64,000 nucleotides of DNA from an uncultured Alphaproteobacteria bacterium (GTDB lineage: Bacteria > Pseudomonadota > Alphaproteobacteria > HIMB59 > GCA-002718135): the NCBI GenBank assembly GCA_902623585.1, contig CACNUO010000002.1, positions 1 to 64,000 of the forward strand. The letters are read 5' to 3'. A program made the position numbers and the translations under genes. The notes under the pieces were generated by a model. The model ran no database searches, was not told the DNA's origin, and saw nothing but the letters and a program-made list of their open reading frames with translations. The first letter of the stretch is position 1, and each line of letters starts with the position of its first letter. Of this stretch, positions 1 through 64,000 are shown piece by piece.

Positions 1-107
1 AATATAGGATTACTGTCAGCAGGATCTATAACACAACTCTTAAGTGTGTCATTATATAAAACAAAAGAGTAGTTGTCTTTTAATTGATTTATAATTTCAA
101 CTTTCAT
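1..107 (-). CDS. gloB: Hydroxyacylglutathione hydrolase (glyoxalase II), N-terminal fragment cut by window edge
   Basis: Minus-strand translation from ATG at 107 gives MKVEIINQLKDNYSFVLYNDTLKSCVIDPADSNPI, typical GloB N-terminus. Confidence 0.7.
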   Translation of the reverse strand, partial: MKVEIINQLKDNYSFVLYNDTLKSCVIDPADSNPI

Positions 108-114
108 CTAATAA

Positions 115-798
115 CTAATTTGCAATAACAGAATTTTTTGCAAAAACTTTTTTTGATGATTTAATTTTTATTGGTTCAAAATTTTTATAACTTAATAAAA
201 AGATAGCTTCGTGAGTGAAAAAATTAACTCCAGTAATTGATTCACTTATATCAAATTGCTTACCTTTTGATGTTAATCCAATACTTTTTTCAATTACAAT
301 ATTCATTTCATTACACAAATTCAAAAAATCCTTAATTGTAAAAAAATGAATGTTAGGTGTGTCATACCATGTATAAGGTAAACTTTCTGTTACTGGCATT
401 CTTCCAGATATTAAAAGCTGTAATCTTATTTTCCAATGTCCAAAGTTAGGAAAAGAAACTATTGCTTTTGATCCTATTCTTAATAATTCAGACAGAATAT
501 CTTTAGGCTTCATCATTGCTTGTAAAGTTTGACTTAAAATTACATAATCAAAACTATTATTTGAATATTGGGACAAATCTAATTCGGCATTTCCATGTAC
601 AACATTGAAACCTCTTGCAATAGCATTTGCAGCTAGGTCTCTATTTAATTCAATGCCATGAGTTATCGCATTACGATTATTTTCTAATTGTTCCATAAGA
701 CCGCCATCACCACATCCAATATCTAGGATTTTTCTATCTTCTGCGATAAGTGTTTCAATAAGAGACCAATCTTTTCTTATGCTATTAATTTTATTCAT
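115..798 (-). CDS. metW: Methionine biosynthesis protein MetW (SAM-dependent methyltransferase fold)
   Basis: LDIGCGDGGLMEQL motif; overlaps metX stop; metX-metW synteny. Confidence 0.9.
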   Translation of the reverse strand: MNKINSIRKDWSLIETLIAEDRKILDIGCGDGGLMEQLENNRNAITHGIELNRDLAANAIARGFNVVHGNAELDLSQYSNNSFDYVILSQTLQAMMKPKDILSELLRIGSKAIVSFPNFGHWKIRLQLLISGRMPVTESLPYTWYDTPNIHFFTIKDFLNLCNEMNIVIEKSIGLTSKGKQFDISESITGVNFFTHEAIFLLSYKNFEPIKIKSSKKVFAKNSVIAN

Positions 799-1939
799 CT
801 ATTTTCGCAAAGTTGTTTGTTAGGAAACCTTTTATTACATCATCTAACTGTGGTTCCTCTAATAAAAAACTATCATGCCCTTTATCAGTATCAATTTCTA
901 GAAAGCTTACTTCTCTTGATAGAGAATTTAATTGATTTACAATCATTTTACTTTCTATTGTAGGGAATAACCAATCCGAGGTAAATGAGACAATTAAATA
1001 TTTTAAATGGTTATTTGGATTATGACTAAACTCAATATTTTTTCTAAATGTTTCATCATGATCAAAATAATCCATAGCCCTTGTTAAATAGAGATATGAA
1101 TTTGCATCAAATCTTTCAACAAATGATTTACCTTGATATCTCAGATAACTCTCAACTTGAAAATCAGCATCAAATCCAAAAGAAATAATATCTCTTGATT
1201 GAAGTTTTCTTCCAAATTTTCTATGCATCGCATTTTCGGATAAATATGTGATATGCGCAATCATTCTTGCTACTGATAGACCTCTTTCTGGCACTTCATT
1301 ATTTTCAAAATACTTTCCATTTTTCCAAATAGGATCACTCATTATTGCCTGTCGCCCAACTTCATGAAATGCAATATTTTGAGCCGAATGTTTTAACGCT
1401 CCCGCAATATGTATTATATTTAAAATTTTATCTGGAAAATCGATTGCCCATTGAAGCGCTTGCATTGCTCCCATCGAACCACCAATGACAGAAAATAACT
1501 TCTCTATATTTAAATTTTCAATCAATAAAGATTGAGCCTTCACCATATCTTTTATTGTTACGGAAGGAAAATTACCACCATATGCAACATCACTTTCATT
1601 TTGTAACTCTTTAGGACCCGTTGAGCCAGCACAACCGCCGAGTACATTTGAGCAAATTACAAAAAATTTGTTTGTATCAATTGGTTTATTAGGCCCAACC
1701 ATTCTAGACCACCAACCTTCTCTCCCAGTAATGGGATTATTCCCAGCAACATATTGATCTCCAGTTAAAGCATGGCAAACAAGAATAGCATTAGTTTTAT
1801 CAGCATTTAATTTGCCATATGTTTTGAATGCTAGTTTAAAACTATCTATTATATCTCCTGATTCTAGTTTTAAATTAATATTCTGGAAATAGGCTATTTC
1901 GCTTTCAAGTTTTGTGTCAGTAGTAAATTTTGTTTTCAT
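791..1939 (-). CDS. metX: Homoserine O-acetyltransferase
   Basis: LVCHALTGDQY, GGSMGAMQALQWAIDFPD and C-terminal DTDKGHDSFLLE motifs. Confidence 0.93.
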   Translation of the reverse strand: MKTKFTTDTKLESEIAYFQNINLKLESGDIIDSFKLAFKTYGKLNADKTNAILVCHALTGDQYVAGNNPITGREGWWSRMVGPNKPIDTNKFFVICSNVLGGCAGSTGPKELQNESDVAYGGNFPSVTIKDMVKAQSLLIENLNIEKLFSVIGGSMGAMQALQWAIDFPDKILNIIHIAGALKHSAQNIAFHEVGRQAIMSDPIWKNGKYFENNEVPERGLSVARMIAHITYLSENAMHRKFGRKLQSRDIISFGFDADFQVESYLRYQGKSFVERFDANSYLYLTRAMDYFDHDETFRKNIEFSHNPNNHLKYLIVSFTSDWLFPTIESKMIVNQLNSLSREVSFLEIDTDKGHDSFLLEEPQLDDVIKGFLTNNFAKIDE

Positions 1940-1984
1940 ATCTTTTTAGTCTAACACTATTTGAAAGAATGAAGGAGGAGTGTA

Positions 1985-2040
1985 AACGCTTTAGCTGATT
2001 ATTGCTCCACCCGCAAGCTGTCTCAAATCGGTGATAATTG
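1985..2040 (-). promoter_or_regulatory. Probable SAM-II riboswitch in metX leader
   Basis: Minus strand AUUAUCACCGAUUUGAGACAGCUUGCGGGUGGAGCAAUAAUCAGCUAAAGCG: P1 CACC/GGUG, U-containing L1, pseudoknot-capable CAGCU...AGCU, conserved 3' GCUAAA; located upstream of metX, a usual SAM-II target in alphaproteobacteria. Confidence 0.75.
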
Positions 2041-2148
2041 GACTTATATTTATATATCTTTCTAAGTCAATAAATCGTCATTTTTTAAATTAAATACTAC
2101 TTTATTTTGATTTATCGTAAGATAGTTTGTAAAGAAACGTCCAAAATT

Positions 2149-3498
2149 ATGAAAAATAAAGAATTAGACAATTTAAGAAGCAAAATTAATAACATTGATG
2201 ATGAAATTTTATCTTTATTATCTAATCGATCTAAAATTGTTTTAGAAATAGGAAAACACAAAAAAGATAATTCAGTTGTTGATCTAGATAGAGAACAAAA
2301 AATTCTCGACAGATTAAGTTCTAAATTTACAGGATCTTATCCAAAAGATACTATCGTTAGACTTTGGAGGGAAATTTTTCAATCTTCTGAAAAACTTCAA
2401 AAGTTAACTAAAGAAAATATTCAATCAAAAAGATCTATAGAAAACATTAATGTTTATAAAGGTGGTAAGGCAAAGTTAAATAACAATAAAAGAGTTATCA
2501 AACTTTCTTCAAATGAAAATCCCTATGGTGCTTCACCGAAAGCAATTGAATTGTTAGAAACAAAAAATATTAATCATGATTTACATAGATACCCAGAAAT
2601 TGATGGATCATCATTAAGAGAAGCAATAGCTAAAAATTTTTCTATTGATAGTAATAGAATTATTCTTGGCTCTGGCTCAGATGAAGTTTTATTATTTGCA
2701 GCTTTGGCATTTTGTCAAGATGGCGATGAAATTCTCCACGCAAACCACGGCTTTGAGATGTATTCAATTGTGAGTAAAGTAGTTGGTGCAGTTCCAAAAA
2801 AAATTATGGAAGATGTAAATTTCAATTTAAATATTGAAAATCTCATAGATCAAACAAATGATGCTACTAAAGTAATTTATATTGCATCACCTAATAATCC
2901 AACCGGAACTTATTTGTCTAGAGACCAACTTGTTAAATTAATGAATAGCATTTCTAAAAATATTATAGTTGTTATAGACGGGGCATATGTCGAATATGTG
3001 CAAAAAGACGATTATGATAAAGGATTTAGTTTAACGGATGAATATGAGAATATTATTTTAACAAGAACATTTTCAAAAACATATGGACTCGCAGCTTTAA
3101 GAGTAGGCTGGTGTTATACCAGTCAAAAAATAGCTGATATAATTAATAAAATAAAACCTCCTTTTAATACGACAACTATTTCACAGTCTCTTGCAATTAA
3201 AGCTTTGGAGGATAAAGAACATATTGAAAACTCTGTTAAATTAAATTCTGAAATTAAAGATTGGTTTGAAAAAGAGCTCAAACTTCTAAATATTAAAACC
3301 AGACAAACTGAAGGTAATTTTACTTTAATTGAAACTTCAGAAGAAGAAGCTGAGAAAATTAGTAATCATCTTATGAATGATGGCATTATTATAAGGCGTT
3401 TAAATAGTTATAATTTGCCCAATTTTTTGAGAATTAGTATTGGTACAAAAGAAGAAATGAATTTGACAGTTGAAAGTTTGAAGAAATTTAATGTCTAA
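2149..3498 (+). CDS. Fused chorismate mutase (AroQ-type) / HisC-like PLP aminotransferase
   Basis: N-term LDNLRSKINNIDDEILSLLSNRSKIVLEIGKHK (AroQ); C-term SSNENPYGASPKA...ASPNNPTGTYLS...TRTFSKTYGLAALRVGW (HisC family). ATG at 2149 preferred over the TTG-initiated ORF at 2107. Confidence 0.88.
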   Translation: MKNKELDNLRSKINNIDDEILSLLSNRSKIVLEIGKHKKDNSVVDLDREQKILDRLSSKFTGSYPKDTIVRLWREIFQSSEKLQKLTKENIQSKRSIENINVYKGGKAKLNNNKRVIKLSSNENPYGASPKAIELLETKNINHDLHRYPEIDGSSLREAIAKNFSIDSNRIILGSGSDEVLLFAALAFCQDGDEILHANHGFEMYSIVSKVVGAVPKKIMEDVNFNLNIENLIDQTNDATKVIYIASPNNPTGTYLSRDQLVKLMNSISKNIIVVIDGAYVEYVQKDDYDKGFSLTDEYENIILTRTFSKTYGLAALRVGWCYTSQKIADIINKIKPPFNTTTISQSLAIKALEDKEHIENSVKLNSEIKDWFEKELKLLNIKTRQTEGNFTLIETSEEEAEKISNHLMNDGIIIRRLNSYNLPNFLRISIGTKEEMNLTVESLKKFNV

Positions 3499-4402
3499 AA
3501 TAACTTATGACTCAGCTTTGGTCATTGGTATGGGATTAATTGGATCATCCATAGCGAGGGCTCTGAAGGAAAAACAATTATCAAAAAAAATTTTTGCTAT
3601 TGATAGAGATAGTGAGGTAATAAATATTTCAAAAAATTTAAATCTTGTGGATGTAATAGAGAGTGATTTAAATAAATTTAATCAACAATTTGATATTATT
3701 TTTATTTGTACGCCTTTGAGTTCATATAGGGATATATTTAAGCAATTGAACAGCTATGTTAATGAAACAACACTAGTAACAGATGTTGGTTCAACAAAAG
3801 TAAGTGTTATAGAAGATTTTAAAGAATCAATTAATAATAAAAAAATTTTATTTGTTCCTGCTCACCCTATTGCTGGATTAGAGAAAAGTGGACCAGAATT
3901 TGGTTTCGCAAAGCTGTTTGAAAATAGGTATTGTATTTTGACCCCAATAGAAACTCAGAGTGAGATAACAAGATCAATTTCAAATATTTGGGAGTCATTT
4001 GGAATGAATATAGAAATCATGGAACCTAAACGTCATGACAGAGTACTAGCTATGACATCTCATATTCCACAACTCATTGCATATTCTGTAGTAGGAACTG
4101 CAACAGAGCTTGAATCTCAAATGAAAGATGAAGTAATTAAGTATTCAGCTGCAGGTTTTAGAGATTTCACAAGATTGGCAGGTAGTGATCCAGTAATGTG
4201 GCGTGATGTTTATGAAAAAAATAAAGAAGCCGTTTTAGAAATGCTTGGTCGTTTCAGTGAAGATCTGCTTACTTATCAAAAAGCAATAAGAAATAATGAT
4301 TTAAAATATTTGGAAGAAAAATTTATAAAATCAAAAGAAATTAGAAAAATTATTGAAGAGATTGGTCAAGCAGGAACTTTTGATCCCACAGAAAAGAATT
4401 AG
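3491..4402 (+). CDS. tyrA: Prephenate/arogenate dehydrogenase
   Basis: VIGMGLIGSSIARAL Rossmann motif, HPIAGLEKSGPEF, SHIPQLIAYS. Confidence 0.92.
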   Translation: MSKITYDSALVIGMGLIGSSIARALKEKQLSKKIFAIDRDSEVINISKNLNLVDVIESDLNKFNQQFDIIFICTPLSSYRDIFKQLNSYVNETTLVTDVGSTKVSVIEDFKESINNKKILFVPAHPIAGLEKSGPEFGFAKLFENRYCILTPIETQSEITRSISNIWESFGMNIEIMEPKRHDRVLAMTSHIPQLIAYSVVGTATELESQMKDEVIKYSAAGFRDFTRLAGSDPVMWRDVYEKNKEAVLEMLGRFSEDLLTYQKAIRNNDLKYLEEKFIKSKEIRKIIEEIGQAGTFDPTEKN

Positions 4403-5106
4403 TTATCCAATAATAAATTTGAAGCAGTTTCTATTCTATTTTGAACTTCGTTTAATAAAACTTTTTTATCTAAACCTTCCTCAATTGTCGGTAAAAATTT
4501 TATAGTAATTAATCCTTTTTCTAATACCCATGATTGTTTTGGCCAACATAAACCTGAATTTAAAGCTACAGGAAGGATTTTTCTTTTTGTATGATTATAA
4601 ATTCCAATAAAACCTGTCTTATAATCAGGTTTACTACCAGGCAGCTTTCTTGTTCCTTCTGGGAAAATAATAATTGAAGATCCAAAAGATAATTTTGATT
4701 GAACTTTTTTTAACATATCTCTTATAGCTTTTGTTCCACCATCTCTATTAATCGCAACCATATTAGCCTTGAATAAATATTGTCCAAAAATTGGTATAAA
4801 GAAAAGCTCTCTTTTATGGACAAAGAAACAATCTTTTAAATAGTAATAGAGTGCGAGTGTCTCAAAAGCGGACTGATGTTTAGACGCAATTAAGACACTT
4901 TCATTTGGAATATTTTCTAAACCCTCAATTTTATGTTTAATATTACATATAAGATTAAGAAAAACAAAAATAACATGTATCCAAAGTTTCGTTGGATATT
5001 TAAGTAAATAACTTGGTAATAAGAGAAAAGGTAAACATACAATACCCATCAACACAGTCCATATAACCAAGGAAATATAAAATATTATACTTTTTAAAAT
5101 TAACAT
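4399..5106 (-). CDS. plsC: 1-acyl-sn-glycerol-3-phosphate acyltransferase
   Basis: KHQSAFETLALY (HxxxxD/E box) and FPEGTRKLPGS motifs. Confidence 0.88.
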   Translation of the reverse strand: MLILKSIIFYISLVIWTVLMGIVCLPFLLLPSYLLKYPTKLWIHVIFVFLNLICNIKHKIEGLENIPNESVLIASKHQSAFETLALYYYLKDCFFVHKRELFFIPIFGQYLFKANMVAINRDGGTKAIRDMLKKVQSKLSFGSSIIIFPEGTRKLPGSKPDYKTGFIGIYNHTKRKILPVALNSGLCWPKQSWVLEKGLITIKFLPTIEEGLDKKVLLNEVQNRIETASNLLLDN

Positions 5107-5156
5107 ACTTAATGATTTTGTTTTATATACTAGCCTGACTGATCTATATATAATTT

Positions 5157-5600
5157 ATGTTCATTGTTTGCTCTAATTGTGAATTTAAGTATTTAGTAAA
5201 TTCTGCAGATCTTAAACCAAATGGTAGAATGGTTGAATGCGCAAATTGTAATCATCAATGGTTTCAAGAATTAGATGATACTGAAATTACATCATCAGTC
5301 CCATCTACAAAAAAAGAAGAATTAGATCAAAATATAAAAAATAATAACCAAAAAGAAAAATTAGAAAAAGATCCAGTCAGAAATTTACCAAGTACAGTTG
5401 TAAGACAAGAAAAACCAAGTGTTATTAATTCAACGATAGTAATTGCTCTAGCTATAGTTGTAATTTTAGCAATATGGATTTATCGATCCTACGGTGTAAA
5501 TACTTTTATTATTATTGATTTCTATATTAGGGAGTTTTTCTTTAATTTAAATTTGATAATTTCAGACTTAGCTAAAATTATACACAATACTTTAAATTAG
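5157..5600 (+). CDS. MJ0042-type zinc-ribbon protein with one C-terminal TM helix
   Basis: N-term CSNCEFKYLV...VECANCNHQWFQ zinc ribbon; hydrophobic segment near C-term. Confidence 0.75.
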   Translation: MFIVCSNCEFKYLVNSADLKPNGRMVECANCNHQWFQELDDTEITSSVPSTKKEELDQNIKNNNQKEKLEKDPVRNLPSTVVRQEKPSVINSTIVIALAIVVILAIWIYRSYGVNTFIIIDFYIREFFFNLNLIISDLAKIIHNTLN

Positions 5601-6842
5601 TTACAACCAGCTAGGAATAATATCAGCTTCAATTATTTTCTCAATTTTTTCTGGAGAATAAATAATTGCATAATTATCATTGTTTATTAAAATTTCAGAG
5701 GGCAGTGGCCTAGAGTTATAATTTGAAGACATTACTTTTCCATAGGCTCCTGTATTTTTTATAACCAGTAGATTGCCAATTTTTTGTTTAGCCAATTTAA
5801 TATTTTTTAAAAAAACATCTGAACTTTCACAAATTGGACCAGCAATAGCATAATCCATAATTTCCTCTGATTTTACATCAATCGCTAAAATTTCATGGTG
5901 TGCACCATACATGGCTGGACGTATCAATGTATTCATTCCTGCATCAACAATTAAATAATTTATACCTCCATTATTTTTAATTGTAACAATAGAAGTAACT
6001 ATGACTCCAGCATCAGCAATTAAATACCGACCAGGCTCAAATGATAGTTCATAGTTTGTTTGCGTAAAACAATTATCAAGTTCTTCTTTTACCATCTCAA
6101 TATTAAAGTCAGGATCAGATTCTTCATATTTAACATGAAAACCTCCTCCCAAATCTACATGCTTGATATTAATACCTGATTCAATAAACTTATTTGCAGC
6201 CATTTTCATTTGAGAAAACGTATTTCTATAGGCCTCAATTTTACTAATTTGACTTCCAATATGACAACTAATACCAATTAAATTTAAATTTTTACAACTT
6301 TTAACTAATTTGATAATTTTATCTAAATTTTCAAATTCAATACCAAACTTATCAGTTTTTTTTCCTGTTGAAATTTTACTTAAAGTCTCACCATCAACAT
6401 CTGGATTAAGTCTAACACCAATATCAACGTTTTTATTTTTTTCATTTGCTAAATTATCGAGTAGTTTTATTTCTTCTAAAGATTCAGTATTAATTAAACG
6501 TATGTTTTTATGCATAGCATAGAGTAAGTCTTGTTCAGATTTTCCAACACCTTCAAAAATTATTTTTTTTGGATCGAAACCAGCTTCCAAGGCCCTTTTT
6601 AATTCACCAACTGACACTACATCTGCTCCAATATCTAACGAGTTCATTAATTTCAAAATAGCTTGATTTGAATTAGATTTAATTGAATAAAAAATATTGT
6701 TACCTAAAATTTCTTTAGTTTTATTTACTTGATTTATAATTTTTTGTTGTGAATACACATAAAAAGGTGTCTGACAAACTTTAACTAAGTCATATAAAGA
6801 AGTACCCTCAATATACGGGTCATTATTTTTATAAGTGAGCAT
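5601..6842 (-). CDS. lysA: Diaminopimelate decarboxylase
   Basis: YSIKSNSNQAIL (PLP lysine), SCHIGSQI, GGGFHVKY, GPICESSDVF motifs. Confidence 0.93.
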   Translation of the reverse strand: MLTYKNNDPYIEGTSLYDLVKVCQTPFYVYSQQKIINQVNKTKEILGNNIFYSIKSNSNQAILKLMNSLDIGADVVSVGELKRALEAGFDPKKIIFEGVGKSEQDLLYAMHKNIRLINTESLEEIKLLDNLANEKNKNVDIGVRLNPDVDGETLSKISTGKKTDKFGIEFENLDKIIKLVKSCKNLNLIGISCHIGSQISKIEAYRNTFSQMKMAANKFIESGINIKHVDLGGGFHVKYEESDPDFNIEMVKEELDNCFTQTNYELSFEPGRYLIADAGVIVTSIVTIKNNGGINYLIVDAGMNTLIRPAMYGAHHEILAIDVKSEEIMDYAIAGPICESSDVFLKNIKLAKQKIGNLLVIKNTGAYGKVMSSNYNSRPLPSEILINNDNYAIIYSPEKIEKIIEADIIPSWL

Positions 6843-7031
6843 TTATTCAGTATTTATAATAACGGATTGTTGACGTTTTTTCTCTTCTTCTAATTTCTCT
6901 AAACAGGCTTCATCACATGGATATGTAATTACGGATTTGTCTACTTGATCTTCTGGCAAACTTAAAGGACCAACTTTACCACAGCTAAAAGTAAACAACA
7001 AAAATGATAATAATATTAATCTGATCATCAT
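6843..7031 (-). CDS. lptM: Small lipoprotein, LptM-like
   Basis: Lipobox LFTFSCGKVGPLSLPED; located between argH and lysA as commonly seen. Confidence 0.65.
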   Translation of the reverse strand: MMIRLILLSFLLFTFSCGKVGPLSLPEDQVDKSVITYPCDEACLEKLEEEKKRQQSVIINTE

Positions 7032-8410
7032 AAGTATTTTTTTATAACAAGTTTTATAATTTTTTTAGTAATTTCAGGAGCCGTACCCCCAAAACTTGAT
7101 TTTGATTTAACACTGTTAGTAGTTGATAGCACTTTTTTTGCATCAGCTGTTATATTTTTGTCAAATTTTTTTAATTCTCCAAGAGATAATGAATCTATGT
7201 TTCTGTCTTGTTTTGAACAATAAGAAACAATCTTTCCTGTAACTACATAAGCATCTCTAAATGAATATCTAAGATTTTGAACCAACCAATTAGCCAAATC
7301 GGTAGCGGTTGCATTTGAATTATCAATCAACTCTTTCATTCTAGTTTTGTTGAATGTAGATTTTGATAAAATTTCATTCATAACTTTTATACACAAAGAA
7401 ACATTGTCGTATGAATTAAATGTTATTTGTTTATCGTCTTGTAAGTCTTTACTATAAGAAAGTGGTAACCCTTTAATAATATTAAGCATTGAACTTAAAT
7501 TACTAATGATAATACTTGTTTTTCCTCTAACAAGCTCTGCACCATCTGGGTTTTTTTTCTGAGGCATAATTGAGCTACCAGTTGAAAGATCATCTGGCAA
7601 ATTGATAAAATTAAATTGTTGATTTGACCAAAGTACTATTTCCTCTGCTATTTTTGATAAATGAACAGCAATTAGTGACAGAACAAATAAAAATTCTATT
7701 ACAAAGTCTCTATCTGAGACAGTGTCCATAGCATTTTTTGTTGGCTCTCTAAATCCCAACTCTTTAGTTGTATATTTTCTATCAATAGGAAAAGAAGTCC
7801 CTGCAAGTGCAGCTGCACCTAATGGATTTTCATTAAGACGATATAAACAATCTTCAAGTCTTGTTCTGTCTCTACCAATCATTTCAACGTAAGCTAAAAC
7901 ATGATGAGCCAATGTTATTGGTTGAGCAATCTGTAAATGAGTGTAACCTGGCATAATTGTTTCAGTATTTTTTGTTGCAATATTAATTAAAGTTCTCTGA
8001 AATTTTTTTAGTTCACTATCTAAAATTTTAGATTCTTTTTTAACCCATAATTTTAAATCAGTTACTACCTGATCATTTCTAGATCTTGCAGTATGAAGCT
8101 TTCCTGCAATTTTTCCAATTTTCTTAAATAATAAACTTTCAATGTTCATATGAATATCTTCAAGTTTTTTTGAAAATACGACCTTGTTTTTTTCAATATC
8201 TCTTTCGATTGCTTTAAGTCCAGAGACTATTGCACTTTGTTCTTTTTTATTTATTATTTTTTGTTTACCGAGCATTCTAGCATGCACTATTGACCCAGTT
8301 ATATCTTCTTTATACAGACGTTGATCGATATCTATAGACGTATTGATTGCATCTAAAATCTCGCTAGGTCCTTTTGAAAAATGGACATTTCTTGAAGGAT
8401 TTTTTTTCAT
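7028..8410 (-). CDS. argH: Argininosuccinate lyase
   Basis: HTARSRNDQVVTDLKLW and GSSIMPQKKNPDGAELVRG signature. Confidence 0.95.
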   Translation of the reverse strand: MKKNPSRNVHFSKGPSEILDAINTSIDIDQRLYKEDITGSIVHARMLGKQKIINKKEQSAIVSGLKAIERDIEKNKVVFSKKLEDIHMNIESLLFKKIGKIAGKLHTARSRNDQVVTDLKLWVKKESKILDSELKKFQRTLINIATKNTETIMPGYTHLQIAQPITLAHHVLAYVEMIGRDRTRLEDCLYRLNENPLGAAALAGTSFPIDRKYTTKELGFREPTKNAMDTVSDRDFVIEFLFVLSLIAVHLSKIAEEIVLWSNQQFNFINLPDDLSTGSSIMPQKKNPDGAELVRGKTSIIISNLSSMLNIIKGLPLSYSKDLQDDKQITFNSYDNVSLCIKVMNEILSKSTFNKTRMKELIDNSNATATDLANWLVQNLRYSFRDAYVVTGKIVSYCSKQDRNIDSLSLGELKKFDKNITADAKKVLSTTNSVKSKSSFGGTAPEITKKIIKLVIKKYL

Positions 8411-8514
8411 TTTGCGCGCCTATAAGAGATATTTATATTAATTTCCACCCTTATGCTTAAATTATTTTCATACGGCAAATTTTTCTTATATAAGCTCACC
8501 TTTATAGAACTCAC

Positions 8515-10749
8515 ATGAATATTAAAAAAGTAGTAGTAATAGGATCTGGCACTATGGGCAGTGGAATCGCAGCCCAAATAGCAAATGCTAATATTGATGT
8601 TACACTTCTAGACTTACCTTCAAAAGAAGGATCTAGAAACCAAATTACAGAAAACGCTAAAGAAAGAATTAAAAAATCACGACCCCCACTTTTAGTAGAA
8701 AAAAACAAAGCAGAATTAATTAAGGTTGGAAATATTGAGGATGACTTTAATGAAGTTGCGGAAGCTGATTGGGTTGTGGAGGCTGTTGTTGAGAGAATAG
8801 ATATTAAACATAACATTTATGATAAAATTCAGACTACAAGAAAGAACAATTCTATAATTTCATCTAATACATCTACAATTCCATTGAAAATCTTATCTGC
8901 AAATATGTCAGATGAAATGAAAAAAAATTTTTGCATTACTCATTTTTTTAACCCAGTTCGATATATGGCATTGCTCGAGATAGTAACTGAAGAAGTTAAT
9001 GACATTGAAAAAATAAATTTATTAAAACAATTTTGTGATGAAAAACTTGGTAAAGGTGTAATTATTTGTAACGACACTCCAGGATTTATTGGAAATAGAA
9101 TTGGGGTTTATGCAATGCAAGTTGCTATGACTGAAGCTTTTAAAATGAAGATATCAATTGAAGAAGCTGATGCAGTATTTGGAAGACCAATGGGTATCCC
9201 GAAGACTGGAATTTTTGGGCTATACGACTTAATTGGTATCGATTTGATGGCTGATGTTTTAAAAAGTTTTATCAAAGAACTCCCAAAAGAAGATCCTTTC
9301 CACGAGGTTGCACAAGAAATTCCATTGGTCACAAAACTTATTGAAACTGGGTATACAGGAAGAAAAGGTAAGGGTGGTTTTTATAGAATGAATAAATCTG
9401 ATGGTAAAAAAATTCTTGAAGCAATTAATTTAGAAACTGGCGAGTATCACCCAAGTCAGAAATTTAATTTAGGTATGGGAGATAAAATTGATATAAATAA
9501 ACTCATTCAAAGAAAAGACAAATACGGTGAATATGCAAAATCAATTCTGACAAAAGTAATTAGGTATGCTGCATATTTAATCCCTGATGTATCATCAAAA
9601 TATATAGACATAGATGATGCACTAAGATTAGGTTTTAATTGGACTGCTGGCCCTTTTGAAATGCTTTCAAATATTGATACAAAAAATTTTATTGATCAAA
9701 ATACTGATATTAAATTCTTTAAAGATCTAAGGGGAGTTTTTGAATTTAATAAAAGACCTGGATATTTAGATTCTAGTATTGATAATTTAAGATCGTTAAA
9801 TTTACAAAAAACTTTTGAAAACCCTTCTGCTAATATTAAAAATGCTTCATCATATCAGGTTGTTGAATTTACTACTAAGGCAAACGCTTTAGATACTGAC
9901 TCTATGTTAGCTTTAAAAGAAGCTGCTCAAAATAATAAAAGCACAATTGTGATTAATGATGCAATGCAATTTTCTGCTGGTGTAAATTTAAATTATGTCA
10001 TGGAATTTGCTAAAAATAATGAATGGTCTAACATTGAAAAATTTATAATTGATTTCCAACAAACGTGTAAAACAATAAAATATGCAGATAAGCCTTTTAT
10101 TGCTGCGCCATCAGGACTTGCTATTGGCGGTGGTTTTGAAGTGGTATTGCATTGTGATTATAACGTTGCTCATACAAATGTTGTTCTTGGACTAGTTGAA
10201 TCTTTAGTTGGACTCATTCCTGCTGGTGGGGGTTGTAAGGAAATGCTGTGGCGTTGGTTACAAACTCCAGAAGGTAAAGAAAATTCTGAACATGCGTCTA
10301 TGAAAGTTTTTGATCTTATTGGTTATGCTATTACTGCTACCTCACCAAATGAAGCGCTTCCAAATCAATTCTTTTTAGAAAAGGATAAGGTGGTAATAAA
10401 TAGAGACAGACAATTATCAACGGCTATCGATTTATTAAATAATATTGAGGGAGGTTATGAAAAACCATCTCAACCTAAATTCAATTTAGGCGGTAGTGCT
10501 GTCAAAGATAAAATGTTTGAAAAACTTGAAGCACTATATAATGAAAATAAAATTTTAGACCACGGATTAGAAGTAGGTAAGCAAATTGCTTTTGTGCTTA
10601 GTGGTGGAAATACAAATATTGATAATGAATTAAGTGAAGATGATCTTTATAATCTTGAATTGGAAGCTTTCATGAGACTTATCCAGATGCCCAAAACTCA
10701 AGAGCGAATAAAACATACACTTGAAACTGGAAAACCATTAGTAAATTAA
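8515..10749 (+). CDS. 3-hydroxyacyl-CoA dehydrogenase / enoyl-CoA hydratase (FadB/FadN-like)
   Basis: N-term VVIGSGTMGSGIAAQIANANI; HFFNPVRYMALLEIV; C-terminal crotonase-like segment APSGLAIGGGFEVVLHCDYNVA. Confidence 0.88.
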   Translation: MNIKKVVVIGSGTMGSGIAAQIANANIDVTLLDLPSKEGSRNQITENAKERIKKSRPPLLVEKNKAELIKVGNIEDDFNEVAEADWVVEAVVERIDIKHNIYDKIQTTRKNNSIISSNTSTIPLKILSANMSDEMKKNFCITHFFNPVRYMALLEIVTEEVNDIEKINLLKQFCDEKLGKGVIICNDTPGFIGNRIGVYAMQVAMTEAFKMKISIEEADAVFGRPMGIPKTGIFGLYDLIGIDLMADVLKSFIKELPKEDPFHEVAQEIPLVTKLIETGYTGRKGKGGFYRMNKSDGKKILEAINLETGEYHPSQKFNLGMGDKIDINKLIQRKDKYGEYAKSILTKVIRYAAYLIPDVSSKYIDIDDALRLGFNWTAGPFEMLSNIDTKNFIDQNTDIKFFKDLRGVFEFNKRPGYLDSSIDNLRSLNLQKTFENPSANIKNASSYQVVEFTTKANALDTDSMLALKEAAQNNKSTIVINDAMQFSAGVNLNYVMEFAKNNEWSNIEKFIIDFQQTCKTIKYADKPFIAAPSGLAIGGGFEVVLHCDYNVAHTNVVLGLVESLVGLIPAGGGCKEMLWRWLQTPEGKENSEHASMKVFDLIGYAITATSPNEALPNQFFLEKDKVVINRDRQLSTAIDLLNNIEGGYEKPSQPKFNLGGSAVKDKMFEKLEALYNENKILDHGLEVGKQIAFVLSGGNTNIDNELSEDDLYNLELEAFMRLIQMPKTQERIKHTLETGKPLVN

Positions 10750-10787
10750 ATTAATTTCTTGTAGTATTTGATCCTTTAAGGAAACAG

Positions 10788-12419
10788 ATGAGTAATTTTG
10801 ATACAAACCTAGATAAAAATTCAGCCAATTTTGTTCCACTATCACCATTAAGTTTTATAACTCGCGTGAAAGATATTTATCCAAACTATGACTCTTTAGT
10901 TTATGGAAAAAGAAGTTACACTTGGCTTGAAACCTATAATCGATGTACCAAGTTTGCTAGTGCATTAGCAAAAAAAGGAATTACAAAAGGAAGTACCGTT
11001 TCAATCATAGCGGCAAATACTCCAGAATTATTCGAAGCACATTATTCTATCCCAATGACTGGCGGCGTTATTAATACGATCAATACTAGACTTGATGCAG
11101 ATACAATTGCGTATATCCTAGATCATAGTGATGCAAAACTTCTTATAACTGATACTCAATTTTCACCTACAATGAAAAAGGCTTTAAAAATATATGGGAA
11201 GAATATTCCTATTATTGACATTCATGATGATCAGGCAGTTTTTAAAGATGGTGAGGGTGAACAAATTGGAGAAATGACATATGAAGAATTTTTACAAACA
11301 GGTGATGACAATTATAATTGGTCTTTACCGGAAGATGAATGGCAAGCAATCTCACTAAGCTATACATCAGGCACAACTGGTAAACCAAAAGGTGTTGTGT
11401 ATCACCACCGTGGATCATATTTAATGTCTACAGGAAGTGTTACGGCATGGAACATGCCTAATAAATTAACATTTCTTTATACTGTTCCAATGTTCCACTG
11501 TAACGGATGGGGCTACCCTTGGACAGCCGCTTTAATACATGCAAAGATAATTTGCTGCAGGTACATTGTTGCAAAAGATATTTATAATTTAATAGATAAA
11601 TACAAAGTAACTCATTTTGGAGGCGCTCCCATAGTTTTAAGTTTAATTGCTAACGCAGATGTGAGAGATAAAAAGGAAATAAATCATAAAGTGTATGTAT
11701 TAACTGCTGGAGCTCCACCGACGAGTGCAATTCTTGAAAAGATGGATAACTTAGGTTTTGAAGTTATGCATGTATATGGGTTAACAGAAACATACGGCCA
11801 TATTCTTCAATGCGCCTGGAATGAAGAATGGGAGTCACAATCAAAATCTGAAAAAGCTGATATTAAAGCAAGACAAGGTGTTCGTTATCCAAATACTGAA
11901 GAAGTTTGTGTCGCAGATCCAGAGACCTATGAAAAAGTTCCAATGGATGGAGAAACCATGGGAGAGATTTTAATTCGAGGAAATGTTGTAATGAAAGGAT
12001 ATTACAAAAATAAAGAGGCGACTGAAACATCCATGAAAAAAGGATGGTTTCACTCTGGTGATTTAGCCGTTGTTTATCCTGATGGATATATTCAAATAAA
12101 AGATAGATCTAAAGATATTATAATTTCTGGAGGAGAAAATATTTCATCTGTGGAAGTGGAGAATGTTGTTGCAAAACATCCATCTGTTTCCTTGGTTGCA
12201 GTAGTTGCCAAACCAGATGAGAAGTGGGGTGAAACACCATGTGCTTTTGTAGAATTAGCACCTGGAAAAAATGCCACAGAAGAGGATATAATTCAGTTTT
12301 GTAAAGAAAATATGGCTGGATTTAAAAGACCAAAGCATGTAATCTTTGGCGAATTACCAAAAACTTCAACTGGGAAGATACAAAAGTTTGAATTAAGAAC
12401 AAAAGCAAAGGAGTTATAA
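10788..12419 (+). CDS. AMP-forming acyl-CoA synthetase (AlkK/DmdB-like)
   Basis: SLSYTSGTTGKPKGVVYHHRG, YGLTETYG, DRSKDIIISGGENISS, PKTSTGKIQKFELR. Confidence 0.88.
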   Translation: MSNFDTNLDKNSANFVPLSPLSFITRVKDIYPNYDSLVYGKRSYTWLETYNRCTKFASALAKKGITKGSTVSIIAANTPELFEAHYSIPMTGGVINTINTRLDADTIAYILDHSDAKLLITDTQFSPTMKKALKIYGKNIPIIDIHDDQAVFKDGEGEQIGEMTYEEFLQTGDDNYNWSLPEDEWQAISLSYTSGTTGKPKGVVYHHRGSYLMSTGSVTAWNMPNKLTFLYTVPMFHCNGWGYPWTAALIHAKIICCRYIVAKDIYNLIDKYKVTHFGGAPIVLSLIANADVRDKKEINHKVYVLTAGAPPTSAILEKMDNLGFEVMHVYGLTETYGHILQCAWNEEWESQSKSEKADIKARQGVRYPNTEEVCVADPETYEKVPMDGETMGEILIRGNVVMKGYYKNKEATETSMKKGWFHSGDLAVVYPDGYIQIKDRSKDIIISGGENISSVEVENVVAKHPSVSLVAVVAKPDEKWGETPCAFVELAPGKNATEEDIIQFCKENMAGFKRPKHVIFGELPKTSTGKIQKFELRTKAKEL

Positions 12420-13729
12420 TGGATCCAAAAACTTATAAATTTGACACACTCAGTCTACATGCCGGTTATCAACCAAGTAAAAACGCTGGCTCAAGACAAG
12501 TTCCAATTTATCAAACAACTTCATATATGTTTGATGATGTTGATCATGCGGCAGCACTTTTTAATTTAGAAAGAGGTGGTCATATTTATAGTCGTATGTC
12601 CAACCCAACAGTACAAGTCCTAGAAGAAAGAGTTTGTGCACTTGAAGGAGGAACAGCTGCTCTTGCAACTGCATCTGGAATGAGTGCAATATTTTTAACT
12701 ATTATGACTCTTTGTAACGCTGGCGATCACATGGTTGTTTCTTCTCAGCTTTACGGTGGAACAGTAAATTTATTTAGATTAACACTTCCAAAGTTTGGTA
12801 TTAAAACAACTTTTGTAAAACCAAGAGATACAGAAGGTTTTAAAAAAGCTATTCAACCAAATACTAAAGGAATTTTTGGTGAGCTTGTTGGTAATCCTGG
12901 TAATGAATTAATGAACATGCCTGAAGTTTCAAACATAGCAAAAGAAGCAGGTATCCCACTAATAATTGATAGTACTTATCAAACTCCTTATTTGTGCAGA
13001 CCTTTTGAACACGGAGCTGACCTTGTTGTACACTCACTAACTAAATGGATGAGTGGTAATGGTTCTTCTATGGCAGGAATATTAGTTGAAGGTGGAACTT
13101 TTGATTGGATGCAAAATGATAAATTTCCTTCTATGACAGAACCTTACGAGGGCTATCATGGACTATCATTTGCAGAAGAATTTGGTCCAACAGCTTTTAC
13201 AATGATGGCAAGAGCTGAGGGTATGAGAGATATGGGGCCTTGTTTAGCTCCTCAAAATGCTTGGAATATTTTACATGGTTTAGAAACTCTTTCTCTTCGA
13301 ATGGAAAAACATTGTTCTAATGCTTTGAAAATGGTTGAGTATTTATCAAATCATGAGAGTGTTGCTTGGGTTTCACATGCCAGCGCACCAGGACATCCAG
13401 ATAAAGAACTTGCAGAAAAAATTCTTCCTAAAGGAACTGGGTCAATGATTGCCTTTGGAATTAAAGGTGGAAAAGAAGCAGGTGCTGCTTTTATTAATAA
13501 TGTTAAACTTGCGTCACATTTAGCAAATGTTGGTGATGCAAGAACACTAGTTATACACCCAGCATCTGCAACACACTCACAAATGGATGAGGCAACTTTA
13601 AAATTTGCTGGGTTATCTCATGATATGATTAGATTATCTGTTGGCTTAGAAGACTTTGAAGATATTGTAAACGATTTCGAAGATGGATTCAGAGCTGCAA
13701 AAAAACCTCGTTTAGTTGCAAACAAATAA
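12419..13729 (+). CDS. metY: O-acetylhomoserine sulfhydrylase/aminocarboxypropyltransferase
   Basis: Cys/Met PLP family: LSLHAGYQPSKNAGSRQVPIYQTTSYMF, HSLTKWMSGNGSSMAGILVEGG. Confidence 0.9.
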   Translation: MDPKTYKFDTLSLHAGYQPSKNAGSRQVPIYQTTSYMFDDVDHAAALFNLERGGHIYSRMSNPTVQVLEERVCALEGGTAALATASGMSAIFLTIMTLCNAGDHMVVSSQLYGGTVNLFRLTLPKFGIKTTFVKPRDTEGFKKAIQPNTKGIFGELVGNPGNELMNMPEVSNIAKEAGIPLIIDSTYQTPYLCRPFEHGADLVVHSLTKWMSGNGSSMAGILVEGGTFDWMQNDKFPSMTEPYEGYHGLSFAEEFGPTAFTMMARAEGMRDMGPCLAPQNAWNILHGLETLSLRMEKHCSNALKMVEYLSNHESVAWVSHASAPGHPDKELAEKILPKGTGSMIAFGIKGGKEAGAAFINNVKLASHLANVGDARTLVIHPASATHSQMDEATLKFAGLSHDMIRLSVGLEDFEDIVNDFEDGFRAAKKPRLVANK

Positions 13730-14548
13730 ATGAAGTTTAAAGTTCGTGGAATTGATACGTTTGCCTCCACTGGAGGCAGACCTTTTAATAAAAATAAACC
13801 CCTTATAATATTCGTTCACGGCAGTGGACTAAGTCACATGGTTTGGGTTTTACAAACACGCTACTTTGCATTCCGTGGATATAGTGTTTTAGCCGTTGAT
13901 TTACCAGGTCATGGACTTTCTTCTGGTGAAAGTTTAAAAACTATTGAAGAAATGGGAAACTGGGTTGGCGATGTAATTGAAGCAGTTGGATGTAAAGAAG
14001 CTTCACTTGTTGGACATTCTCAAGGATGTCTTGTAACAATGGAATGTGTTGCTCAACATCCAGAAAAAATTAAAACGTTAACTCTTATGGGTGGTGCATC
14101 TGCAATTCCAATGAATCCTGAACTATTAAGGCTTGCTGAAGAGAGTAATCCTAAGGCTGTTGATCTTATGATGGATTTTGCGCACGGGCCTGCAGGACAT
14201 TTTGGAGGTCATCCTGTTCCTGGCTTATATCACCTAAATGTTGGTTCTATGATAGTTCAAAATAAAGAAATTAAAGATACCTTAGGTGTGGATTTTAGAG
14301 CATGCGATAATTATAAAAACGGACCTGAGATTGCTAAAAAATTAGATTTACCAACTCTCTCTATATTAGGTGCACAAGATAGAATGTGCCGTTTAAAAGA
14401 TGGAAAAATTCTTGCTGATTATATTAAAGGCTCGCAAGTAAAGATTATTGAAGATTGTGGTCATATGATGCTACTAGAAGAAGCAGATCAAACATTAGAA
14501 ATTCTAAAGAAATTCATAGCTGAAAACTATCCATTACCAATAAGTTAA
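13730..14548 (+). CDS. Alpha/beta hydrolase
   Basis: IIFVHGSGLSHMVW, VGHSQGCLV nucleophile elbow, C-terminal DCGHMMLLEE His; starts directly after metY stop. Confidence 0.85.
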   Translation: MKFKVRGIDTFASTGGRPFNKNKPLIIFVHGSGLSHMVWVLQTRYFAFRGYSVLAVDLPGHGLSSGESLKTIEEMGNWVGDVIEAVGCKEASLVGHSQGCLVTMECVAQHPEKIKTLTLMGGASAIPMNPELLRLAEESNPKAVDLMMDFAHGPAGHFGGHPVPGLYHLNVGSMIVQNKEIKDTLGVDFRACDNYKNGPEIAKKLDLPTLSILGAQDRMCRLKDGKILADYIKGSQVKIIEDCGHMMLLEEADQTLEILKKFIAENYPLPIS

Positions 14549-14582
14549 ATTTAAAAATTTTTAGTAATAAATATTTTTGTTA

Positions 14583-14765
14583 CTACTTATTTTCTTCTTT
14601 ATCAGGTCTTGTAAGTTCTTCGAGTTTACGCATTTCCTCTTCCATTTTAAGTCTTTCTTGCTCTTCACGTTTCTTTTTGCGCTCCTCAGCTTTCATTTTT
14701 AGCTTAAGCTCTTTTTGCATTTTGCGATCGCCCGCTTTAGATTTATGATTAAAGTGTATGCCCAT
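14583..14765 (-). CDS. Small highly charged predicted coiled-coil protein
   Basis: 60-aa ORF, Lys/Glu-rich helix; no family assigned. Confidence 0.45.
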   Translation of the reverse strand: MGIHFNHKSKAGDRKMQKELKLKMKAEERKKKREEQERLKMEEEMRKLEELTRPDKEENK

Positions 14766-14820
14766 ATGAACCCTGCGTCTATATACTAAATATTATGAAA
14801 TATTTCTAGACTCTAATTTG

Positions 14821-15015
14821 CTAATTTCTAGCTAACCAAACAATTACAACAAAGACAAATATAGCTATTGCTTGGAAAAGCACTCTTAAACGCATTAATT
14901 TATTACTATGATTTTTATTTAGTTTTCCATTTACTGCCATAGCAATAACACCAATTACTACTACAGCAAGTGTTGCAGCCATAAACAACACTAATATTAT
15001 TTGCATTGTGCTCAT
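14821..15015 (-). CDS. Twin-transmembrane-helix small protein (HIG1-like)
   Basis: Two hydrophobic helices separated by NGKLNKNHSNKLMRLRV. Confidence 0.7.
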   Translation of the reverse strand: MSTMQIILVLFMAATLAVVVIGVIAMAVNGKLNKNHSNKLMRLRVLFQAIAIFVFVVIVWLARN

Positions 15016-15077
15016 ATAAATATCTATATAAAACTTTTATTTTATGAAACAAGATGTCCTAAATAAAGCGTTTGTTT

Positions 15078-15752
15078 ATGGTTGAAATTTTAAAAGGTCC
15101 ATCACTTACTAAACACCAAAATCCAAAAAAATTGATGATTATGCTTCATGGATATGGAGATAACGCTACCAATTTCATTCAAATTGCGAATTTAATAGAT
15201 CAAGATGACTTTGAGATGAAATATGTTGCATTAAATGCACCAGATACAATTCAAGATTATCCTATGGGGTATGAGTGGTTTCAGCTTTACCTAAATGGCA
15301 TACATATTTCTAATGCTAGTGCAAAAGAATATGATGTAGCCAAAAAAAAAATATCTGAGAATGTAACAAAAATTCATAACTCTATTTCTCTTTTATTAGA
15401 AAATTTAGATTTAGAAATGACCGATTGTTTTGTTATGGGTTTTTCTCAAGGAGGTATGATGGCTTTTGAACTTGGGCAGATAGTACAAAATCAGTTGGCA
15501 GGCTTAGCAATTATATCTTCAAGAATTATATCAAAAGAGCACAAGCCTAATAATGCATTTTTAAAAACACCAATTTTTATTTCTCATGGCGGCCATGACG
15601 CTGTTTTGCCTATTTCCAATTATAATGATTCAGTTCAAGTATTAAAAAATTACAATTACAATTTTGAAAATTATCTTATTGAAAAAGATGAGCACACAAT
15701 GTCACAAGAAACAATAACTTTATTCCAAAATTTTATTAAAAAAAATATTTAA
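15078..15752 (+). CDS. Phospholipase/carboxylesterase family hydrolase
   Basis: MLHGYGDNATNFIQIA, VMGFSQGGMMAFELG, SHGGHDAVLPI; ATG at 15078 preferred. Confidence 0.85.
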   Translation: MVEILKGPSLTKHQNPKKLMIMLHGYGDNATNFIQIANLIDQDDFEMKYVALNAPDTIQDYPMGYEWFQLYLNGIHISNASAKEYDVAKKKISENVTKIHNSISLLLENLDLEMTDCFVMGFSQGGMMAFELGQIVQNQLAGLAIISSRIISKEHKPNNAFLKTPIFISHGGHDAVLPISNYNDSVQVLKNYNYNFENYLIEKDEHTMSQETITLFQNFIKKNI

Positions 15753-15816
15753 AGTAATCGAATCTTCATATTATATTACTATTTGAATAATATGACTTGG
15801 GTGAGTAGAAACTAAA

Positions 15817-16371
15817 ATGAGTACCGCAGAAAATCCAGCTTTGGTTCTTAATGCTGATTTTCGGCCACTATCGTATTATCCACTTTCCTTATGCTCATGG
15901 CAAGATGCCATAAAAGCCGTATTTCTTGAAAGAGTTTCAGTGATTGAAAATTATGAGCATGAAGTTCATTCTCCAAACCTTACTTTTAAGTTACCAAGTG
16001 TAATTGCACTTAAAGATTATGTAACGCCTCAAAGAAGACCAGCGTTCACTCGTTTTAATGTATTTTTAAGAGATAATTTTACTTGCCAGTATTGTACCAA
16101 TCGTTTCCCTGCAAATGAACTAACATTTGATCATTTAGTTCCTAAATGTCTGAATGGTAAAACTACTTGGGAAAACGTTGTGTCTGCATGTACATCCTGT
16201 AATCTAAAAAAAGGAAGAAAACTTATACAGAATACAGATATGAAACTTTTTAAAAAACCTCTCCGACCATCATCAATTCAACTACAAAATAATGGAAGAA
16301 ATTTCCCTCCTAATTTTTTACATGAAACTTGGAGAGATTATTTATATTGGGATACTGAATTAGAAAATTAA
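15817..16371 (+). CDS. HNH endonuclease family protein
   Basis: CQYCTNRFPANELTFDHLVPKCLNGKTTWENVVSACTSCNLKKG. Confidence 0.88.
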   Translation: MSTAENPALVLNADFRPLSYYPLSLCSWQDAIKAVFLERVSVIENYEHEVHSPNLTFKLPSVIALKDYVTPQRRPAFTRFNVFLRDNFTCQYCTNRFPANELTFDHLVPKCLNGKTTWENVVSACTSCNLKKGRKLIQNTDMKLFKKPLRPSSIQLQNNGRNFPPNFLHETWRDYLYWDTELEN

Positions 16372-16937
16372 ATTTTTTTTGAGATAGCAATTGCAGTTTT
16401 GCATCCAAGTTCAATTATTTTTGACATAATTTTATATCCTGGTGCACTTTCTGCATCATGTTCTATTCCAATATCATGATGTTCAAGTTCATCATCTCTA
16501 AATTTGGAAATTGTTTTTTTTAAATCTTTGTGGTCATCTCCTAAGAGTTTTAATTGTTCTTGGTAATGTTCACCGATTACTTTTTCAACAGCAACAGTAC
16601 ATGCCATGGCAGCTTTTTCACCCATTAAGGCAGTGGATGCGCCAAGCGCATAACCTGCAACATTCCATAAAGGAAGGAGAGCAGTTGGTCTAACTCTATG
16701 TTCTAATATTAATTCATTGAATTTATCAATATGCTCTTGTTCTTGGTCAGCCATATGTTGAATTGTTTTTCCAAGTTTTGAGTTTTTCCCAAAAACTGCT
16801 ATTTGCCCATCATATATTTTAGTTGCACCATATTCACCTGCATGATCGACTCTTATGATTTCTTCCAAAACCTCCCTATGAGTAGTTCTATTTGACAAGG
16901 GTTTTTTTTTAGATGCTTTTTTCTTTTTTAATGCCAT
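16368..16937 (-). CDS. coq7: Demethoxyubiquinone hydroxylase (COQ7/UbiF-like diiron)
   Basis: RVDHAGEYGATKIYDGQ, DQEQEHIDKF, DDELEHHDIG motifs. Confidence 0.9.
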   Translation of the reverse strand: MALKKKKASKKKPLSNRTTHREVLEEIIRVDHAGEYGATKIYDGQIAVFGKNSKLGKTIQHMADQEQEHIDKFNELILEHRVRPTALLPLWNVAGYALGASTALMGEKAAMACTVAVEKVIGEHYQEQLKLLGDDHKDLKKTISKFRDDELEHHDIGIEHDAESAPGYKIMSKIIELGCKTAIAISKKI

Positions 16938-17403
16938 AGTATCTAGTTAAATAAATAGCATTTAAAATAAAAATAACTAGTAAAACAAACGTATTAATTG
17001 AAGCAGCAGAAATTCCAAAAAAACTCCATATAACCTCATCACAACTAATTACCTGCTTTGATAATATCTGAGATTTAAGGTCTGCAGTATTTTCACTTTT
17101 CGTTAGCATTGCTGAACAACCTGCTGGTCCTTTAAAAATTTTATTTTCAACTCCTACGTGCCATATAGAATAAAAAAGCCCATAAACTGATGCAAATTGA
17201 ATTACTAAATAAAGCCAAATTTTATTTAAATTTTTGAATAAAAATGTCAAAATTAAACATATTAAAATTAAATAATATGGATGTCTTTGCTTTAAACACA
17301 ATTCACATGGCTGAAGATTAAAAAAATATTCTGCAGTTAACGCTGATGATATCGAAATAAGCGAAATAAAAAATAAAAGTGTTATCCAATTACGAATTAT
17401 CAT
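16909..17403 (-). CDS. dsbB: Disulfide bond formation protein B
   Basis: CELCLKQRHPYY and GCS/SCDE cysteine regions; four TM helices. Confidence 0.82.
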   Translation of the reverse strand: MIIRNWITLLFFISLISISSALTAEYFFNLQPCELCLKQRHPYYLILICLILTFLFKNLNKIWLYLVIQFASVYGLFYSIWHVGVENKIFKGPAGCSAMLTKSENTADLKSQILSKQVISCDEVIWSFFGISAASINTFVLLVIFILNAIYLTRYYGIKKEKSI

Positions 17404-17984
17404 AAAAAACTAATTATAAAAACACTTCCAACAAGTAAAATAAAAAATACAATGGTTAAAATATTAAAATATTTATCAATAATTAACTTAATTTTTTCAC
17501 CAAAAAAATAAAGAAGAATTGCTATCAAATAAAATCTTAATCCTCGACCAATAATAGAAACAATAATAAACAAAAAAATATTTAATCCAAATACTCCGCT
17601 GGCAATAGTAATAAACTTATAAGGAAATGGAGTTATTCCAGCACCAAGAACAATCAATATACCAAATTCTTTGTAATAACTTTCAAAAATATTAAATGAA
17701 TTTTTTAGATGATAAAAGTCTACAATGTAAATACCTACTGAATTATAAAAAAAATATCCTATTGCATATCCTAGTATTCCACCTAGTACTGAAAACAGTG
17801 TACATATAAATGCGTAAAATAGAGCATTTGCTTTGGATGCTAATGCCATTGGTATAAGTAGTATATCTGGTGGAATTGGAAAAAATGAGCTTTCTGCAAA
17901 TGATATTAAACTTAAATACCACTTTGCATTTTTATGTTGCGCTTTTTCTAATGTCCAATTGTAAGTTCTTTTAAGAAAATTCAT
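17400..17984 (-). CDS. YqaA/SNARE-associated (DedA-like) membrane protein
   Basis: SFAESSFFPIPPDILLIPMALA; GAGITPFPYKFITIASGVFGLN. Confidence 0.8.
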   Translation of the reverse strand: MNFLKRTYNWTLEKAQHKNAKWYLSLISFAESSFFPIPPDILLIPMALASKANALFYAFICTLFSVLGGILGYAIGYFFYNSVGIYIVDFYHLKNSFNIFESYYKEFGILIVLGAGITPFPYKFITIASGVFGLNIFLFIIVSIIGRGLRFYLIAILLYFFGEKIKLIIDKYFNILTIVFFILLVGSVFIISFL

Positions 17985-18059
17985 TTAATTTATTTTTTTT
18001 ATAATTTTGATTTATACTATTAATGATTTTAAATCTAAATTATCATAAATGTTACTTAA

Positions 18060-19256
18060 ATGGAAAATATAGAGACTAAAGAATTAAAAACCGCATTTTA
18101 TGCAACCTTTTCACAAGGGTTCTTTGCAACATTAACCTTCAGTATGTTTATGGTAAATTCACCAATTCTTTTTGATTTGATTGATATGACAAAAATAGAA
18201 TTTTCTTTAGGATTTATTATTTTTGGTATTTGTAATGTAATTACAAATCAACTTACAACCCGTTTTTTACTCCCAAAAATAGGGAGCACAAATTGTTTAA
18301 TAATTGCGAGATTATTATACGCATTTATTCCATTCTCTATTTTTTACTTCTCTACTTATAATTTTTTTATTTTTGTGTCTATGTTGTGGGGTATATCTAT
18401 TGGCATACAAGCACCAAATATTTTTACGCAAGTTGCGATAATAGAAGAGAAAACAAAAAAAATCCTCAATCCAATATTTAAATCATCCTTTAATTTTGGT
18501 TTTCTTCTTGGTGCAGGCATATCTAGTTTATGTCTTGGTTTAGAAATTGACCCTGTCTATACTACTTTTATTGTAGGTTTGTGTGTTTTTATATCAACTT
18601 TGACTATGCATTTCTTTGGATTGAATATGAAATATGATGTTGTTAATAAGGATCCAAGATTTTCAATTCCAAATTATAAAATTATCATGTTTGCATCAAT
18701 TAACATGTGTATTATCGCATTTATGGGAATAATAATTCAATGGTCACCTTTATGGCTCGTTACCGATCTTTCTGCGCCAATTTTTTTAGTCGGTTCAATA
18801 GTTATTTTTTTCAATTTAGGTGAGATCATTAGTAATATGTTTGCGTCAAAATTAATTACAAAACTTGGTGAAGTTATTGTAGGTCCATGTTTTGCAATGA
18901 TTGGATCTACAATATTAGTGTTAAGTATTTTTTCTCAAAATATAATTATTATTTTTATAGCAATAACACTTTTTGGAATGTTAATTTCGAACGTTATGCC
19001 CATAGTATTTAGACAGGCAGTAAAAAATTCTCAAAATCCAATTCCAGTTACTATTTCTCATGTATCAAGTATTGCTTTTGTTGGAGCTATATTTGGACCT
19101 GCTGTTGTTGGAATTTCAGCTGAAACTTTTGGTTTAACATTTAATATGTATGCATTAGGCGTAATAATGTTTTTTATTGCTTTACTAATGTTTTTTATAA
19201 TGCGTGAAGATAAATTGGTAGGAGTAGAGGGAATCGAACCCACACCACCGAAGTGA
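18060..19256 (+). CDS. MFS transporter; annotated 3' end runs antisense into tRNA-Leu
   Basis: ~12 hydrophobic helices; C-terminal tail VGVEGIEPTPPK is encoded by the antisense of tRNA-Leu. Confidence 0.75.
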   Translation: MENIETKELKTAFYATFSQGFFATLTFSMFMVNSPILFDLIDMTKIEFSLGFIIFGICNVITNQLTTRFLLPKIGSTNCLIIARLLYAFIPFSIFYFSTYNFFIFVSMLWGISIGIQAPNIFTQVAIIEEKTKKILNPIFKSSFNFGFLLGAGISSLCLGLEIDPVYTTFIVGLCVFISTLTMHFFGLNMKYDVVNKDPRFSIPNYKIIMFASINMCIIAFMGIIIQWSPLWLVTDLSAPIFLVGSIVIFFNLGEIISNMFASKLITKLGEVIVGPCFAMIGSTILVLSIFSQNIIIIFIAITLFGMLISNVMPIVFRQAVKNSQNPIPVTISHVSSIAFVGAIFGPAVVGISAETFGLTFNMYALGVIMFFIALLMFFIMREDKLVGVEGIEPTPPK

Positions 19257-19300
19257 CCGGATTTTGAATCCGGCGCGTCTACCAGTTCCGCCATACTCCC
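19216..19300 (-). tRNA. tRNA-Leu (anticodon CAA), CCA encoded
   Basis: Minus strand GGGAGTATGGCGGAACTGGTAGACGCGCCGGATTCAAAATCCGGTCACTTCGGTGGTGTGGGTTCGATTCCCTCTACTCCTACCA: acceptor stem, long variable arm, GGTTCGATTCC T-loop. Confidence 0.95.
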
Positions 19301-19370
19301 TGACTTAAGGTTTACTCTGGTTTTAATTATTAGTCTATTAGTTTTAATGATTTATTTATTTTTATTACGA

Positions 19371-19973
19371 TTATCTTTTTAGATTAAATTTTGAAGAAAT
19401 AGTCGTGTACTCACTATATCCCATTCTTGCTATATATCTCATTGCAACACTATCAACTCTATTATTATTAATAAATTTATTATTTATATAAATTCCAATT
19501 ACTTCACCAATAATCATTGTAGAAATTTTTTTTGAATTTGATTTTAATTTAATTGTTTTAACTAATTTACATTCTAAATTAACAGGACTATCTTTAACTG
19601 ACGGAGCTTTAACAAGTCTTGATTTTTTCTTTTTTAAATTTGACAAAATAAATTCATCTTCATCTGGTTTGAAATCCCTGGAAGATATATTCATTTGATT
19701 TCGTGAAGTGGATGTTGCAAAATTTACAACAAATACTTTTGTAGTCAAAATATTTGATAATGAATCCTTATATTTTCCATGTGTTGAACTACCATTTGAA
19801 CAAAACATAACCTGTGGAGGCTCATCAGCTACAGCGTTAAAATATGAATATGGTGCTAAGTTCGCTATTCCATTTTTACTAATTGAAGAAATCCATCCAA
19901 TAGGTCTAGGAAAAACTAGTGACTTAAATGGGTCTATTTTAAAAGGACTTCCTTTTTTTGGCTCATAAAACAT
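19371..19973 (-). CDS. Flavin reductase-like FMN-binding split-barrel protein
   Basis: FPRPIGWISSISKNGIANLAPYSYFNAVADEPPQVMF. Confidence 0.85.
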   Translation of the reverse strand: MFYEPKKGSPFKIDPFKSLVFPRPIGWISSISKNGIANLAPYSYFNAVADEPPQVMFCSNGSSTHGKYKDSLSNILTTKVFVVNFATSTSRNQMNISSRDFKPDEDEFILSNLKKKKSRLVKAPSVKDSPVNLECKLVKTIKLKSNSKKISTMIIGEVIGIYINNKFINNNRVDSVAMRYIARMGYSEYTTISSKFNLKR

Positions 19974-19981
19974 TATCTATT

Positions 19982-20395
19982 TTATAAATAAGAATTTGCG
20001 TATTCTTTTATTTTTTCAAGCATTGAATAAACCCCATTCCTTCTCCCTGGAGTTAAAAGAGTATCAAGCTCTAAAGTATTTAGCATGCTAAAGTCAGAAT
20101 TTTTAATTTCAGATGGACTCCTATCACCATAAATATCACATAGAATTGTAACCATACCCTTTGATATAAATGCATCTGAGTCATAATAAAATGAAAGTTT
20201 ATTTTCTTTTAATTGAGGAACCAACCAAACTTGTGCCTGACACCCAGAGACTTTAAAGGACTCATTTCTATATTCTTCTGGAAAATCTTTAGCATTTTTT
20301 GCTTGATCAATTAAAAACTTGTACTTATCCATTCCGTCATCGAATAGATCTAGACTTTCTTTGTAGTAATTTATTTTTTCTTCTATTGTTTTCAT
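19982..20395 (-). CDS. sufE: SufE-family Fe-S cluster assembly protein
   Basis: FKVSGCQAQVWLVPQLKENKLSFYYDSDAFISKGMVTILCDIY. Confidence 0.88.
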   Translation of the reverse strand: MKTIEEKINYYKESLDLFDDGMDKYKFLIDQAKNAKDFPEEYRNESFKVSGCQAQVWLVPQLKENKLSFYYDSDAFISKGMVTILCDIYGDRSPSEIKNSDFSMLNTLELDTLLTPGRRNGVYSMLEKIKEYANSYL

Positions 20396-21441
20396 GACAT
20401 AAATTTTCTTAATACTTTAGCAGAATCTTCTGGCAATACATCCATTATAAAAACACCAGCCATTGACTCAGAGCCTGCTAAAACTTTTGGTTTATCGCCG
20501 TGTCGTAAAGGTGGGTAAAATTCAACATGAAAATGAAACTGACTATCATCTAATTCAGGTGAAGCGTGTAAACCCATTATATATGGGCATCTTTTATTTA
20601 GAAAAGTATCATACCCTTTCACAACCTGCTGAATACATTTAGAGAAATCTTCAATTAGCATATCATTAAATTTCCACGGTCCTTCGATTTGAATTTTTGG
20701 TATTATCCATACCTCATAAGCGTATCTTGCGAAGGGAGGCACAGCAGCGATAAAATTGTCATTTTGATATACATAATATTTCTCTTCCAACTGATTCATA
20801 ATTTTGCTTAAAAAGTTCTCTTTTTTAAATGCTCTTATTTCTTTTTCTATTGCAGGTGGAATAAAAGGATAAGCATAAATTTGACCATGCGGATGATGAA
20901 GAGTAACACCACATTCTTCCCCTCTATTTTCAAAAGGTAGAACATATTTAACCTCTGGTTTCTTTTGCAACTCCTTATATCTATCAATCCAAACTGTAGT
21001 TAATAATTCTATTCGCTCTAAAGGCATTTCAGAAATAGTATCAAGATGTGCTGGAGAATATACAACTACTTCGCACTCTCCTTTTGACGGTTTACTTAAA
21101 ATATTTTCTAAAAATATATTTTCTCCATTAGGATTAAAGCTAGCCCAACGATTTGGAAAGACTGCAACTTCGAAGTTTGAAAATGGTATCTCTGTTGGAT
21201 AATTTAAATTTGCCCCTGGACAAAGTGGGCAATACTCTTTTGGTGGAAATGAAGTTCTGTCTTTTCTTCCTGCTGAGTATGTAACCCATTCCTCTCTTGA
21301 AGGATTCCATCTCATATGAGGTTTAGGAATTTCTGTAATATCAAGTTCTTGACTTGGGAATTCCTTGTGTTCCTTATAGCCATAAAGATAAAGTTCTTTT
21401 TTATCATTTCTTATAAAAATTCTTTTATTTATTTGATTCAT
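20392..21441 (-). CDS. galT: Galactose-1-phosphate uridylyltransferase
   Basis: CPLCPG zinc motif, GVTLHHPHGQIYAYPFIPP active site HPH. Confidence 0.92.
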   Translation of the reverse strand: MNQINKRIFIRNDKKELYLYGYKEHKEFPSQELDITEIPKPHMRWNPSREEWVTYSAGRKDRTSFPPKEYCPLCPGANLNYPTEIPFSNFEVAVFPNRWASFNPNGENIFLENILSKPSKGECEVVVYSPAHLDTISEMPLERIELLTTVWIDRYKELQKKPEVKYVLPFENRGEECGVTLHHPHGQIYAYPFIPPAIEKEIRAFKKENFLSKIMNQLEEKYYVYQNDNFIAAVPPFARYAYEVWIIPKIQIEGPWKFNDMLIEDFSKCIQQVVKGYDTFLNKRCPYIMGLHASPELDDSQFHFHVEFYPPLRHGDKPKVLAGSESMAGVFIMDVLPEDSAKVLRKFMS

Positions 21442-22408
21442 TAATTTTTTCTTCCCATTTAATTGAAGAATTTATAATTTCACTTAGATCATTATGTTTT
21501 GGTATCCAATCAATATGTTTCAATATTTTTGATGTATCAGCAATTAATTGTTCAACATCTCCATCTCTCCTGCTTGAAAATTTATAATCAATTTTATCCT
21601 CTGAAATTTTATTTGCAGTATTTATAACATCTAAAACACTAAAACCATTTCCATAACCACAATTAAATAAATTAGATTCTGAACCTTCTAATAAATATTT
21701 TGCAACTTCTAAGTGGATATCAGCAAGATCAGAGACATGAATATAATCTCTGATAGCTGTTCCATCATGCGTGTTATAATCATTGCCAAATATTTCAATA
21801 TGCTCTCTCTTACCAACAACAACTTCAGATAAAATTTTTATTAAATGTGTTGATCTTTTAGATATTTGACCTGATCGTAATTTTTTATCAGCACCAGCAA
21901 CGTTAAAGTATCGTAATATTATAAATTTGTAATCATCTTTATTTTCAAATAAAAAATTTTCTGTTTTTATTTTTGATTCAGCATAGGGATTTTGAGGATT
22001 TAAATTTGTATTTTCATCTATTAATTTATTTTCACTTACTGATCCATATGCAGCAGCTGTAGAAGAAAATACAATTTTATTTAATCCATTATTTTTACAA
22101 GTTTCAAATAGTTTAGTTGCATTTTCAGTATTATTATCAAAATATTTCTGTGGGTATTTTACAGATTCCTCAACTTGAATAAAACCAGCAAAGTGCATTA
22201 ATAAATCAAAGCTATTAGATTTTATAAGCTCAGAAATTACTTCTTCATCATTAATATTACATTTTGTAAAAAATGCATTTTTAGGAATGAGACTTTTATT
22301 CCCAGTAGATAGATCGTCAATAATATGAACACTGTGACCAGCATCTAGAAGAGAAAGAGCGGCATGACTTCCTATATATCCAGCACCACCTGTTAAAAGA
22401 AAATTCAT
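21425..22408 (-). CDS. galE: UDP-glucose 4-epimerase
   Basis: TGGAGYIGSHAALSLLDAGH, YAESKIKTE, GTAIRDYIHVSDLADIH. Confidence 0.93.
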   Translation of the reverse strand: MNFLLTGGAGYIGSHAALSLLDAGHSVHIIDDLSTGNKSLIPKNAFFTKCNINDEEVISELIKSNSFDLLMHFAGFIQVEESVKYPQKYFDNNTENATKLFETCKNNGLNKIVFSSTAAAYGSVSENKLIDENTNLNPQNPYAESKIKTENFLFENKDDYKFIILRYFNVAGADKKLRSGQISKRSTHLIKILSEVVVGKREHIEIFGNDYNTHDGTAIRDYIHVSDLADIHLEVAKYLLEGSESNLFNCGYGNGFSVLDVINTANKISEDKIDYKFSSRRDGDVEQLIADTSKILKHIDWIPKHNDLSEIINSSIKWEEKINESNK

Positions 22409-22544
22409 ATACGTATCTAATAAATTATTATTTATTAATTTAAAATTGATATATTTTGTAAATGACTAATATTATAAATCTCTTTATTTATTGAATTCAA
22501 AATAAAGTCTGTTAATGCTTAAAAAAGACAAATCATTCTGAAAT

Positions 22545-23282
22545 ATGAGATTAGATAAAAAAAATATTATAGTTACTGCAGCTGCACAAGGTATCGGAAG
22601 AGCAACTGCCATTAAATTTGCAAATGAGGGGGCTAAAGTTTTAGCAACTGATATTAATGAAAATAAACTAAATGATTTAAAAAATGAAAATGAGAGTATC
22701 CAAACAATGAAATTGGATGCAACAAACAAAAATGATGTAGAGGCCTTCTGTTCTTCTATAGACAAAATTGATGTTTTATTTCACGCAGTGGGCTTTGTTC
22801 ATCATGGAACAATTCTTGATTGTGATGAAAATGAATTTTCACGATCAATAAATATAAATATATTTTCTGCTTATTTAATGACACATAATCTTCTTCCAAA
22901 AATGTTAAAACAAAAGAAGGGCAATATTGTTATTGTATCATCTGCTGCTTCAAATGTTAAGGGCGCACCAAATAGATTTATATATGGCACAACTAAAGCT
23001 GCTTTAAATGGGTTTGTAAAAGCAATTGCCATAGATCATGTAAAAGATGGTATTCGTTGTAATGCTATTTTACCAGGAACTGTTGAAACACCTTCTTGGG
23101 AAGGTAGAGTTAATATGGCCGATGATCCAGTTAAAGCAAGATCAGACTTTATAGCAAGACAAGCCATGGGCAGACTGGCACAACCAGAAGAGATAGCATC
23201 GCTTGCAACTTACTTAGCTAGTGACGAATCAGATTTTGTTACTGGAACATTAAATTTAATTGATGGAGGATGGACTTTATAA
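22545..23282 (+). CDS. SDR oxidoreductase, probably 2-keto-3-deoxy-L-fuconate dehydrogenase (BDH2/DHRS6-like clade)
   Basis: VTAAAQGIGRATAIKFANEGAKVLATDINENKL...VGFVHHGTILDC...YGTTKAALNG...DESDFVTGTLNLIDGGWTL; operonic with FAH hydrolase and LldD-like enzyme. Confidence 0.8.
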   Translation: MRLDKKNIIVTAAAQGIGRATAIKFANEGAKVLATDINENKLNDLKNENESIQTMKLDATNKNDVEAFCSSIDKIDVLFHAVGFVHHGTILDCDENEFSRSININIFSAYLMTHNLLPKMLKQKKGNIVIVSSAASNVKGAPNRFIYGTTKAALNGFVKAIAIDHVKDGIRCNAILPGTVETPSWEGRVNMADDPVKARSDFIARQAMGRLAQPEEIASLATYLASDESDFVTGTLNLIDGGWTL

Positions 23283-24130
23283 TGAAAACTTTAAGATACA
23301 GAATTGGGAATGAAGTTAAGCCAGGAATACTTGATCAAGAAGGTAATATCCGTGATACATCATCTCTTGTCAAGGATTGGGATAATAAAAATGTAACTAT
23401 TGGTAAATTGAATGAAGTGAAAAAAATTGATCCTACATCTTTACCTCTAGTTGAAAACAGTGATGGATATGCACCTTGTGTTAGTAAAGAAAGTATCGGA
23501 AAATTTATTTGTATCGGCCTAAATTATTCTGATCATGCTGAAGAAACAGGTCAGAAAGTTCCACCTGAACCAATTATTTTTGCAAAAGCAACAAGTGCCG
23601 TTATTGGACCAAACGATAATGTTGAGATTCCAAAAAAATCAGTAAAGTCTGACTGGGAAGTTGAGCTTGGTGTTATTATTGGAAAAGAAGCAAAATATAT
23701 TTCTGAGAGCGAATCACAATCTCATATTGCTGGATACTGTGTCATCAATGATCTCAGCGAAAGAGAATTTCAAATAGAACATTCCGGCCAATGGGTTAAA
23801 GGAAAGTCTTGTGATACCTTTGGTCCAATCGGACCATATTTGGTTACTACCGATGAAGTGCCAGATCCTCAAAACTTAAAAATGTGGCTTGATGTAAATG
23901 GTAAAAGAATGCAAGATGGATCAACAAGCACAATGGTTTACGGAGTAAACTTTTTAATAAGTTATTTAAGTCAATTCATGTCATTACAACCTGGAGATAT
24001 CATCTCAACAGGCACACCGCCAGGAGTTGGAATGGGAATGAAACCACAAGTATTTTTAAAAGCTGGTGATGTAATGAAACTTGGTATTGAGGGTCTGGGA
24101 GAACAAACTCAAAAAACTATTCAGGCGTAA
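23282..24130 (+). CDS. Fumarylacetoacetate hydrolase family, probable 2,4-diketo-3-deoxy-L-fuconate hydrolase
   Basis: CIGLNYSDHAEETG, DWEVELGVIIGKEA, GQWVKGKSCDTFGPIGPYLVT, STGTPPGVGMGM; start codon overlaps SDR stop. Confidence 0.82.
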   Translation: MKTLRYRIGNEVKPGILDQEGNIRDTSSLVKDWDNKNVTIGKLNEVKKIDPTSLPLVENSDGYAPCVSKESIGKFICIGLNYSDHAEETGQKVPPEPIIFAKATSAVIGPNDNVEIPKKSVKSDWEVELGVIIGKEAKYISESESQSHIAGYCVINDLSEREFQIEHSGQWVKGKSCDTFGPIGPYLVTTDEVPDPQNLKMWLDVNGKRMQDGSTSTMVYGVNFLISYLSQFMSLQPGDIISTGTPPGVGMGMKPQVFLKAGDVMKLGIEGLGEQTQKTIQA

Positions 24131-25284
24131 TGTTTGGCAATATTAATAATTGTCATAATGTTAAAGATTTTAGAAACTTAGCAAAAAAAAGACTACCTAG
24201 CCCAATATTCCATTACATTGATGGTGCTGCTGATGATGAGATAACTTATAAAAGAAATACAGATGCATATGAGCAATGTGACTTGATACCAAATGTATTA
24301 AGTGGCGTTGATAAAGTTGATATGTCAACTACTGTAATGGGACAAAAGTTAGATATGCCTTTGTATTGTGCACCAACTGCTCTTCAAAGATTGTTTCATC
24401 ATGAAGGTGAAATTGGAGTTGCAAAAGCTGCAGAAAAATTTGGAACAATGTTTGGAATTTCTTCTTTAGGGACTGCCAGTATTGAAGAAATATCAAATTT
24501 AGTCAAGACACCTAAATTATTTCAACTTTATGTTCACAAAGACAAAGGCCTGAATAAAGCTCTTATAGAAAGATGTAAGGAATCAAATTTTGAAGCAATG
24601 GCTGTGACTGTAGATACTGCTGTTGGAGGAAACCGTGAACGAGATTTATATACGGGTTTTACAATTCCAATGAAATTAAAACTCAATAGTGTTTTAAGTT
24701 TTATGCTTCATCCAAAGTGGGCAGTCGATTATTTTACAAAGCCTAAATGGGAATTAAGTAATCTAAAGGATCACATTAATGAAGGCACAACAGTAATGAC
24801 AACCATAGGAGATTACTTCACAAAAATGCTTGATAATTCTATGAGTTGGAAAGATGTAGAACATATTAATAAAGAGTGGGGGCGTCAATTTGCTATTAAA
24901 GGTGTGATGTCAGTAGACGATGCAAAAAAAGCTGTTGATGTGGGCGCTTCAGCTATAATGGTTTCAAATCATGGAGGTCGACAATTAGATGGTTCAAGAT
25001 CACCATTTGATCAACTAGCTGAAATTGTTGATGCTGTGGGAGATAAAATAGATGTAATTTGTGAAGGAGGAATAAGAAGAGGTACTCATGTTTTAAAAGC
25101 ACTGTCACTTGGAGCAAAAGCCTGTTCAGGTGGAAGAATGTATTTATATGCATTGGCAGCAGGAGGCCAAAAAGGTGTCGAAAAAAGTTTATCTAATTTA
25201 CGCAATGAAATTGAACGAGATATGAAATTAATGGGAGTTTCTAATGTAAAAGAACTCACAAGAAAAAATCTAAAATTTAGATAA
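24130..25284 (+). CDS. lldD: FMN-dependent alpha-hydroxy-acid dehydrogenase (L-lactate dehydrogenase-like)
   Basis: FHYIDGAADDEITYKRN, IKGVMSVDDAKKAVDVGASAIMVSNHGGRQLDG, ICEGGIRRGTHVLKALSLGAKA. Confidence 0.88.
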   Translation: MFGNINNCHNVKDFRNLAKKRLPSPIFHYIDGAADDEITYKRNTDAYEQCDLIPNVLSGVDKVDMSTTVMGQKLDMPLYCAPTALQRLFHHEGEIGVAKAAEKFGTMFGISSLGTASIEEISNLVKTPKLFQLYVHKDKGLNKALIERCKESNFEAMAVTVDTAVGGNRERDLYTGFTIPMKLKLNSVLSFMLHPKWAVDYFTKPKWELSNLKDHINEGTTVMTTIGDYFTKMLDNSMSWKDVEHINKEWGRQFAIKGVMSVDDAKKAVDVGASAIMVSNHGGRQLDGSRSPFDQLAEIVDAVGDKIDVICEGGIRRGTHVLKALSLGAKACSGGRMYLYALAAGGQKGVEKSLSNLRNEIERDMKLMGVSNVKELTRKNLKFR

Positions 25285-25344
25285 ATCAACAACTTTTTTA
25301 AAAAAAATATTTATTCTAATTCAATTTTATTTTACAAATTTTTT

Positions 25345-25665
25345 ATGAATGATGAAATTGATCCAATACTAGTTGGTGAGACTGATGATATCGAAATTGG
25401 AACTGTGGAAAGTTTTGAACATGACGATGTTAATTACGCAGTTTATCATTTAGAGCCAGGATTTTTTTGCACACAGGGAAACTGTAATTGCGAGGAGAAA
25501 GCACCCTTGAGTGAATCTGAAATTGAAGGAGAAGAGTTAGAGTGTGTTGCTTGTGGCAATACTTATAGTATTGTTTCTGGTGATTGTATTAGTGAACCTG
25601 AATTGGATGGTCTTAAGATCTTTGACATCTCTGAAGAGGATGGAAATATTTACTTAAATATCTAA
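25345..25665 (+). CDS. Rieske-like ferredoxin-fold protein with non-canonical ligand residues
   Basis: FFCTQGNCNCEEKAPLSESEIEGEELECVACGNTYSIVSGDCISEPELDGLKIFDI aligns by eye to Rieske ferredoxins, but CxH...CxxH reads CTQ...CVAC. Confidence 0.65.
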   Translation: MNDEIDPILVGETDDIEIGTVESFEHDDVNYAVYHLEPGFFCTQGNCNCEEKAPLSESEIEGEELECVACGNTYSIVSGDCISEPELDGLKIFDISEEDGNIYLNI

Positions 25666-26627
25666 CCTATTATCTTAAGATTTATAATATTATTTTTGTT
25701 TAAATTTTTACTTTTAGTTAAAAAATGACAAACATTTTCACACGACTCTACAGACATCCTCTTTCTGCATTCTAGAGTTAAAGCAGCATTATGTGGTGTC
25801 AGCAACGTATTACTTAAAGAAAATAGTTTATGATTTTCTAATGGTGGTTCTTTTTCAAATACATCAACACCAGCTCCGAAAATTTTTTTATCTTTTAAAG
25901 CTTCATATAAAGCATCTTCATTAATTATACCGCCTCTTGCTGTATTAATTAAAATCATATTAGATTTAAAGTTTCTAAATTGATCAAAAGAAATTAAATT
26001 TTTAGTTTCTTCATTTAAAGGTAAATGGATACTTATATAATCAGCAATTTTAAAGCCTTCTTCTTTATTGATTGGAATACAATTATGATTTTTTATTTCT
26101 TCATCCGAAAGAAATGGATCATGTACATAAACCTCCATTTCAAACCCATTACATCTTTTTGCTAATGCTTTTCCTATTCGACCAAAACCAAGAATTAAAA
26201 TTTTTTTATTATAGAGTTCAAAGTAGTTGGGTAGATTGCGCTTTTCTTTAAATTTACCTAATTTCACTAATCTATCTGATTCAAAAATATTTTTTGTTAA
26301 ACAAAGCATCATTGTCATTACATGTTCAGCTACGCTGGTCGCATTTGCTGTTCCAGTAATGGCTATAGCTATCTGATTATTATTTAAATATTCAGTATCC
26401 ACATTGTCATAGCCAACACCATGTCTTGCAACGATTTTTAGGTTCTTTGATTGAGAGAGAATATTTTTATTTATTTCCGCCGTTCTTACAACAATACCAT
26501 CCACATCTCTTAATTTTTCAATTAGATGAACTTCATCAATTTTATTAGTGACAAAGTATTCAATATTATTTTTATCAAATATCTCATATCCACTTGGATG
26601 AATTTCACCAACAACTCCAACTTTCAT
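25662..26627 (-). CDS. D-isomer-specific 2-hydroxyacid / phosphoglycerate dehydrogenase family
   Basis: ILGFGRIGKALAKRC, LINTARGGIINEDALYEALKDKKIFGAGVDVFEKEPP, TPHNAA. Confidence 0.88.
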   Translation of the reverse strand: MKVGVVGEIHPSGYEIFDKNNIEYFVTNKIDEVHLIEKLRDVDGIVVRTAEINKNILSQSKNLKIVARHGVGYDNVDTEYLNNNQIAIAITGTANATSVAEHVMTMMLCLTKNIFESDRLVKLGKFKEKRNLPNYFELYNKKILILGFGRIGKALAKRCNGFEMEVYVHDPFLSDEEIKNHNCIPINKEEGFKIADYISIHLPLNEETKNLISFDQFRNFKSNMILINTARGGIINEDALYEALKDKKIFGAGVDVFEKEPPLENHKLFSLSNTLLTPHNAALTLECRKRMSVESCENVCHFLTKSKNLNKNNIINLKIIG

Positions 26628-26728
26628 GAATAATTCTATAATCTAAAATATTAGAAAAATAAATTGTTTAACTCTTTAAATTATTTTTTTATTATAATAG
26701 TATCTATTTTTTTTTGGGAAAGGAACAC

Positions 26729-28573
26729 ATGAAAACAGTTAGAATGTCATGTTCACATGCATTAATTAAATATTTAACTATGCAAAAAATTTTAATTAAT
26801 GGAAAAAAAGAACCACTATTTCCAGGTGCTTTCGGTATTTATGGCCATGGTAATGTTGCTTGTATTGGACAAGCGATGGAAGAATATCAAAATGAACTTC
26901 CTGGATATAGAGGTCATCATGAACAAAATATGGCATTAACAGGTATTGCATATGCTCGTGCCAAAAGAAGACAACAAATATTTGTTGCAACTTCATCTGT
27001 TGGACCTGGTTCTACTAATATGGTTACAGCTGCTGCAGTTGCTTTAAGTAATAGACTTCCAATTTTACTTTTACCAGGTGATACATTTTCTAGTCGTTTT
27101 CCAGATCCTGTTTTACAACAAGTAGAACATTTTAATTCTCCTTCAGAAACTCAAAATGATTCATTTAAATCTGTATCAAGATATTTTGACCGCATAACTA
27201 GACCTGAACAAATTTTAACATCTTTACCGCAAGCAATTAATGTAATGCTTGATCCTGCAGACTGTGGCCCAGCAGTAATTTCTATGTCTCAAGATGTTCA
27301 AGGAGAAGCGTATGATTATCCTGAAATCTTTTTTGAGGAAAAAATTCATGAAATTAGAAGAATTCATCCTGATCCAAATCAAATAGAAAAGGCAGCTGAT
27401 AAATTAAAACAATCTAAACAACCAATTATTATTTCAGGTGGAGGTGTTTTATATTCAGAAGCAGAAGAGGAAATTTCCGCTTTTGCAAAAAAACATAATA
27501 TTCCAGTAACAGCAACTGTGATGGGTATTGGATGTATGAATAAAGATGATCCCTATTATATAAGTGCAATTGGATGCTTAGGTGAAGGTTCATCTAATAA
27601 CCTTGCTACTGATACAGATTTAGCACTAGCCGTGGGAACAAAGTTAGGAGATTTTACAACTGGTTCTTGGACTAATTTTGAAAATGAAAATTTTCAACTT
27701 GTATCAATAAATACTTCACGATTTGACACTACAAAACATCGCGCTACTCCTGTTGTAAGTGATGCAAAAATTGGACTTAAAGAATTATCAAAAGCATTAG
27801 GGGATTGGAAAGCACCAGATAATTGGTACCAACGTTCAATTGAGGAAAGAAATAAATGGGATGAATATGTTGCCAAAGAAAGTGGACCAACAAATCAAGA
27901 ATTACCATCCTATGCTCATGCTGTAGGTGCAGTTTATAGAAATTCAGACCCATCAGATATTGTAGTGACTGCAGCTGGAGGGTTAGTTGGCGAAGTGGTT
28001 CAAATATGGAAACCTAAAGAACTAAATACTTTTGAAACTGAATGGGGTTTTAGTTGCATGAGTTATGAAATATCAGGTGCGCTTGGAATCAAAATGGCAA
28101 AACCTGAACAAGATGTAATTGTATTTGTAGGCGATGGCTCATACCTCTTACAAAATAGCGATATCTACAGTTCAGTTTTATATGATAAAAAATTAATTAT
28201 AGTTGTTTGTGATAATGGTGGTCATATGGTTATTAATAGATTGCAACTAGCAAAAGGTGGCAATGAATATCTTTGCAATCTCAATGCTGCAAGAGCGACA
28301 AATGTACAGTTTGTAGATTTTGAAGCTCACGCAAAAAGTATGGGGGCAAATGGTGAGACTGTTAAATCTATTGCAGAGTTAGAGACCGCTTTTAAAAGAG
28401 CAAAAGAATCAGACAAAACATACGTAATTTCTATGAAAACAGATGGATATGAATGGTTAGAAGGAACAGCTTTTTGGGAAAGTCCAACACTTGAAGTGGA
28501 TAATACCGAAGGTAAGAAATCAGCTCTTAACGAATTTTTAGAAGGAAAAAATAAACAACGTAAGGGTGTATAA
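26729..28573 (+). CDS. iolD: 3D-(3,5/4)-trihydroxycyclohexane-1,2-dione acylhydrolase (ThDP-dependent)
   Basis: ALFPGAFGIYGHGNV-type N-term, YRGHHEQNMALTGIAYARAKRRQQIFVATSSVGPGSTNMVTAAAVA, FVGDGSYLLQNSDIYSSV; ATG at 26729 with upstream AAAGGA. Confidence 0.9.
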   Translation: MKTVRMSCSHALIKYLTMQKILINGKKEPLFPGAFGIYGHGNVACIGQAMEEYQNELPGYRGHHEQNMALTGIAYARAKRRQQIFVATSSVGPGSTNMVTAAAVALSNRLPILLLPGDTFSSRFPDPVLQQVEHFNSPSETQNDSFKSVSRYFDRITRPEQILTSLPQAINVMLDPADCGPAVISMSQDVQGEAYDYPEIFFEEKIHEIRRIHPDPNQIEKAADKLKQSKQPIIISGGGVLYSEAEEEISAFAKKHNIPVTATVMGIGCMNKDDPYYISAIGCLGEGSSNNLATDTDLALAVGTKLGDFTTGSWTNFENENFQLVSINTSRFDTTKHRATPVVSDAKIGLKELSKALGDWKAPDNWYQRSIEERNKWDEYVAKESGPTNQELPSYAHAVGAVYRNSDPSDIVVTAAGGLVGEVVQIWKPKELNTFETEWGFSCMSYEISGALGIKMAKPEQDVIVFVGDGSYLLQNSDIYSSVLYDKKLIIVVCDNGGHMVINRLQLAKGGNEYLCNLNAARATNVQFVDFEAHAKSMGANGETVKSIAELETAFKRAKESDKTYVISMKTDGYEWLEGTAFWESPTLEVDNTEGKKSALNEFLEGKNKQRKGV

Positions 28574-28607
28574 AAATAAATCTCTTTTTCTAAAATTTAA
28601 AAATTAT

Positions 28608-29636
28608 ATGAGTCAAAAAAAGCCTATAATTTTATTAGATCCATATCCAAGAACAATGGATCTACTTTTTTCTAAAGAAAATTTAAAATACTTAAAAAAT
28701 AATTTTAAGCTTATTACTGCTCCAAATAAAAATAAAAATATTTTTTATGAAAAAAATTTACCAAAGGCAGATTATATTTTTGGGCAACCCAATTTACCTT
28801 CATCTTTAATTTCTAAATCCACAAAACTTAAAGCAATATTTAATGTAGAGAGTAATTTTATGGATAATATGGATTACGATTATTGTTTTAGAAAAGGAAT
28901 ACATGTTTTAGCAACATCTCCTGTATTTGCTCAACCTGTTGCTGAAATGGCAATCGGCCTTACTTTATCGATAGCCAGAAGCATTCATATTGCTCACTCA
29001 GACTTTATTTCAAAAAAAGAAAAATATGGTGGAGCAATTAGTCAGAATAATTTTTTAATAAAAAATAAAACATTTGGTTTAATTGGATTTGGTGATTTAG
29101 CTAAATCACTTACTCCCATACTCAAAGCATTCTCTAATAAAATTATTGCCTATGATCCTTGGATTCCCAATAAAGAAATCGAAAAATTTGATGCTAAGCC
29201 TACTAGTTTAAATTCGTTACTCAAAAATGCTGACATCATTTATGTACTTGCATCCATTACTTCTTCTAATGAATCCATGATTAATTCATCTAAGCTTAAA
29301 TTAATAAAAGATGGATCAGTGTTTGTCTTAATGAGTAGAGCAGCCATAATAAATTTTGATGATTTTTATAATTTTTTAAAAAATAGAAATGTGTTTGCTG
29401 CCATTGATGTTTTTCCACAAGAACCATTTCCTAAAAATCATAAATTAAGAAAACTCAAAAATGTAATTTTTTCTCCGCATAGAGCTGGGGCATTAGACAG
29501 TGCATTTAAAGAGATGGGTGAATTAGTAATTCAAGATTTAAAACTTATTTCAAAAGGCCTGCCTCCTAAATTATGCAAAAAAGCTGAAAGAGAAACTGTT
29601 AAATATTTACGCTCAAAACCAGTTGATATTAATTAA
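28608..29636 (+). CDS. D-isomer-specific 2-hydroxyacid dehydrogenase
   Basis: FGLIGFGDLAKSL, VFVLMSRAAIINFDDFYNFL, IDVFPQEPFP, FSPHRAGA; ATG at 28608 preferred over GTG at 28566. Confidence 0.82.
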   Translation: MSQKKPIILLDPYPRTMDLLFSKENLKYLKNNFKLITAPNKNKNIFYEKNLPKADYIFGQPNLPSSLISKSTKLKAIFNVESNFMDNMDYDYCFRKGIHVLATSPVFAQPVAEMAIGLTLSIARSIHIAHSDFISKKEKYGGAISQNNFLIKNKTFGLIGFGDLAKSLTPILKAFSNKIIAYDPWIPNKEIEKFDAKPTSLNSLLKNADIIYVLASITSSNESMINSSKLKLIKDGSVFVLMSRAAIINFDDFYNFLKNRNVFAAIDVFPQEPFPKNHKLRKLKNVIFSPHRAGALDSAFKEMGELVIQDLKLISKGLPPKLCKKAERETVKYLRSKPVDIN

Positions 29637-29657
29637 AATTTATTTAAAAACACACTT

Positions 29658-30404
29658 ATGTCAGATAACTTAGTACTGGAAGCTAAATCAGTTTCAAAAT
29701 TTTTTGGTACTATTACAGCTCTTCAAAATGTAGATCTTCATTTAAATAAAGGCGAAGTTCTTGGTGTCGTCGGCGATAACGGTGCTGGAAAGTCTACATT
29801 AATGAAAGTTTTATCTGGATTATATAAGCCAAGTGAAGGATCTCTTTTTTTTGATAAAGAAAAAGTAACTTTAAATAGTCCCAGAGACTCTCAAAATTTG
29901 GGCTTAGAAATGGTATATCAAGATTTAGCACTAGCTGGTAATCTCCCTATCGGTGATAATATTTTTTTAGGAAGAGAGCCAACAAGAAAGGTTGGTCCTT
30001 TCAATTTTTTAGATCATAAAAAAAGAAAACAGTTAACGGAAGAGCATCTTGCAAAACTTAAAATAAACGTAAAGAGTGCTGATCAAAAGGTTGAAGAATT
30101 ATCAGGCGGACAAAGACAAGCAGTTGCAATTGCTAGAGCTACAGCTTTTAATGCAAAAATTGTATTGATGGATGAACCAACAGCAGCACTTGCTGTTAAA
30201 GAAGTTGGAAAGGTTCTAGATTTAATTTTAAATCTAAAAAAATTAGGTGTTAGTGTAATAGTAATTAGTCACCGAATGGATGATATTTTTACTGTTTGTG
30301 ATCGCGTAATGGCACTTTTTCAAGGAACAAACTTCGCTGAATCAGAATTAAAAAACACTTCAAGAGACGAAGTGATTGGATGGATCATGGGGAAAAAAGA
30401 TTAA
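29658..30404 (+). CDS. Sugar ABC transporter ATP-binding protein (CUT2, single NBD)
   Basis: GDNGAGKSTLMKVLSG, LSGGQRQAVAIARA, IVLMDEPTAAL. Confidence 0.92.
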   Translation: MSDNLVLEAKSVSKFFGTITALQNVDLHLNKGEVLGVVGDNGAGKSTLMKVLSGLYKPSEGSLFFDKEKVTLNSPRDSQNLGLEMVYQDLALAGNLPIGDNIFLGREPTRKVGPFNFLDHKKRKQLTEEHLAKLKINVKSADQKVEELSGGQRQAVAIARATAFNAKIVLMDEPTAALAVKEVGKVLDLILNLKKLGVSVIVISHRMDDIFTVCDRVMALFQGTNFAESELKNTSRDEVIGWIMGKKD

Positions 30405-31411
30405 TGGATAAGAATCAAGAAACTTTATTTGTCAGACTTATTCCTTTTTTTGAGAGATATGGAATCTTATTACTGATCCTAATAATGATTGCTGTCCTAC
30501 ATTTGTTGCAACCTGATGTGTTTTTATCATGGAGAAATGTAACAAATATTTTTAAACAAGTGTCTTGGCAGTCTATGTTAGCGCTTGGTGTCTTTATGGT
30601 CATTGTAACTGCAGGTATAGATCTATCAGTCGGTTCAATTATTATGTTATCATTAATGGGACTCGCTATTGCTTCGAAGGCAGGAATGCCTTGGTACGTT
30701 GTCATGTTAGTTGCACCAGCAATTGGATTTTTGTGCGGTATGTTTAATGGTATTGGCATTACCTTACTTCGAATGCCTCATCCATTCATCATGACATTGG
30801 GAACGCTTTACATATTTAGAGGTATTGGAAATCTTATATCCGGAGGTGTGCCAATAACAGGTTTTGCTGAACAGATAAGAGTTATCGGAAATGGTAAAAT
30901 TAAACTGGATGTTTTTTTTGGAGAAGGGGCGCGAGAGTATATTCCTACAAGTTTAATTTTAATGATTGTTATATTCTTTATCTTTTGGGTTTTTTTAAAT
31001 CATACACGAATAGGTAAATGGATTTATGCGATTGGTGGTAACCCTGGCGCAGCAAGAGCAGCAGGTATAAATGTAGATCGTATTTTAATCGTAGTTTACA
31101 CCCTTTGTGGTTTCTTGGCTGGTATTGGAGGTTTAATTTTAGCTGGAAGAACAAACTCTGCTTATCCAAATGCTGGTTTACAATCTGAGCTAGATGCGAT
31201 TGCAGCAGTCATTATAGGGGGAGCAAGCTTCTTCGGGGGCAGAGGAACGGTTTTAGGTGTGTTTGCTGGAGTCATGATTATGGGTATACTCCGAAATGGT
31301 CTAAATCTAATGAATGTTAGTGTTTTCTGGCAACAGGTTCTTATTGGTTCAATTATTATTTTGGCCGTTTATATTGATGTTCTAAGAAGACAACTTGCGA
31401 CCAGAACATAA
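30404..31411 (+). CDS. Sugar ABC transporter permease (RbsC-like, CUT2)
   Basis: Hydrophobic; GIDLSVGSIIMLS, AIAAVIIGGASFFGGRGTVLGVFAG; ATG at 30404 overlaps ATPase stop. Confidence 0.9.
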   Translation: MDKNQETLFVRLIPFFERYGILLLILIMIAVLHLLQPDVFLSWRNVTNIFKQVSWQSMLALGVFMVIVTAGIDLSVGSIIMLSLMGLAIASKAGMPWYVVMLVAPAIGFLCGMFNGIGITLLRMPHPFIMTLGTLYIFRGIGNLISGGVPITGFAEQIRVIGNGKIKLDVFFGEGAREYIPTSLILMIVIFFIFWVFLNHTRIGKWIYAIGGNPGAARAAGINVDRILIVVYTLCGFLAGIGGLILAGRTNSAYPNAGLQSELDAIAAVIIGGASFFGGRGTVLGVFAGVMIMGILRNGLNLMNVSVFWQQVLIGSIIILAVYIDVLRRQLATRT

Positions 31412-31499
31412 TATTAAAAAATAATCGCTTTCTGACAAACAGTCACTTGATTAGATTTTCATTTTTGATTAATGGTTAAAAAAAAATTTAGGAGGAAAA

Positions 31500-32417
31500 A
31501 TGAAATTTTTTATTTCTATAATTACTACTTCTGTATTGTTTTTTTCAGGTAGTCTTTTAGCAGGCTCACACGCAAAAACAATAATGCTAAGTACTAAAGG
31601 ACCAGGTGCTGGAAATCCATTTTGGGCTTCAGTTGAAGCTGGTGCTAAAGATGCTGCTGAAGAGTTTGGTGTAAACCTAATCATACTTTCACCACCGCAA
31701 GAAAGTGATGTTATGGCTCAGGTAGCACAAATTGAAGACCAAATTGCAAAAGGTGTAGACGGTATTGCGATTGCACCAACTGACCCTAACGCAGTTGCAC
31801 CAATTCTTGATGATGCAATGGCTTCAGGTGTTCCAGTTGTATACATTGATACTAACGGAATTAATGAAGGTGTAACTTTCATTGGTACAAACAATATCAA
31901 TGGTGCTGCTTTAGCTGCTCAATACATTTGTGATAATGTTCCAAGTGGTTCTGATGTTGCAATTCTTCAAGGAATGATCACGCAAACTACAGGTCAGCAC
32001 AGAGCTGAAGGATCTAGCAAAGGTCTTAAAGCATGTGGTATGAACGTTGTTGCTGAACTTCCAGCTAACTGGGATACTGCACAAGGTATGTCAGTAACGG
32101 AAGATATCATCACTGGTAACCCAAATCTAAAAGCAATCTTTGCTTCTAACGATAATATGGGTCTAGGTGCTATCCAAGCATTAAAAAATGCTGATATGCT
32201 AGATGATGTTGTCGTTGTTGGATTTGATGCTAACCCTGATGCTGCTGCAAGTGTAATGGCTGGTGAAATGTCAGCAACTATTGCTCAATTCTCATACAAC
32301 ATGGGATATATGGGTGTAGAAAATGCACTTAAGTTAGCTAATGGTGAGAGCATTCCAGATAACATTGATACTGGAACTGTATTAGTTACTAAAGAAAACG
32401 CTTCAGACTTTATGTAA
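31500..32417 (+). CDS. Sugar ABC transporter substrate-binding protein (RbsB-like)
   Basis: Sec signal peptide; KGPGAGNPFWASVEAGAKDAAEEFGVNL; QIEDQIAKGVDGIAIAPTDPNAV; AGGAGG SD. Confidence 0.92.
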   Translation: MKFFISIITTSVLFFSGSLLAGSHAKTIMLSTKGPGAGNPFWASVEAGAKDAAEEFGVNLIILSPPQESDVMAQVAQIEDQIAKGVDGIAIAPTDPNAVAPILDDAMASGVPVVYIDTNGINEGVTFIGTNNINGAALAAQYICDNVPSGSDVAILQGMITQTTGQHRAEGSSKGLKACGMNVVAELPANWDTAQGMSVTEDIITGNPNLKAIFASNDNMGLGAIQALKNADMLDDVVVVGFDANPDAAASVMAGEMSATIAQFSYNMGYMGVENALKLANGESIPDNIDTGTVLVTKENASDFM

Positions 32418-32436
32418 GTCAAAGCTAAATTATTTT

Positions 32437-32470
32437 TAAAGGGCCGTAATTTTTTACGGCCTTTTTTTTT
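32437..32470 (+). terminator. Intrinsic terminator after substrate-binding protein gene
   Basis: GGCCGTAA-TTTT-TTACGGCC hairpin followed by T9 tract. Confidence 0.9.
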
Positions 32471-32509
32471 ACTATTCCATTTTTTACAATTGATTTATAG
32501 AAACAAGTT

Positions 32510-33661
32510 ATGAAAAATATTGGTCTAATTGGTTGTGGTAATATTGCAGAGACTTATTTCCGGGCTCAGGAATATTTTAATAATATAAATTTTGTTGCTT
32601 GTGCTGATATTAATTTAGATGCCGCAAAAAAAACAGCTGATCAATATAATATTATTCCTTTATCAGTTGATGAGATTCTTAATGATAAGAATGTAGATAT
32701 TATTCTTAATCTCACAATTCCCCAAGCTCATTATGATATATCTAAAAGAGCCCTTGAGTCTAATAAACATGTTTATTGTGAAAAACCAATGAGTGTTAAG
32801 TTTGATGAAGCAAAAGAATTATTAAATTTAGCAAAAAAAAATAGTCTCTACATTGGGAATGCACCCGATACTTTTTTAGGAGGAGGAGGACAGCTTACTA
32901 GAAATTTAATTGATAATAATGATATTGGACAAGTTCTTACCGGGAATTTTATTTTTGCTTTTCCAGGTGTTCAAGATTTTCATCCAAGTCCTGAGTCTTG
33001 GTTTCAAGAAGGAGGAGGACCTGTAATAGATATGGGTCCATATTTTTTCACCACACTTGTTAATCTTCTAGGTCCCGTAAAAAATATACGAGGAAGAGGA
33101 GCTAAATTTTCTGATAAAAGAGAATACAAAGCTGGTCCAAAAAAAGGAGAAACTTTTAATGTTGAAATTCCAACTTCTTATATGTTTAATATTGAGTTTC
33201 AAAATAAAGCTATCATTCAAGGTTTTATTTCATTTGATGTTTTAAATCATAAACGTAATCATATGGAGCTTTATGGAACGAAAGGTTCAATAGTAGTTCC
33301 TGATCCAAATATGTTTGGTGGTCCAGTTTCCATATCTGGTGAGTTTGGATCTGAATGGAGAGATATTAGCGTCGAAGATAAACCCCTTGGAAAAACAAAT
33401 ATTGTTAACCATAGTGGAAGAAGTAATGAGGCGCCTGAACAAGCAAACTACAGGGGTATTGGGTTAGCTGAAATGATTGACGCTATCGAAAATAATAGAA
33501 TGCATAGGTGTAATGGAGAACTTGCTCTTCACGTTTTAGATGTAATCGAGTGTGCTATGATTTCTTCAATTTATAAAGTGGAAGTAGAGCTCCGTTCTTC
33601 GTGTGTAAAGCCTGAACCCATGCATGACGATTTCATAAGGCAAATCCTAAAAAAAATATAA
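32510..33661 (+). CDS. Gfo/Idh/MocA family oxidoreductase
   Basis: IGLIGCGNIAETYF, HVYCEKPMSV; paralogue of 54118..55263. Confidence 0.88.
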   Translation: MKNIGLIGCGNIAETYFRAQEYFNNINFVACADINLDAAKKTADQYNIIPLSVDEILNDKNVDIILNLTIPQAHYDISKRALESNKHVYCEKPMSVKFDEAKELLNLAKKNSLYIGNAPDTFLGGGGQLTRNLIDNNDIGQVLTGNFIFAFPGVQDFHPSPESWFQEGGGPVIDMGPYFFTTLVNLLGPVKNIRGRGAKFSDKREYKAGPKKGETFNVEIPTSYMFNIEFQNKAIIQGFISFDVLNHKRNHMELYGTKGSIVVPDPNMFGGPVSISGEFGSEWRDISVEDKPLGKTNIVNHSGRSNEAPEQANYRGIGLAEMIDAIENNRMHRCNGELALHVLDVIECAMISSIYKVEVELRSSCVKPEPMHDDFIRQILKKI

Positions 33662-33772
33662 AATTTGCTTAGCTATTGATTAGTGCGATAATTTTACAGA
33701 CTAATTCCTGATATTTCTCCTTGTTTTACATACCCATTCTTGCTAGGAAAATATTATTTATAGGAGGAATGC

Positions 33773-34738
33773 ATGAAAAAAATTGCTTCAATTATTCTTG
33801 CCTCTGTAGCGCTTTTTGCTACTTCAGCGAAGGCAGAATACAAATTTAACTTCGTAATGCACAGTGATACGAACAATGCTTTCTGGGCAGCTGTTCACAA
33901 AGGTTTTAAAGATGCTTGTGCACAAATTAATGCTGATTGCCAAATGTTAACTCTTTCAGGTGATGGAGACCAACAAGAGCAATTACAAAACTTAGAGTCT
34001 TCAATAGCTCAAGGTGTTGATGGTATCGTAACTACAATTACTAACCCAACTATCTTTGATGCTGCAGTTGATGAAGCATTAGCTGCTGGTATTCCAGTAA
34101 TTACAGCTAATACTGATGATCCAGAAGGTGCTGCTGGTAGTAACAGACTAGCATATGTTGGACAAGACTTAGAAGCAGCTGGTTATGAATTAACAGCTAA
34201 TCTTTCTGAAATGTTTCCTGATGGAGATATTCACGTTCTAATCGGTGTTGCAGATATGAACCAATCATGGGCATACACTAGAGGAAACGGTATTGCACGT
34301 TTCATGGAAGATTACAAAGCAGCTAACCCTGATAGAAAAGTAACTTATGAGAAAATCGAGTCAGGTCTAGATCTTTCAACTGTTGGAAACAGAGTGGCAG
34401 CTTATGTTCAAGCTAACCCAAATACAACTGCATATCTTGATGTAGGTTTCTGGGAAGCTGGTGCAGCTGCAGCAGTAAGAAACTTAGGTTACGGACCTGG
34501 TGAAATACTTCTTGCTGGTTTTGACTTAGTTGACGTAGTTTTCGAAGAAATGGACAAAGGTTATGTTCAACTAACAGTTGACCAACAACCATACTACCAA
34601 GGTTACATGTCAGTTCACCAATTATACTTAATGAACAAGTATGGTTTAAGTGCACTAGATATCAACACTGGTAAAGCTATGATTGGTCCTGATGATGTTG
34701 AAACAATCAGATCATTCAAAGGAATGTCAGTTAGATAA
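33773..34738 (+). CDS. Sugar ABC transporter substrate-binding protein (periplasmic binding protein type 1)
   Basis: Sec signal peptide MKKIASIILASVALFATSAKA; NFVMHSDTNNAFWAAVHKGFKDAC; AGGAGG SD. Confidence 0.92.
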   Translation: MKKIASIILASVALFATSAKAEYKFNFVMHSDTNNAFWAAVHKGFKDACAQINADCQMLTLSGDGDQQEQLQNLESSIAQGVDGIVTTITNPTIFDAAVDEALAAGIPVITANTDDPEGAAGSNRLAYVGQDLEAAGYELTANLSEMFPDGDIHVLIGVADMNQSWAYTRGNGIARFMEDYKAANPDRKVTYEKIESGLDLSTVGNRVAAYVQANPNTTAYLDVGFWEAGAAAAVRNLGYGPGEILLAGFDLVDVVFEEMDKGYVQLTVDQQPYYQGYMSVHQLYLMNKYGLSALDINTGKAMIGPDDVETIRSFKGMSVR

Positions 34739-34745
34739 ATATCTT

Positions 34746-34780
34746 AACCAGGCTCTTTAAATAGAGCCTGGTTTTTTTTT
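34746..34780 (+). terminator. Intrinsic terminator/attenuating hairpin between SBP and permease genes
   Basis: AACCAGGCTCT...AGAGCCTGGTT 11-bp stem then T-tract. Confidence 0.92.
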
Positions 34781-34793
34781 AAAATAAAAAAAT

Positions 34794-35774
34794 ATGAGTA
34801 AAAATTTTAGTCTTAGAAGTTTATTAGTAAGACCAGAAGTAGCAACCTTCTTAATGTTCCTAGCAATAATGATTGGATTTTATATTGCTAATGAAAGATT
34901 TTTAGATGCAAGAAATATAAGAATAGTTATGGGTATTACACCCGAATATATTATTGTTGCTATTGGCATCGCAATATTAATGATCTCAGGTGAATTTGAT
35001 TTATCTGTAGGCTCTGTTTTTGCATTAGTCCCAATGACTATTGTACAAATGGTGCATCAAGGGATACCACCTTGGTTCGCTATTTTTCTAGGATTAATGA
35101 TTGGTATTATTGTTGGTTTTGTTAATGGATTTATTACCTTAAGATTTGGAATCCCTTCTTTCATCGCAACTCTTGGAATGCTCTATATTGCTAGAAGTCT
35201 TACAACTGTAGCTACTGCAGGATTTCCACCACCATTTCCTCATATTTTACCAAATGAGTTATTCGTTTATCAATTTGAGTTATTTAGAGCGTCCTTGTAC
35301 TGGGCTCTTTTAGTTGCCGTGGTTTTAGGTGTTATGCTTCACAGAAGTAATGTTGGTAACTGGATCTATGCAACTGGCGGAGATCAAAACGCAGCATCTT
35401 CAATGGGAATAAAGACTGGAAACGTTAAAATGTTTTGTTTCATCTTATGCGGTTTCTTAGCTGGCTTTGCTGGAATGATTCAAACATTTAGATTGGAAGC
35501 ACCATTACCATCTCAAGGATACTTATTAGAACTAGAGTCAATTGCTGCAGCAGTTATTGGCGGTGTCAGTTTATTTGGAGGTATCGGAACAGTTTTTGGT
35601 GCCGTTATTGGCGCAATACTAATTAGGTTTTTAGAAAGTGGAATCATTATGGCTAGAATAGATGCGGAATGGTTTAGAGCAGGTTTAGGTTCTTTAATTA
35701 TCATAGCCGTAGTGTTTAATACTTATATAAGTAGAAGAGCGACACGAATTGGTCAAAACAAGGCAAAGGATTAA
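34794..35774 (+). CDS. Sugar ABC transporter permease (CUT2)
   Basis: GEFDLSVGSVFALVP, ESIAAAVIGGVSLFGGIGTVFGAVIGA. Confidence 0.9.
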   Translation: MSKNFSLRSLLVRPEVATFLMFLAIMIGFYIANERFLDARNIRIVMGITPEYIIVAIGIAILMISGEFDLSVGSVFALVPMTIVQMVHQGIPPWFAIFLGLMIGIIVGFVNGFITLRFGIPSFIATLGMLYIARSLTTVATAGFPPPFPHILPNELFVYQFELFRASLYWALLVAVVLGVMLHRSNVGNWIYATGGDQNAASSMGIKTGNVKMFCFILCGFLAGFAGMIQTFRLEAPLPSQGYLLELESIAAAVIGGVSLFGGIGTVFGAVIGAILIRFLESGIIMARIDAEWFRAGLGSLIIIAVVFNTYISRRATRIGQNKAKD

Positions 35775-35776
35775 AG

Positions 35777-36514
35777 ATGGAAGATATAATAGTTTGTGAG
35801 GGTCTAAACAAATACTATTCAGGAGTTCATGCTTTAAAAGATTTAAGCTTAAAGATAAAAAAAGACTCTGTTGTTGGTCTTATTGGAGACAATGGTGCTG
35901 GTAAATCAACATTAATTAAAATCTTATCTGGCGCACATCAACCTGATTCAGGTCATATATATTTTGAAGGTAATAAGGTTAAATTTAAATCTACAAAAGA
36001 AGCAATGAATTTAGGTATTGAAACAATTTATCAGTATTCGGCTTTGATCCCTGAAATGTCTATTGCAAGAAATATTTTTATTGGACGTGAACAAACTCAA
36101 TATAATGTTGGCAATTTTGGTTTAATGAAAACTAAAACCATGCAGGACGATGCGATGAAAGCATTAACAGATGTTGAACTGCATCTTCGATCTCCAGATA
36201 CACCAGTTAACCAATTGTCTGGAGGAGAAAGACAAGGTGTTGTGATTGCAAGAGCAATGTATTTTAAATCAAAAGTTTTAATATTAGACGAACCAACAAA
36301 CCACTTATCAGTAAAAGAAACAAATAAAGTACTAAGGTTTGTAGAAGGATTAAAAAGCCAAGGCGTGACATCAATATTTATTACTCACAACTTGAGTCAT
36401 GTATATCCAATTGCTGATCATTTATGTGTAATGGCAAGAGGTGAAAAAATTGCTGATTTGGATAAAAAAGACACAACAATAGATCATCTAACTGATTTAT
36501 TAGTGAATGGATAA
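35777..36514 (+). CDS. Sugar ABC transporter ATP-binding protein (CUT2, single NBD)
   Basis: IGDNGAGKSTLIKILSG, LSGGERQGVVIARA, VLILDEPTNHLSV. Confidence 0.92.
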   Translation: MEDIIVCEGLNKYYSGVHALKDLSLKIKKDSVVGLIGDNGAGKSTLIKILSGAHQPDSGHIYFEGNKVKFKSTKEAMNLGIETIYQYSALIPEMSIARNIFIGREQTQYNVGNFGLMKTKTMQDDAMKALTDVELHLRSPDTPVNQLSGGERQGVVIARAMYFKSKVLILDEPTNHLSVKETNKVLRFVEGLKSQGVTSIFITHNLSHVYPIADHLCVMARGEKIADLDKKDTTIDHLTDLLVNG

Positions 36515-36528
36515 TTTTGGGAGGAATT

Positions 36529-37464
36529 ATGATTAGTGATGCGCAAATAAAACAATATAACGAAGAAGGTTATACGATCGTTGAAAATGTTTTTAGTATG
36601 GATGATTTAAATCCAATATTAAATGAATTTGAAGAAATTGTTGATGATTTTGCAGAAAAAGCTTTTCAAGCTGGAAAAATTACAAACAAACATGATGATA
36701 AAGATGTCTTTAAAAGACTAGCTGCTCTCGAAAGAGATTTTAAAGGTTCTTCTGTATTAATACATCATAGAGGGGAATTAAAACCAGCTCTTGCAAATCT
36801 TTGGGGATCAAAAAAACTTTTAGATATGGTTGAAAATTGGGTTGGCAAAGATATTTCTGGTCATCCAGTTTGGAATATTAGATCTAAAACACCTCAGACA
36901 GCTAGGATGACAGTTCCATGGCACCAAGACTCTGCTTATTTAAAAGATGGAGCAGAAAAAACCACTCAGCCTGCTGCGTGGATTCCATTTCTAGATGTAA
37001 ATAAAAATAATGGATGCATGCAAGTTGTTCCTGGAGGACATAGACCTGAAAGAGTTTTGAATCATAAATTAGAAAAGAAAGATGGTTCAGTAAAAGATTC
37101 TTGGTATTTATTTATTGAAGACAAAGATATTCCAGAGGAGAAAGTCGTTACTTGTGAAATGAAGGCTGGCTCAGTTCTATTTTTACATCAATTAGTTCCT
37201 CATCGATCACTTGAAAATTTATCTGAGGATGTAAGGTGGAGCGTTGACTTAAGATTTCAAAATCCAAAAGATGAAGCTGGTTTTCACACTGGTTTGGTTG
37301 ATCCAATCATAATGAGAAAATCAGAAGACCCAAGTTATACAGCTGATTGGGACTCTTGGTTTAAAGGTTATGAAGAACAACACACTAAATTTAGAGGGAC
37401 TTCAAAAAAAGACCAATTTGACTCCACAGTTGATGGGTCATGGTTAGATCGTTGGGATAATTAA
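36529..37464 (+). CDS. Phytanoyl-CoA dioxygenase family Fe(II)/2OG oxygenase
   Basis: MTVPWHQDSAYL (HxD), FLHQLVPHRSLENLSEDVRWSVDLRF; ATG at 36529 with GGGAGGA SD. Confidence 0.85.
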   Translation: MISDAQIKQYNEEGYTIVENVFSMDDLNPILNEFEEIVDDFAEKAFQAGKITNKHDDKDVFKRLAALERDFKGSSVLIHHRGELKPALANLWGSKKLLDMVENWVGKDISGHPVWNIRSKTPQTARMTVPWHQDSAYLKDGAEKTTQPAAWIPFLDVNKNNGCMQVVPGGHRPERVLNHKLEKKDGSVKDSWYLFIEDKDIPEEKVVTCEMKAGSVLFLHQLVPHRSLENLSEDVRWSVDLRFQNPKDEAGFHTGLVDPIIMRKSEDPSYTADWDSWFKGYEEQHTKFRGTSKKDQFDSTVDGSWLDRWDN

Positions 37465-37478
37465 TTTAATTATCAAGC

Positions 37479-38462
37479 ATGGAAGTTAATCTCGATGATT
37501 GGTACAGACCAGAAGTCGACAGAAAAAAATTAAAAGCCTTAAGTAAAAGAAGAGATCTACCTGGACTAATCCATTTCTTCTTTTATTTTTTATCTTTATT
37601 TATTTCAGGATATTTAGCATACATTACTTTAGGTACGTGGTGGACATATCTATTCTTTTTTATTTATGGTACGATTTATGCGTTCAGTGTAGCGAACTGG
37701 CATGAAACTGTTCATCGAACTGCATTCAAGACTCGTTGGATAAATGAATTTTTTTATCATATCAGTTCTTTCATGTGTGACTTTGAAGGTTTTAGATGGC
37801 GTTGGAGCCATACTTTCCATCATTCAAAGACATTACAAACAGAAGATGATTATGATCACGAAATACAAGTATCAAGACCGATAGAATTATTTGCATTCTT
37901 TTTGAATTTTATACCTCTTACAGATTTATTATACCCACATAAATTAATTAAGTTTGAAGTTCTAAAACATGCTTTTGGAAAATTCACTCCAGTTATTGAT
38001 ATAACAGCGCCTAAAGAAGAAAAGAAAAAAATTCTTTGGAACTCAAGATTATATGTTTTTATTTGGTTAACAGTTATTGCATATTCTTTTTACTTAGGTT
38101 CTTTCTTACCAATAATTTATATTATTTTACCAACTTATATTGGGAAGCCAATTTGGTTTGCCGTAAATGTGACTCAACACCTAGCTGCTAAAGTTGACAC
38201 AAAAGATCACCGCTTAAGCACTTACTCTGTTAGAATAAATCCAATATTAAGTTTTTTATATTGGCATATGGAATATCATTTAGAGCATCATATGTTTCCT
38301 ATGGTGCCTTCATACAATTTAAAAAAATTACGAAAAGAAATTGATAAAGAATTACCACAACCGTTCACGAGTCTTTTTGATTTTTATAAAAAAGTTTTGC
38401 CAGCTGTTATATCTTTGGCTACTGATCAAAATAAATATTATAAAGTTAAATTAAATAATTAA
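37479..38462 (+). CDS. Membrane fatty-acid desaturase/hydroxylase family protein
   Basis: Histidine boxes HETVH, HTFHH, HLEHH; TM helices. Confidence 0.85.
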   Translation: MEVNLDDWYRPEVDRKKLKALSKRRDLPGLIHFFFYFLSLFISGYLAYITLGTWWTYLFFFIYGTIYAFSVANWHETVHRTAFKTRWINEFFYHISSFMCDFEGFRWRWSHTFHHSKTLQTEDDYDHEIQVSRPIELFAFFLNFIPLTDLLYPHKLIKFEVLKHAFGKFTPVIDITAPKEEKKKILWNSRLYVFIWLTVIAYSFYLGSFLPIIYIILPTYIGKPIWFAVNVTQHLAAKVDTKDHRLSTYSVRINPILSFLYWHMEYHLEHHMFPMVPSYNLKKLRKEIDKELPQPFTSLFDFYKKVLPAVISLATDQNKYYKVKLNN

Positions 38463-38463
38463 A

Positions 38464-38889
38464 CTACCAAGAACCAGAATTTTCCATAGACTTCCATGGT
38501 TCTTGTTCAGGTAAAGATTCCCCTTCTTGTAAGATCTCAATGGAAATTCCATCGGGAGAGCGAACAAAAGCCATATGTCCATCACGAGGTGGTCTATTAA
38601 TTGTGACGCCGTTGTTCATTAATTTTTCACACACTTCATAAATATTGTTAACACTGTAAGCTAGATGACCAAAGTTTCTTCCTCCAGTATATTTTTCCGG
38701 ATCCCAATTATATGTTAGTTCAAGAAGACCTGTTCTTTCATCGCTATTTTCAGCAGCTAAAAATATTAGGGTAAAACGACCTTTTTCATTGTCAACTCGT
38801 CGCACCTCTTTTAATCCAAGTTTGTTACAGTAAAAATCTAGAGAAGTATCAATGTTCTCAACCCTCACCATTGTGTGTAAATATTTCAT
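38464..38889 (-). CDS. gloA: VOC family protein, lactoylglutathione lyase-like
   Basis: LHTMVRVENIDTSLDFYCNKLGLKEVRR...FGHLAYSVNNIYEVCEKL...VRSPDGISIEILQ. Confidence 0.85.
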   Translation of the reverse strand: MKYLHTMVRVENIDTSLDFYCNKLGLKEVRRVDNEKGRFTLIFLAAENSDERTGLLELTYNWDPEKYTGGRNFGHLAYSVNNIYEVCEKLMNNGVTINRPPRDGHMAFVRSPDGISIEILQEGESLPEQEPWKSMENSGSW

Positions 38890-38982
38890 AAAAACTAATA
38901 AATATTAACACAATTTTAAATTTATTTTCAATTGTTATTTTGCTTAATTCACGTAAAATAAAATTCAAATAGGGAGGAATTA

Positions 38983-40515
38983 ATGAAGAAGAAAAAAGAA
39001 TTAAAAATCTCTAGACGTACAGTAATGAAGGGTGCTCTTGCTGCTGGTGCAATGATGTCAGCAGGATCTATTCCTTCAAAACTATTTGCTGGAGAATTTA
39101 ATATTCCTGATCCACTAAAACCATTACCAACAACAGGTGGTAATATGAGATGGATTGATAGTGGTGACATGAAAGGTGTCTTTTGGAAAAAACTTTTTCC
39201 AGAATATGCAGCTTCAAGAGGTATCACTATTGAATATGATGGTTTGCCATGGAAAGAAATAAATAAAATTGTTCCAATAGCTATAAGAAATGGAACTGTT
39301 CATGATGTATTCCAATTACCTTTAGGAATGGATCCAGGTGTTGCTGTATCTGAAGGTTGGGTTCAACCTTGGGATGATTATATTGAAAACCTAGATGAAT
39401 GGTTAGCAAATTTCCCTGCTGGAGTTTATTTACCTGGTGTCAACCAATTCAATGGAAAGACATATGGTTTATGCTTAACAGCTAACAAAAGAACAGGAAC
39501 TTGTCTTCTCTATAGTGAAAAATATATGAGTGAGGCTGGATATGATCCTCAAGCTGGTCGTATGACATATTCTGAAATCAGAGATGCTGCAAAAAAAATT
39601 ACTAAAAGAGGTAATGGTCAGTATTATGGTTGGATTATTGGTGGAAACCAAGTTAATCGATGGGAAGATGTTGTTCACACTTTTGGTCAAGTAGCTGGAG
39701 CACATGGAGGAAGAGGTGGCTTTACAAATAGACACATTAATTTCCAAAATGGTAAATTCCAAATTGCTTCTGATCAATATATGGAAGCAGTTGAATTACT
39801 TCTTCAATTAAAATCTGATGGAAGTGCTTTCCCTGGTGTCATGAGTATGAACGCTCCTCAAGCTAGAGCTCTTATGCCTCAAGGTGCAGCAGGAATGATA
39901 TTCCAAGGTCCTTGGTGTATTGGAGTTTGGGGTAGAGATGCTCCGGAGTGGAAATACGGTATTGCTAGTGAGCCTGTTCCAGATGGAAAAAAAGCTCAAC
40001 CACTTTATATTGCAGAGGGTGGGTCAAATACGCTTTGGTTAAGTGCTAATAGTACAATGGGACCATTTGCTGGTGACCTAATTAGATTCATGGGAACTGA
40101 GCAAGGTCAAATTTATTGGGCACAAACTGTTGGTGCAGCAGATCCTGCTGTTAATCCAGAAGCAGTTGCAAAAGCTGGTTTGACTGGACCATCAGCTCAA
40201 GCACTTGCAATGTTTGCTGAAAATCTACTTGTTGGACCAAATCCAATAGTTAGAAATAAAGATGTAGGTGTTGTAGCTGCTAAGTCTAGAGTTCCAGACC
40301 CATCTTTAGCTTTAGTTATTCAAGGGCTATATACTGGACAACTTAAAGGTGTCGAAGCACAGCTTAAAGATTGTAATCAGAGATATGAAGATGCGCTTGA
40401 TCAAGCAGTTGAAGCAGCAAGAGCAGATGGTGCTAACGTTACTCGTGATGATTGGGTGTTCCCAAATTGGGATATCAACTCCAATTATGGCGCGTCAAAA
40501 TATAGCGAACTTTAA
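38983..40515 (+). CDS. ABC transporter substrate-binding protein family 1, Tat-type signal
   Basis: KISRRTVMKGALAAGAMMSAG twin-arginine signal; extracellular solute-binding fold; followed by two MalFG-type permeases. Confidence 0.85.
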   Translation: MKKKKELKISRRTVMKGALAAGAMMSAGSIPSKLFAGEFNIPDPLKPLPTTGGNMRWIDSGDMKGVFWKKLFPEYAASRGITIEYDGLPWKEINKIVPIAIRNGTVHDVFQLPLGMDPGVAVSEGWVQPWDDYIENLDEWLANFPAGVYLPGVNQFNGKTYGLCLTANKRTGTCLLYSEKYMSEAGYDPQAGRMTYSEIRDAAKKITKRGNGQYYGWIIGGNQVNRWEDVVHTFGQVAGAHGGRGGFTNRHINFQNGKFQIASDQYMEAVELLLQLKSDGSAFPGVMSMNAPQARALMPQGAAGMIFQGPWCIGVWGRDAPEWKYGIASEPVPDGKKAQPLYIAEGGSNTLWLSANSTMGPFAGDLIRFMGTEQGQIYWAQTVGAADPAVNPEAVAKAGLTGPSAQALAMFAENLLVGPNPIVRNKDVGVVAAKSRVPDPSLALVIQGLYTGQLKGVEAQLKDCNQRYEDALDQAVEAARADGANVTRDDWVFPNWDINSNYGASKYSEL

Positions 40516-40528
40516 TACAAATTAACTA

Positions 40529-40553
40529 AAGGCGAGTTTATACTCGCCTTTTT
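40529..40553 (+). terminator. Hairpin/T-tract between SBP and permease genes
   Basis: AAGGCGAGT-TTAT-ACTCGCCTT then TTT; four bases before the ATG at 40557. Confidence 0.9.
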
Positions 40554-40556
40554 ATC

Positions 40557-41471
40557 ATGAATAAAAAATCTTTATCCAAACAGATATACGATGCGAGATG
40601 GTGTTATGTATTTGTTCTACCATGTTTAATTTTAACAGGAATGTTTGTCATTTATCCTATTGGAATGTCTTGGTATTTTTCTTTATTAGATTGGAGTGGT
40701 TTTACAAAAGAAGCAAAATTTATTGGCCTTCAAAATTATTATGAAGCTGTCAATGATGAATTCTTTTGGGATGCATTCATTCGTTCTTTTATTTTTATGT
40801 TTGGAACAGTTCCAGTAAAAATTGTTTTAGGATTTATAATTGCAGTATTTTTAAATAATCAAGTTTTGAAACTTGCTCCTTTCTTTCGTACTGTAATCTT
40901 TATGCCTGTAGTTACTGCAATTGCTATCATTGGTATTGTAATGACTTTTGTATTTAGCCCTTTTAATGGACCTGCTAATAAATTTTTAATGTCTACTAAT
41001 TTAACTTCTGCTCCAATTGATTTTCTTGGAAACCCAGATACGGTGCTTCCAACTGTAATGGGAGTATATGTTTGGAAATGGCTAGGGATAACTATGATGT
41101 ATTGGCTTGCCGCTTTACAAACAGTCCCACAAGATGTTTACGATGCTGCAAAAATTGATGGTGCTGAAGGATATAGATTATGGATCCATATTATTTTACC
41201 AATTGTACTACCTTTTGCTATTGTCATTATTCTTGTGGAGGCAGTTGGAGCACTAAATGTTTTTCCTTTAATTGAAACTATGACTGCTGGAGGACCATTC
41301 TTTAGTAGTGAAGTTATGGAAATATATATTTTTAGAACAGCTTTTGTAACTGACTCTGGCACAATGCCTAGGCTTGGATACGCTTGTGCTGCAGGAGTAT
41401 TTTGGGGTGTTGCAGTTTTATTTATTACAGTACTTCAGGGATTATGGATGAGGAGAACTCGAAGAATATGA
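40557..41471 (+). CDS. Sugar ABC transporter permease (MalF/UgpA-like, CUT1)
   Basis: EAA-type motif DVYDAAKIDGAEGYRLWIHIILPIVLP. Confidence 0.9.
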   Translation: MNKKSLSKQIYDARWCYVFVLPCLILTGMFVIYPIGMSWYFSLLDWSGFTKEAKFIGLQNYYEAVNDEFFWDAFIRSFIFMFGTVPVKIVLGFIIAVFLNNQVLKLAPFFRTVIFMPVVTAIAIIGIVMTFVFSPFNGPANKFLMSTNLTSAPIDFLGNPDTVLPTVMGVYVWKWLGITMMYWLAALQTVPQDVYDAAKIDGAEGYRLWIHIILPIVLPFAIVIILVEAVGALNVFPLIETMTAGGPFFSSEVMEIYIFRTAFVTDSGTMPRLGYACAAGVFWGVAVLFITVLQGLWMRRTRRI

Positions 41472-42319
41472 GCAGATACTTAAATTTTATTGCTGAAAAA
41501 AACCAAGTTAAATATTTAATTATAACTATAGCTTTTATTATTTTCTCTTTCTTTTGGATCTATCCATTACTGTGGGTACTTTCAGCCTCTTTCAAAACTG
41601 ATTTTGAAATTTGGGGAGGCTTAGGTTTAATCCCTGACCGGCTTGTTTGGGAAAATTTTGAAAGAGCATGGTTTGGTGCAAATATGGGTAGGTATTTTTT
41701 TAACACCCTTATTATCACAGTTGTTTCGGTAATTATAGTTGTCGTAACAACTGGTATGTTTGGTTACGTAATTGGAAGATATTCTTTTCCAGGAAAAAAA
41801 ATACTTATAGGAATTTTAATTAGTACAATTTTTATTCCTCAAGGTTACACAATTATTCCTGTTTTTGATTTATTAAATAATTTAAATATTTCTAAAAACT
41901 TAATTGGACTAACACTCGCAACAGCAGGACACACTCCAGTAATTTATATTTTATTGTTTGCAGGATATTTTTCGAGAGTTCCTGTAGAGCTTGAAGAAGC
42001 AGCTAAAATGGATGGAGCGGGCTTTGTTCGAACATTTATTTCAATCATGTTACCTTTAACAAAACCAGTAGTAGCTACAGTTTCTATTCTACAAGTTTTG
42101 CATGCATGGAATGACTTCTTGTTACCAGTTGTCATCACATTAGGTAATCCTGATATACGAACACTATCCGTAGGCGTGTACGCTTTTAAAGGTGAGTACT
42201 TTGTCGATTGGTCTGGTATGGCAGCTGCATCTGTTATAACTATTTTGCCTATAATTATTTTATTTTTGTTTATGCAAAAATATTTTGTTGAAGGTGTTCA
42301 AGGAGCTGTAAAAGGGTAA
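41468..42319 (+). CDS. Sugar ABC transporter permease (MalG/UgpE-like, CUT1)
   Basis: ELEEAAKMDGAGFVRTFISIMLPLTKP; ATGA overlap with upstream permease, so the ORF-track start at 41384 is too early. Confidence 0.9.
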   Translation: MSRYLNFIAEKNQVKYLIITIAFIIFSFFWIYPLLWVLSASFKTDFEIWGGLGLIPDRLVWENFERAWFGANMGRYFFNTLIITVVSVIIVVVTTGMFGYVIGRYSFPGKKILIGILISTIFIPQGYTIIPVFDLLNNLNISKNLIGLTLATAGHTPVIYILLFAGYFSRVPVELEEAAKMDGAGFVRTFISIMLPLTKPVVATVSILQVLHAWNDFLLPVVITLGNPDIRTLSVGVYAFKGEYFVDWSGMAAASVITILPIIILFLFMQKYFVEGVQGAVKG

Positions 42320-42321
42320 AT

Positions 42322-43863
42322 ATGAAAAGGCCAAATATTTTATTAATTACTTCCGATCAACAGCATCATGATACTATTGGAAAATTTAATTCAAAAATAC
42401 AAACACCGTATTTAGATAAGCTTTGTGATGAGGGTATGAATTTTACAAGAGCTTATTGTCCATCACCAGTTTGCACGCCGTCAAGAGCAAGTATTATTAC
42501 TGGACAATATCCGTCTTCTCATGGAGCTTGGACAATTGGAGTTAAATTAGATGAAGAAGTAGAAACTATTGGAGAACTTTTATACAAAAATGGTTACTCT
42601 ACTGGTTTAATTGGTAAAGCACATTTCCAGCCATTAACTTCAGTTCCAGGTCAGGAATCTATAGAAGGACAACCAACTTTAAGAGATTTAGAATTTTGGA
42701 AAAATTTTAAAGGACCTTGGTATGGCTTTGAACATATTGAGCTAGCACGTAATCATGCAGATGAAAGTCATGTAGGTCAACATTATGCAATTTGGATGGA
42801 ACAAAACGGTCTTAGTGATTGGAAAGAATATTTTCAACCAGTGCCTGGTGAAACTTCTAAATATGCTCCTCCAATTGCTCGCGAATATGACTACTGGGCA
42901 AGACCGGATAGGGTTTGGAAGTTAGATGAAAAACATCACTACACAAATTGGACAGCTGAAAGATCAATTGAATTTTTAGATCAACAAAAAGATGACAAGC
43001 CATTTTTTCTTTGGACAAGCTTTCAGGATCCACATCCACCATACGTATTAAGTGAACCATGGGCATCAATGTATAATCCAGAAGACATGTCACCTGGAAC
43101 GTTAAAAGAAGGTGAACACGAATTAAATCCACCACATTTTGGAAAAACACAAACGACAAATCCTGATTTTGACAATTGGCATTCACCATTTAACGCTCAT
43201 GGTTGCATGAGTCATCTGTATCCTATGGAAGAATTAAAAAAAGACATGGCAATTTATTATGGCATGGTTAGTTTTATGGATAAGAATATTGGAAAAATAA
43301 TTAATAAGTTAGATCAAATGGGTGAACTTGATAATACCATAATTATTTTTACTACTGATCATGGTCACTTTATAGGACAGCATGGTTTAATTGCTAAAGG
43401 ACCATTCCACTATGAAGATATGCTCCGTTTACCATTTATTGTTAGATGGCCAGATAAAGTTCCTCAAAATTCATCATCTTCATCTTTATTGAGTTTAGTT
43501 GATCTTGCGCCAACATTTTTAAAAGTCGCGGGCATTGATATACCAACCCAAATGCAAGGAGTGGATCAAACGGATGTATTTTATGGCAACAAGGAAAGTA
43601 TCCGTTCACATATATTTGTTGAAAACAGACATAATCCAAGAATGCCTCATTTAAAAACTTATATTAATGATAATTATAAAATTTCTATTTACCGAGAAGC
43701 TAACTATGGTGAACTTTTTGATTTAGAAAATGATCCAAACGAATATAATAATTTATGGGATAATACGAACGCACAAACATTAAAAAAAGATTTATTATTC
43801 AAGTTTGCGCAAGCCACGTTAAAAGATGAAACATCAAAAATGAAAAGAGTTTCAGGCGCTTAA
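42322..43863 (+). CDS. Sulfatase-superfamily hydrolase (Cys-type CTPSR)
   Basis: NILLITSDQQ, CPSPVCTPSRASIITGQYP, TTDHGHFIGQHGLIAKGP; no signal peptide. Confidence 0.9.
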   Translation: MKRPNILLITSDQQHHDTIGKFNSKIQTPYLDKLCDEGMNFTRAYCPSPVCTPSRASIITGQYPSSHGAWTIGVKLDEEVETIGELLYKNGYSTGLIGKAHFQPLTSVPGQESIEGQPTLRDLEFWKNFKGPWYGFEHIELARNHADESHVGQHYAIWMEQNGLSDWKEYFQPVPGETSKYAPPIAREYDYWARPDRVWKLDEKHHYTNWTAERSIEFLDQQKDDKPFFLWTSFQDPHPPYVLSEPWASMYNPEDMSPGTLKEGEHELNPPHFGKTQTTNPDFDNWHSPFNAHGCMSHLYPMEELKKDMAIYYGMVSFMDKNIGKIINKLDQMGELDNTIIIFTTDHGHFIGQHGLIAKGPFHYEDMLRLPFIVRWPDKVPQNSSSSSLLSLVDLAPTFLKVAGIDIPTQMQGVDQTDVFYGNKESIRSHIFVENRHNPRMPHLKTYINDNYKISIYREANYGELFDLENDPNEYNNLWDNTNAQTLKKDLLFKFAQATLKDETSKMKRVSGA

Positions 43864-43879
43864 TTAAGAAAGGATAAAG

Positions 43880-45379
43880 ATGAGAATTTTATACGTAGAC
43901 ATAGACTCTTTGAGGCCTGATCATTTAGGATGTTATGGTTATCATAGAAACACATCTCCTACGATTGATTCAATAGCAAAAGAAGGGGTCAAGTTTACAA
44001 ATTTTTATTCAACTGACACACCGTGCCTACCTAGCAGAACTGCTTTGTTTGGAGGTAATTTTGGTTTCAAAACTGGAGTTGTTAATCATGGCGGTGAATT
44101 CTCTGATATTGCTCCTAGAAAAAATATTTGGAATAGAGAATTTAAAGGCGGTTTGAGAGGAGAATACGCTTTTACATCTCTTGGAAAAGTTCTTCGAGAT
44201 GCAGGATATTATACAGCAAGTATCAGTCCTTTCCCTGAAAGACATACTGCCTATCAAGTTTGGTTTGGTTTTACCGAAACATATGACACTGGAAAAGGTG
44301 GATTAGAAAATGCTGATGAAGTCTACCCTGTTATAAAAAAATGGTTAGAAAATAATGGAGAAAAAGAAAATTGGTTCTTACATGTAAATATGTGGGACCC
44401 TCATACTCCATATGATACTCCTGAAGAATTTGGAAATCCATTTAAAGATGATCCTATCGAAGAATGGGTAACAGAAGAATTAATTAAAAAACAAAGGAAT
44501 AGTTTCGGACCGCATAGCGCTAGAGAAGTTCCAGGATTTGATGAAGATCTTGGAGGAAAGTATACAATGGGAGTGGGTGAAATTAAAAATACTTCTGATG
44601 CTAAAGAACAAATTGATGCATATGATACTGGAATTAAATACGCAGATTTTTATTTAAATGAAGTTTTTGAAGATTTAAAAAAAATGAATCTTTGGGATGA
44701 TACAGCAATAATTATTTCAGCAGACCACGGAGAAAATCAAGGTGAGTTAAATGTTTGGGGAGATCACCAAACAGCTGATCATATAACTAATAGAGTTCCA
44801 TTAATAATTAGATGGCCAGGGATAACAGATACAAATAAAGGAAGTACTGTAGAAAATAAATTTTATAATTTAGATTTAACTTCAACTATTTCTCAAATTA
44901 CTTCATCTTCTCAACCTGACAGATGGGATGGTATTAATTTCACTGAAAATTTAACTAATAGTAAATCATCAAATGGAAGAGATTATTTAGTTATTAGTCA
45001 TGGTGCTTGGAGTTGTCAAAGATCTGTAAGATGGGATAATTGGTTACTGATAAGAACGTACGATACTGGTTTAAAAGATTTTCCAAAATATATGCTTTTT
45101 GATATTGAAAAGGATCCGCATGAGTTGAATAATCTCGCAGATCAGCATAAAGATCTCGTAGCTCATGGAATGTTTTTAATCGATGAGTGGATTGAAGAAA
45201 ATATGTATGAGGCTGATAGAGGAGATCCACTTCAAGGTGTAATTAGAGAAGGTGGTCCTCATCATGCAAATATTTATTCAAAAGTCTGGAATACATATGT
45301 TGAGCGTCTTGAAAAAACAGATAGAAAAAAACACGCTGACAATCTTAGGAAATATAAAGGAAAACCTTTTAGTAAATAA
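43880..45379 (+). CDS. Sulfatase-superfamily hydrolase (CLPSR)
   Basis: ILYVDIDSLRPDHLGCYGY, TPCLPSRTALFGG, ISADHGENQGE; no signal peptide. Confidence 0.9.
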   Translation: MRILYVDIDSLRPDHLGCYGYHRNTSPTIDSIAKEGVKFTNFYSTDTPCLPSRTALFGGNFGFKTGVVNHGGEFSDIAPRKNIWNREFKGGLRGEYAFTSLGKVLRDAGYYTASISPFPERHTAYQVWFGFTETYDTGKGGLENADEVYPVIKKWLENNGEKENWFLHVNMWDPHTPYDTPEEFGNPFKDDPIEEWVTEELIKKQRNSFGPHSAREVPGFDEDLGGKYTMGVGEIKNTSDAKEQIDAYDTGIKYADFYLNEVFEDLKKMNLWDDTAIIISADHGENQGELNVWGDHQTADHITNRVPLIIRWPGITDTNKGSTVENKFYNLDLTSTISQITSSSQPDRWDGINFTENLTNSKSSNGRDYLVISHGAWSCQRSVRWDNWLLIRTYDTGLKDFPKYMLFDIEKDPHELNNLADQHKDLVAHGMFLIDEWIEENMYEADRGDPLQGVIREGGPHHANIYSKVWNTYVERLEKTDRKKHADNLRKYKGKPFSK

Positions 45380-45391
45380 ATCTAAATCATA

Positions 45392-46759
45392 ATGAATATT
45401 AAATCTAAACCAAATATTATTGTATTTTTTACTGATCAACAACGCTGGGATACTTCTGGTTTACATGGTAATCCATTATCCTTGATGGAGAACTTCGATC
45501 ATTATGCAGTCGAAGGTACACATCTTTATAACTCATTTACATGCCAACCAGTTTGTGGGCCTGCAAGAGCTTCATTACAATCAGGAATGTATGCAACAAA
45601 AACTGGATGTTTTAAAAATAGAATACCTTTAAAAAAAAATATTAAAACTCTAGCAAAACATTTATCAAAAGAAGGTTATGCAACTGGATATATTGGAAAA
45701 TGGCATCTCGGCTCATCTGAACCGGTTAAAAAAGAGGATAGAGGTGGTTATGATTATTGGTTAGGATCAAATCTATTAGAATTTACTTCTGATGCTTATG
45801 AAACATATGTTTATGATGGACAAAATAAAAAAGTATTTCTTCCAGGATATAGAGTTGATGCAATAACTGATGCAGCTATAAATTTTATAAAACTAAATCA
45901 AAAAAAACCATTTTTTCTTTTCGTCTCTCTTATTGAGCCACATCACCAAAACAATACAGATGATTATCCACCACCTATTGGATACAGAGAAAAATATACA
46001 GGCAAGTGGTCTCCTCCAGATCTTTCATCTCTGGTTGGATCTTCTCCTCGACATTTAGGAGGTTATTATGGAATGGTGAAGAGAATAGATGAAGCTTATG
46101 GAAGAATGATTGATGTTATTAAAAGCTTAAAATTATTTGATGATAGTGCAATTATTTTTACATCAGATCATGGAAATAATTTTAAAACACGAAATAGAGA
46201 ATATAAACGTTCATGTCATGAAAGTTCAATACGGGTTCCTACTTCTTTAATTGGAAATGTTTTCCAACAAGGTGGCCGAATAAAAGAACTAACCAATATA
46301 TTAGATATTCATGCAACAATATTAGATTTGGCAAAAGTAAAAAATACCTCTCATTGTGATGGTAGTTCAGTATTGCCCTTAGTAAATAAAACATCAAAAA
46401 AATGGGAAAACGAAATTTTTGTTCAAATTAGTGAGAGTCAATTAGCTAGAAGTTTAAGAACTGAAAAATGGAAATATTGTATTGCTGATCAAGACTCTAA
46501 TGGGAGTGATAAACCTTCATCTAATCAATACACAGAAACAAATTTATACGATCTTGATGCTGATCCGTATGAATTAAATAACTTAATTGGTATTAGTACT
46601 TATGATGAAATAGTAACCTCCTTGAGAAAAAAGATTAAAAGTAAAATTAAAAAAGTTGAAAATATAACAACTAAAATTACAAAAGCTAAAAATGTAAATA
46701 ATCCTGGTCAAATGGGATTAAATCCTGATTCTTTTCATAGATTAAAGAAAAAACTTTAA
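45392..46759 (+). CDS. Sulfatase-superfamily hydrolase (CGPAR)
   Basis: NIIVFFTDQQRWDTSG, CQPVCGPARASLQSGMY, GKWHLG, FTSDHGNN; no signal peptide. Confidence 0.9.
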   Translation: MNIKSKPNIIVFFTDQQRWDTSGLHGNPLSLMENFDHYAVEGTHLYNSFTCQPVCGPARASLQSGMYATKTGCFKNRIPLKKNIKTLAKHLSKEGYATGYIGKWHLGSSEPVKKEDRGGYDYWLGSNLLEFTSDAYETYVYDGQNKKVFLPGYRVDAITDAAINFIKLNQKKPFFLFVSLIEPHHQNNTDDYPPPIGYREKYTGKWSPPDLSSLVGSSPRHLGGYYGMVKRIDEAYGRMIDVIKSLKLFDDSAIIFTSDHGNNFKTRNREYKRSCHESSIRVPTSLIGNVFQQGGRIKELTNILDIHATILDLAKVKNTSHCDGSSVLPLVNKTSKKWENEIFVQISESQLARSLRTEKWKYCIADQDSNGSDKPSSNQYTETNLYDLDADPYELNNLIGISTYDEIVTSLRKKIKSKIKKVENITTKITKAKNVNNPGQMGLNPDSFHRLKKKL

Positions 46760-46790
46760 TAATTATTTTTTTCGTATTAGTCTGGTATTT

Positions 46791-48302
46791 ATGAAAACAG
46801 TTTTTCTTTTATTTGATTCATTAAATAAAAGAATGTTAAATTCTTATGGTGGTAAATATATTGAAACACCAAATTTTAACCGATTAGCAAAAAAATCAGT
46901 TCAATTTAATAATCATTATATTGGTAGTATGCCCTGTATGCCGGCAAGACGTGATATGCATTCAGGTCGATTAAGTTTTCTTCACCGTGCATGGGGTCCT
47001 TTAGAACCATTTGATAATTCATTTCCAGAAATCTTAAGACTTAATAATACATATACTCATCTTGTGACTGATCATTATCATTACTTCGAAGATGGTGGTG
47101 CAACGTATCATAATAGATTTAACTCATGGGATTTTATTAGAGGACAAGAGAGTGACCCGTGGAAAGCAATGGTTCAACCACCACTTGAAAAATTAAGAGA
47201 AAAATATCATCAATCACAATTAAATTTAACTGATAGAGAAACAGGTTATTATCATTACGCAATCAATAGTGAATTTATTAAAGAAGAAAAAGATTTTCCT
47301 TCAGTTAAATGTTTTGAATCTGGTTTAGACTTTATAAATATTAATAAAGATTCTGATAATTGGTTTCTTCAACTCGAAACTTTTGATCCTCACGAACCTT
47401 TTTTTGCGCCAGAGCGATTTAGAGAAAAACTAAAAACAAATTATACTGGCCCAAGATTAGATTGGCCTCAGTATGATAGAGTGAAAGAAACAGATGATGA
47501 GGTTGCAGAGTTAAAAGCCAATTACATTGCTTTAGTTGGTCTATGTGATTATTTACTTGGTACGGTTTTAGATTATTTTGATGAAAATAATTTATGGAAT
47601 GACACTGCATTGATTTTAACTACAGATCATGGTTTCATGCTTGGAGAACATGATTGGTGGGCTAAAAATAGAATGCCTTTGTATAATGAAATTGCAAATA
47701 TACCTTTTTATTTTTATCACCCGGAATACAAACAATATTCGGGTGAGCAAAGAAATGTTGTAACTCAAAATATTGATTTGATGCCAACATTCATGACAAT
47801 GCATGGTCACAATCTTCCTAAAGAGGTTAAAGGTAAATCTATATTAAACTTTCTAGATAAAGACAGTGAAAATAAGCATTTTGCTTTGTATGGATATTGG
47901 GGTGGGGGAATAAATATATCCGATGGAAATTATACATATTTTCATTTTCCAGAAAATTTTGATCAATATGATAGAAGTAGATTTCAATATACATTGATGC
48001 CAACCAATATGAGGCAATTTTTTTCACATGAAGAGTTGCAAACTGCTACAATGCATGAGCCATTTAACTTTACTAAAAATATTCCAGTAATGAAAGTTAA
48101 TAGAATTCTTAGAAAATCAGATCCACATAAAGCATTAGAAGATACTAAATGTGCTCTTTATAATTTAAAGGATGATCCTGGACAATTAAATCCTATTAAT
48201 GATGAAAATTTAATAAATAAATATAAAAATCTTATGCTGAATGAAATTAAAACTTATGATCCACCAAAGGAATTATTAAACAATTATTTTAAAGAAAACT
48301 AA
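46791..48302 (+). CDS. Sulfatase-superfamily hydrolase (CMPAR)
   Basis: VFLLFDSLNKRMLNSYGG, GSMPCMPARRDMHSGR, TTDHGFMLGEHDWWAKN; no signal peptide. Confidence 0.9.
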   Translation: MKTVFLLFDSLNKRMLNSYGGKYIETPNFNRLAKKSVQFNNHYIGSMPCMPARRDMHSGRLSFLHRAWGPLEPFDNSFPEILRLNNTYTHLVTDHYHYFEDGGATYHNRFNSWDFIRGQESDPWKAMVQPPLEKLREKYHQSQLNLTDRETGYYHYAINSEFIKEEKDFPSVKCFESGLDFININKDSDNWFLQLETFDPHEPFFAPERFREKLKTNYTGPRLDWPQYDRVKETDDEVAELKANYIALVGLCDYLLGTVLDYFDENNLWNDTALILTTDHGFMLGEHDWWAKNRMPLYNEIANIPFYFYHPEYKQYSGEQRNVVTQNIDLMPTFMTMHGHNLPKEVKGKSILNFLDKDSENKHFALYGYWGGGINISDGNYTYFHFPENFDQYDRSRFQYTLMPTNMRQFFSHEELQTATMHEPFNFTKNIPVMKVNRILRKSDPHKALEDTKCALYNLKDDPGQLNPINDENLINKYKNLMLNEIKTYDPPKELLNNYFKEN

Positions 48303-48581
48303 ATGACCAAAAGACAAAAAGTTTTAGTTCTTTATTTGAAGTTTCCGAGTCTAGAAGCTGAAGTTATTTCATGGGCTACTTTTGATGGTACTGGTCAAAA
48401 ACTCCATATGACAGGTGATAGTGATGAGCCTCCTTATCCTACAGGCCTCGACGCCTTATTAGATGGATGGAGATTATTTCAATCAAGTCAAGCCATTCCA
48501 GAGCATCCAGGAGAAGAATTTAGGACTTCATATTTAAAACATGAATTTTTTTTTGAAAAAATAGAAGAAGGAGATTTTTAA
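48303..48581 (+). CDS. 92-aa conserved-looking protein of unknown function
   Basis: ORF starts immediately after sulfatase stop and ends 1 nt before PhyH start; balanced globular composition; no family recognised. Confidence 0.7.
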   Translation: MTKRQKVLVLYLKFPSLEAEVISWATFDGTGQKLHMTGDSDEPPYPTGLDALLDGWRLFQSSQAIPEHPGEEFRTSYLKHEFFFEKIEEGDF

Positions 48582-48582
48582 G

Positions 48583-49503
48583 ATGGTACAATTATTATCA
48601 ACTGAGCAAATGGCAGAGTTTGCAAATAGCGGATGCTTATTTTTTGATGGATTAATAGATAATGAAACTAATAAAGAATTTTTAAACGATATTGGACATA
48701 CTGAAATTGAAAACGTTGATAATATGCAAAAGTATTTTCAAAATATTAAAGCTTCTAGCAGCATTCCAAGAATTCCTGCAGGAACACCACTCAAGAATGC
48801 TTATCCACACAAATCTCCCTTAGAAAAAATTTTCCAAAATGAGGTTGTTGCAGGAGCAATTAATAGTTTAGTTGGATCTGAGGCTGTAGTTGATCATCAA
48901 TTTCTTCATCTAACATTCCCAACGAAATACTTTAAAAAAACTAATCAAAGACAGATGTCTCAGGTTAATCATCAAGACAGCACAATCGATCCAAGAATTA
49001 CATTTGATATTCAACTATTCTATTTTCCAACTGATGTTACAAAAGAAATGGGTGGAACAAGATATCACCCTGGTACGCATCTTAGAATTGTAAACGAAAT
49101 GGGAATTGCTAAATATCAAAATATTAAAGGACAAAAAAAAATAGTTTGTAAGGCAGGTACAATTGGGATCTTTCATAATGGCTTGTGGCATGGTGCAGGT
49201 GTTAATTTTTCAGATGAGATTAGATACATGTTCAAAGTAAGATTGCAACCAACAGAAAAACAGGAACTATTATGGGATCCTGAAAAAAAATATAAACCAC
49301 TTCCTAATAAAGCATTATATTGGACAGATGAAAATCAAGAAAAAACAGTCAATGATATTTTAATGAAATCATATCCTTGGCAAGAGGCAGATACAAATCG
49401 ATTAGATAAAATTAATACAATTAAGTTCTGGAGAATGCTCACTGGTAATAAAAATTTAGATATTGATTATTGGCTTACTAGAATTGAGAATGAATTATAT
49501 TAG
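48583..49503 (+). CDS. Phytanoyl-CoA dioxygenase-like Fe(II)/2OG oxygenase
   Basis: SQVNHQDSTID (HxD), MGGTRYHPGTHLRIV, GLWHGAGVNFSDEIRYMFKVRLQ. Confidence 0.82.
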   Translation: MVQLLSTEQMAEFANSGCLFFDGLIDNETNKEFLNDIGHTEIENVDNMQKYFQNIKASSSIPRIPAGTPLKNAYPHKSPLEKIFQNEVVAGAINSLVGSEAVVDHQFLHLTFPTKYFKKTNQRQMSQVNHQDSTIDPRITFDIQLFYFPTDVTKEMGGTRYHPGTHLRIVNEMGIAKYQNIKGQKKIVCKAGTIGIFHNGLWHGAGVNFSDEIRYMFKVRLQPTEKQELLWDPEKKYKPLPNKALYWTDENQEKTVNDILMKSYPWQEADTNRLDKINTIKFWRMLTGNKNLDIDYWLTRIENELY

Positions 49504-51002
49504 TTAAAATCTCTTTCATCACCTTTTAAGGGAACAACATCACAAGTTTCTTGATACCAGGAAAGCATTTTATCTTTTAGATCTTTGAGTTGTGACGCAT
49601 ATTGTGGATCATCAATAACATTATTAATTTCTCCTGGATCTTCGATTAAATTATAAAACTCATCTTTTTCGTAAGCTCTTTTAATATATTTAAATTTTTT
49701 ATTTCTGCACATTGTTGCTTTGGTATGCATTAAAATTTCATCCTCTTGACCTTGTAAACTAACTCTAGGGTAATACAGGCCATGGGGTAATTGAAGACTT
49801 TGATTTTCACTCGCTTGTCTCTCTAACCTAAGTCTACCACCCTCCGTAAATACTTCTTCTCTATGATTATCAGTTTTCTGTTCAATAAAATTTTTAATAC
49901 TTTTGCCAAAATGCCAATATGACGGCTCGATATTACTGTAATCATATATGGTTCCCGCAATATCAATTAATTCAATCATTGTATCGCTTACACCATTTAA
50001 TGTATTTTCACTTTTTGGTGGTTTAATAATTAGAGGAACATTCGTAAGACAGTCTTGAAAAGTATTTTGTGTTTTTTCAACTAAATTATAATCACCTGTA
50101 AAGTCACCATGGTCAGATAAAAAAATTATCAAAGTATCATCATACAAATTATTTTCTTTTAGTTGATTGACCAAAAGTCCAAATTGATAATCTACTCTTG
50201 CACACATACCAAGATATACAGCTCGTAATTCATTCCAACGTTCATCGGTCCAATCTTGCATTCTTTGTCCATCCATAATTCCTTTTAATAGACTTGGTTT
50301 GTCTTCCCAAGTTTTGTATTGATATCTACTTGGTATTAAACTTCGATCAATTGATGAGAACCATGGATCTTCTACACAGTAAGGAGGATGCGGATAACCA
50401 AGTGGTAGAAATAAACAGAATGGTTTTTCTTGTTTATAATCTTTTATAAAATCTAATGCGCCATAAACCATGGACCAATCATCATCGAAATAAATTTCTT
50501 TATCTTTTTTATCTAATTTTCCCTTGAAGAAACTATAATAATTATCTCCATCTTCAGGTCCTCGCCATGATAAATCTCCACCATGAGTACCAGGTTGTTG
50601 ACTGTAACCCCATTTTTGAAAATCTCTATTAGTTGGTTCAAAGTAAATATCACAATGATTACGATATCCTTCCTGACCTGCTATCAAATCATTTTTTCCA
50701 CCCCACCAAATGAAGTAATCTTTATTTTTTAGTTCTGATAAAATACTGGAGTCACCTTGATCTGTATGTAACATATAATGCATTGTTCTATGACCATGTA
50801 CATGTGGATACCAGCCAGTCATAAATGAGCAACGACTTGGTGTACAAACTGTTGCTTGACAAAAAGCATTCTTAAATGCAACCCCGTCTTCTTTAATTAT
50901 ACTATCTAAATTAGGAGTTTGTGCGCCTGGATAACCAAGATATCCAAGCATATCTCCTCTCCACTGATCAGGATTAAAAATAACAATATTAGGTTTCTTC
51001 AT
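49500..51002 (-). CDS. Sulfatase-superfamily hydrolase (CTPSR)
   Basis: NIVIFNPDQWRGDMLGYLGYP, CQATVCTPSRCSFMTGWYPHVHGHRT, LSDHGDFTGDYNLVEK; no signal peptide. Confidence 0.9.
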   Translation of the reverse strand: MKKPNIVIFNPDQWRGDMLGYLGYPGAQTPNLDSIIKEDGVAFKNAFCQATVCTPSRCSFMTGWYPHVHGHRTMHYMLHTDQGDSSILSELKNKDYFIWWGGKNDLIAGQEGYRNHCDIYFEPTNRDFQKWGYSQQPGTHGGDLSWRGPEDGDNYYSFFKGKLDKKDKEIYFDDDWSMVYGALDFIKDYKQEKPFCLFLPLGYPHPPYCVEDPWFSSIDRSLIPSRYQYKTWEDKPSLLKGIMDGQRMQDWTDERWNELRAVYLGMCARVDYQFGLLVNQLKENNLYDDTLIIFLSDHGDFTGDYNLVEKTQNTFQDCLTNVPLIIKPPKSENTLNGVSDTMIELIDIAGTIYDYSNIEPSYWHFGKSIKNFIEQKTDNHREEVFTEGGRLRLERQASENQSLQLPHGLYYPRVSLQGQEDEILMHTKATMCRNKKFKYIKRAYEKDEFYNLIEDPGEINNVIDDPQYASQLKDLKDKMLSWYQETCDVVPLKGDERDFN

Positions 51003-51101
51003 TTTAGTATTAATTTTTATATGTTTTTTATATAAAAAAAAGACAATATGATTGTTGATTATATTACTTAACTGAGTAAGATTATTTAAAATTTAGGAGG
51101 A

Positions 51102-52355
51102 ATGATGAAGAATTTATTTAAATTTATCATAGGTTCAGTATCTTTATTTTTCTTTTCTTCTGTTCAAGCAGATACAATTAAATGGTTACACTTAACTGGT
51201 GAAAGCTCACCTGAGTATCCAAACTTTGTAAGAGCTGTTGAAGAATTTGAAGCTAAAACTGGGCACAAAGTTGAGATGATGTATCTCGAAAATGAATCAT
51301 TTAAAGCTAAACTTCCAACAATGTTACAATCAGATGACAGACCAGATATTTTTAATAGCTGGGGAGGTGGAGTAATGTATGCACAAGCTGAAGCAGGATT
51401 TTTAAGAGATATATCTGATGTTATCACTGATGAATATTTATCTACACTAAGTGCAGCTGCAGCAAATGCATTTGTATACAAAGGACAAAGAGTAGGAGTT
51501 CCAAGAAATGTTTCACAAGTCACGTGGTGGTATAACAAAGATTTAGTTAACCAAGCTGGTGTTGATGTTAATGGTATCAAAATGTGGGACGATCTTCTTT
51601 CAGCAGTAAAACAAATTAAATCTGCTGGCATAACTCCAATTTGTATTGGAGGAAAAGATAAATGGCCTGTTCATTTTATTTGGACACATTTACACATTAG
51701 AAATGGTGGCGAGTCATTATTCCTTGAATCACTCGAAAATGGTGGTTGGGATAGACCAGAGTACATTAAATCAGGTGAACAAATGTTAGAACTTGTAGCC
51801 CTAGAACCTTTTCAAGATGGTTGGTTAAGTCATACTTGGCCTGATCAAGCTGGTTTCTTTGGTGATGGAAAATGTGCAATGGCTTTCATGGGTAATTGGA
51901 TGTATCCAGCTCAAAAATCTAACAGTGCAAGTGGAGAAGGTTTAGGAGACGACAATATGGGTATCTTTAGTATGCCAATGACTCCAGGAGCCCTTGGTGA
52001 CTCTGCTGATACTTTAGGAGGTATCAATGGATGGCTAGTTTCTAAAACTGCACCAGACTCAGCTGTAGAATTTTTAATGCACTTAGTTTCAGCAGACATT
52101 CAAAATGAAGATGCTGCCAAAGGTGCTTATCTTCCAGTTGTAAAAGGTGCAGATAAATCAATTACCAATCCTTTACTTGCTCAAGTTGCAAACAACATTG
52201 GAAACTCACAATATCATCAAATTTTCTATGACCAATTTTTAGGTCCAGATATTGGCAGAGTTGTAAATGATGTTTCTACTGATTTAGCTGCAGGAATTAT
52301 TTCAGCAGAAGAAGCAGCACAACTTGTCCAAGAGTCTTGGGAATTTAATCAGTAA
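51102..52355 (+). CDS. ABC transporter substrate-binding protein family 1 (Sec signal)
   Basis: Signal peptide FKFIIGSVSLFFFSSVQA; EEFEAKTGHKVEMMYL; followed by CUT1 permeases; AGGAGGA SD. Confidence 0.9.
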   Translation: MMKNLFKFIIGSVSLFFFSSVQADTIKWLHLTGESSPEYPNFVRAVEEFEAKTGHKVEMMYLENESFKAKLPTMLQSDDRPDIFNSWGGGVMYAQAEAGFLRDISDVITDEYLSTLSAAAANAFVYKGQRVGVPRNVSQVTWWYNKDLVNQAGVDVNGIKMWDDLLSAVKQIKSAGITPICIGGKDKWPVHFIWTHLHIRNGGESLFLESLENGGWDRPEYIKSGEQMLELVALEPFQDGWLSHTWPDQAGFFGDGKCAMAFMGNWMYPAQKSNSASGEGLGDDNMGIFSMPMTPGALGDSADTLGGINGWLVSKTAPDSAVEFLMHLVSADIQNEDAAKGAYLPVVKGADKSITNPLLAQVANNIGNSQYHQIFYDQFLGPDIGRVVNDVSTDLAAGIISAEEAAQLVQESWEFNQ

Positions 52356-52365
52356 ATATTTATAA

Positions 52366-52394
52366 AGAGAAGGCTTTTATAAAAAGCCTTCTCT
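52366..52394 (+). terminator. Strong intergenic hairpin (no T-tract) between SBP and permease genes
   Basis: AGAGAAGGCTTTT-ATA-AAAAGCCTTCTCT, perfect 13-bp stem; AGGA SD follows directly. Confidence 0.8.
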
Positions 52395-52404
52395 AGGAAA
52401 TATA

Positions 52405-53289
52405 ATGCAATCACCTAAATTTAATGCTTTATTAAGTAAGTATTCCACTTTGGTAATATTTATTATTCCTGCATTAACTATTTTTACAATGTTTGTTGTC
52501 TTGCCAATAATAGAGGCAGCATATTACAGTTTCTATAGATGGGATGGATATGGTGATCCTAATAAATATGTTGGTTTAAAAAACTATAAATATCTTTTTA
52601 AAAATAAGACATTTATTCTTTCATTAAAAAATAATTTTTACATTATTGCTATTTCATTATTTCTCCAATTGCCTTTCGCATTATTGGTTGCATTAATGAT
52701 TTCAGATAAAATAAGAGGAGCAAATTTTTTTAGAACTGTTTTTTTCTTACCATATATCTTAGCAGAAATAGTAACAGGATTAATTTGGGCATATATTTAT
52801 GATGGTAACTACGGAATGGTTGCTGCAATTTGGAATTTCTTTGGAGCAGAACCACCTCATATGATTGCTGAAAAAGAAACTGCAATGATTGCTCTATATA
52901 TTGTAATTTTTTGGAAATACTTTGGAATTCATATGATGATTTATATTGCGGGTCTTCAAAATATTTCTAAAGAAGTTTTAGAGGCAGCTAGAGTTGATGG
53001 TGCTGGTCCAGTAACTACTGCGTGGAGAATAAAAATACCAATCATTTTACCTACAATAAGATTATCAGTTTTTTTATCTATTCTAGGAGCTCTACAATTA
53101 TTTGATATAATTATGCCACTTACAGGTGGAGGGCCATCAAATCAAACTCATTCAATGGTTACATATTTATATTATTTTGGAGTCATGCGAATGAAATTTG
53201 GTTTTGGTAGTGCAATCGGAGTTGTCATTTTCTTAATTTGTTTCACTATAGCTCTTACTTATCAAAGAACTTTAATGAGGAAGGATTAA
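52405..53289 (+). CDS. Sugar ABC transporter permease (CUT1, MalF-like)
   Basis: EVLEAARVDGAGPVTTAWRIKIPIILPTI. Confidence 0.9.
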   Translation: MQSPKFNALLSKYSTLVIFIIPALTIFTMFVVLPIIEAAYYSFYRWDGYGDPNKYVGLKNYKYLFKNKTFILSLKNNFYIIAISLFLQLPFALLVALMISDKIRGANFFRTVFFLPYILAEIVTGLIWAYIYDGNYGMVAAIWNFFGAEPPHMIAEKETAMIALYIVIFWKYFGIHMMIYIAGLQNISKEVLEAARVDGAGPVTTAWRIKIPIILPTIRLSVFLSILGALQLFDIIMPLTGGGPSNQTHSMVTYLYYFGVMRMKFGFGSAIGVVIFLICFTIALTYQRTLMRKD

Positions 53290-54113
53290 TGTTTAGTAAC
53301 TTTAGATCTTATTACATGTATCTGTTCCTTTTTTTATTGGCAGGTATTATTTTCATTCCTTTATATGTTTCTATTGCTGGTGGTTTCAAAACAATTGGAG
53401 ATTTAAGAACTAATTCACTTGGTTTACCAACAGAATGGATAGTATCAAATTACACAAGTTTACTTGTTGATAACAAGTTTTGGTTATTTACTTGGAATTC
53501 AGTATTATATGCAGCAGGAACAACCTTTTTAGTTATTCTATTAGCTTCAATGACAGCATTTGTATTTGCTCATATGAAATTTATTGGAAGTAGATTTTTA
53601 TTTAATTATTTTATACTTGGTTTAACTTTCCCTTTTGCCACAGCAATTCTTCCTTTGTTTTTGAGAGTTAGAGACCTTGGTTTGCTAGGCTCAGTTTGGG
53701 CAGTTATCTTACCTCAAATTGCATTTGGCTTAGCATTTGCAATAATATTATTTAGAGGATTTTTTAGACAAATGCCATCTGAGTTATTTGATGCTGCATT
53801 TGTTGATGGGTGTACATATTCTCAATTTTATTTTAGGTTTACACTGCCTCTTTCAACACCAATTATAGCAACAGTTGCAGTAATTAATCTTGTTGGTAGT
53901 TGGAATAATTATTTACTACCTCTTATAATGATAAATAGTGAAAGTTTGTACTCATGGCCACTTGGGATAATGGTTTTTAGAGGTGAGTATATTACTGATT
54001 GGCCAAAGATACTTGCTTTTGTCTCTCTTACTTTAATTCCAGCTGTAGTTTTTTTCTTAGCACTTCAAAGATTTATTGTAGCCGGTCTCACAGGTGGAGC
54101 AGTTAAGGAATAG
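53289..54113 (+). CDS. Sugar ABC transporter permease (CUT1, MalG-like)
   Basis: ELFDAAFVDGCTYSQFYFRFTLPLSTPI; ATG at 53289 overlaps previous stop. Confidence 0.9.
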   Translation: MFSNFRSYYMYLFLFLLAGIIFIPLYVSIAGGFKTIGDLRTNSLGLPTEWIVSNYTSLLVDNKFWLFTWNSVLYAAGTTFLVILLASMTAFVFAHMKFIGSRFLFNYFILGLTFPFATAILPLFLRVRDLGLLGSVWAVILPQIAFGLAFAIILFRGFFRQMPSELFDAAFVDGCTYSQFYFRFTLPLSTPIIATVAVINLVGSWNNYLLPLIMINSESLYSWPLGIMVFRGEYITDWPKILAFVSLTLIPAVVFFLALQRFIVAGLTGGAVKE

Positions 54114-54117
54114 TTTT

Positions 54118-55263
54118 ATGAAAGTAGGAATTATAGGTTGTGGAAATATTGCCGATATTTATTTCAGTAATTCTCAGAAATACTTTAATAATTTTCAAAT
54201 TGTTGCATGTGCTGATATTAAAAACGAAGCTGCAAAAAACTATGCAGAAAAATATGGAGTAGAACAATTATCAGTAGATCAGATATTATCTAATAAAGAA
54301 ATTGAGTTAATTATAAACTTAACAATACCAGATGTTCATTTTGAAGTTTCAAAATCAATTCTTGAAGCTGGAAAACATTCTTATTCAGAAAAACCACTCT
54401 CAATAAAGTTTGAACATGGTGAAGAGGTAGTTAAATTAGGAAATTCAAAAGGTTTACATGTTGGCTGTGCTCCAGATACATTTCTTGGCGCTGGTATACA
54501 GGAAGCAAAAAAAATTATTAATCAAAATGAAATAGGTAAAATAAATCTTGGTAGTATTTCAATGGGTGTAGCTGGACATGAAATTTGGCATCCAAATCCA
54601 GATTTTTATTACAAATATGGTGGTGGTCCAATTCTTGATATGGGTCCATACTATTTTACAGCACTAGTAAATTTACTTGGTCCTGCAAAAAATGTTTTTA
54701 CACAATCAAGAACAGTTTATCAAAAAAGAGTTATTGGTAGTGGCGATAGACAAGGGCAAGAAATAGAAGTTGAAATCCCAACAACATTAGTTTCACAAAT
54801 AGAATTTCAGAATGGTGCATTAATTGATTCATTTTTTTCTTTTGATATTTGGAAACATAGTAAAAATCATATTGAGTTATATGGTGATAAAGGGTCAATA
54901 AATATTCCTGATCCAAATATGTTTGGTGGTGATATTCTTGTTTGTAAATCAAAAAACGGACCTTGGGAAAATATTGATACCAAGAACAATAATCTTGGAA
55001 AAATAAATATTAAAAATAAATCTGAAAAAGCAAATGAGTCAGCGGGTATTGCTAACTATAGAGGTATTGGCGTGAGCGAAACAGTTGATGCAATAAAAAA
55101 TAATCGTTTAAATAGATGTAGTGGAGAATTAAGTCTTCACGTTTTAGATATACTAGATAGTATTATTAAATCATCAAAAGAAAATAAAAAAATAGAACTT
55201 AGAAGTTCTATTAAAAATTTAAATTACTTCTCTGAAGATGAGATTAGTAATTTATTAAAGTGA
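54118..55263 (+). CDS. Gfo/Idh/MocA family oxidoreductase
   Basis: VGIIGCGNIADIYF, HSYSEKPLSIKF; ATG at 54118; paralogue of 32510..33661. Confidence 0.88.
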   Translation: MKVGIIGCGNIADIYFSNSQKYFNNFQIVACADIKNEAAKNYAEKYGVEQLSVDQILSNKEIELIINLTIPDVHFEVSKSILEAGKHSYSEKPLSIKFEHGEEVVKLGNSKGLHVGCAPDTFLGAGIQEAKKIINQNEIGKINLGSISMGVAGHEIWHPNPDFYYKYGGGPILDMGPYYFTALVNLLGPAKNVFTQSRTVYQKRVIGSGDRQGQEIEVEIPTTLVSQIEFQNGALIDSFFSFDIWKHSKNHIELYGDKGSINIPDPNMFGGDILVCKSKNGPWENIDTKNNNLGKINIKNKSEKANESAGIANYRGIGVSETVDAIKNNRLNRCSGELSLHVLDILDSIIKSSKENKKIELRSSIKNLNYFSEDEISNLLK

Positions 55264-55273
55264 AAGGAATAAA

Positions 55274-55987
55274 ATGAAAAAAGCTTTAATAGTTTATGGA
55301 GGTTGGCCTGGACATGAGCCAGAAAAATGTACTGAAATAATTAAAGGCATGCTGGAGCCTGAAGGATATGAGGTAAGAGCAGAATATCAAACTTCTGCAT
55401 TTGCAGAAGACTATGTTCACGAAATGGATCTGCTTATTCCAATAGTGACGATGGCCTTTCATTTTGATCCAAGAGGAGAAATAAAAAAAACCGCTGTTAA
55501 TAATGTTATTAAAGCTGTTCATAATGGATGTGGTCTTGCTGGTCATCACGGTGGAATGTGTGATGCATTTAGACAATCAATTGATTGGCAGTTCTTAACA
55601 GGAGGTCAATGGGTAAGTCACCCAAATGGTATTCATGATTATAAAGTCAATATAACAAAAAAAGATGATCCAATCATGGAAGGCATTGAAGATTTTGATT
55701 ATCATTCAGAGCAATATTACATGCATGTGGATCCATTAAATGAAGTTTTAGCAACGACGACATTTAAAGGTAACGAAGTTTGGAAGCTTGAACAAGAACC
55801 TGGTTCATCAAGTGGTGACGCATATACCACAGAATGGTTAAAGGGTGTAGAAATGCCAGTTGCCTGGAAAAGACGAATTGGGAAAGGAAAAATTTTTTAT
55901 ATTTCTCTTGGTCATTTTGCTCATGAATTAAACCATCCACAAATGAATAAAATTTATAAACGTGGTTTACTTTGGGCATCAAGATAG
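55274..55987 (+). CDS. thuA: ThuA-like protein
   Basis: ALIVYGGWPGHEPEKC, GCGLAGHHGGMCDAFR, GKGKIFYISLGHFAHEL. Confidence 0.85.
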   Translation: MKKALIVYGGWPGHEPEKCTEIIKGMLEPEGYEVRAEYQTSAFAEDYVHEMDLLIPIVTMAFHFDPRGEIKKTAVNNVIKAVHNGCGLAGHHGGMCDAFRQSIDWQFLTGGQWVSHPNGIHDYKVNITKKDDPIMEGIEDFDYHSEQYYMHVDPLNEVLATTTFKGNEVWKLEQEPGSSSGDAYTTEWLKGVEMPVAWKRRIGKGKIFYISLGHFAHELNHPQMNKIYKRGLLWASR

Positions 55988-56010
55988 AGTAATATAATAT
56001 AGGAAATCAT

Positions 56011-57324
56011 ATGACAGAGTACTTTAGTAAAATACCAGAGATTAAATTTGAAGGCGAAGAAAGTACAAACCCATTCGCTTTTAAGTTTTATGATGAATCT
56101 AAAAAAGTTTTAGGCAAGTCTATGAAAGAGCATTTAAGGTTTGCTACTTGTTATTGGCATACATTTACTTGGCCAGGTCTAGATCCGTTTGGCGGTCAAA
56201 CATTTGATAGACCTTGGATGCAAGCGGGTGATGAAATGAAAATGGCTGAAATGAAACTTGATGCTGCATTTGATTTTTTCACTAAAATAAAAACACCTTT
56301 TTTCTGCTTTCACGATAGAGATATTTCTCCTGAAGGTTCAAATTATGCTGAGACACAAAAAAATTTCTTTCATATTATAGATTTAATGGAACAAAAAATT
56401 AATGACTCTGGAATGAAATTACTATGGGGAACAGCAAATGCTTTTTCTCATAAAAGATATATGAGTGGTGCTTCTACCAATCCAGACCCAGAAGTTTTTG
56501 CATATAAAGCTGCACAAGTAAAAGATTGTATGGATGCAACGATGAGATTGGGCGGTCAAAACTATGTTCTTTGGGGTGGAAGAGAAGGATACGAAACTAT
56601 TCTTAATACTGATATGACTAAGGAAACAGCTAATCTTCAAAGATTTCTCGAATTAGTCGTAAATTATAAACACAAGATAGGATTTAAAGGTCAAATTTTA
56701 TTGGAACCAAAACCTCATGAACCAACTAAACATCAATATGATTTTGATTCTGCAACTTGCTTAGCGTTTTTACGAAAGGCAGGTTTAGAAAATGAGATTA
56801 AACTAAATGTTGAAGTTAATCATGCAACTTTATCTGGTCATAATTTTGAACATGAAATTGCTTACGCAACTTCAAACAGCGCCTTAGGAAGCATTGATAT
56901 TAATAGAGGTGATACTTTAATAGGTTGGGATACGGATCAATTCCCAAATAATCCTGCAGACTTAATTATGTCCTTTTATTTTATTTTTAAGAATGGCGGC
57001 TTAGGCCAAGGAGGCATGAACTTTGATGCAAAAATAAGAAGACAATCTATTGATGCTGAAGATTTATTCCATGCTCATATTGGAGGCATGGATGTTTGTG
57101 CAAAAACACTTATTGCTGTTGAAAAACTGATGAATGATAATGTTATTCCTAAGTTTATTGAAGATAGATATGAAGACTGGAATAAAAATTTGGGTCAGTT
57201 TATTCATAATAAAGATACTGGATTAGATGATATAAATAAAAAAGTAATCGATGATAATATTGAACCAGAGCCTCGTTCAGGAAGACAAGAATATCTGGAA
57301 AATATCTTAAATAAATATTTGTAG
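56011..57324 (+). CDS. xylA: Xylose isomerase
   Basis: ATCYWHTFTWPGLDPFGGQTFDRPW, FCFHDRDISPEG, LLEPKPHEPTKHQYDFD, GLGQGGMNFDAKIRRQS. Confidence 0.95.
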   Translation: MTEYFSKIPEIKFEGEESTNPFAFKFYDESKKVLGKSMKEHLRFATCYWHTFTWPGLDPFGGQTFDRPWMQAGDEMKMAEMKLDAAFDFFTKIKTPFFCFHDRDISPEGSNYAETQKNFFHIIDLMEQKINDSGMKLLWGTANAFSHKRYMSGASTNPDPEVFAYKAAQVKDCMDATMRLGGQNYVLWGGREGYETILNTDMTKETANLQRFLELVVNYKHKIGFKGQILLEPKPHEPTKHQYDFDSATCLAFLRKAGLENEIKLNVEVNHATLSGHNFEHEIAYATSNSALGSIDINRGDTLIGWDTDQFPNNPADLIMSFYFIFKNGGLGQGGMNFDAKIRRQSIDAEDLFHAHIGGMDVCAKTLIAVEKLMNDNVIPKFIEDRYEDWNKNLGQFIHNKDTGLDDINKKVIDDNIEPEPRSGRQEYLENILNKYL

Positions 57325-57366
57325 TTACTAGCCATAAGTTTCTATACTAATTGATTTATAAATATT

Positions 57367-58296
57367 ATGAAAATTTATAAATTAGATACAGCATCAGATT
57401 TTGAAAAATTAGACCTTTGTCTCGCAATAGGTAATTTTGATGGAATACATAAAGGGCATCAAGAAATAATAAATAAAATTAAGGAGATTGCATCAAACAA
57501 TAATTTATTATCTTCTATAATGAGTTTTAATCCTCATCCTCGTATTTACTTTAATCAAATTAATGAGCCTTTTAATATTTATACTCAAAATGATAAAATA
57601 AATTTTCTTGAACGATTAGGTCTAGACATATTCATAGATTTTTCTTTTGACAACAATCTATCAATATTATCAGCTGATGATTTTGTATCTAAAGTTCTAA
57701 TTGATAAATTAAAAATTAAATACTTAGTTATAGGTACTGACTTTAAGTTTGGAAAAGACAGAAAAGGTAATTTTAAAACATTAGAAAAGTACGCTGAAAA
57801 AAATACTTTTAATATTCATTTAATTGAACCTATTATGCTTGCTGATAAATCTGATAAATATTCATCTTCAATAATTCGATCACAAATAAAAGATGGTTAT
57901 ATGAAAGATGTTACAGAGTCTTTAGGTAGGCCCTGGCATATGCATGGAACAATAATTGAAGGTGATAAAAGAGCTAGAGAAATCAATTTTCCGACTGCTA
58001 ATATGACACCAGATGAACAAATATTACCAAAAAGAGGTGTTTACTGTGTTGAAGTGCTATTAGAAGGCAAAAAATACAAAGGTGTTTCAAATTTTGGTTT
58101 AAGACCAACAGTCGATGGAAGCAAACTCCTTCTAGAGACACATATGTTTAATTTTAGTGAAGAAATATATGGTAAAGAATTGACTGTTGAATTCCTTACA
58201 TTTATTAGGTCTGAACAAAAATTTAATAATTTTGAAGAATTAACTAAGCAAATCAACAAAGATATAAATACAGCTAAAGAATATCATCAACTATAA
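57367..58296 (+). CDS. ribF: Bifunctional riboflavin kinase/FAD synthetase
   Basis: LAIGNFDGIHKGHQ, SFNPHPRIYF, GRPWHMHGTIIEGDKRAREINFPTANM. Confidence 0.93.
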   Translation: MKIYKLDTASDFEKLDLCLAIGNFDGIHKGHQEIINKIKEIASNNNLLSSIMSFNPHPRIYFNQINEPFNIYTQNDKINFLERLGLDIFIDFSFDNNLSILSADDFVSKVLIDKLKIKYLVIGTDFKFGKDRKGNFKTLEKYAEKNTFNIHLIEPIMLADKSDKYSSSIIRSQIKDGYMKDVTESLGRPWHMHGTIIEGDKRAREINFPTANMTPDEQILPKRGVYCVEVLLEGKKYKGVSNFGLRPTVDGSKLLLETHMFNFSEEIYGKELTVEFLTFIRSEQKFNNFEELTKQINKDINTAKEYHQL

Positions 58297-61073
58297 TGGA
58301 ATATAAAGATACAATTTTTCTTCCCAAAACATCTTTTGAAATGAGAGCTAACCTTCCCTCAAAAGAACCTGCAATAATAGAGGAGTGGGATAAAGAAAAT
58401 ATTTTTAAAAAGCTAAGAGATAAATCTAAAGGTAGAGAAAAATTTGTTCTTCATGATGGCCCACCATATGCAAATGGACATATTCATATGGGGACAGCTC
58501 TTAATAAAATTTTAAAAGATGTCATTGTGCGAACTCAACAAATGGCTGGTAAAGACTCAATCTATGTTCCTGGATGGGATTGTCACGGCTTACCAATTGA
58601 ATGGAAAATAGAAGAAGAATATAGAAAAAAAGGAAAGAACAAGGATGATGTTCCAACCGTTCAATTTAGAAATGAGTGTAGAGAGTTTGCAGAAAAATGG
58701 ATCGAGATACAAAAAAAAGAATTTAGACGACTTGGCGTTGAAGGGGATTGGGAAAATCCATATCTAACAATGTCAAATCAAGCAGAAGCACAAATTGTTC
58801 GAGAGCTTGGAAAGTTTTTACTTGATGAAAGTTTGTATAAAGGAGCAAAACCAGTTCTCTGGTCAGTAGTAGAAAAGACAGCTCTAGCTGATGCTGAGGT
58901 TGAATATGAAGATCATACGTCTAACACTATATATGTTAAATTTTTAATTAAAAATTCTACTGATAAAGATTTAATTGATTCAAATATTGTTATTTGGACA
59001 ACAACTCCTTGGACTATTCCAGGCAATAGAGCTTTGGCTTATGGTAAAGAGTTAGATTATTCTCTTATTGTTGTTGAGGAATTAGAAGAGGATAGTTTAG
59101 TTAAAAAAAATGATAAATTAATATTTGCTTCAGAACTTTTAGAAAGTGTAACTAAAGAAATTGGTATTAAAAAATTTAGTACAATAAAGAAATTTAAAGG
59201 AGATAATTTATCTTCTTGTGAATGTGAGCATCCATTTAAAGAATTGGGATATGATTTTATTGTAAAACCATTTCATGGGGATTTTGTAAACTTAGAACAG
59301 GGAACAGGAGTGGTTCACATTGCCCCTGGACATGGAGATGACGACTATGTTTTAGGGATAGAAAATAATGTTGATATAATCCAGACAGTTCAAGATGATG
59401 GTAAATATAATCAACATGCTGTTGGTTTTGAAGGTGAGCATATTTATAAAGTAGATCATAAAATTGCAGATAAGTTAGAAGAATTTTCAAAATTATTATT
59501 TAAAGGAACGCTTCGTCATAGCTATCCACATTCATGGAGGTCTAAAGCCCCTCTTATTTATAGAAATACTCCACAATGGTTCATTTCCATGGAAAAAAAT
59601 AACCTAAGAGACATTGCTCTTAAATCAATTGATGAAACTATTTTTTATCCTCCTCAAGGCCAAACAAGGCTTAGATCAATGATTGAAACTAGACCAGATT
59701 GGTGTGTATCTAGACAAAGAGTGTGGGGCGTACCTTTACCATTATTTGTAAATAAAAAAACGGGTCAACCATTAAGAGATGAAAATATTATTAATAGAAT
59801 AGCTGATATATATGAAAAAGAAGGAAGTAATACGTGGTTTACCGAAGATCCACAAAGGTTTTTAGGGGATGAATATTCACTTGAAGATTATGAACAGGTT
59901 AAGGATGTAGTTGAAGTATGGTTTGACAGTGGTTCTACACATGCTTTTTGTCTAGAACAAAGAGAAGATTTGAAATGGCCTGCATCGATGTACTTAGAAG
60001 GAAGTGATCAACACAGAGGATGGTTTCATTCATCACTTTTAGAGTCTTCTGGCACAAGAGGTAAAGCGCCTTATGAAAGTGTTCTGACACACGGGTTTGT
60101 TGTTGATGGAAGAGGGCGTAAAATGTCTAAATCTTTAGGTAATGTTATTTCTCCAGATGATATATTAAAAAAATATGGAGTAGATATTTTAAGATTGTGG
60201 GTTGTCGCATCTGATTATTATGATGATCTGAAGCTTGATAATGCTATCCTCCAATCACAAGCTGAGTCTTATAGAAGAATAAGAAATACCTTTCGTTTTT
60301 TAATTGGCAATTTAAGTGATTTTACTGAAGAAGAAACTATTGATGGGAGTGAGTTTCCAGAGTTAGAAAAATATCTTTTACATCGATTGTGGGAAGTTGA
60401 TCAAGTTGTTCAAAAATGTGTATCAACATTTAACTTTCACTTAATGTTTACAACACTTTTAAACTTTTGTTCAAGTGATCTTTCAGCTTTTTATTTTGAT
60501 ATTAGAAAAGACACTATATATTGTGATAGCAAAGAGTCCGTTCAAAGAAGATCTACTAGAACTCTATTAAATATAATTTTTAATCATTTAGTAAGATGGT
60601 TTGCTCCATCTATTTCCTTTACTTCTGAAGAGGCCTGGAAAGCTATGGGAAATAAAGAAAGTATACACCTACAAGATTTTTTACAATGTAAAAATGAATA
60701 TGAGGATAATCAATTAAATGAAAAATGGAGTTTAATTAAAAATATTAGAAAAGTTGCTACTGGAGCAATTGAAAAAATTAGAGAAGAAAAAATTATTCGC
60801 TCAAGTCTTGAGGCACACATAGATATTTTTGTTTCTGCGGAAAGTTATAAAAAACTAGAGAAAGTAATGTTTGATGAAATTACAATTACTTCATCATTTT
60901 CTTTGTATGTTATTGACGAAAAATCCAAAGGTTTTTCTATTGAAGATATTTCTGATGTTATCGTAAAAGCTTCAAAGGTAAATGGAGAAAAGTGTCAAAG
61001 ATGTTGGAAATATGAGGCAAAGTTAATAAATGATGAAGTTTGTAATAGGTGTAATACTGTAATATTTAAGTGA
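58296..61073 (+). CDS. ileS: Isoleucyl-tRNA synthetase
   Basis: DGPPYANGHIHMGTALNKILKD, GRKMSKSLGN, C-terminal CQRCWKYEAK...CNRC zinc site. Confidence 0.97.
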   Translation: MEYKDTIFLPKTSFEMRANLPSKEPAIIEEWDKENIFKKLRDKSKGREKFVLHDGPPYANGHIHMGTALNKILKDVIVRTQQMAGKDSIYVPGWDCHGLPIEWKIEEEYRKKGKNKDDVPTVQFRNECREFAEKWIEIQKKEFRRLGVEGDWENPYLTMSNQAEAQIVRELGKFLLDESLYKGAKPVLWSVVEKTALADAEVEYEDHTSNTIYVKFLIKNSTDKDLIDSNIVIWTTTPWTIPGNRALAYGKELDYSLIVVEELEEDSLVKKNDKLIFASELLESVTKEIGIKKFSTIKKFKGDNLSSCECEHPFKELGYDFIVKPFHGDFVNLEQGTGVVHIAPGHGDDDYVLGIENNVDIIQTVQDDGKYNQHAVGFEGEHIYKVDHKIADKLEEFSKLLFKGTLRHSYPHSWRSKAPLIYRNTPQWFISMEKNNLRDIALKSIDETIFYPPQGQTRLRSMIETRPDWCVSRQRVWGVPLPLFVNKKTGQPLRDENIINRIADIYEKEGSNTWFTEDPQRFLGDEYSLEDYEQVKDVVEVWFDSGSTHAFCLEQREDLKWPASMYLEGSDQHRGWFHSSLLESSGTRGKAPYESVLTHGFVVDGRGRKMSKSLGNVISPDDILKKYGVDILRLWVVASDYYDDLKLDNAILQSQAESYRRIRNTFRFLIGNLSDFTEEETIDGSEFPELEKYLLHRLWEVDQVVQKCVSTFNFHLMFTTLLNFCSSDLSAFYFDIRKDTIYCDSKESVQRRSTRTLLNIIFNHLVRWFAPSISFTSEEAWKAMGNKESIHLQDFLQCKNEYEDNQLNEKWSLIKNIRKVATGAIEKIREEKIIRSSLEAHIDIFVSAESYKKLEKVMFDEITITSSFSLYVIDEKSKGFSIEDISDVIVKASKVNGEKCQRCWKYEAKLINDEVCNRCNTVIFK

Positions 61074-61522
61074 TTAAAACAGCAGTATTTATTTTTTTGA
61101 TTTTATTAGATTTATTAACAAAATTTTTTATTCAGAATAATTTATTTTTAAATCAATCAATACAAATCAATGAATATTTTGATTTAGTTTATGTTCAGAA
61201 CTTTGGTGTTTCTTTTGGTTTATTCTCTGGTTATGTTTCTCATTGGATATTAATACTTATAGCCTTAATAGTTGTTATATTAATTTTTTATTTATTTATT
61301 AAATCAGATAAACAACTAGAAAAACTGGCTTATTTCTTTGTTATAATTGGGGCTTTATCAAATATCATTGATAGATTGAAAAATAGTTATGTTGTTGATT
61401 TTATCTTACTACATTATGAAAATTTTTATTGGCCAGCATTTAATCTAGCAGATATCTATATTACAATTGGAATTATCATGTTAATAATGAGTTTTTTTAT
61501 AAAATCAAAAACAGTAAAATGA
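61070..61522 (+). CDS. lspA: Lipoprotein signal peptidase (signal peptidase II)
   Basis: LIDLLTKFFIQ-type N-term, GALSNIIDRLKNSYVVDFI, WPAFNLADIYITIG; GTG start overlaps ileS stop. Confidence 0.93.
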   Translation: MIKTAVFIFLILLDLLTKFFIQNNLFLNQSIQINEYFDLVYVQNFGVSFGLFSGYVSHWILILIALIVVILIFYLFIKSDKQLEKLAYFFVIIGALSNIIDRLKNSYVVDFILLHYENFYWPAFNLADIYITIGIIMLIMSFFIKSKTVK

Positions 61523-62019
61523 AAAAAGTTATTTTTGTAATAATTATTTCCTCAATTTTTCTATCTTCTTGTAATACTATAAGAAGTAGTGCCGGTGTAG
61601 AAAGAAAAGTAATAGATGAATATAATGTAGTTGAAAATCCTCCATTAGTAATTCCACCAAATTTTAATTTACTACCACCTGATCAAATTGAATCAAAAGA
61701 TATTGATGATACCGATACTGAGCTTGCAAAGGAAATTCTCTTTGGTCTGGATGAAGAAAGTGATGAAACACCTTCTGAAAATTCTGTTATCGACAATATT
61801 TTAAAAGAAACTGAAGCAGATCAAGTAGATAATAGTATCAGGGAAGATCTTGATGGAAACTCAGAAGATGAAATAAGCCAAGATAATACAGATGTTGAAA
61901 GTGAAAATATAGAAGAGCCAAAAAAGAAGAAAAGATTTTTCTTTTTCAACAGTAAAGAAGAAAATGAAGATGACGGAGAAGGCGAACCTAAAAAGAAAAA
62001 AAGATTTTTCTTCTTTTAA
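61519..62019 (+). CDS. Lipoprotein, DUF3035/BamF-like, with acidic low-complexity and KKKKRFFFF C-terminal repeats
   Basis: Lipobox IFLSSCNTIRSSAGVERKVIDEYNVVENPPLVIPPNFNLLPP; directly downstream of lspA. Confidence 0.7.
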   Translation: MKKVIFVIIISSIFLSSCNTIRSSAGVERKVIDEYNVVENPPLVIPPNFNLLPPDQIESKDIDDTDTELAKEILFGLDEESDETPSENSVIDNILKETEADQVDNSIREDLDGNSEDEISQDNTDVESENIEEPKKKKRFFFFNSKEENEDDGEGEPKKKKRFFFF

Positions 62020-62027
62020 TTTTATAA

Positions 62028-63227
62028 ATGGAAATAAAATACTTTAATTCAAATTTTGACAAAATCACTCAAAATAAAGATACTGATCAAAGTATAACTA
62101 ATTTAATAGAAAAACTTCCTTCTCTGAATATTGTTTCAGATAAAAATTTATTAGAAGAAACCATTAAAATTTCAAAACAATTTAAAGAGAAAAAGGAAAA
62201 AATAATTGTATTTGGTACAGGAGGTTCAAATTTAGGAGCTAGAGCATTAAATAATATTATTTCCAATAATAAAATTATCTTAGAATTTTATGATAATGTT
62301 GATCCTATTAATTTTGAAAAAAATTTTCAAAATATTAATTTTGAGCTAACTGGCTTCTTGGTTATTTCAAAATCGGGAACTACTCCCGAAACATTATCAC
62401 AATTTTCATGTCTTTATCAAAAAGCAACAGAAGCTAATAAAGTTGAAGCATTTTTTTCAAATACTTTAATCATAACTGAATTTAAAGAATCACCACTTTT
62501 TAAAATTGCAAAAGATAATAATTGTTTACTATTAGAGCATCATAAAGATGTTGGAGGCAGATACTCTATATTTACCAATGTTGGTATAGTTCCTGCAATC
62601 ATTTCTGGATTAAATATTAATGAACTTTTTAGTGGAGCATCTGAAGTAATAAATAATATTGATAATTATAGACCTTATGATCTTGGAAGATATTTAACTC
62701 AAAAAGAAAATATAAAATTTACTAATAATGTTTTAATGACATATTCTGATTCACTTTATTTTTTTGGAAAATGGTATCTGCAACTTTGGGCAGAAAGTAT
62801 TGGAAAAAATAATAAAGGTATTACAGCAATTCATTCAGTAGGGACCACTGATCAACATAGTCAATTACAACTGTATTTAGATGGACCTAAAGATAAATAT
62901 TTCACCTTTATCACTACAGATCATGCAAATAAGGGCATAAAAATAAATAATAATATGTTTGAAAATACCGATATTGACTATTTTAAAGATAAAACAATGG
63001 GAGATTTAATGGAAGCTGAACAGCGCGCAACCATTGAAACTTTTAAATTAAATAATTTTAGTTTTAGAGAAATCTATATTCCTAAAATAGATGAACAAAA
63101 CTTAGGTAAATTATTATCTTTTAGTATAATAGAAACTATTGCTTCCTGTATGTATTTAGATGTTGATCCTTTCGATCAACCTGCTGTTGAACAAGGTAAA
63201 AAACTAACTAAAACCTATTTAAGATAA
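62028..63227 (+). CDS. pgi: Glucose-6-phosphate isomerase
   Basis: VFGTGGSNLGARALNN, LVISKSGTTPETLSQF, GTTDQHSQLQLYLDGPKDK. Confidence 0.92.
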   Translation: MEIKYFNSNFDKITQNKDTDQSITNLIEKLPSLNIVSDKNLLEETIKISKQFKEKKEKIIVFGTGGSNLGARALNNIISNNKIILEFYDNVDPINFEKNFQNINFELTGFLVISKSGTTPETLSQFSCLYQKATEANKVEAFFSNTLIITEFKESPLFKIAKDNNCLLLEHHKDVGGRYSIFTNVGIVPAIISGLNINELFSGASEVINNIDNYRPYDLGRYLTQKENIKFTNNVLMTYSDSLYFFGKWYLQLWAESIGKNNKGITAIHSVGTTDQHSQLQLYLDGPKDKYFTFITTDHANKGIKINNNMFENTDIDYFKDKTMGDLMEAEQRATIETFKLNNFSFREIYIPKIDEQNLGKLLSFSIIETIASCMYLDVDPFDQPAVEQGKKLTKTYLR

Positions 63228-63779
63228 TTTAAAAATATAAATTATTGTTTTACCGTAAGTCTTTTTTTGAAGCAGATTCAAATTTTCTGGAATTACAATA
63301 TTATCTTTCACACCCGTTTCTAAACCAATCACTGTAGTATTTTTAATGTTACTTGATAAATTTTCTAAAAGATTTTTTAAATTATACTTTGCATATGGTG
63401 GATCAATATAAACAACTGAAATATTTTGAAATTCTATTTCTAATTTAGAATGAATAAGGTCTTCTTCATAAATTTTAAATTGATTATTTTTACAAATACT
63501 TAAGCAATTTTTTTTTAAAATTTTAAGAACTTTAATATTATTCTCAAAAAAAATTACTTCACTCATGCCTCTTGAAATTGCTTCTAAACCCATTGTGCCA
63601 ATTCCTGCAAAAAGATCTAAAAAAATTTGATTTTTATATAATTCGATAGAATTTTTGATTGCATAACTTTCAATAATTGAAAAGAAAGCCTCTCTTTTTA
63701 GAGAAGAAGTTGGTCTTACAAAATCATTAATACTAGCTAATTTTTTTTGCTTAAACTTTCCTCCAGTAATCTGTATCAT
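63219..63779 (-). CDS. rsmD: 16S rRNA (guanine966-N2)-methyltransferase
   Basis: MIQITGGKFKQKKL, RPTSSLKREAFFSII, FLDLFAGIGTMGLEAISRG, VYIDPPYAKY. Confidence 0.92.
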   Translation of the reverse strand: MIQITGGKFKQKKLASINDFVRPTSSLKREAFFSIIESYAIKNSIELYKNQIFLDLFAGIGTMGLEAISRGMSEVIFFENNIKVLKILKKNCLSICKNNQFKIYEEDLIHSKLEIEFQNISVVYIDPPYAKYNLKNLLENLSSNIKNTTVIGLETGVKDNIVIPENLNLLQKKTYGKTIIYIFKLS

Positions 63780-64000
63780 TTGCTAATTGAATTTAATTTT
63801 TGAAATTGCCCTTCTTTAAGTCTTCCAAGCTTATAAGGGCCATATGCAATTCTTATTAATTTAACAATATTCCATGAAAAATAATTACAAATATTTCTAA
63901 TTTCTCTATTTTTTCCTTCTTTAAGTTTAAAAATTAACCAACTATGATTTTTTAATTTCTTTTCAAAGGCAACTTTAATTTTTTTATATCTAATTTCTTT
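63776..64000 (-). CDS. 23S rRNA pseudouridine synthase (RluB-like), C-terminal fragment cut by window edge
   Basis: Minus translation ends ...LKEGKNREIRNICNYFSWNIVKLIRIAYGPYKLGRLKEGQFQKLNSISK*, RluB/RsuA family C-terminus; ATGA overlap with rsmD. Confidence 0.8.
   Translation of the reverse strand, partial: KEIRYKKIKVAFEKKLKNHSWLIFKLKEGKNREIRNICNYFSWNIVKLIRIAYGPYKLGRLKEGQFQKLNSISK

Follow-up and report, generated by a model that had tools for sequence, protein, structure and literature searches.

Cysteine-type sulfatases are thought to depend on one of two maturases, the formylglycine-generating enzyme (FGE) or anSME. The type I sulfatases of SulfAtlas family S1, such as BT1918 (S1_46, 7oz8) and Bt3731 (S1_30A, 9ihk), carry the active-site motif C-x-P-[SA]-R and a K-x-H pair, which in the choline sulfatase COS is Lys102/His104 (PMC9063841). 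Choline sulfatase and phosphonate monoester hydrolase (PMH) bind metal through Asp ... Asp-His ligands together with formylglycine (PMC9063841). A third sulfatase maturation system has been inferred for E. coli (Benjdia 2007, as cited in PMC6189696), in which, by that citing account, Cys-type sulfatases mature without FGE or a known anSME. HIMB59/AEGEAN-169 bacteria account for several percent of the cells in oligotrophic surface water, and one AEGEAN-169 clade holds two to eight sulfatases per genome, as reported in a study whose main text mentions neither formylglycine nor FGE nor maturation (PMC11366302). A HIMB59-type isolate, LSUCC0245, is available (PMC10308909).

We analyzed a window of 64,000 nucleotides from a HIMB59/AEGEAN-169 single-cell genome in which five sulfatase-superfamily genes, S1–S5, lie among transporter genes. 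Near-identical copies, at 96–100% in S1, occur in genomes labelled uncultured Alphaproteobacteria and in one labelled Pelagibacteraceae bacterium AG-337-I02; we assign these to the HIMB59/AEGEAN-169 group by genome type, gene content and published descriptions of such genomes. The locus is composed as follows.

38983..40515, + strand: SBP1, sugar-type ABC solute-binding protein with a TAT-like signal (PF01547, PF13416, PF10518; synteny)
40557..41471, + strand: permA, ABC permease (PF00528; syntenic)
41468..42319, + strand: permB, ABC permease (PF00528; syntenic; frame from 41468 used, alternative longer TTG start at 41384)
42322..43863, + strand: S1, Cys-type sulfatase with DQ, CTPSR, GKAHF and DHGH (PF00884, 188.6 bits; model pLDDT 90.3)
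43880..45379, + strand: S2, Cys-type sulfatase-superfamily enzyme with DS and CLPSR, without K-x-H (PF00884, 137.6 bits)
45392..46759, + strand: S3, Cys-type sulfatase with DQ, CGPAR and GKWHL (PF00884, 161.1 bits)
46791..48302, + strand: S4, Cys-type sulfatase-superfamily enzyme with DS, CMPAR and TDHYH (PF00884, 99.6 bits)
48303..48582, + strand: small ORF of 92 aa between S4 and S5 (from sequence; no Pfam match)
48583..49503, + strand: PhyH-family (Fe/2-oxoglutarate-type) dioxygenase gene between S4 and S5 (PF05721)
49500..51002, − strand: S5, Cys-type sulfatase-superfamily enzyme with DQ, CTPSR and GKND (PF00884, 119.9 bits)
51102..52355, + strand: SBP2, second sugar-type solute-binding protein (PF01547)
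52405..54113, + strand: permC and permD, permeases of a second ABC system (ORFs named by position and permease similarity)
54094..55987, + strand: Gfo/Idh/MocA oxidoreductase and ThuA-family gene (PF01408, PF06283)

A preliminary description of this DNA had placed five Cys-type genes at 42322–51002; all five open reading frames are there, and since each passes the PF00884 gathering cut-off of 25 bits they are not chance ORFs. The C/S-x-P-x-R active-site motif is present in five of five and reads CTPSR, CLPSR, CGPAR, CMPAR and CTPSR, as first described, and the earlier reading of the second metal-site Asp as Q or S likewise holds, with D-Q in S1, S3 and S5, D-S in S2 and S4, and a D-H second site throughout. 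By alignment, the K-x-H pair is present in S1 and S3, becomes K-x-D in S5, which keeps the Lys only, and is missing from S2 and S4. The HIMB59 set thus has the fold and C-x-P-[SA]-R motif of BT1918 and Bt3731, with K-x-H common to these and to S1 and S3, but shares only ~24–26% identity with them over the alignment and differs in having no signal peptide, a D-Q/D-S ... D-H metal site and a genome in which neither known maturase was found. Profile scans of S1–S5 reached no NCBIfam equivalog cut-off, the best scores both coming from S1 (197.7 bits against a cut-off of 433 for choline sulfatase, TIGR03417; 190.6 bits against 900 for the phosphonate monoester hydrolase PehA, NF045661); with the Pfam sulfatase cut-off passed and these missed, S1–S5 are distant from named enzymes. 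Each active-site pattern is conserved inside its own orthologue group and nearly unchanged outside HIMB59, and S1–S5 therefore probably represent five different activities and not recent duplicates.

The predicted S1 structure is confident, whereas the S2 model is too poor for use (pLDDT 51.7). S1 has a fold similar to S. meliloti COS (6fny/6g5z), RlPMH (2vqr) and BcPMH (2w8s), and Foldseek matches it about equally to gut carbohydrate sulfatases and to the PMHs of R. leguminosarum and Burkholderia; because the model fits both enzyme classes, substrate class is not readable from it. Asp ... Asp-His metal ligands are common to COS, PMH and the HIMB59 set, but the HIMB59 proteins fall far under the NCBIfam choline-sulfatase and PehA cut-offs, and their genes accompany an ABC system of the sugar type that depends on a binding protein. 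Several of S1–S5 could be phosphodiesterases or phosphonate monoester hydrolases instead of sulfatases, a reading that draws on the PMH matches, the D-Q/D-S metal site and the missing K-x-H in S2, S4 and S5. The pair is nevertheless kept in S1 and S3, S5 retains its Lys, and none of the five reaches the PehA cut-off, so that we judge this reading unlikely, though the early warning that the set may include enzymes other than sulfatases was fair given the K-x-H distribution and the PMH-like S1 model. Phospho-ester activity in part of S1–S5 would be compatible with the explanation that we prefer below.

No signal peptide was detected in S1–S5. The in-frame stretches between each ATG and the stop codon preceding it (10, 4, 2, 15 and 30 residues) contain no ATG, GTG or TTG, so a missed signal peptide is excluded as far as these common start codons go. 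Both flanking solute-binding proteins carry export signals, SBP1 with a weak match to TAT_signal PF10518 just below cut-off and SBP2 with a hydrophobic N-terminus, making the contrast with the sulfatases a real one. The initial claim that the enzymes have no export signal thus withstood the upstream search in all five cases, and the associated idea of cytosolic enzymes fed by import of intact substrate gains support from these starts and from the ABC cassette, which lies directly upstream of S1 and is syntenic with it.

The order SBP1-permA-permB-S1-S2-S3-S4 is kept in 34 HIMB59 loci as far as contigs extend, usually with S5 next. Outside HIMB59, SBP1-permA-permB-S1 recurs in this order in 12 loci from Trueperaceae, Granulosicoccus, Rhodobacterales, Roseibium, Tropicimonas and others, and the four genes lie close together in 3 further loci. 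S1 has 46 non-HIMB59 orthologues, 45 of them listed at 54–68% identity; orthologues of S2 occur in Trueperaceae, Rhizobiales and others, those of S3 and S5 in loci L041 and L068, and those of S4 in Roseibium/Labrenzia and L041. The Trueperaceae locus L041 reads S4-S3-S5-LacI-SBP1-permA-permB-GH4-S1-S2, and the family-4 glycosidase gene that separates permB from S1 there suggests that the substrate is a sulfated glycoside. The strongest evidence that the module genes would work together is this sharing of gene order between phyla. The PhyH gene does not accompany the sulfatases in every HIMB59 genome and was not found in L010 and L030, two loci that span the interval; we rejected it as a candidate maturase on the same ground.

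In the explanation that we propose, SBP1, permA and permB would import a small, probably multiply sulfated glycoside, and S1–S5 would act in the cytosol to remove its sulfate esters or, for some of the enzymes, perhaps phosphate esters. No ATPase is encoded in the cassette, and the transporter would share an ATPase from elsewhere in the genome; several MalK-type ATPases are encoded elsewhere in genome G079. We consider an import-coupled, cytosolic desulfation module very likely as far as the module and its location are concerned. This arrangement suggests that sulfated sugars enter HIMB59 cells intact and lose their sulfate there, with no sharing of the products.

Among HIMB59 genomes the median dN/dS is 0.027 for S1, 0.040 for S2, 0.039 for S3, 0.037 for S4 and 0.048 for S5, as low as that of the permeases. 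To judge by these rates, S1–S5 are working genes under strong purifying selection, and such low values argue that they are not enzymes dying after loss of a maturase. The maturase itself was sought in 110 HIMB59-family genomes, 85 of them with sulfatases, using a loose first look before scoring, at which very diverged maturases could be missed. At the sensitivity used, both known maturases are absent. Profile searches for anSME (TIGR03942) gave no match over cut-off in the 110 genomes, and 43 weak matches were rejected as anSME (best 75 bits, cut-off 349). An FGE-domain match occurs in 17 of the 110, and in all eight of these FGE-fold proteins that were read the catalytic cysteine pair GGSxxCxxxxC (C-x4-C) is absent, its position being taken by the His-rich stretch AHDHWH in the HIMB59 FGE-like protein. 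The preliminary description had treated Cys-to-formylglycine conversion as available and had named a search for FGE or anSME as the check; that search was negative in the window's genome, and also in the family as regards a canonical FGE in the matches read and an anSME over cut-off, leaving the availability of conversion unsupported.

A canonical FGE or anSME could have been missed through assembly gaps, extreme divergence or presence of the gene in part of the population only, and most of the genomes are indeed incomplete assemblies, with 17 holding an FGE-fold protein of which eight were read. Several results make this explanation improbable. Among 33 cassette genomes, counted by hand from the sulfatase match lists and including 15 that are at least 80% complete, only G024 and G061 have an FGE-domain match, and the chance that all 33 would lack a core gene through incompleteness is ~10^-23 if losses are independent. 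Genome G079, 96% complete and with six Cys-type enzymes, was covered except for ~770 bases, and no FGE-like ORF appeared below E=1 with filters off. Only four of its ORFs above 200 aa contain the radical-SAM motif C-x3-C-x2-C, none is anSME-like, and by motif context they look like MiaB/MtaB-type, LipA and MoaA proteins. A canonical FGE used as query gave no match in 15 HIMB59 genomes even with E allowed up to 10, although the query detected fragments of ~40–70 residues in other genomes.

The FGE-fold protein that lacks the cysteine pair might itself be a new type of maturase, as it is encoded directly 3′ of another Cys-type sulfatase, a seventh, in L002, L006 and L007 and places its His-rich AHDHWH stretch where the cysteine pair would be. 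Of the 33 cassette genomes, however, 31 lack it, so it cannot serve the S1–S5 cassette, and a protein that has lost the catalytic cysteines is considered unable to activate sulfatases (PMC5915273). We therefore rejected the FGE-like proteins of the 17 genomes as the cassette maturase, and regard this possibility as highly improbable.

Roseibium/Labrenzia loci (L056, L058–L060) have the same transporter and S1 order, with S1 at ~59% identity, but there an FGE that has the cysteine pair starts 1–4 nt past the S1 stop codon, at the place where HIMB59 has S2–S4 and no FGE; elsewhere, then, S1 orthologues are produced alongside FGE. An FGE-domain match occurs in 23 of the 30 non-HIMB59 genomes that carry S1, the best match carrying the canonical pair in 17 and not in 6. 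Among the seven others, three have anSME over cut-off and one a partial anSME, and of the three then left, two have short FGE fragments. Near-complete genomes sampled across the class included 22 non-HIMB59 members with a good S1-like match (E<=1e-40), of which 20 have an FGE-domain match, counted by domain alone, and two, G178 and G186, lack both maturases. Sulfatases without either maturase are, on these genome counts, uncommon outside HIMB59 and not unique to it. The sulfatases of G178 and G186 count against the explanation developed here.

An abundant lineage keeps five or six Cys-type sulfatases under strong selection with FGE and anSME not found, and S1–S5 are either activated by a new route or active without activation. 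The latter alternative, the main rival to our explanation, holds that HIMB59 never makes formylglycine and that the enzymes work slowly with unmodified Cys, or with metal-activated water held by the Cys. Recombinant S. meliloti choline sulfatase without formylglycine achieves multiple turnover (kcat 0.27 per s with choline sulfate), and Burkholderia PMH, too, is active when unmodified (PMC6189696), so that modification may be unneeded and slow enzymes could suffice for a slow-growing oligotroph. Against this stand the 5 to 2500 fold increase in kcat expected from formylglycine (PMC6189696) and the active site itself. All HIMB59 copies read have the Cys and retain its whole C-x-P-[SA]-R context, just as FGE-bearing relatives do, whereas drift would be expected without FGE. 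We view catalysis by unmodified enzymes as rather unlikely.

The explanation that we favor has S1–S5 use an alkaline-phosphatase-superfamily mechanism, with formylglycine derived from the cysteine of C-x-P-[SA]-R. Since the searches found neither FGE nor anSME, that formylglycine probably comes from a new kind of maturation enzyme. Conversion of the cysteines by a system other than known FGE or anSME is, in our assessment, close to evenly balanced, and we lean slightly towards the whole explanation, an import-then-desulfate module with formylglycine from a new kind of maturase. Counting against it, our searches yielded no candidate third maturase, and no cassette gene is both invariably present and of unassigned function; absence of a gene in homology searches is also not proof. 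We liken HIMB59 to the third system of E. coli, which by the citing account was seen with recombinant sulfatases, whereas the HIMB59 case would concern native, conserved sulfatases of a wild lineage. If formylglycine is present, the question of third maturation becomes concrete, with a genome of ~1.6 Mb to look through, and we suggest, tentatively and with slightly less than balanced confidence, that HIMB59 is a small-genome native host that would allow a third maturation system to be tracked down by subtraction. With respect to sulfur acquisition as the purpose of the module, a PAPS-reductase-type domain is absent from five of eight HIMB59 genomes tested and present in the other three.

Median synonymous divergence among HIMB59 genomes was 0.24-0.28 for the first three sulfatase-superfamily genes of the cassette (S1-S3, window 42322-46759) versus 0.78-0.97 for the preceding transporter genes (38983-42319), a roughly threefold difference in which the genome pairs compared were not identical from gene to gene. 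Recent recombination or a sweep may underlie the low S1-S3 values. The 3′ side of the cassette varies among HIMB59 genomes (window 48302-51002 and the homologous place in loci L011, L018, L019, L021 and L031), and in these five loci a different ABC system lies between S4 and the dioxygenase-family PhyH gene and S5.

A seventh Cys-type sulfatase with the motif CSPSRAAIATG is followed directly by a gene for an FGE-fold protein in locus L002 (106-2100) and likewise in L006 and L007. This neighbor lacks the catalytic cysteine pair of FGE, the formylglycine-generating enzyme, and a His-rich AHDHWH occupies that position. FGE-domain matches occur in 17 of 110 HIMB59-family genomes. Two other alphaproteobacteria, G115 and G125, retain S1 yet gave no full-length match to FGE or the maturase anSME; each carries a short FGE fragment (G115 C4:71705-71914; G125 C2:50327-50449), one with an in-frame stop.

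A sixth sulfatase-superfamily gene (L090, G000 C7:12592-13689; G079 C2:298093-299634) has GYTDT at the position of the sulfatase K-x-H pair and possibly encodes a phosphonate monoester hydrolase-like protein. The G079 copy has the active-site motif CGPSR and adjoins an oligopeptide-type ABC transporter. A PhyH-type gene and ensuing fatty-acid-desaturase-like gene, present at window 36517-38462, occur at a second site in the HIMB59 genome (G079 C2:148020-149825), and at that second site a family-4 glycosidase gene flanks the pair on either side.
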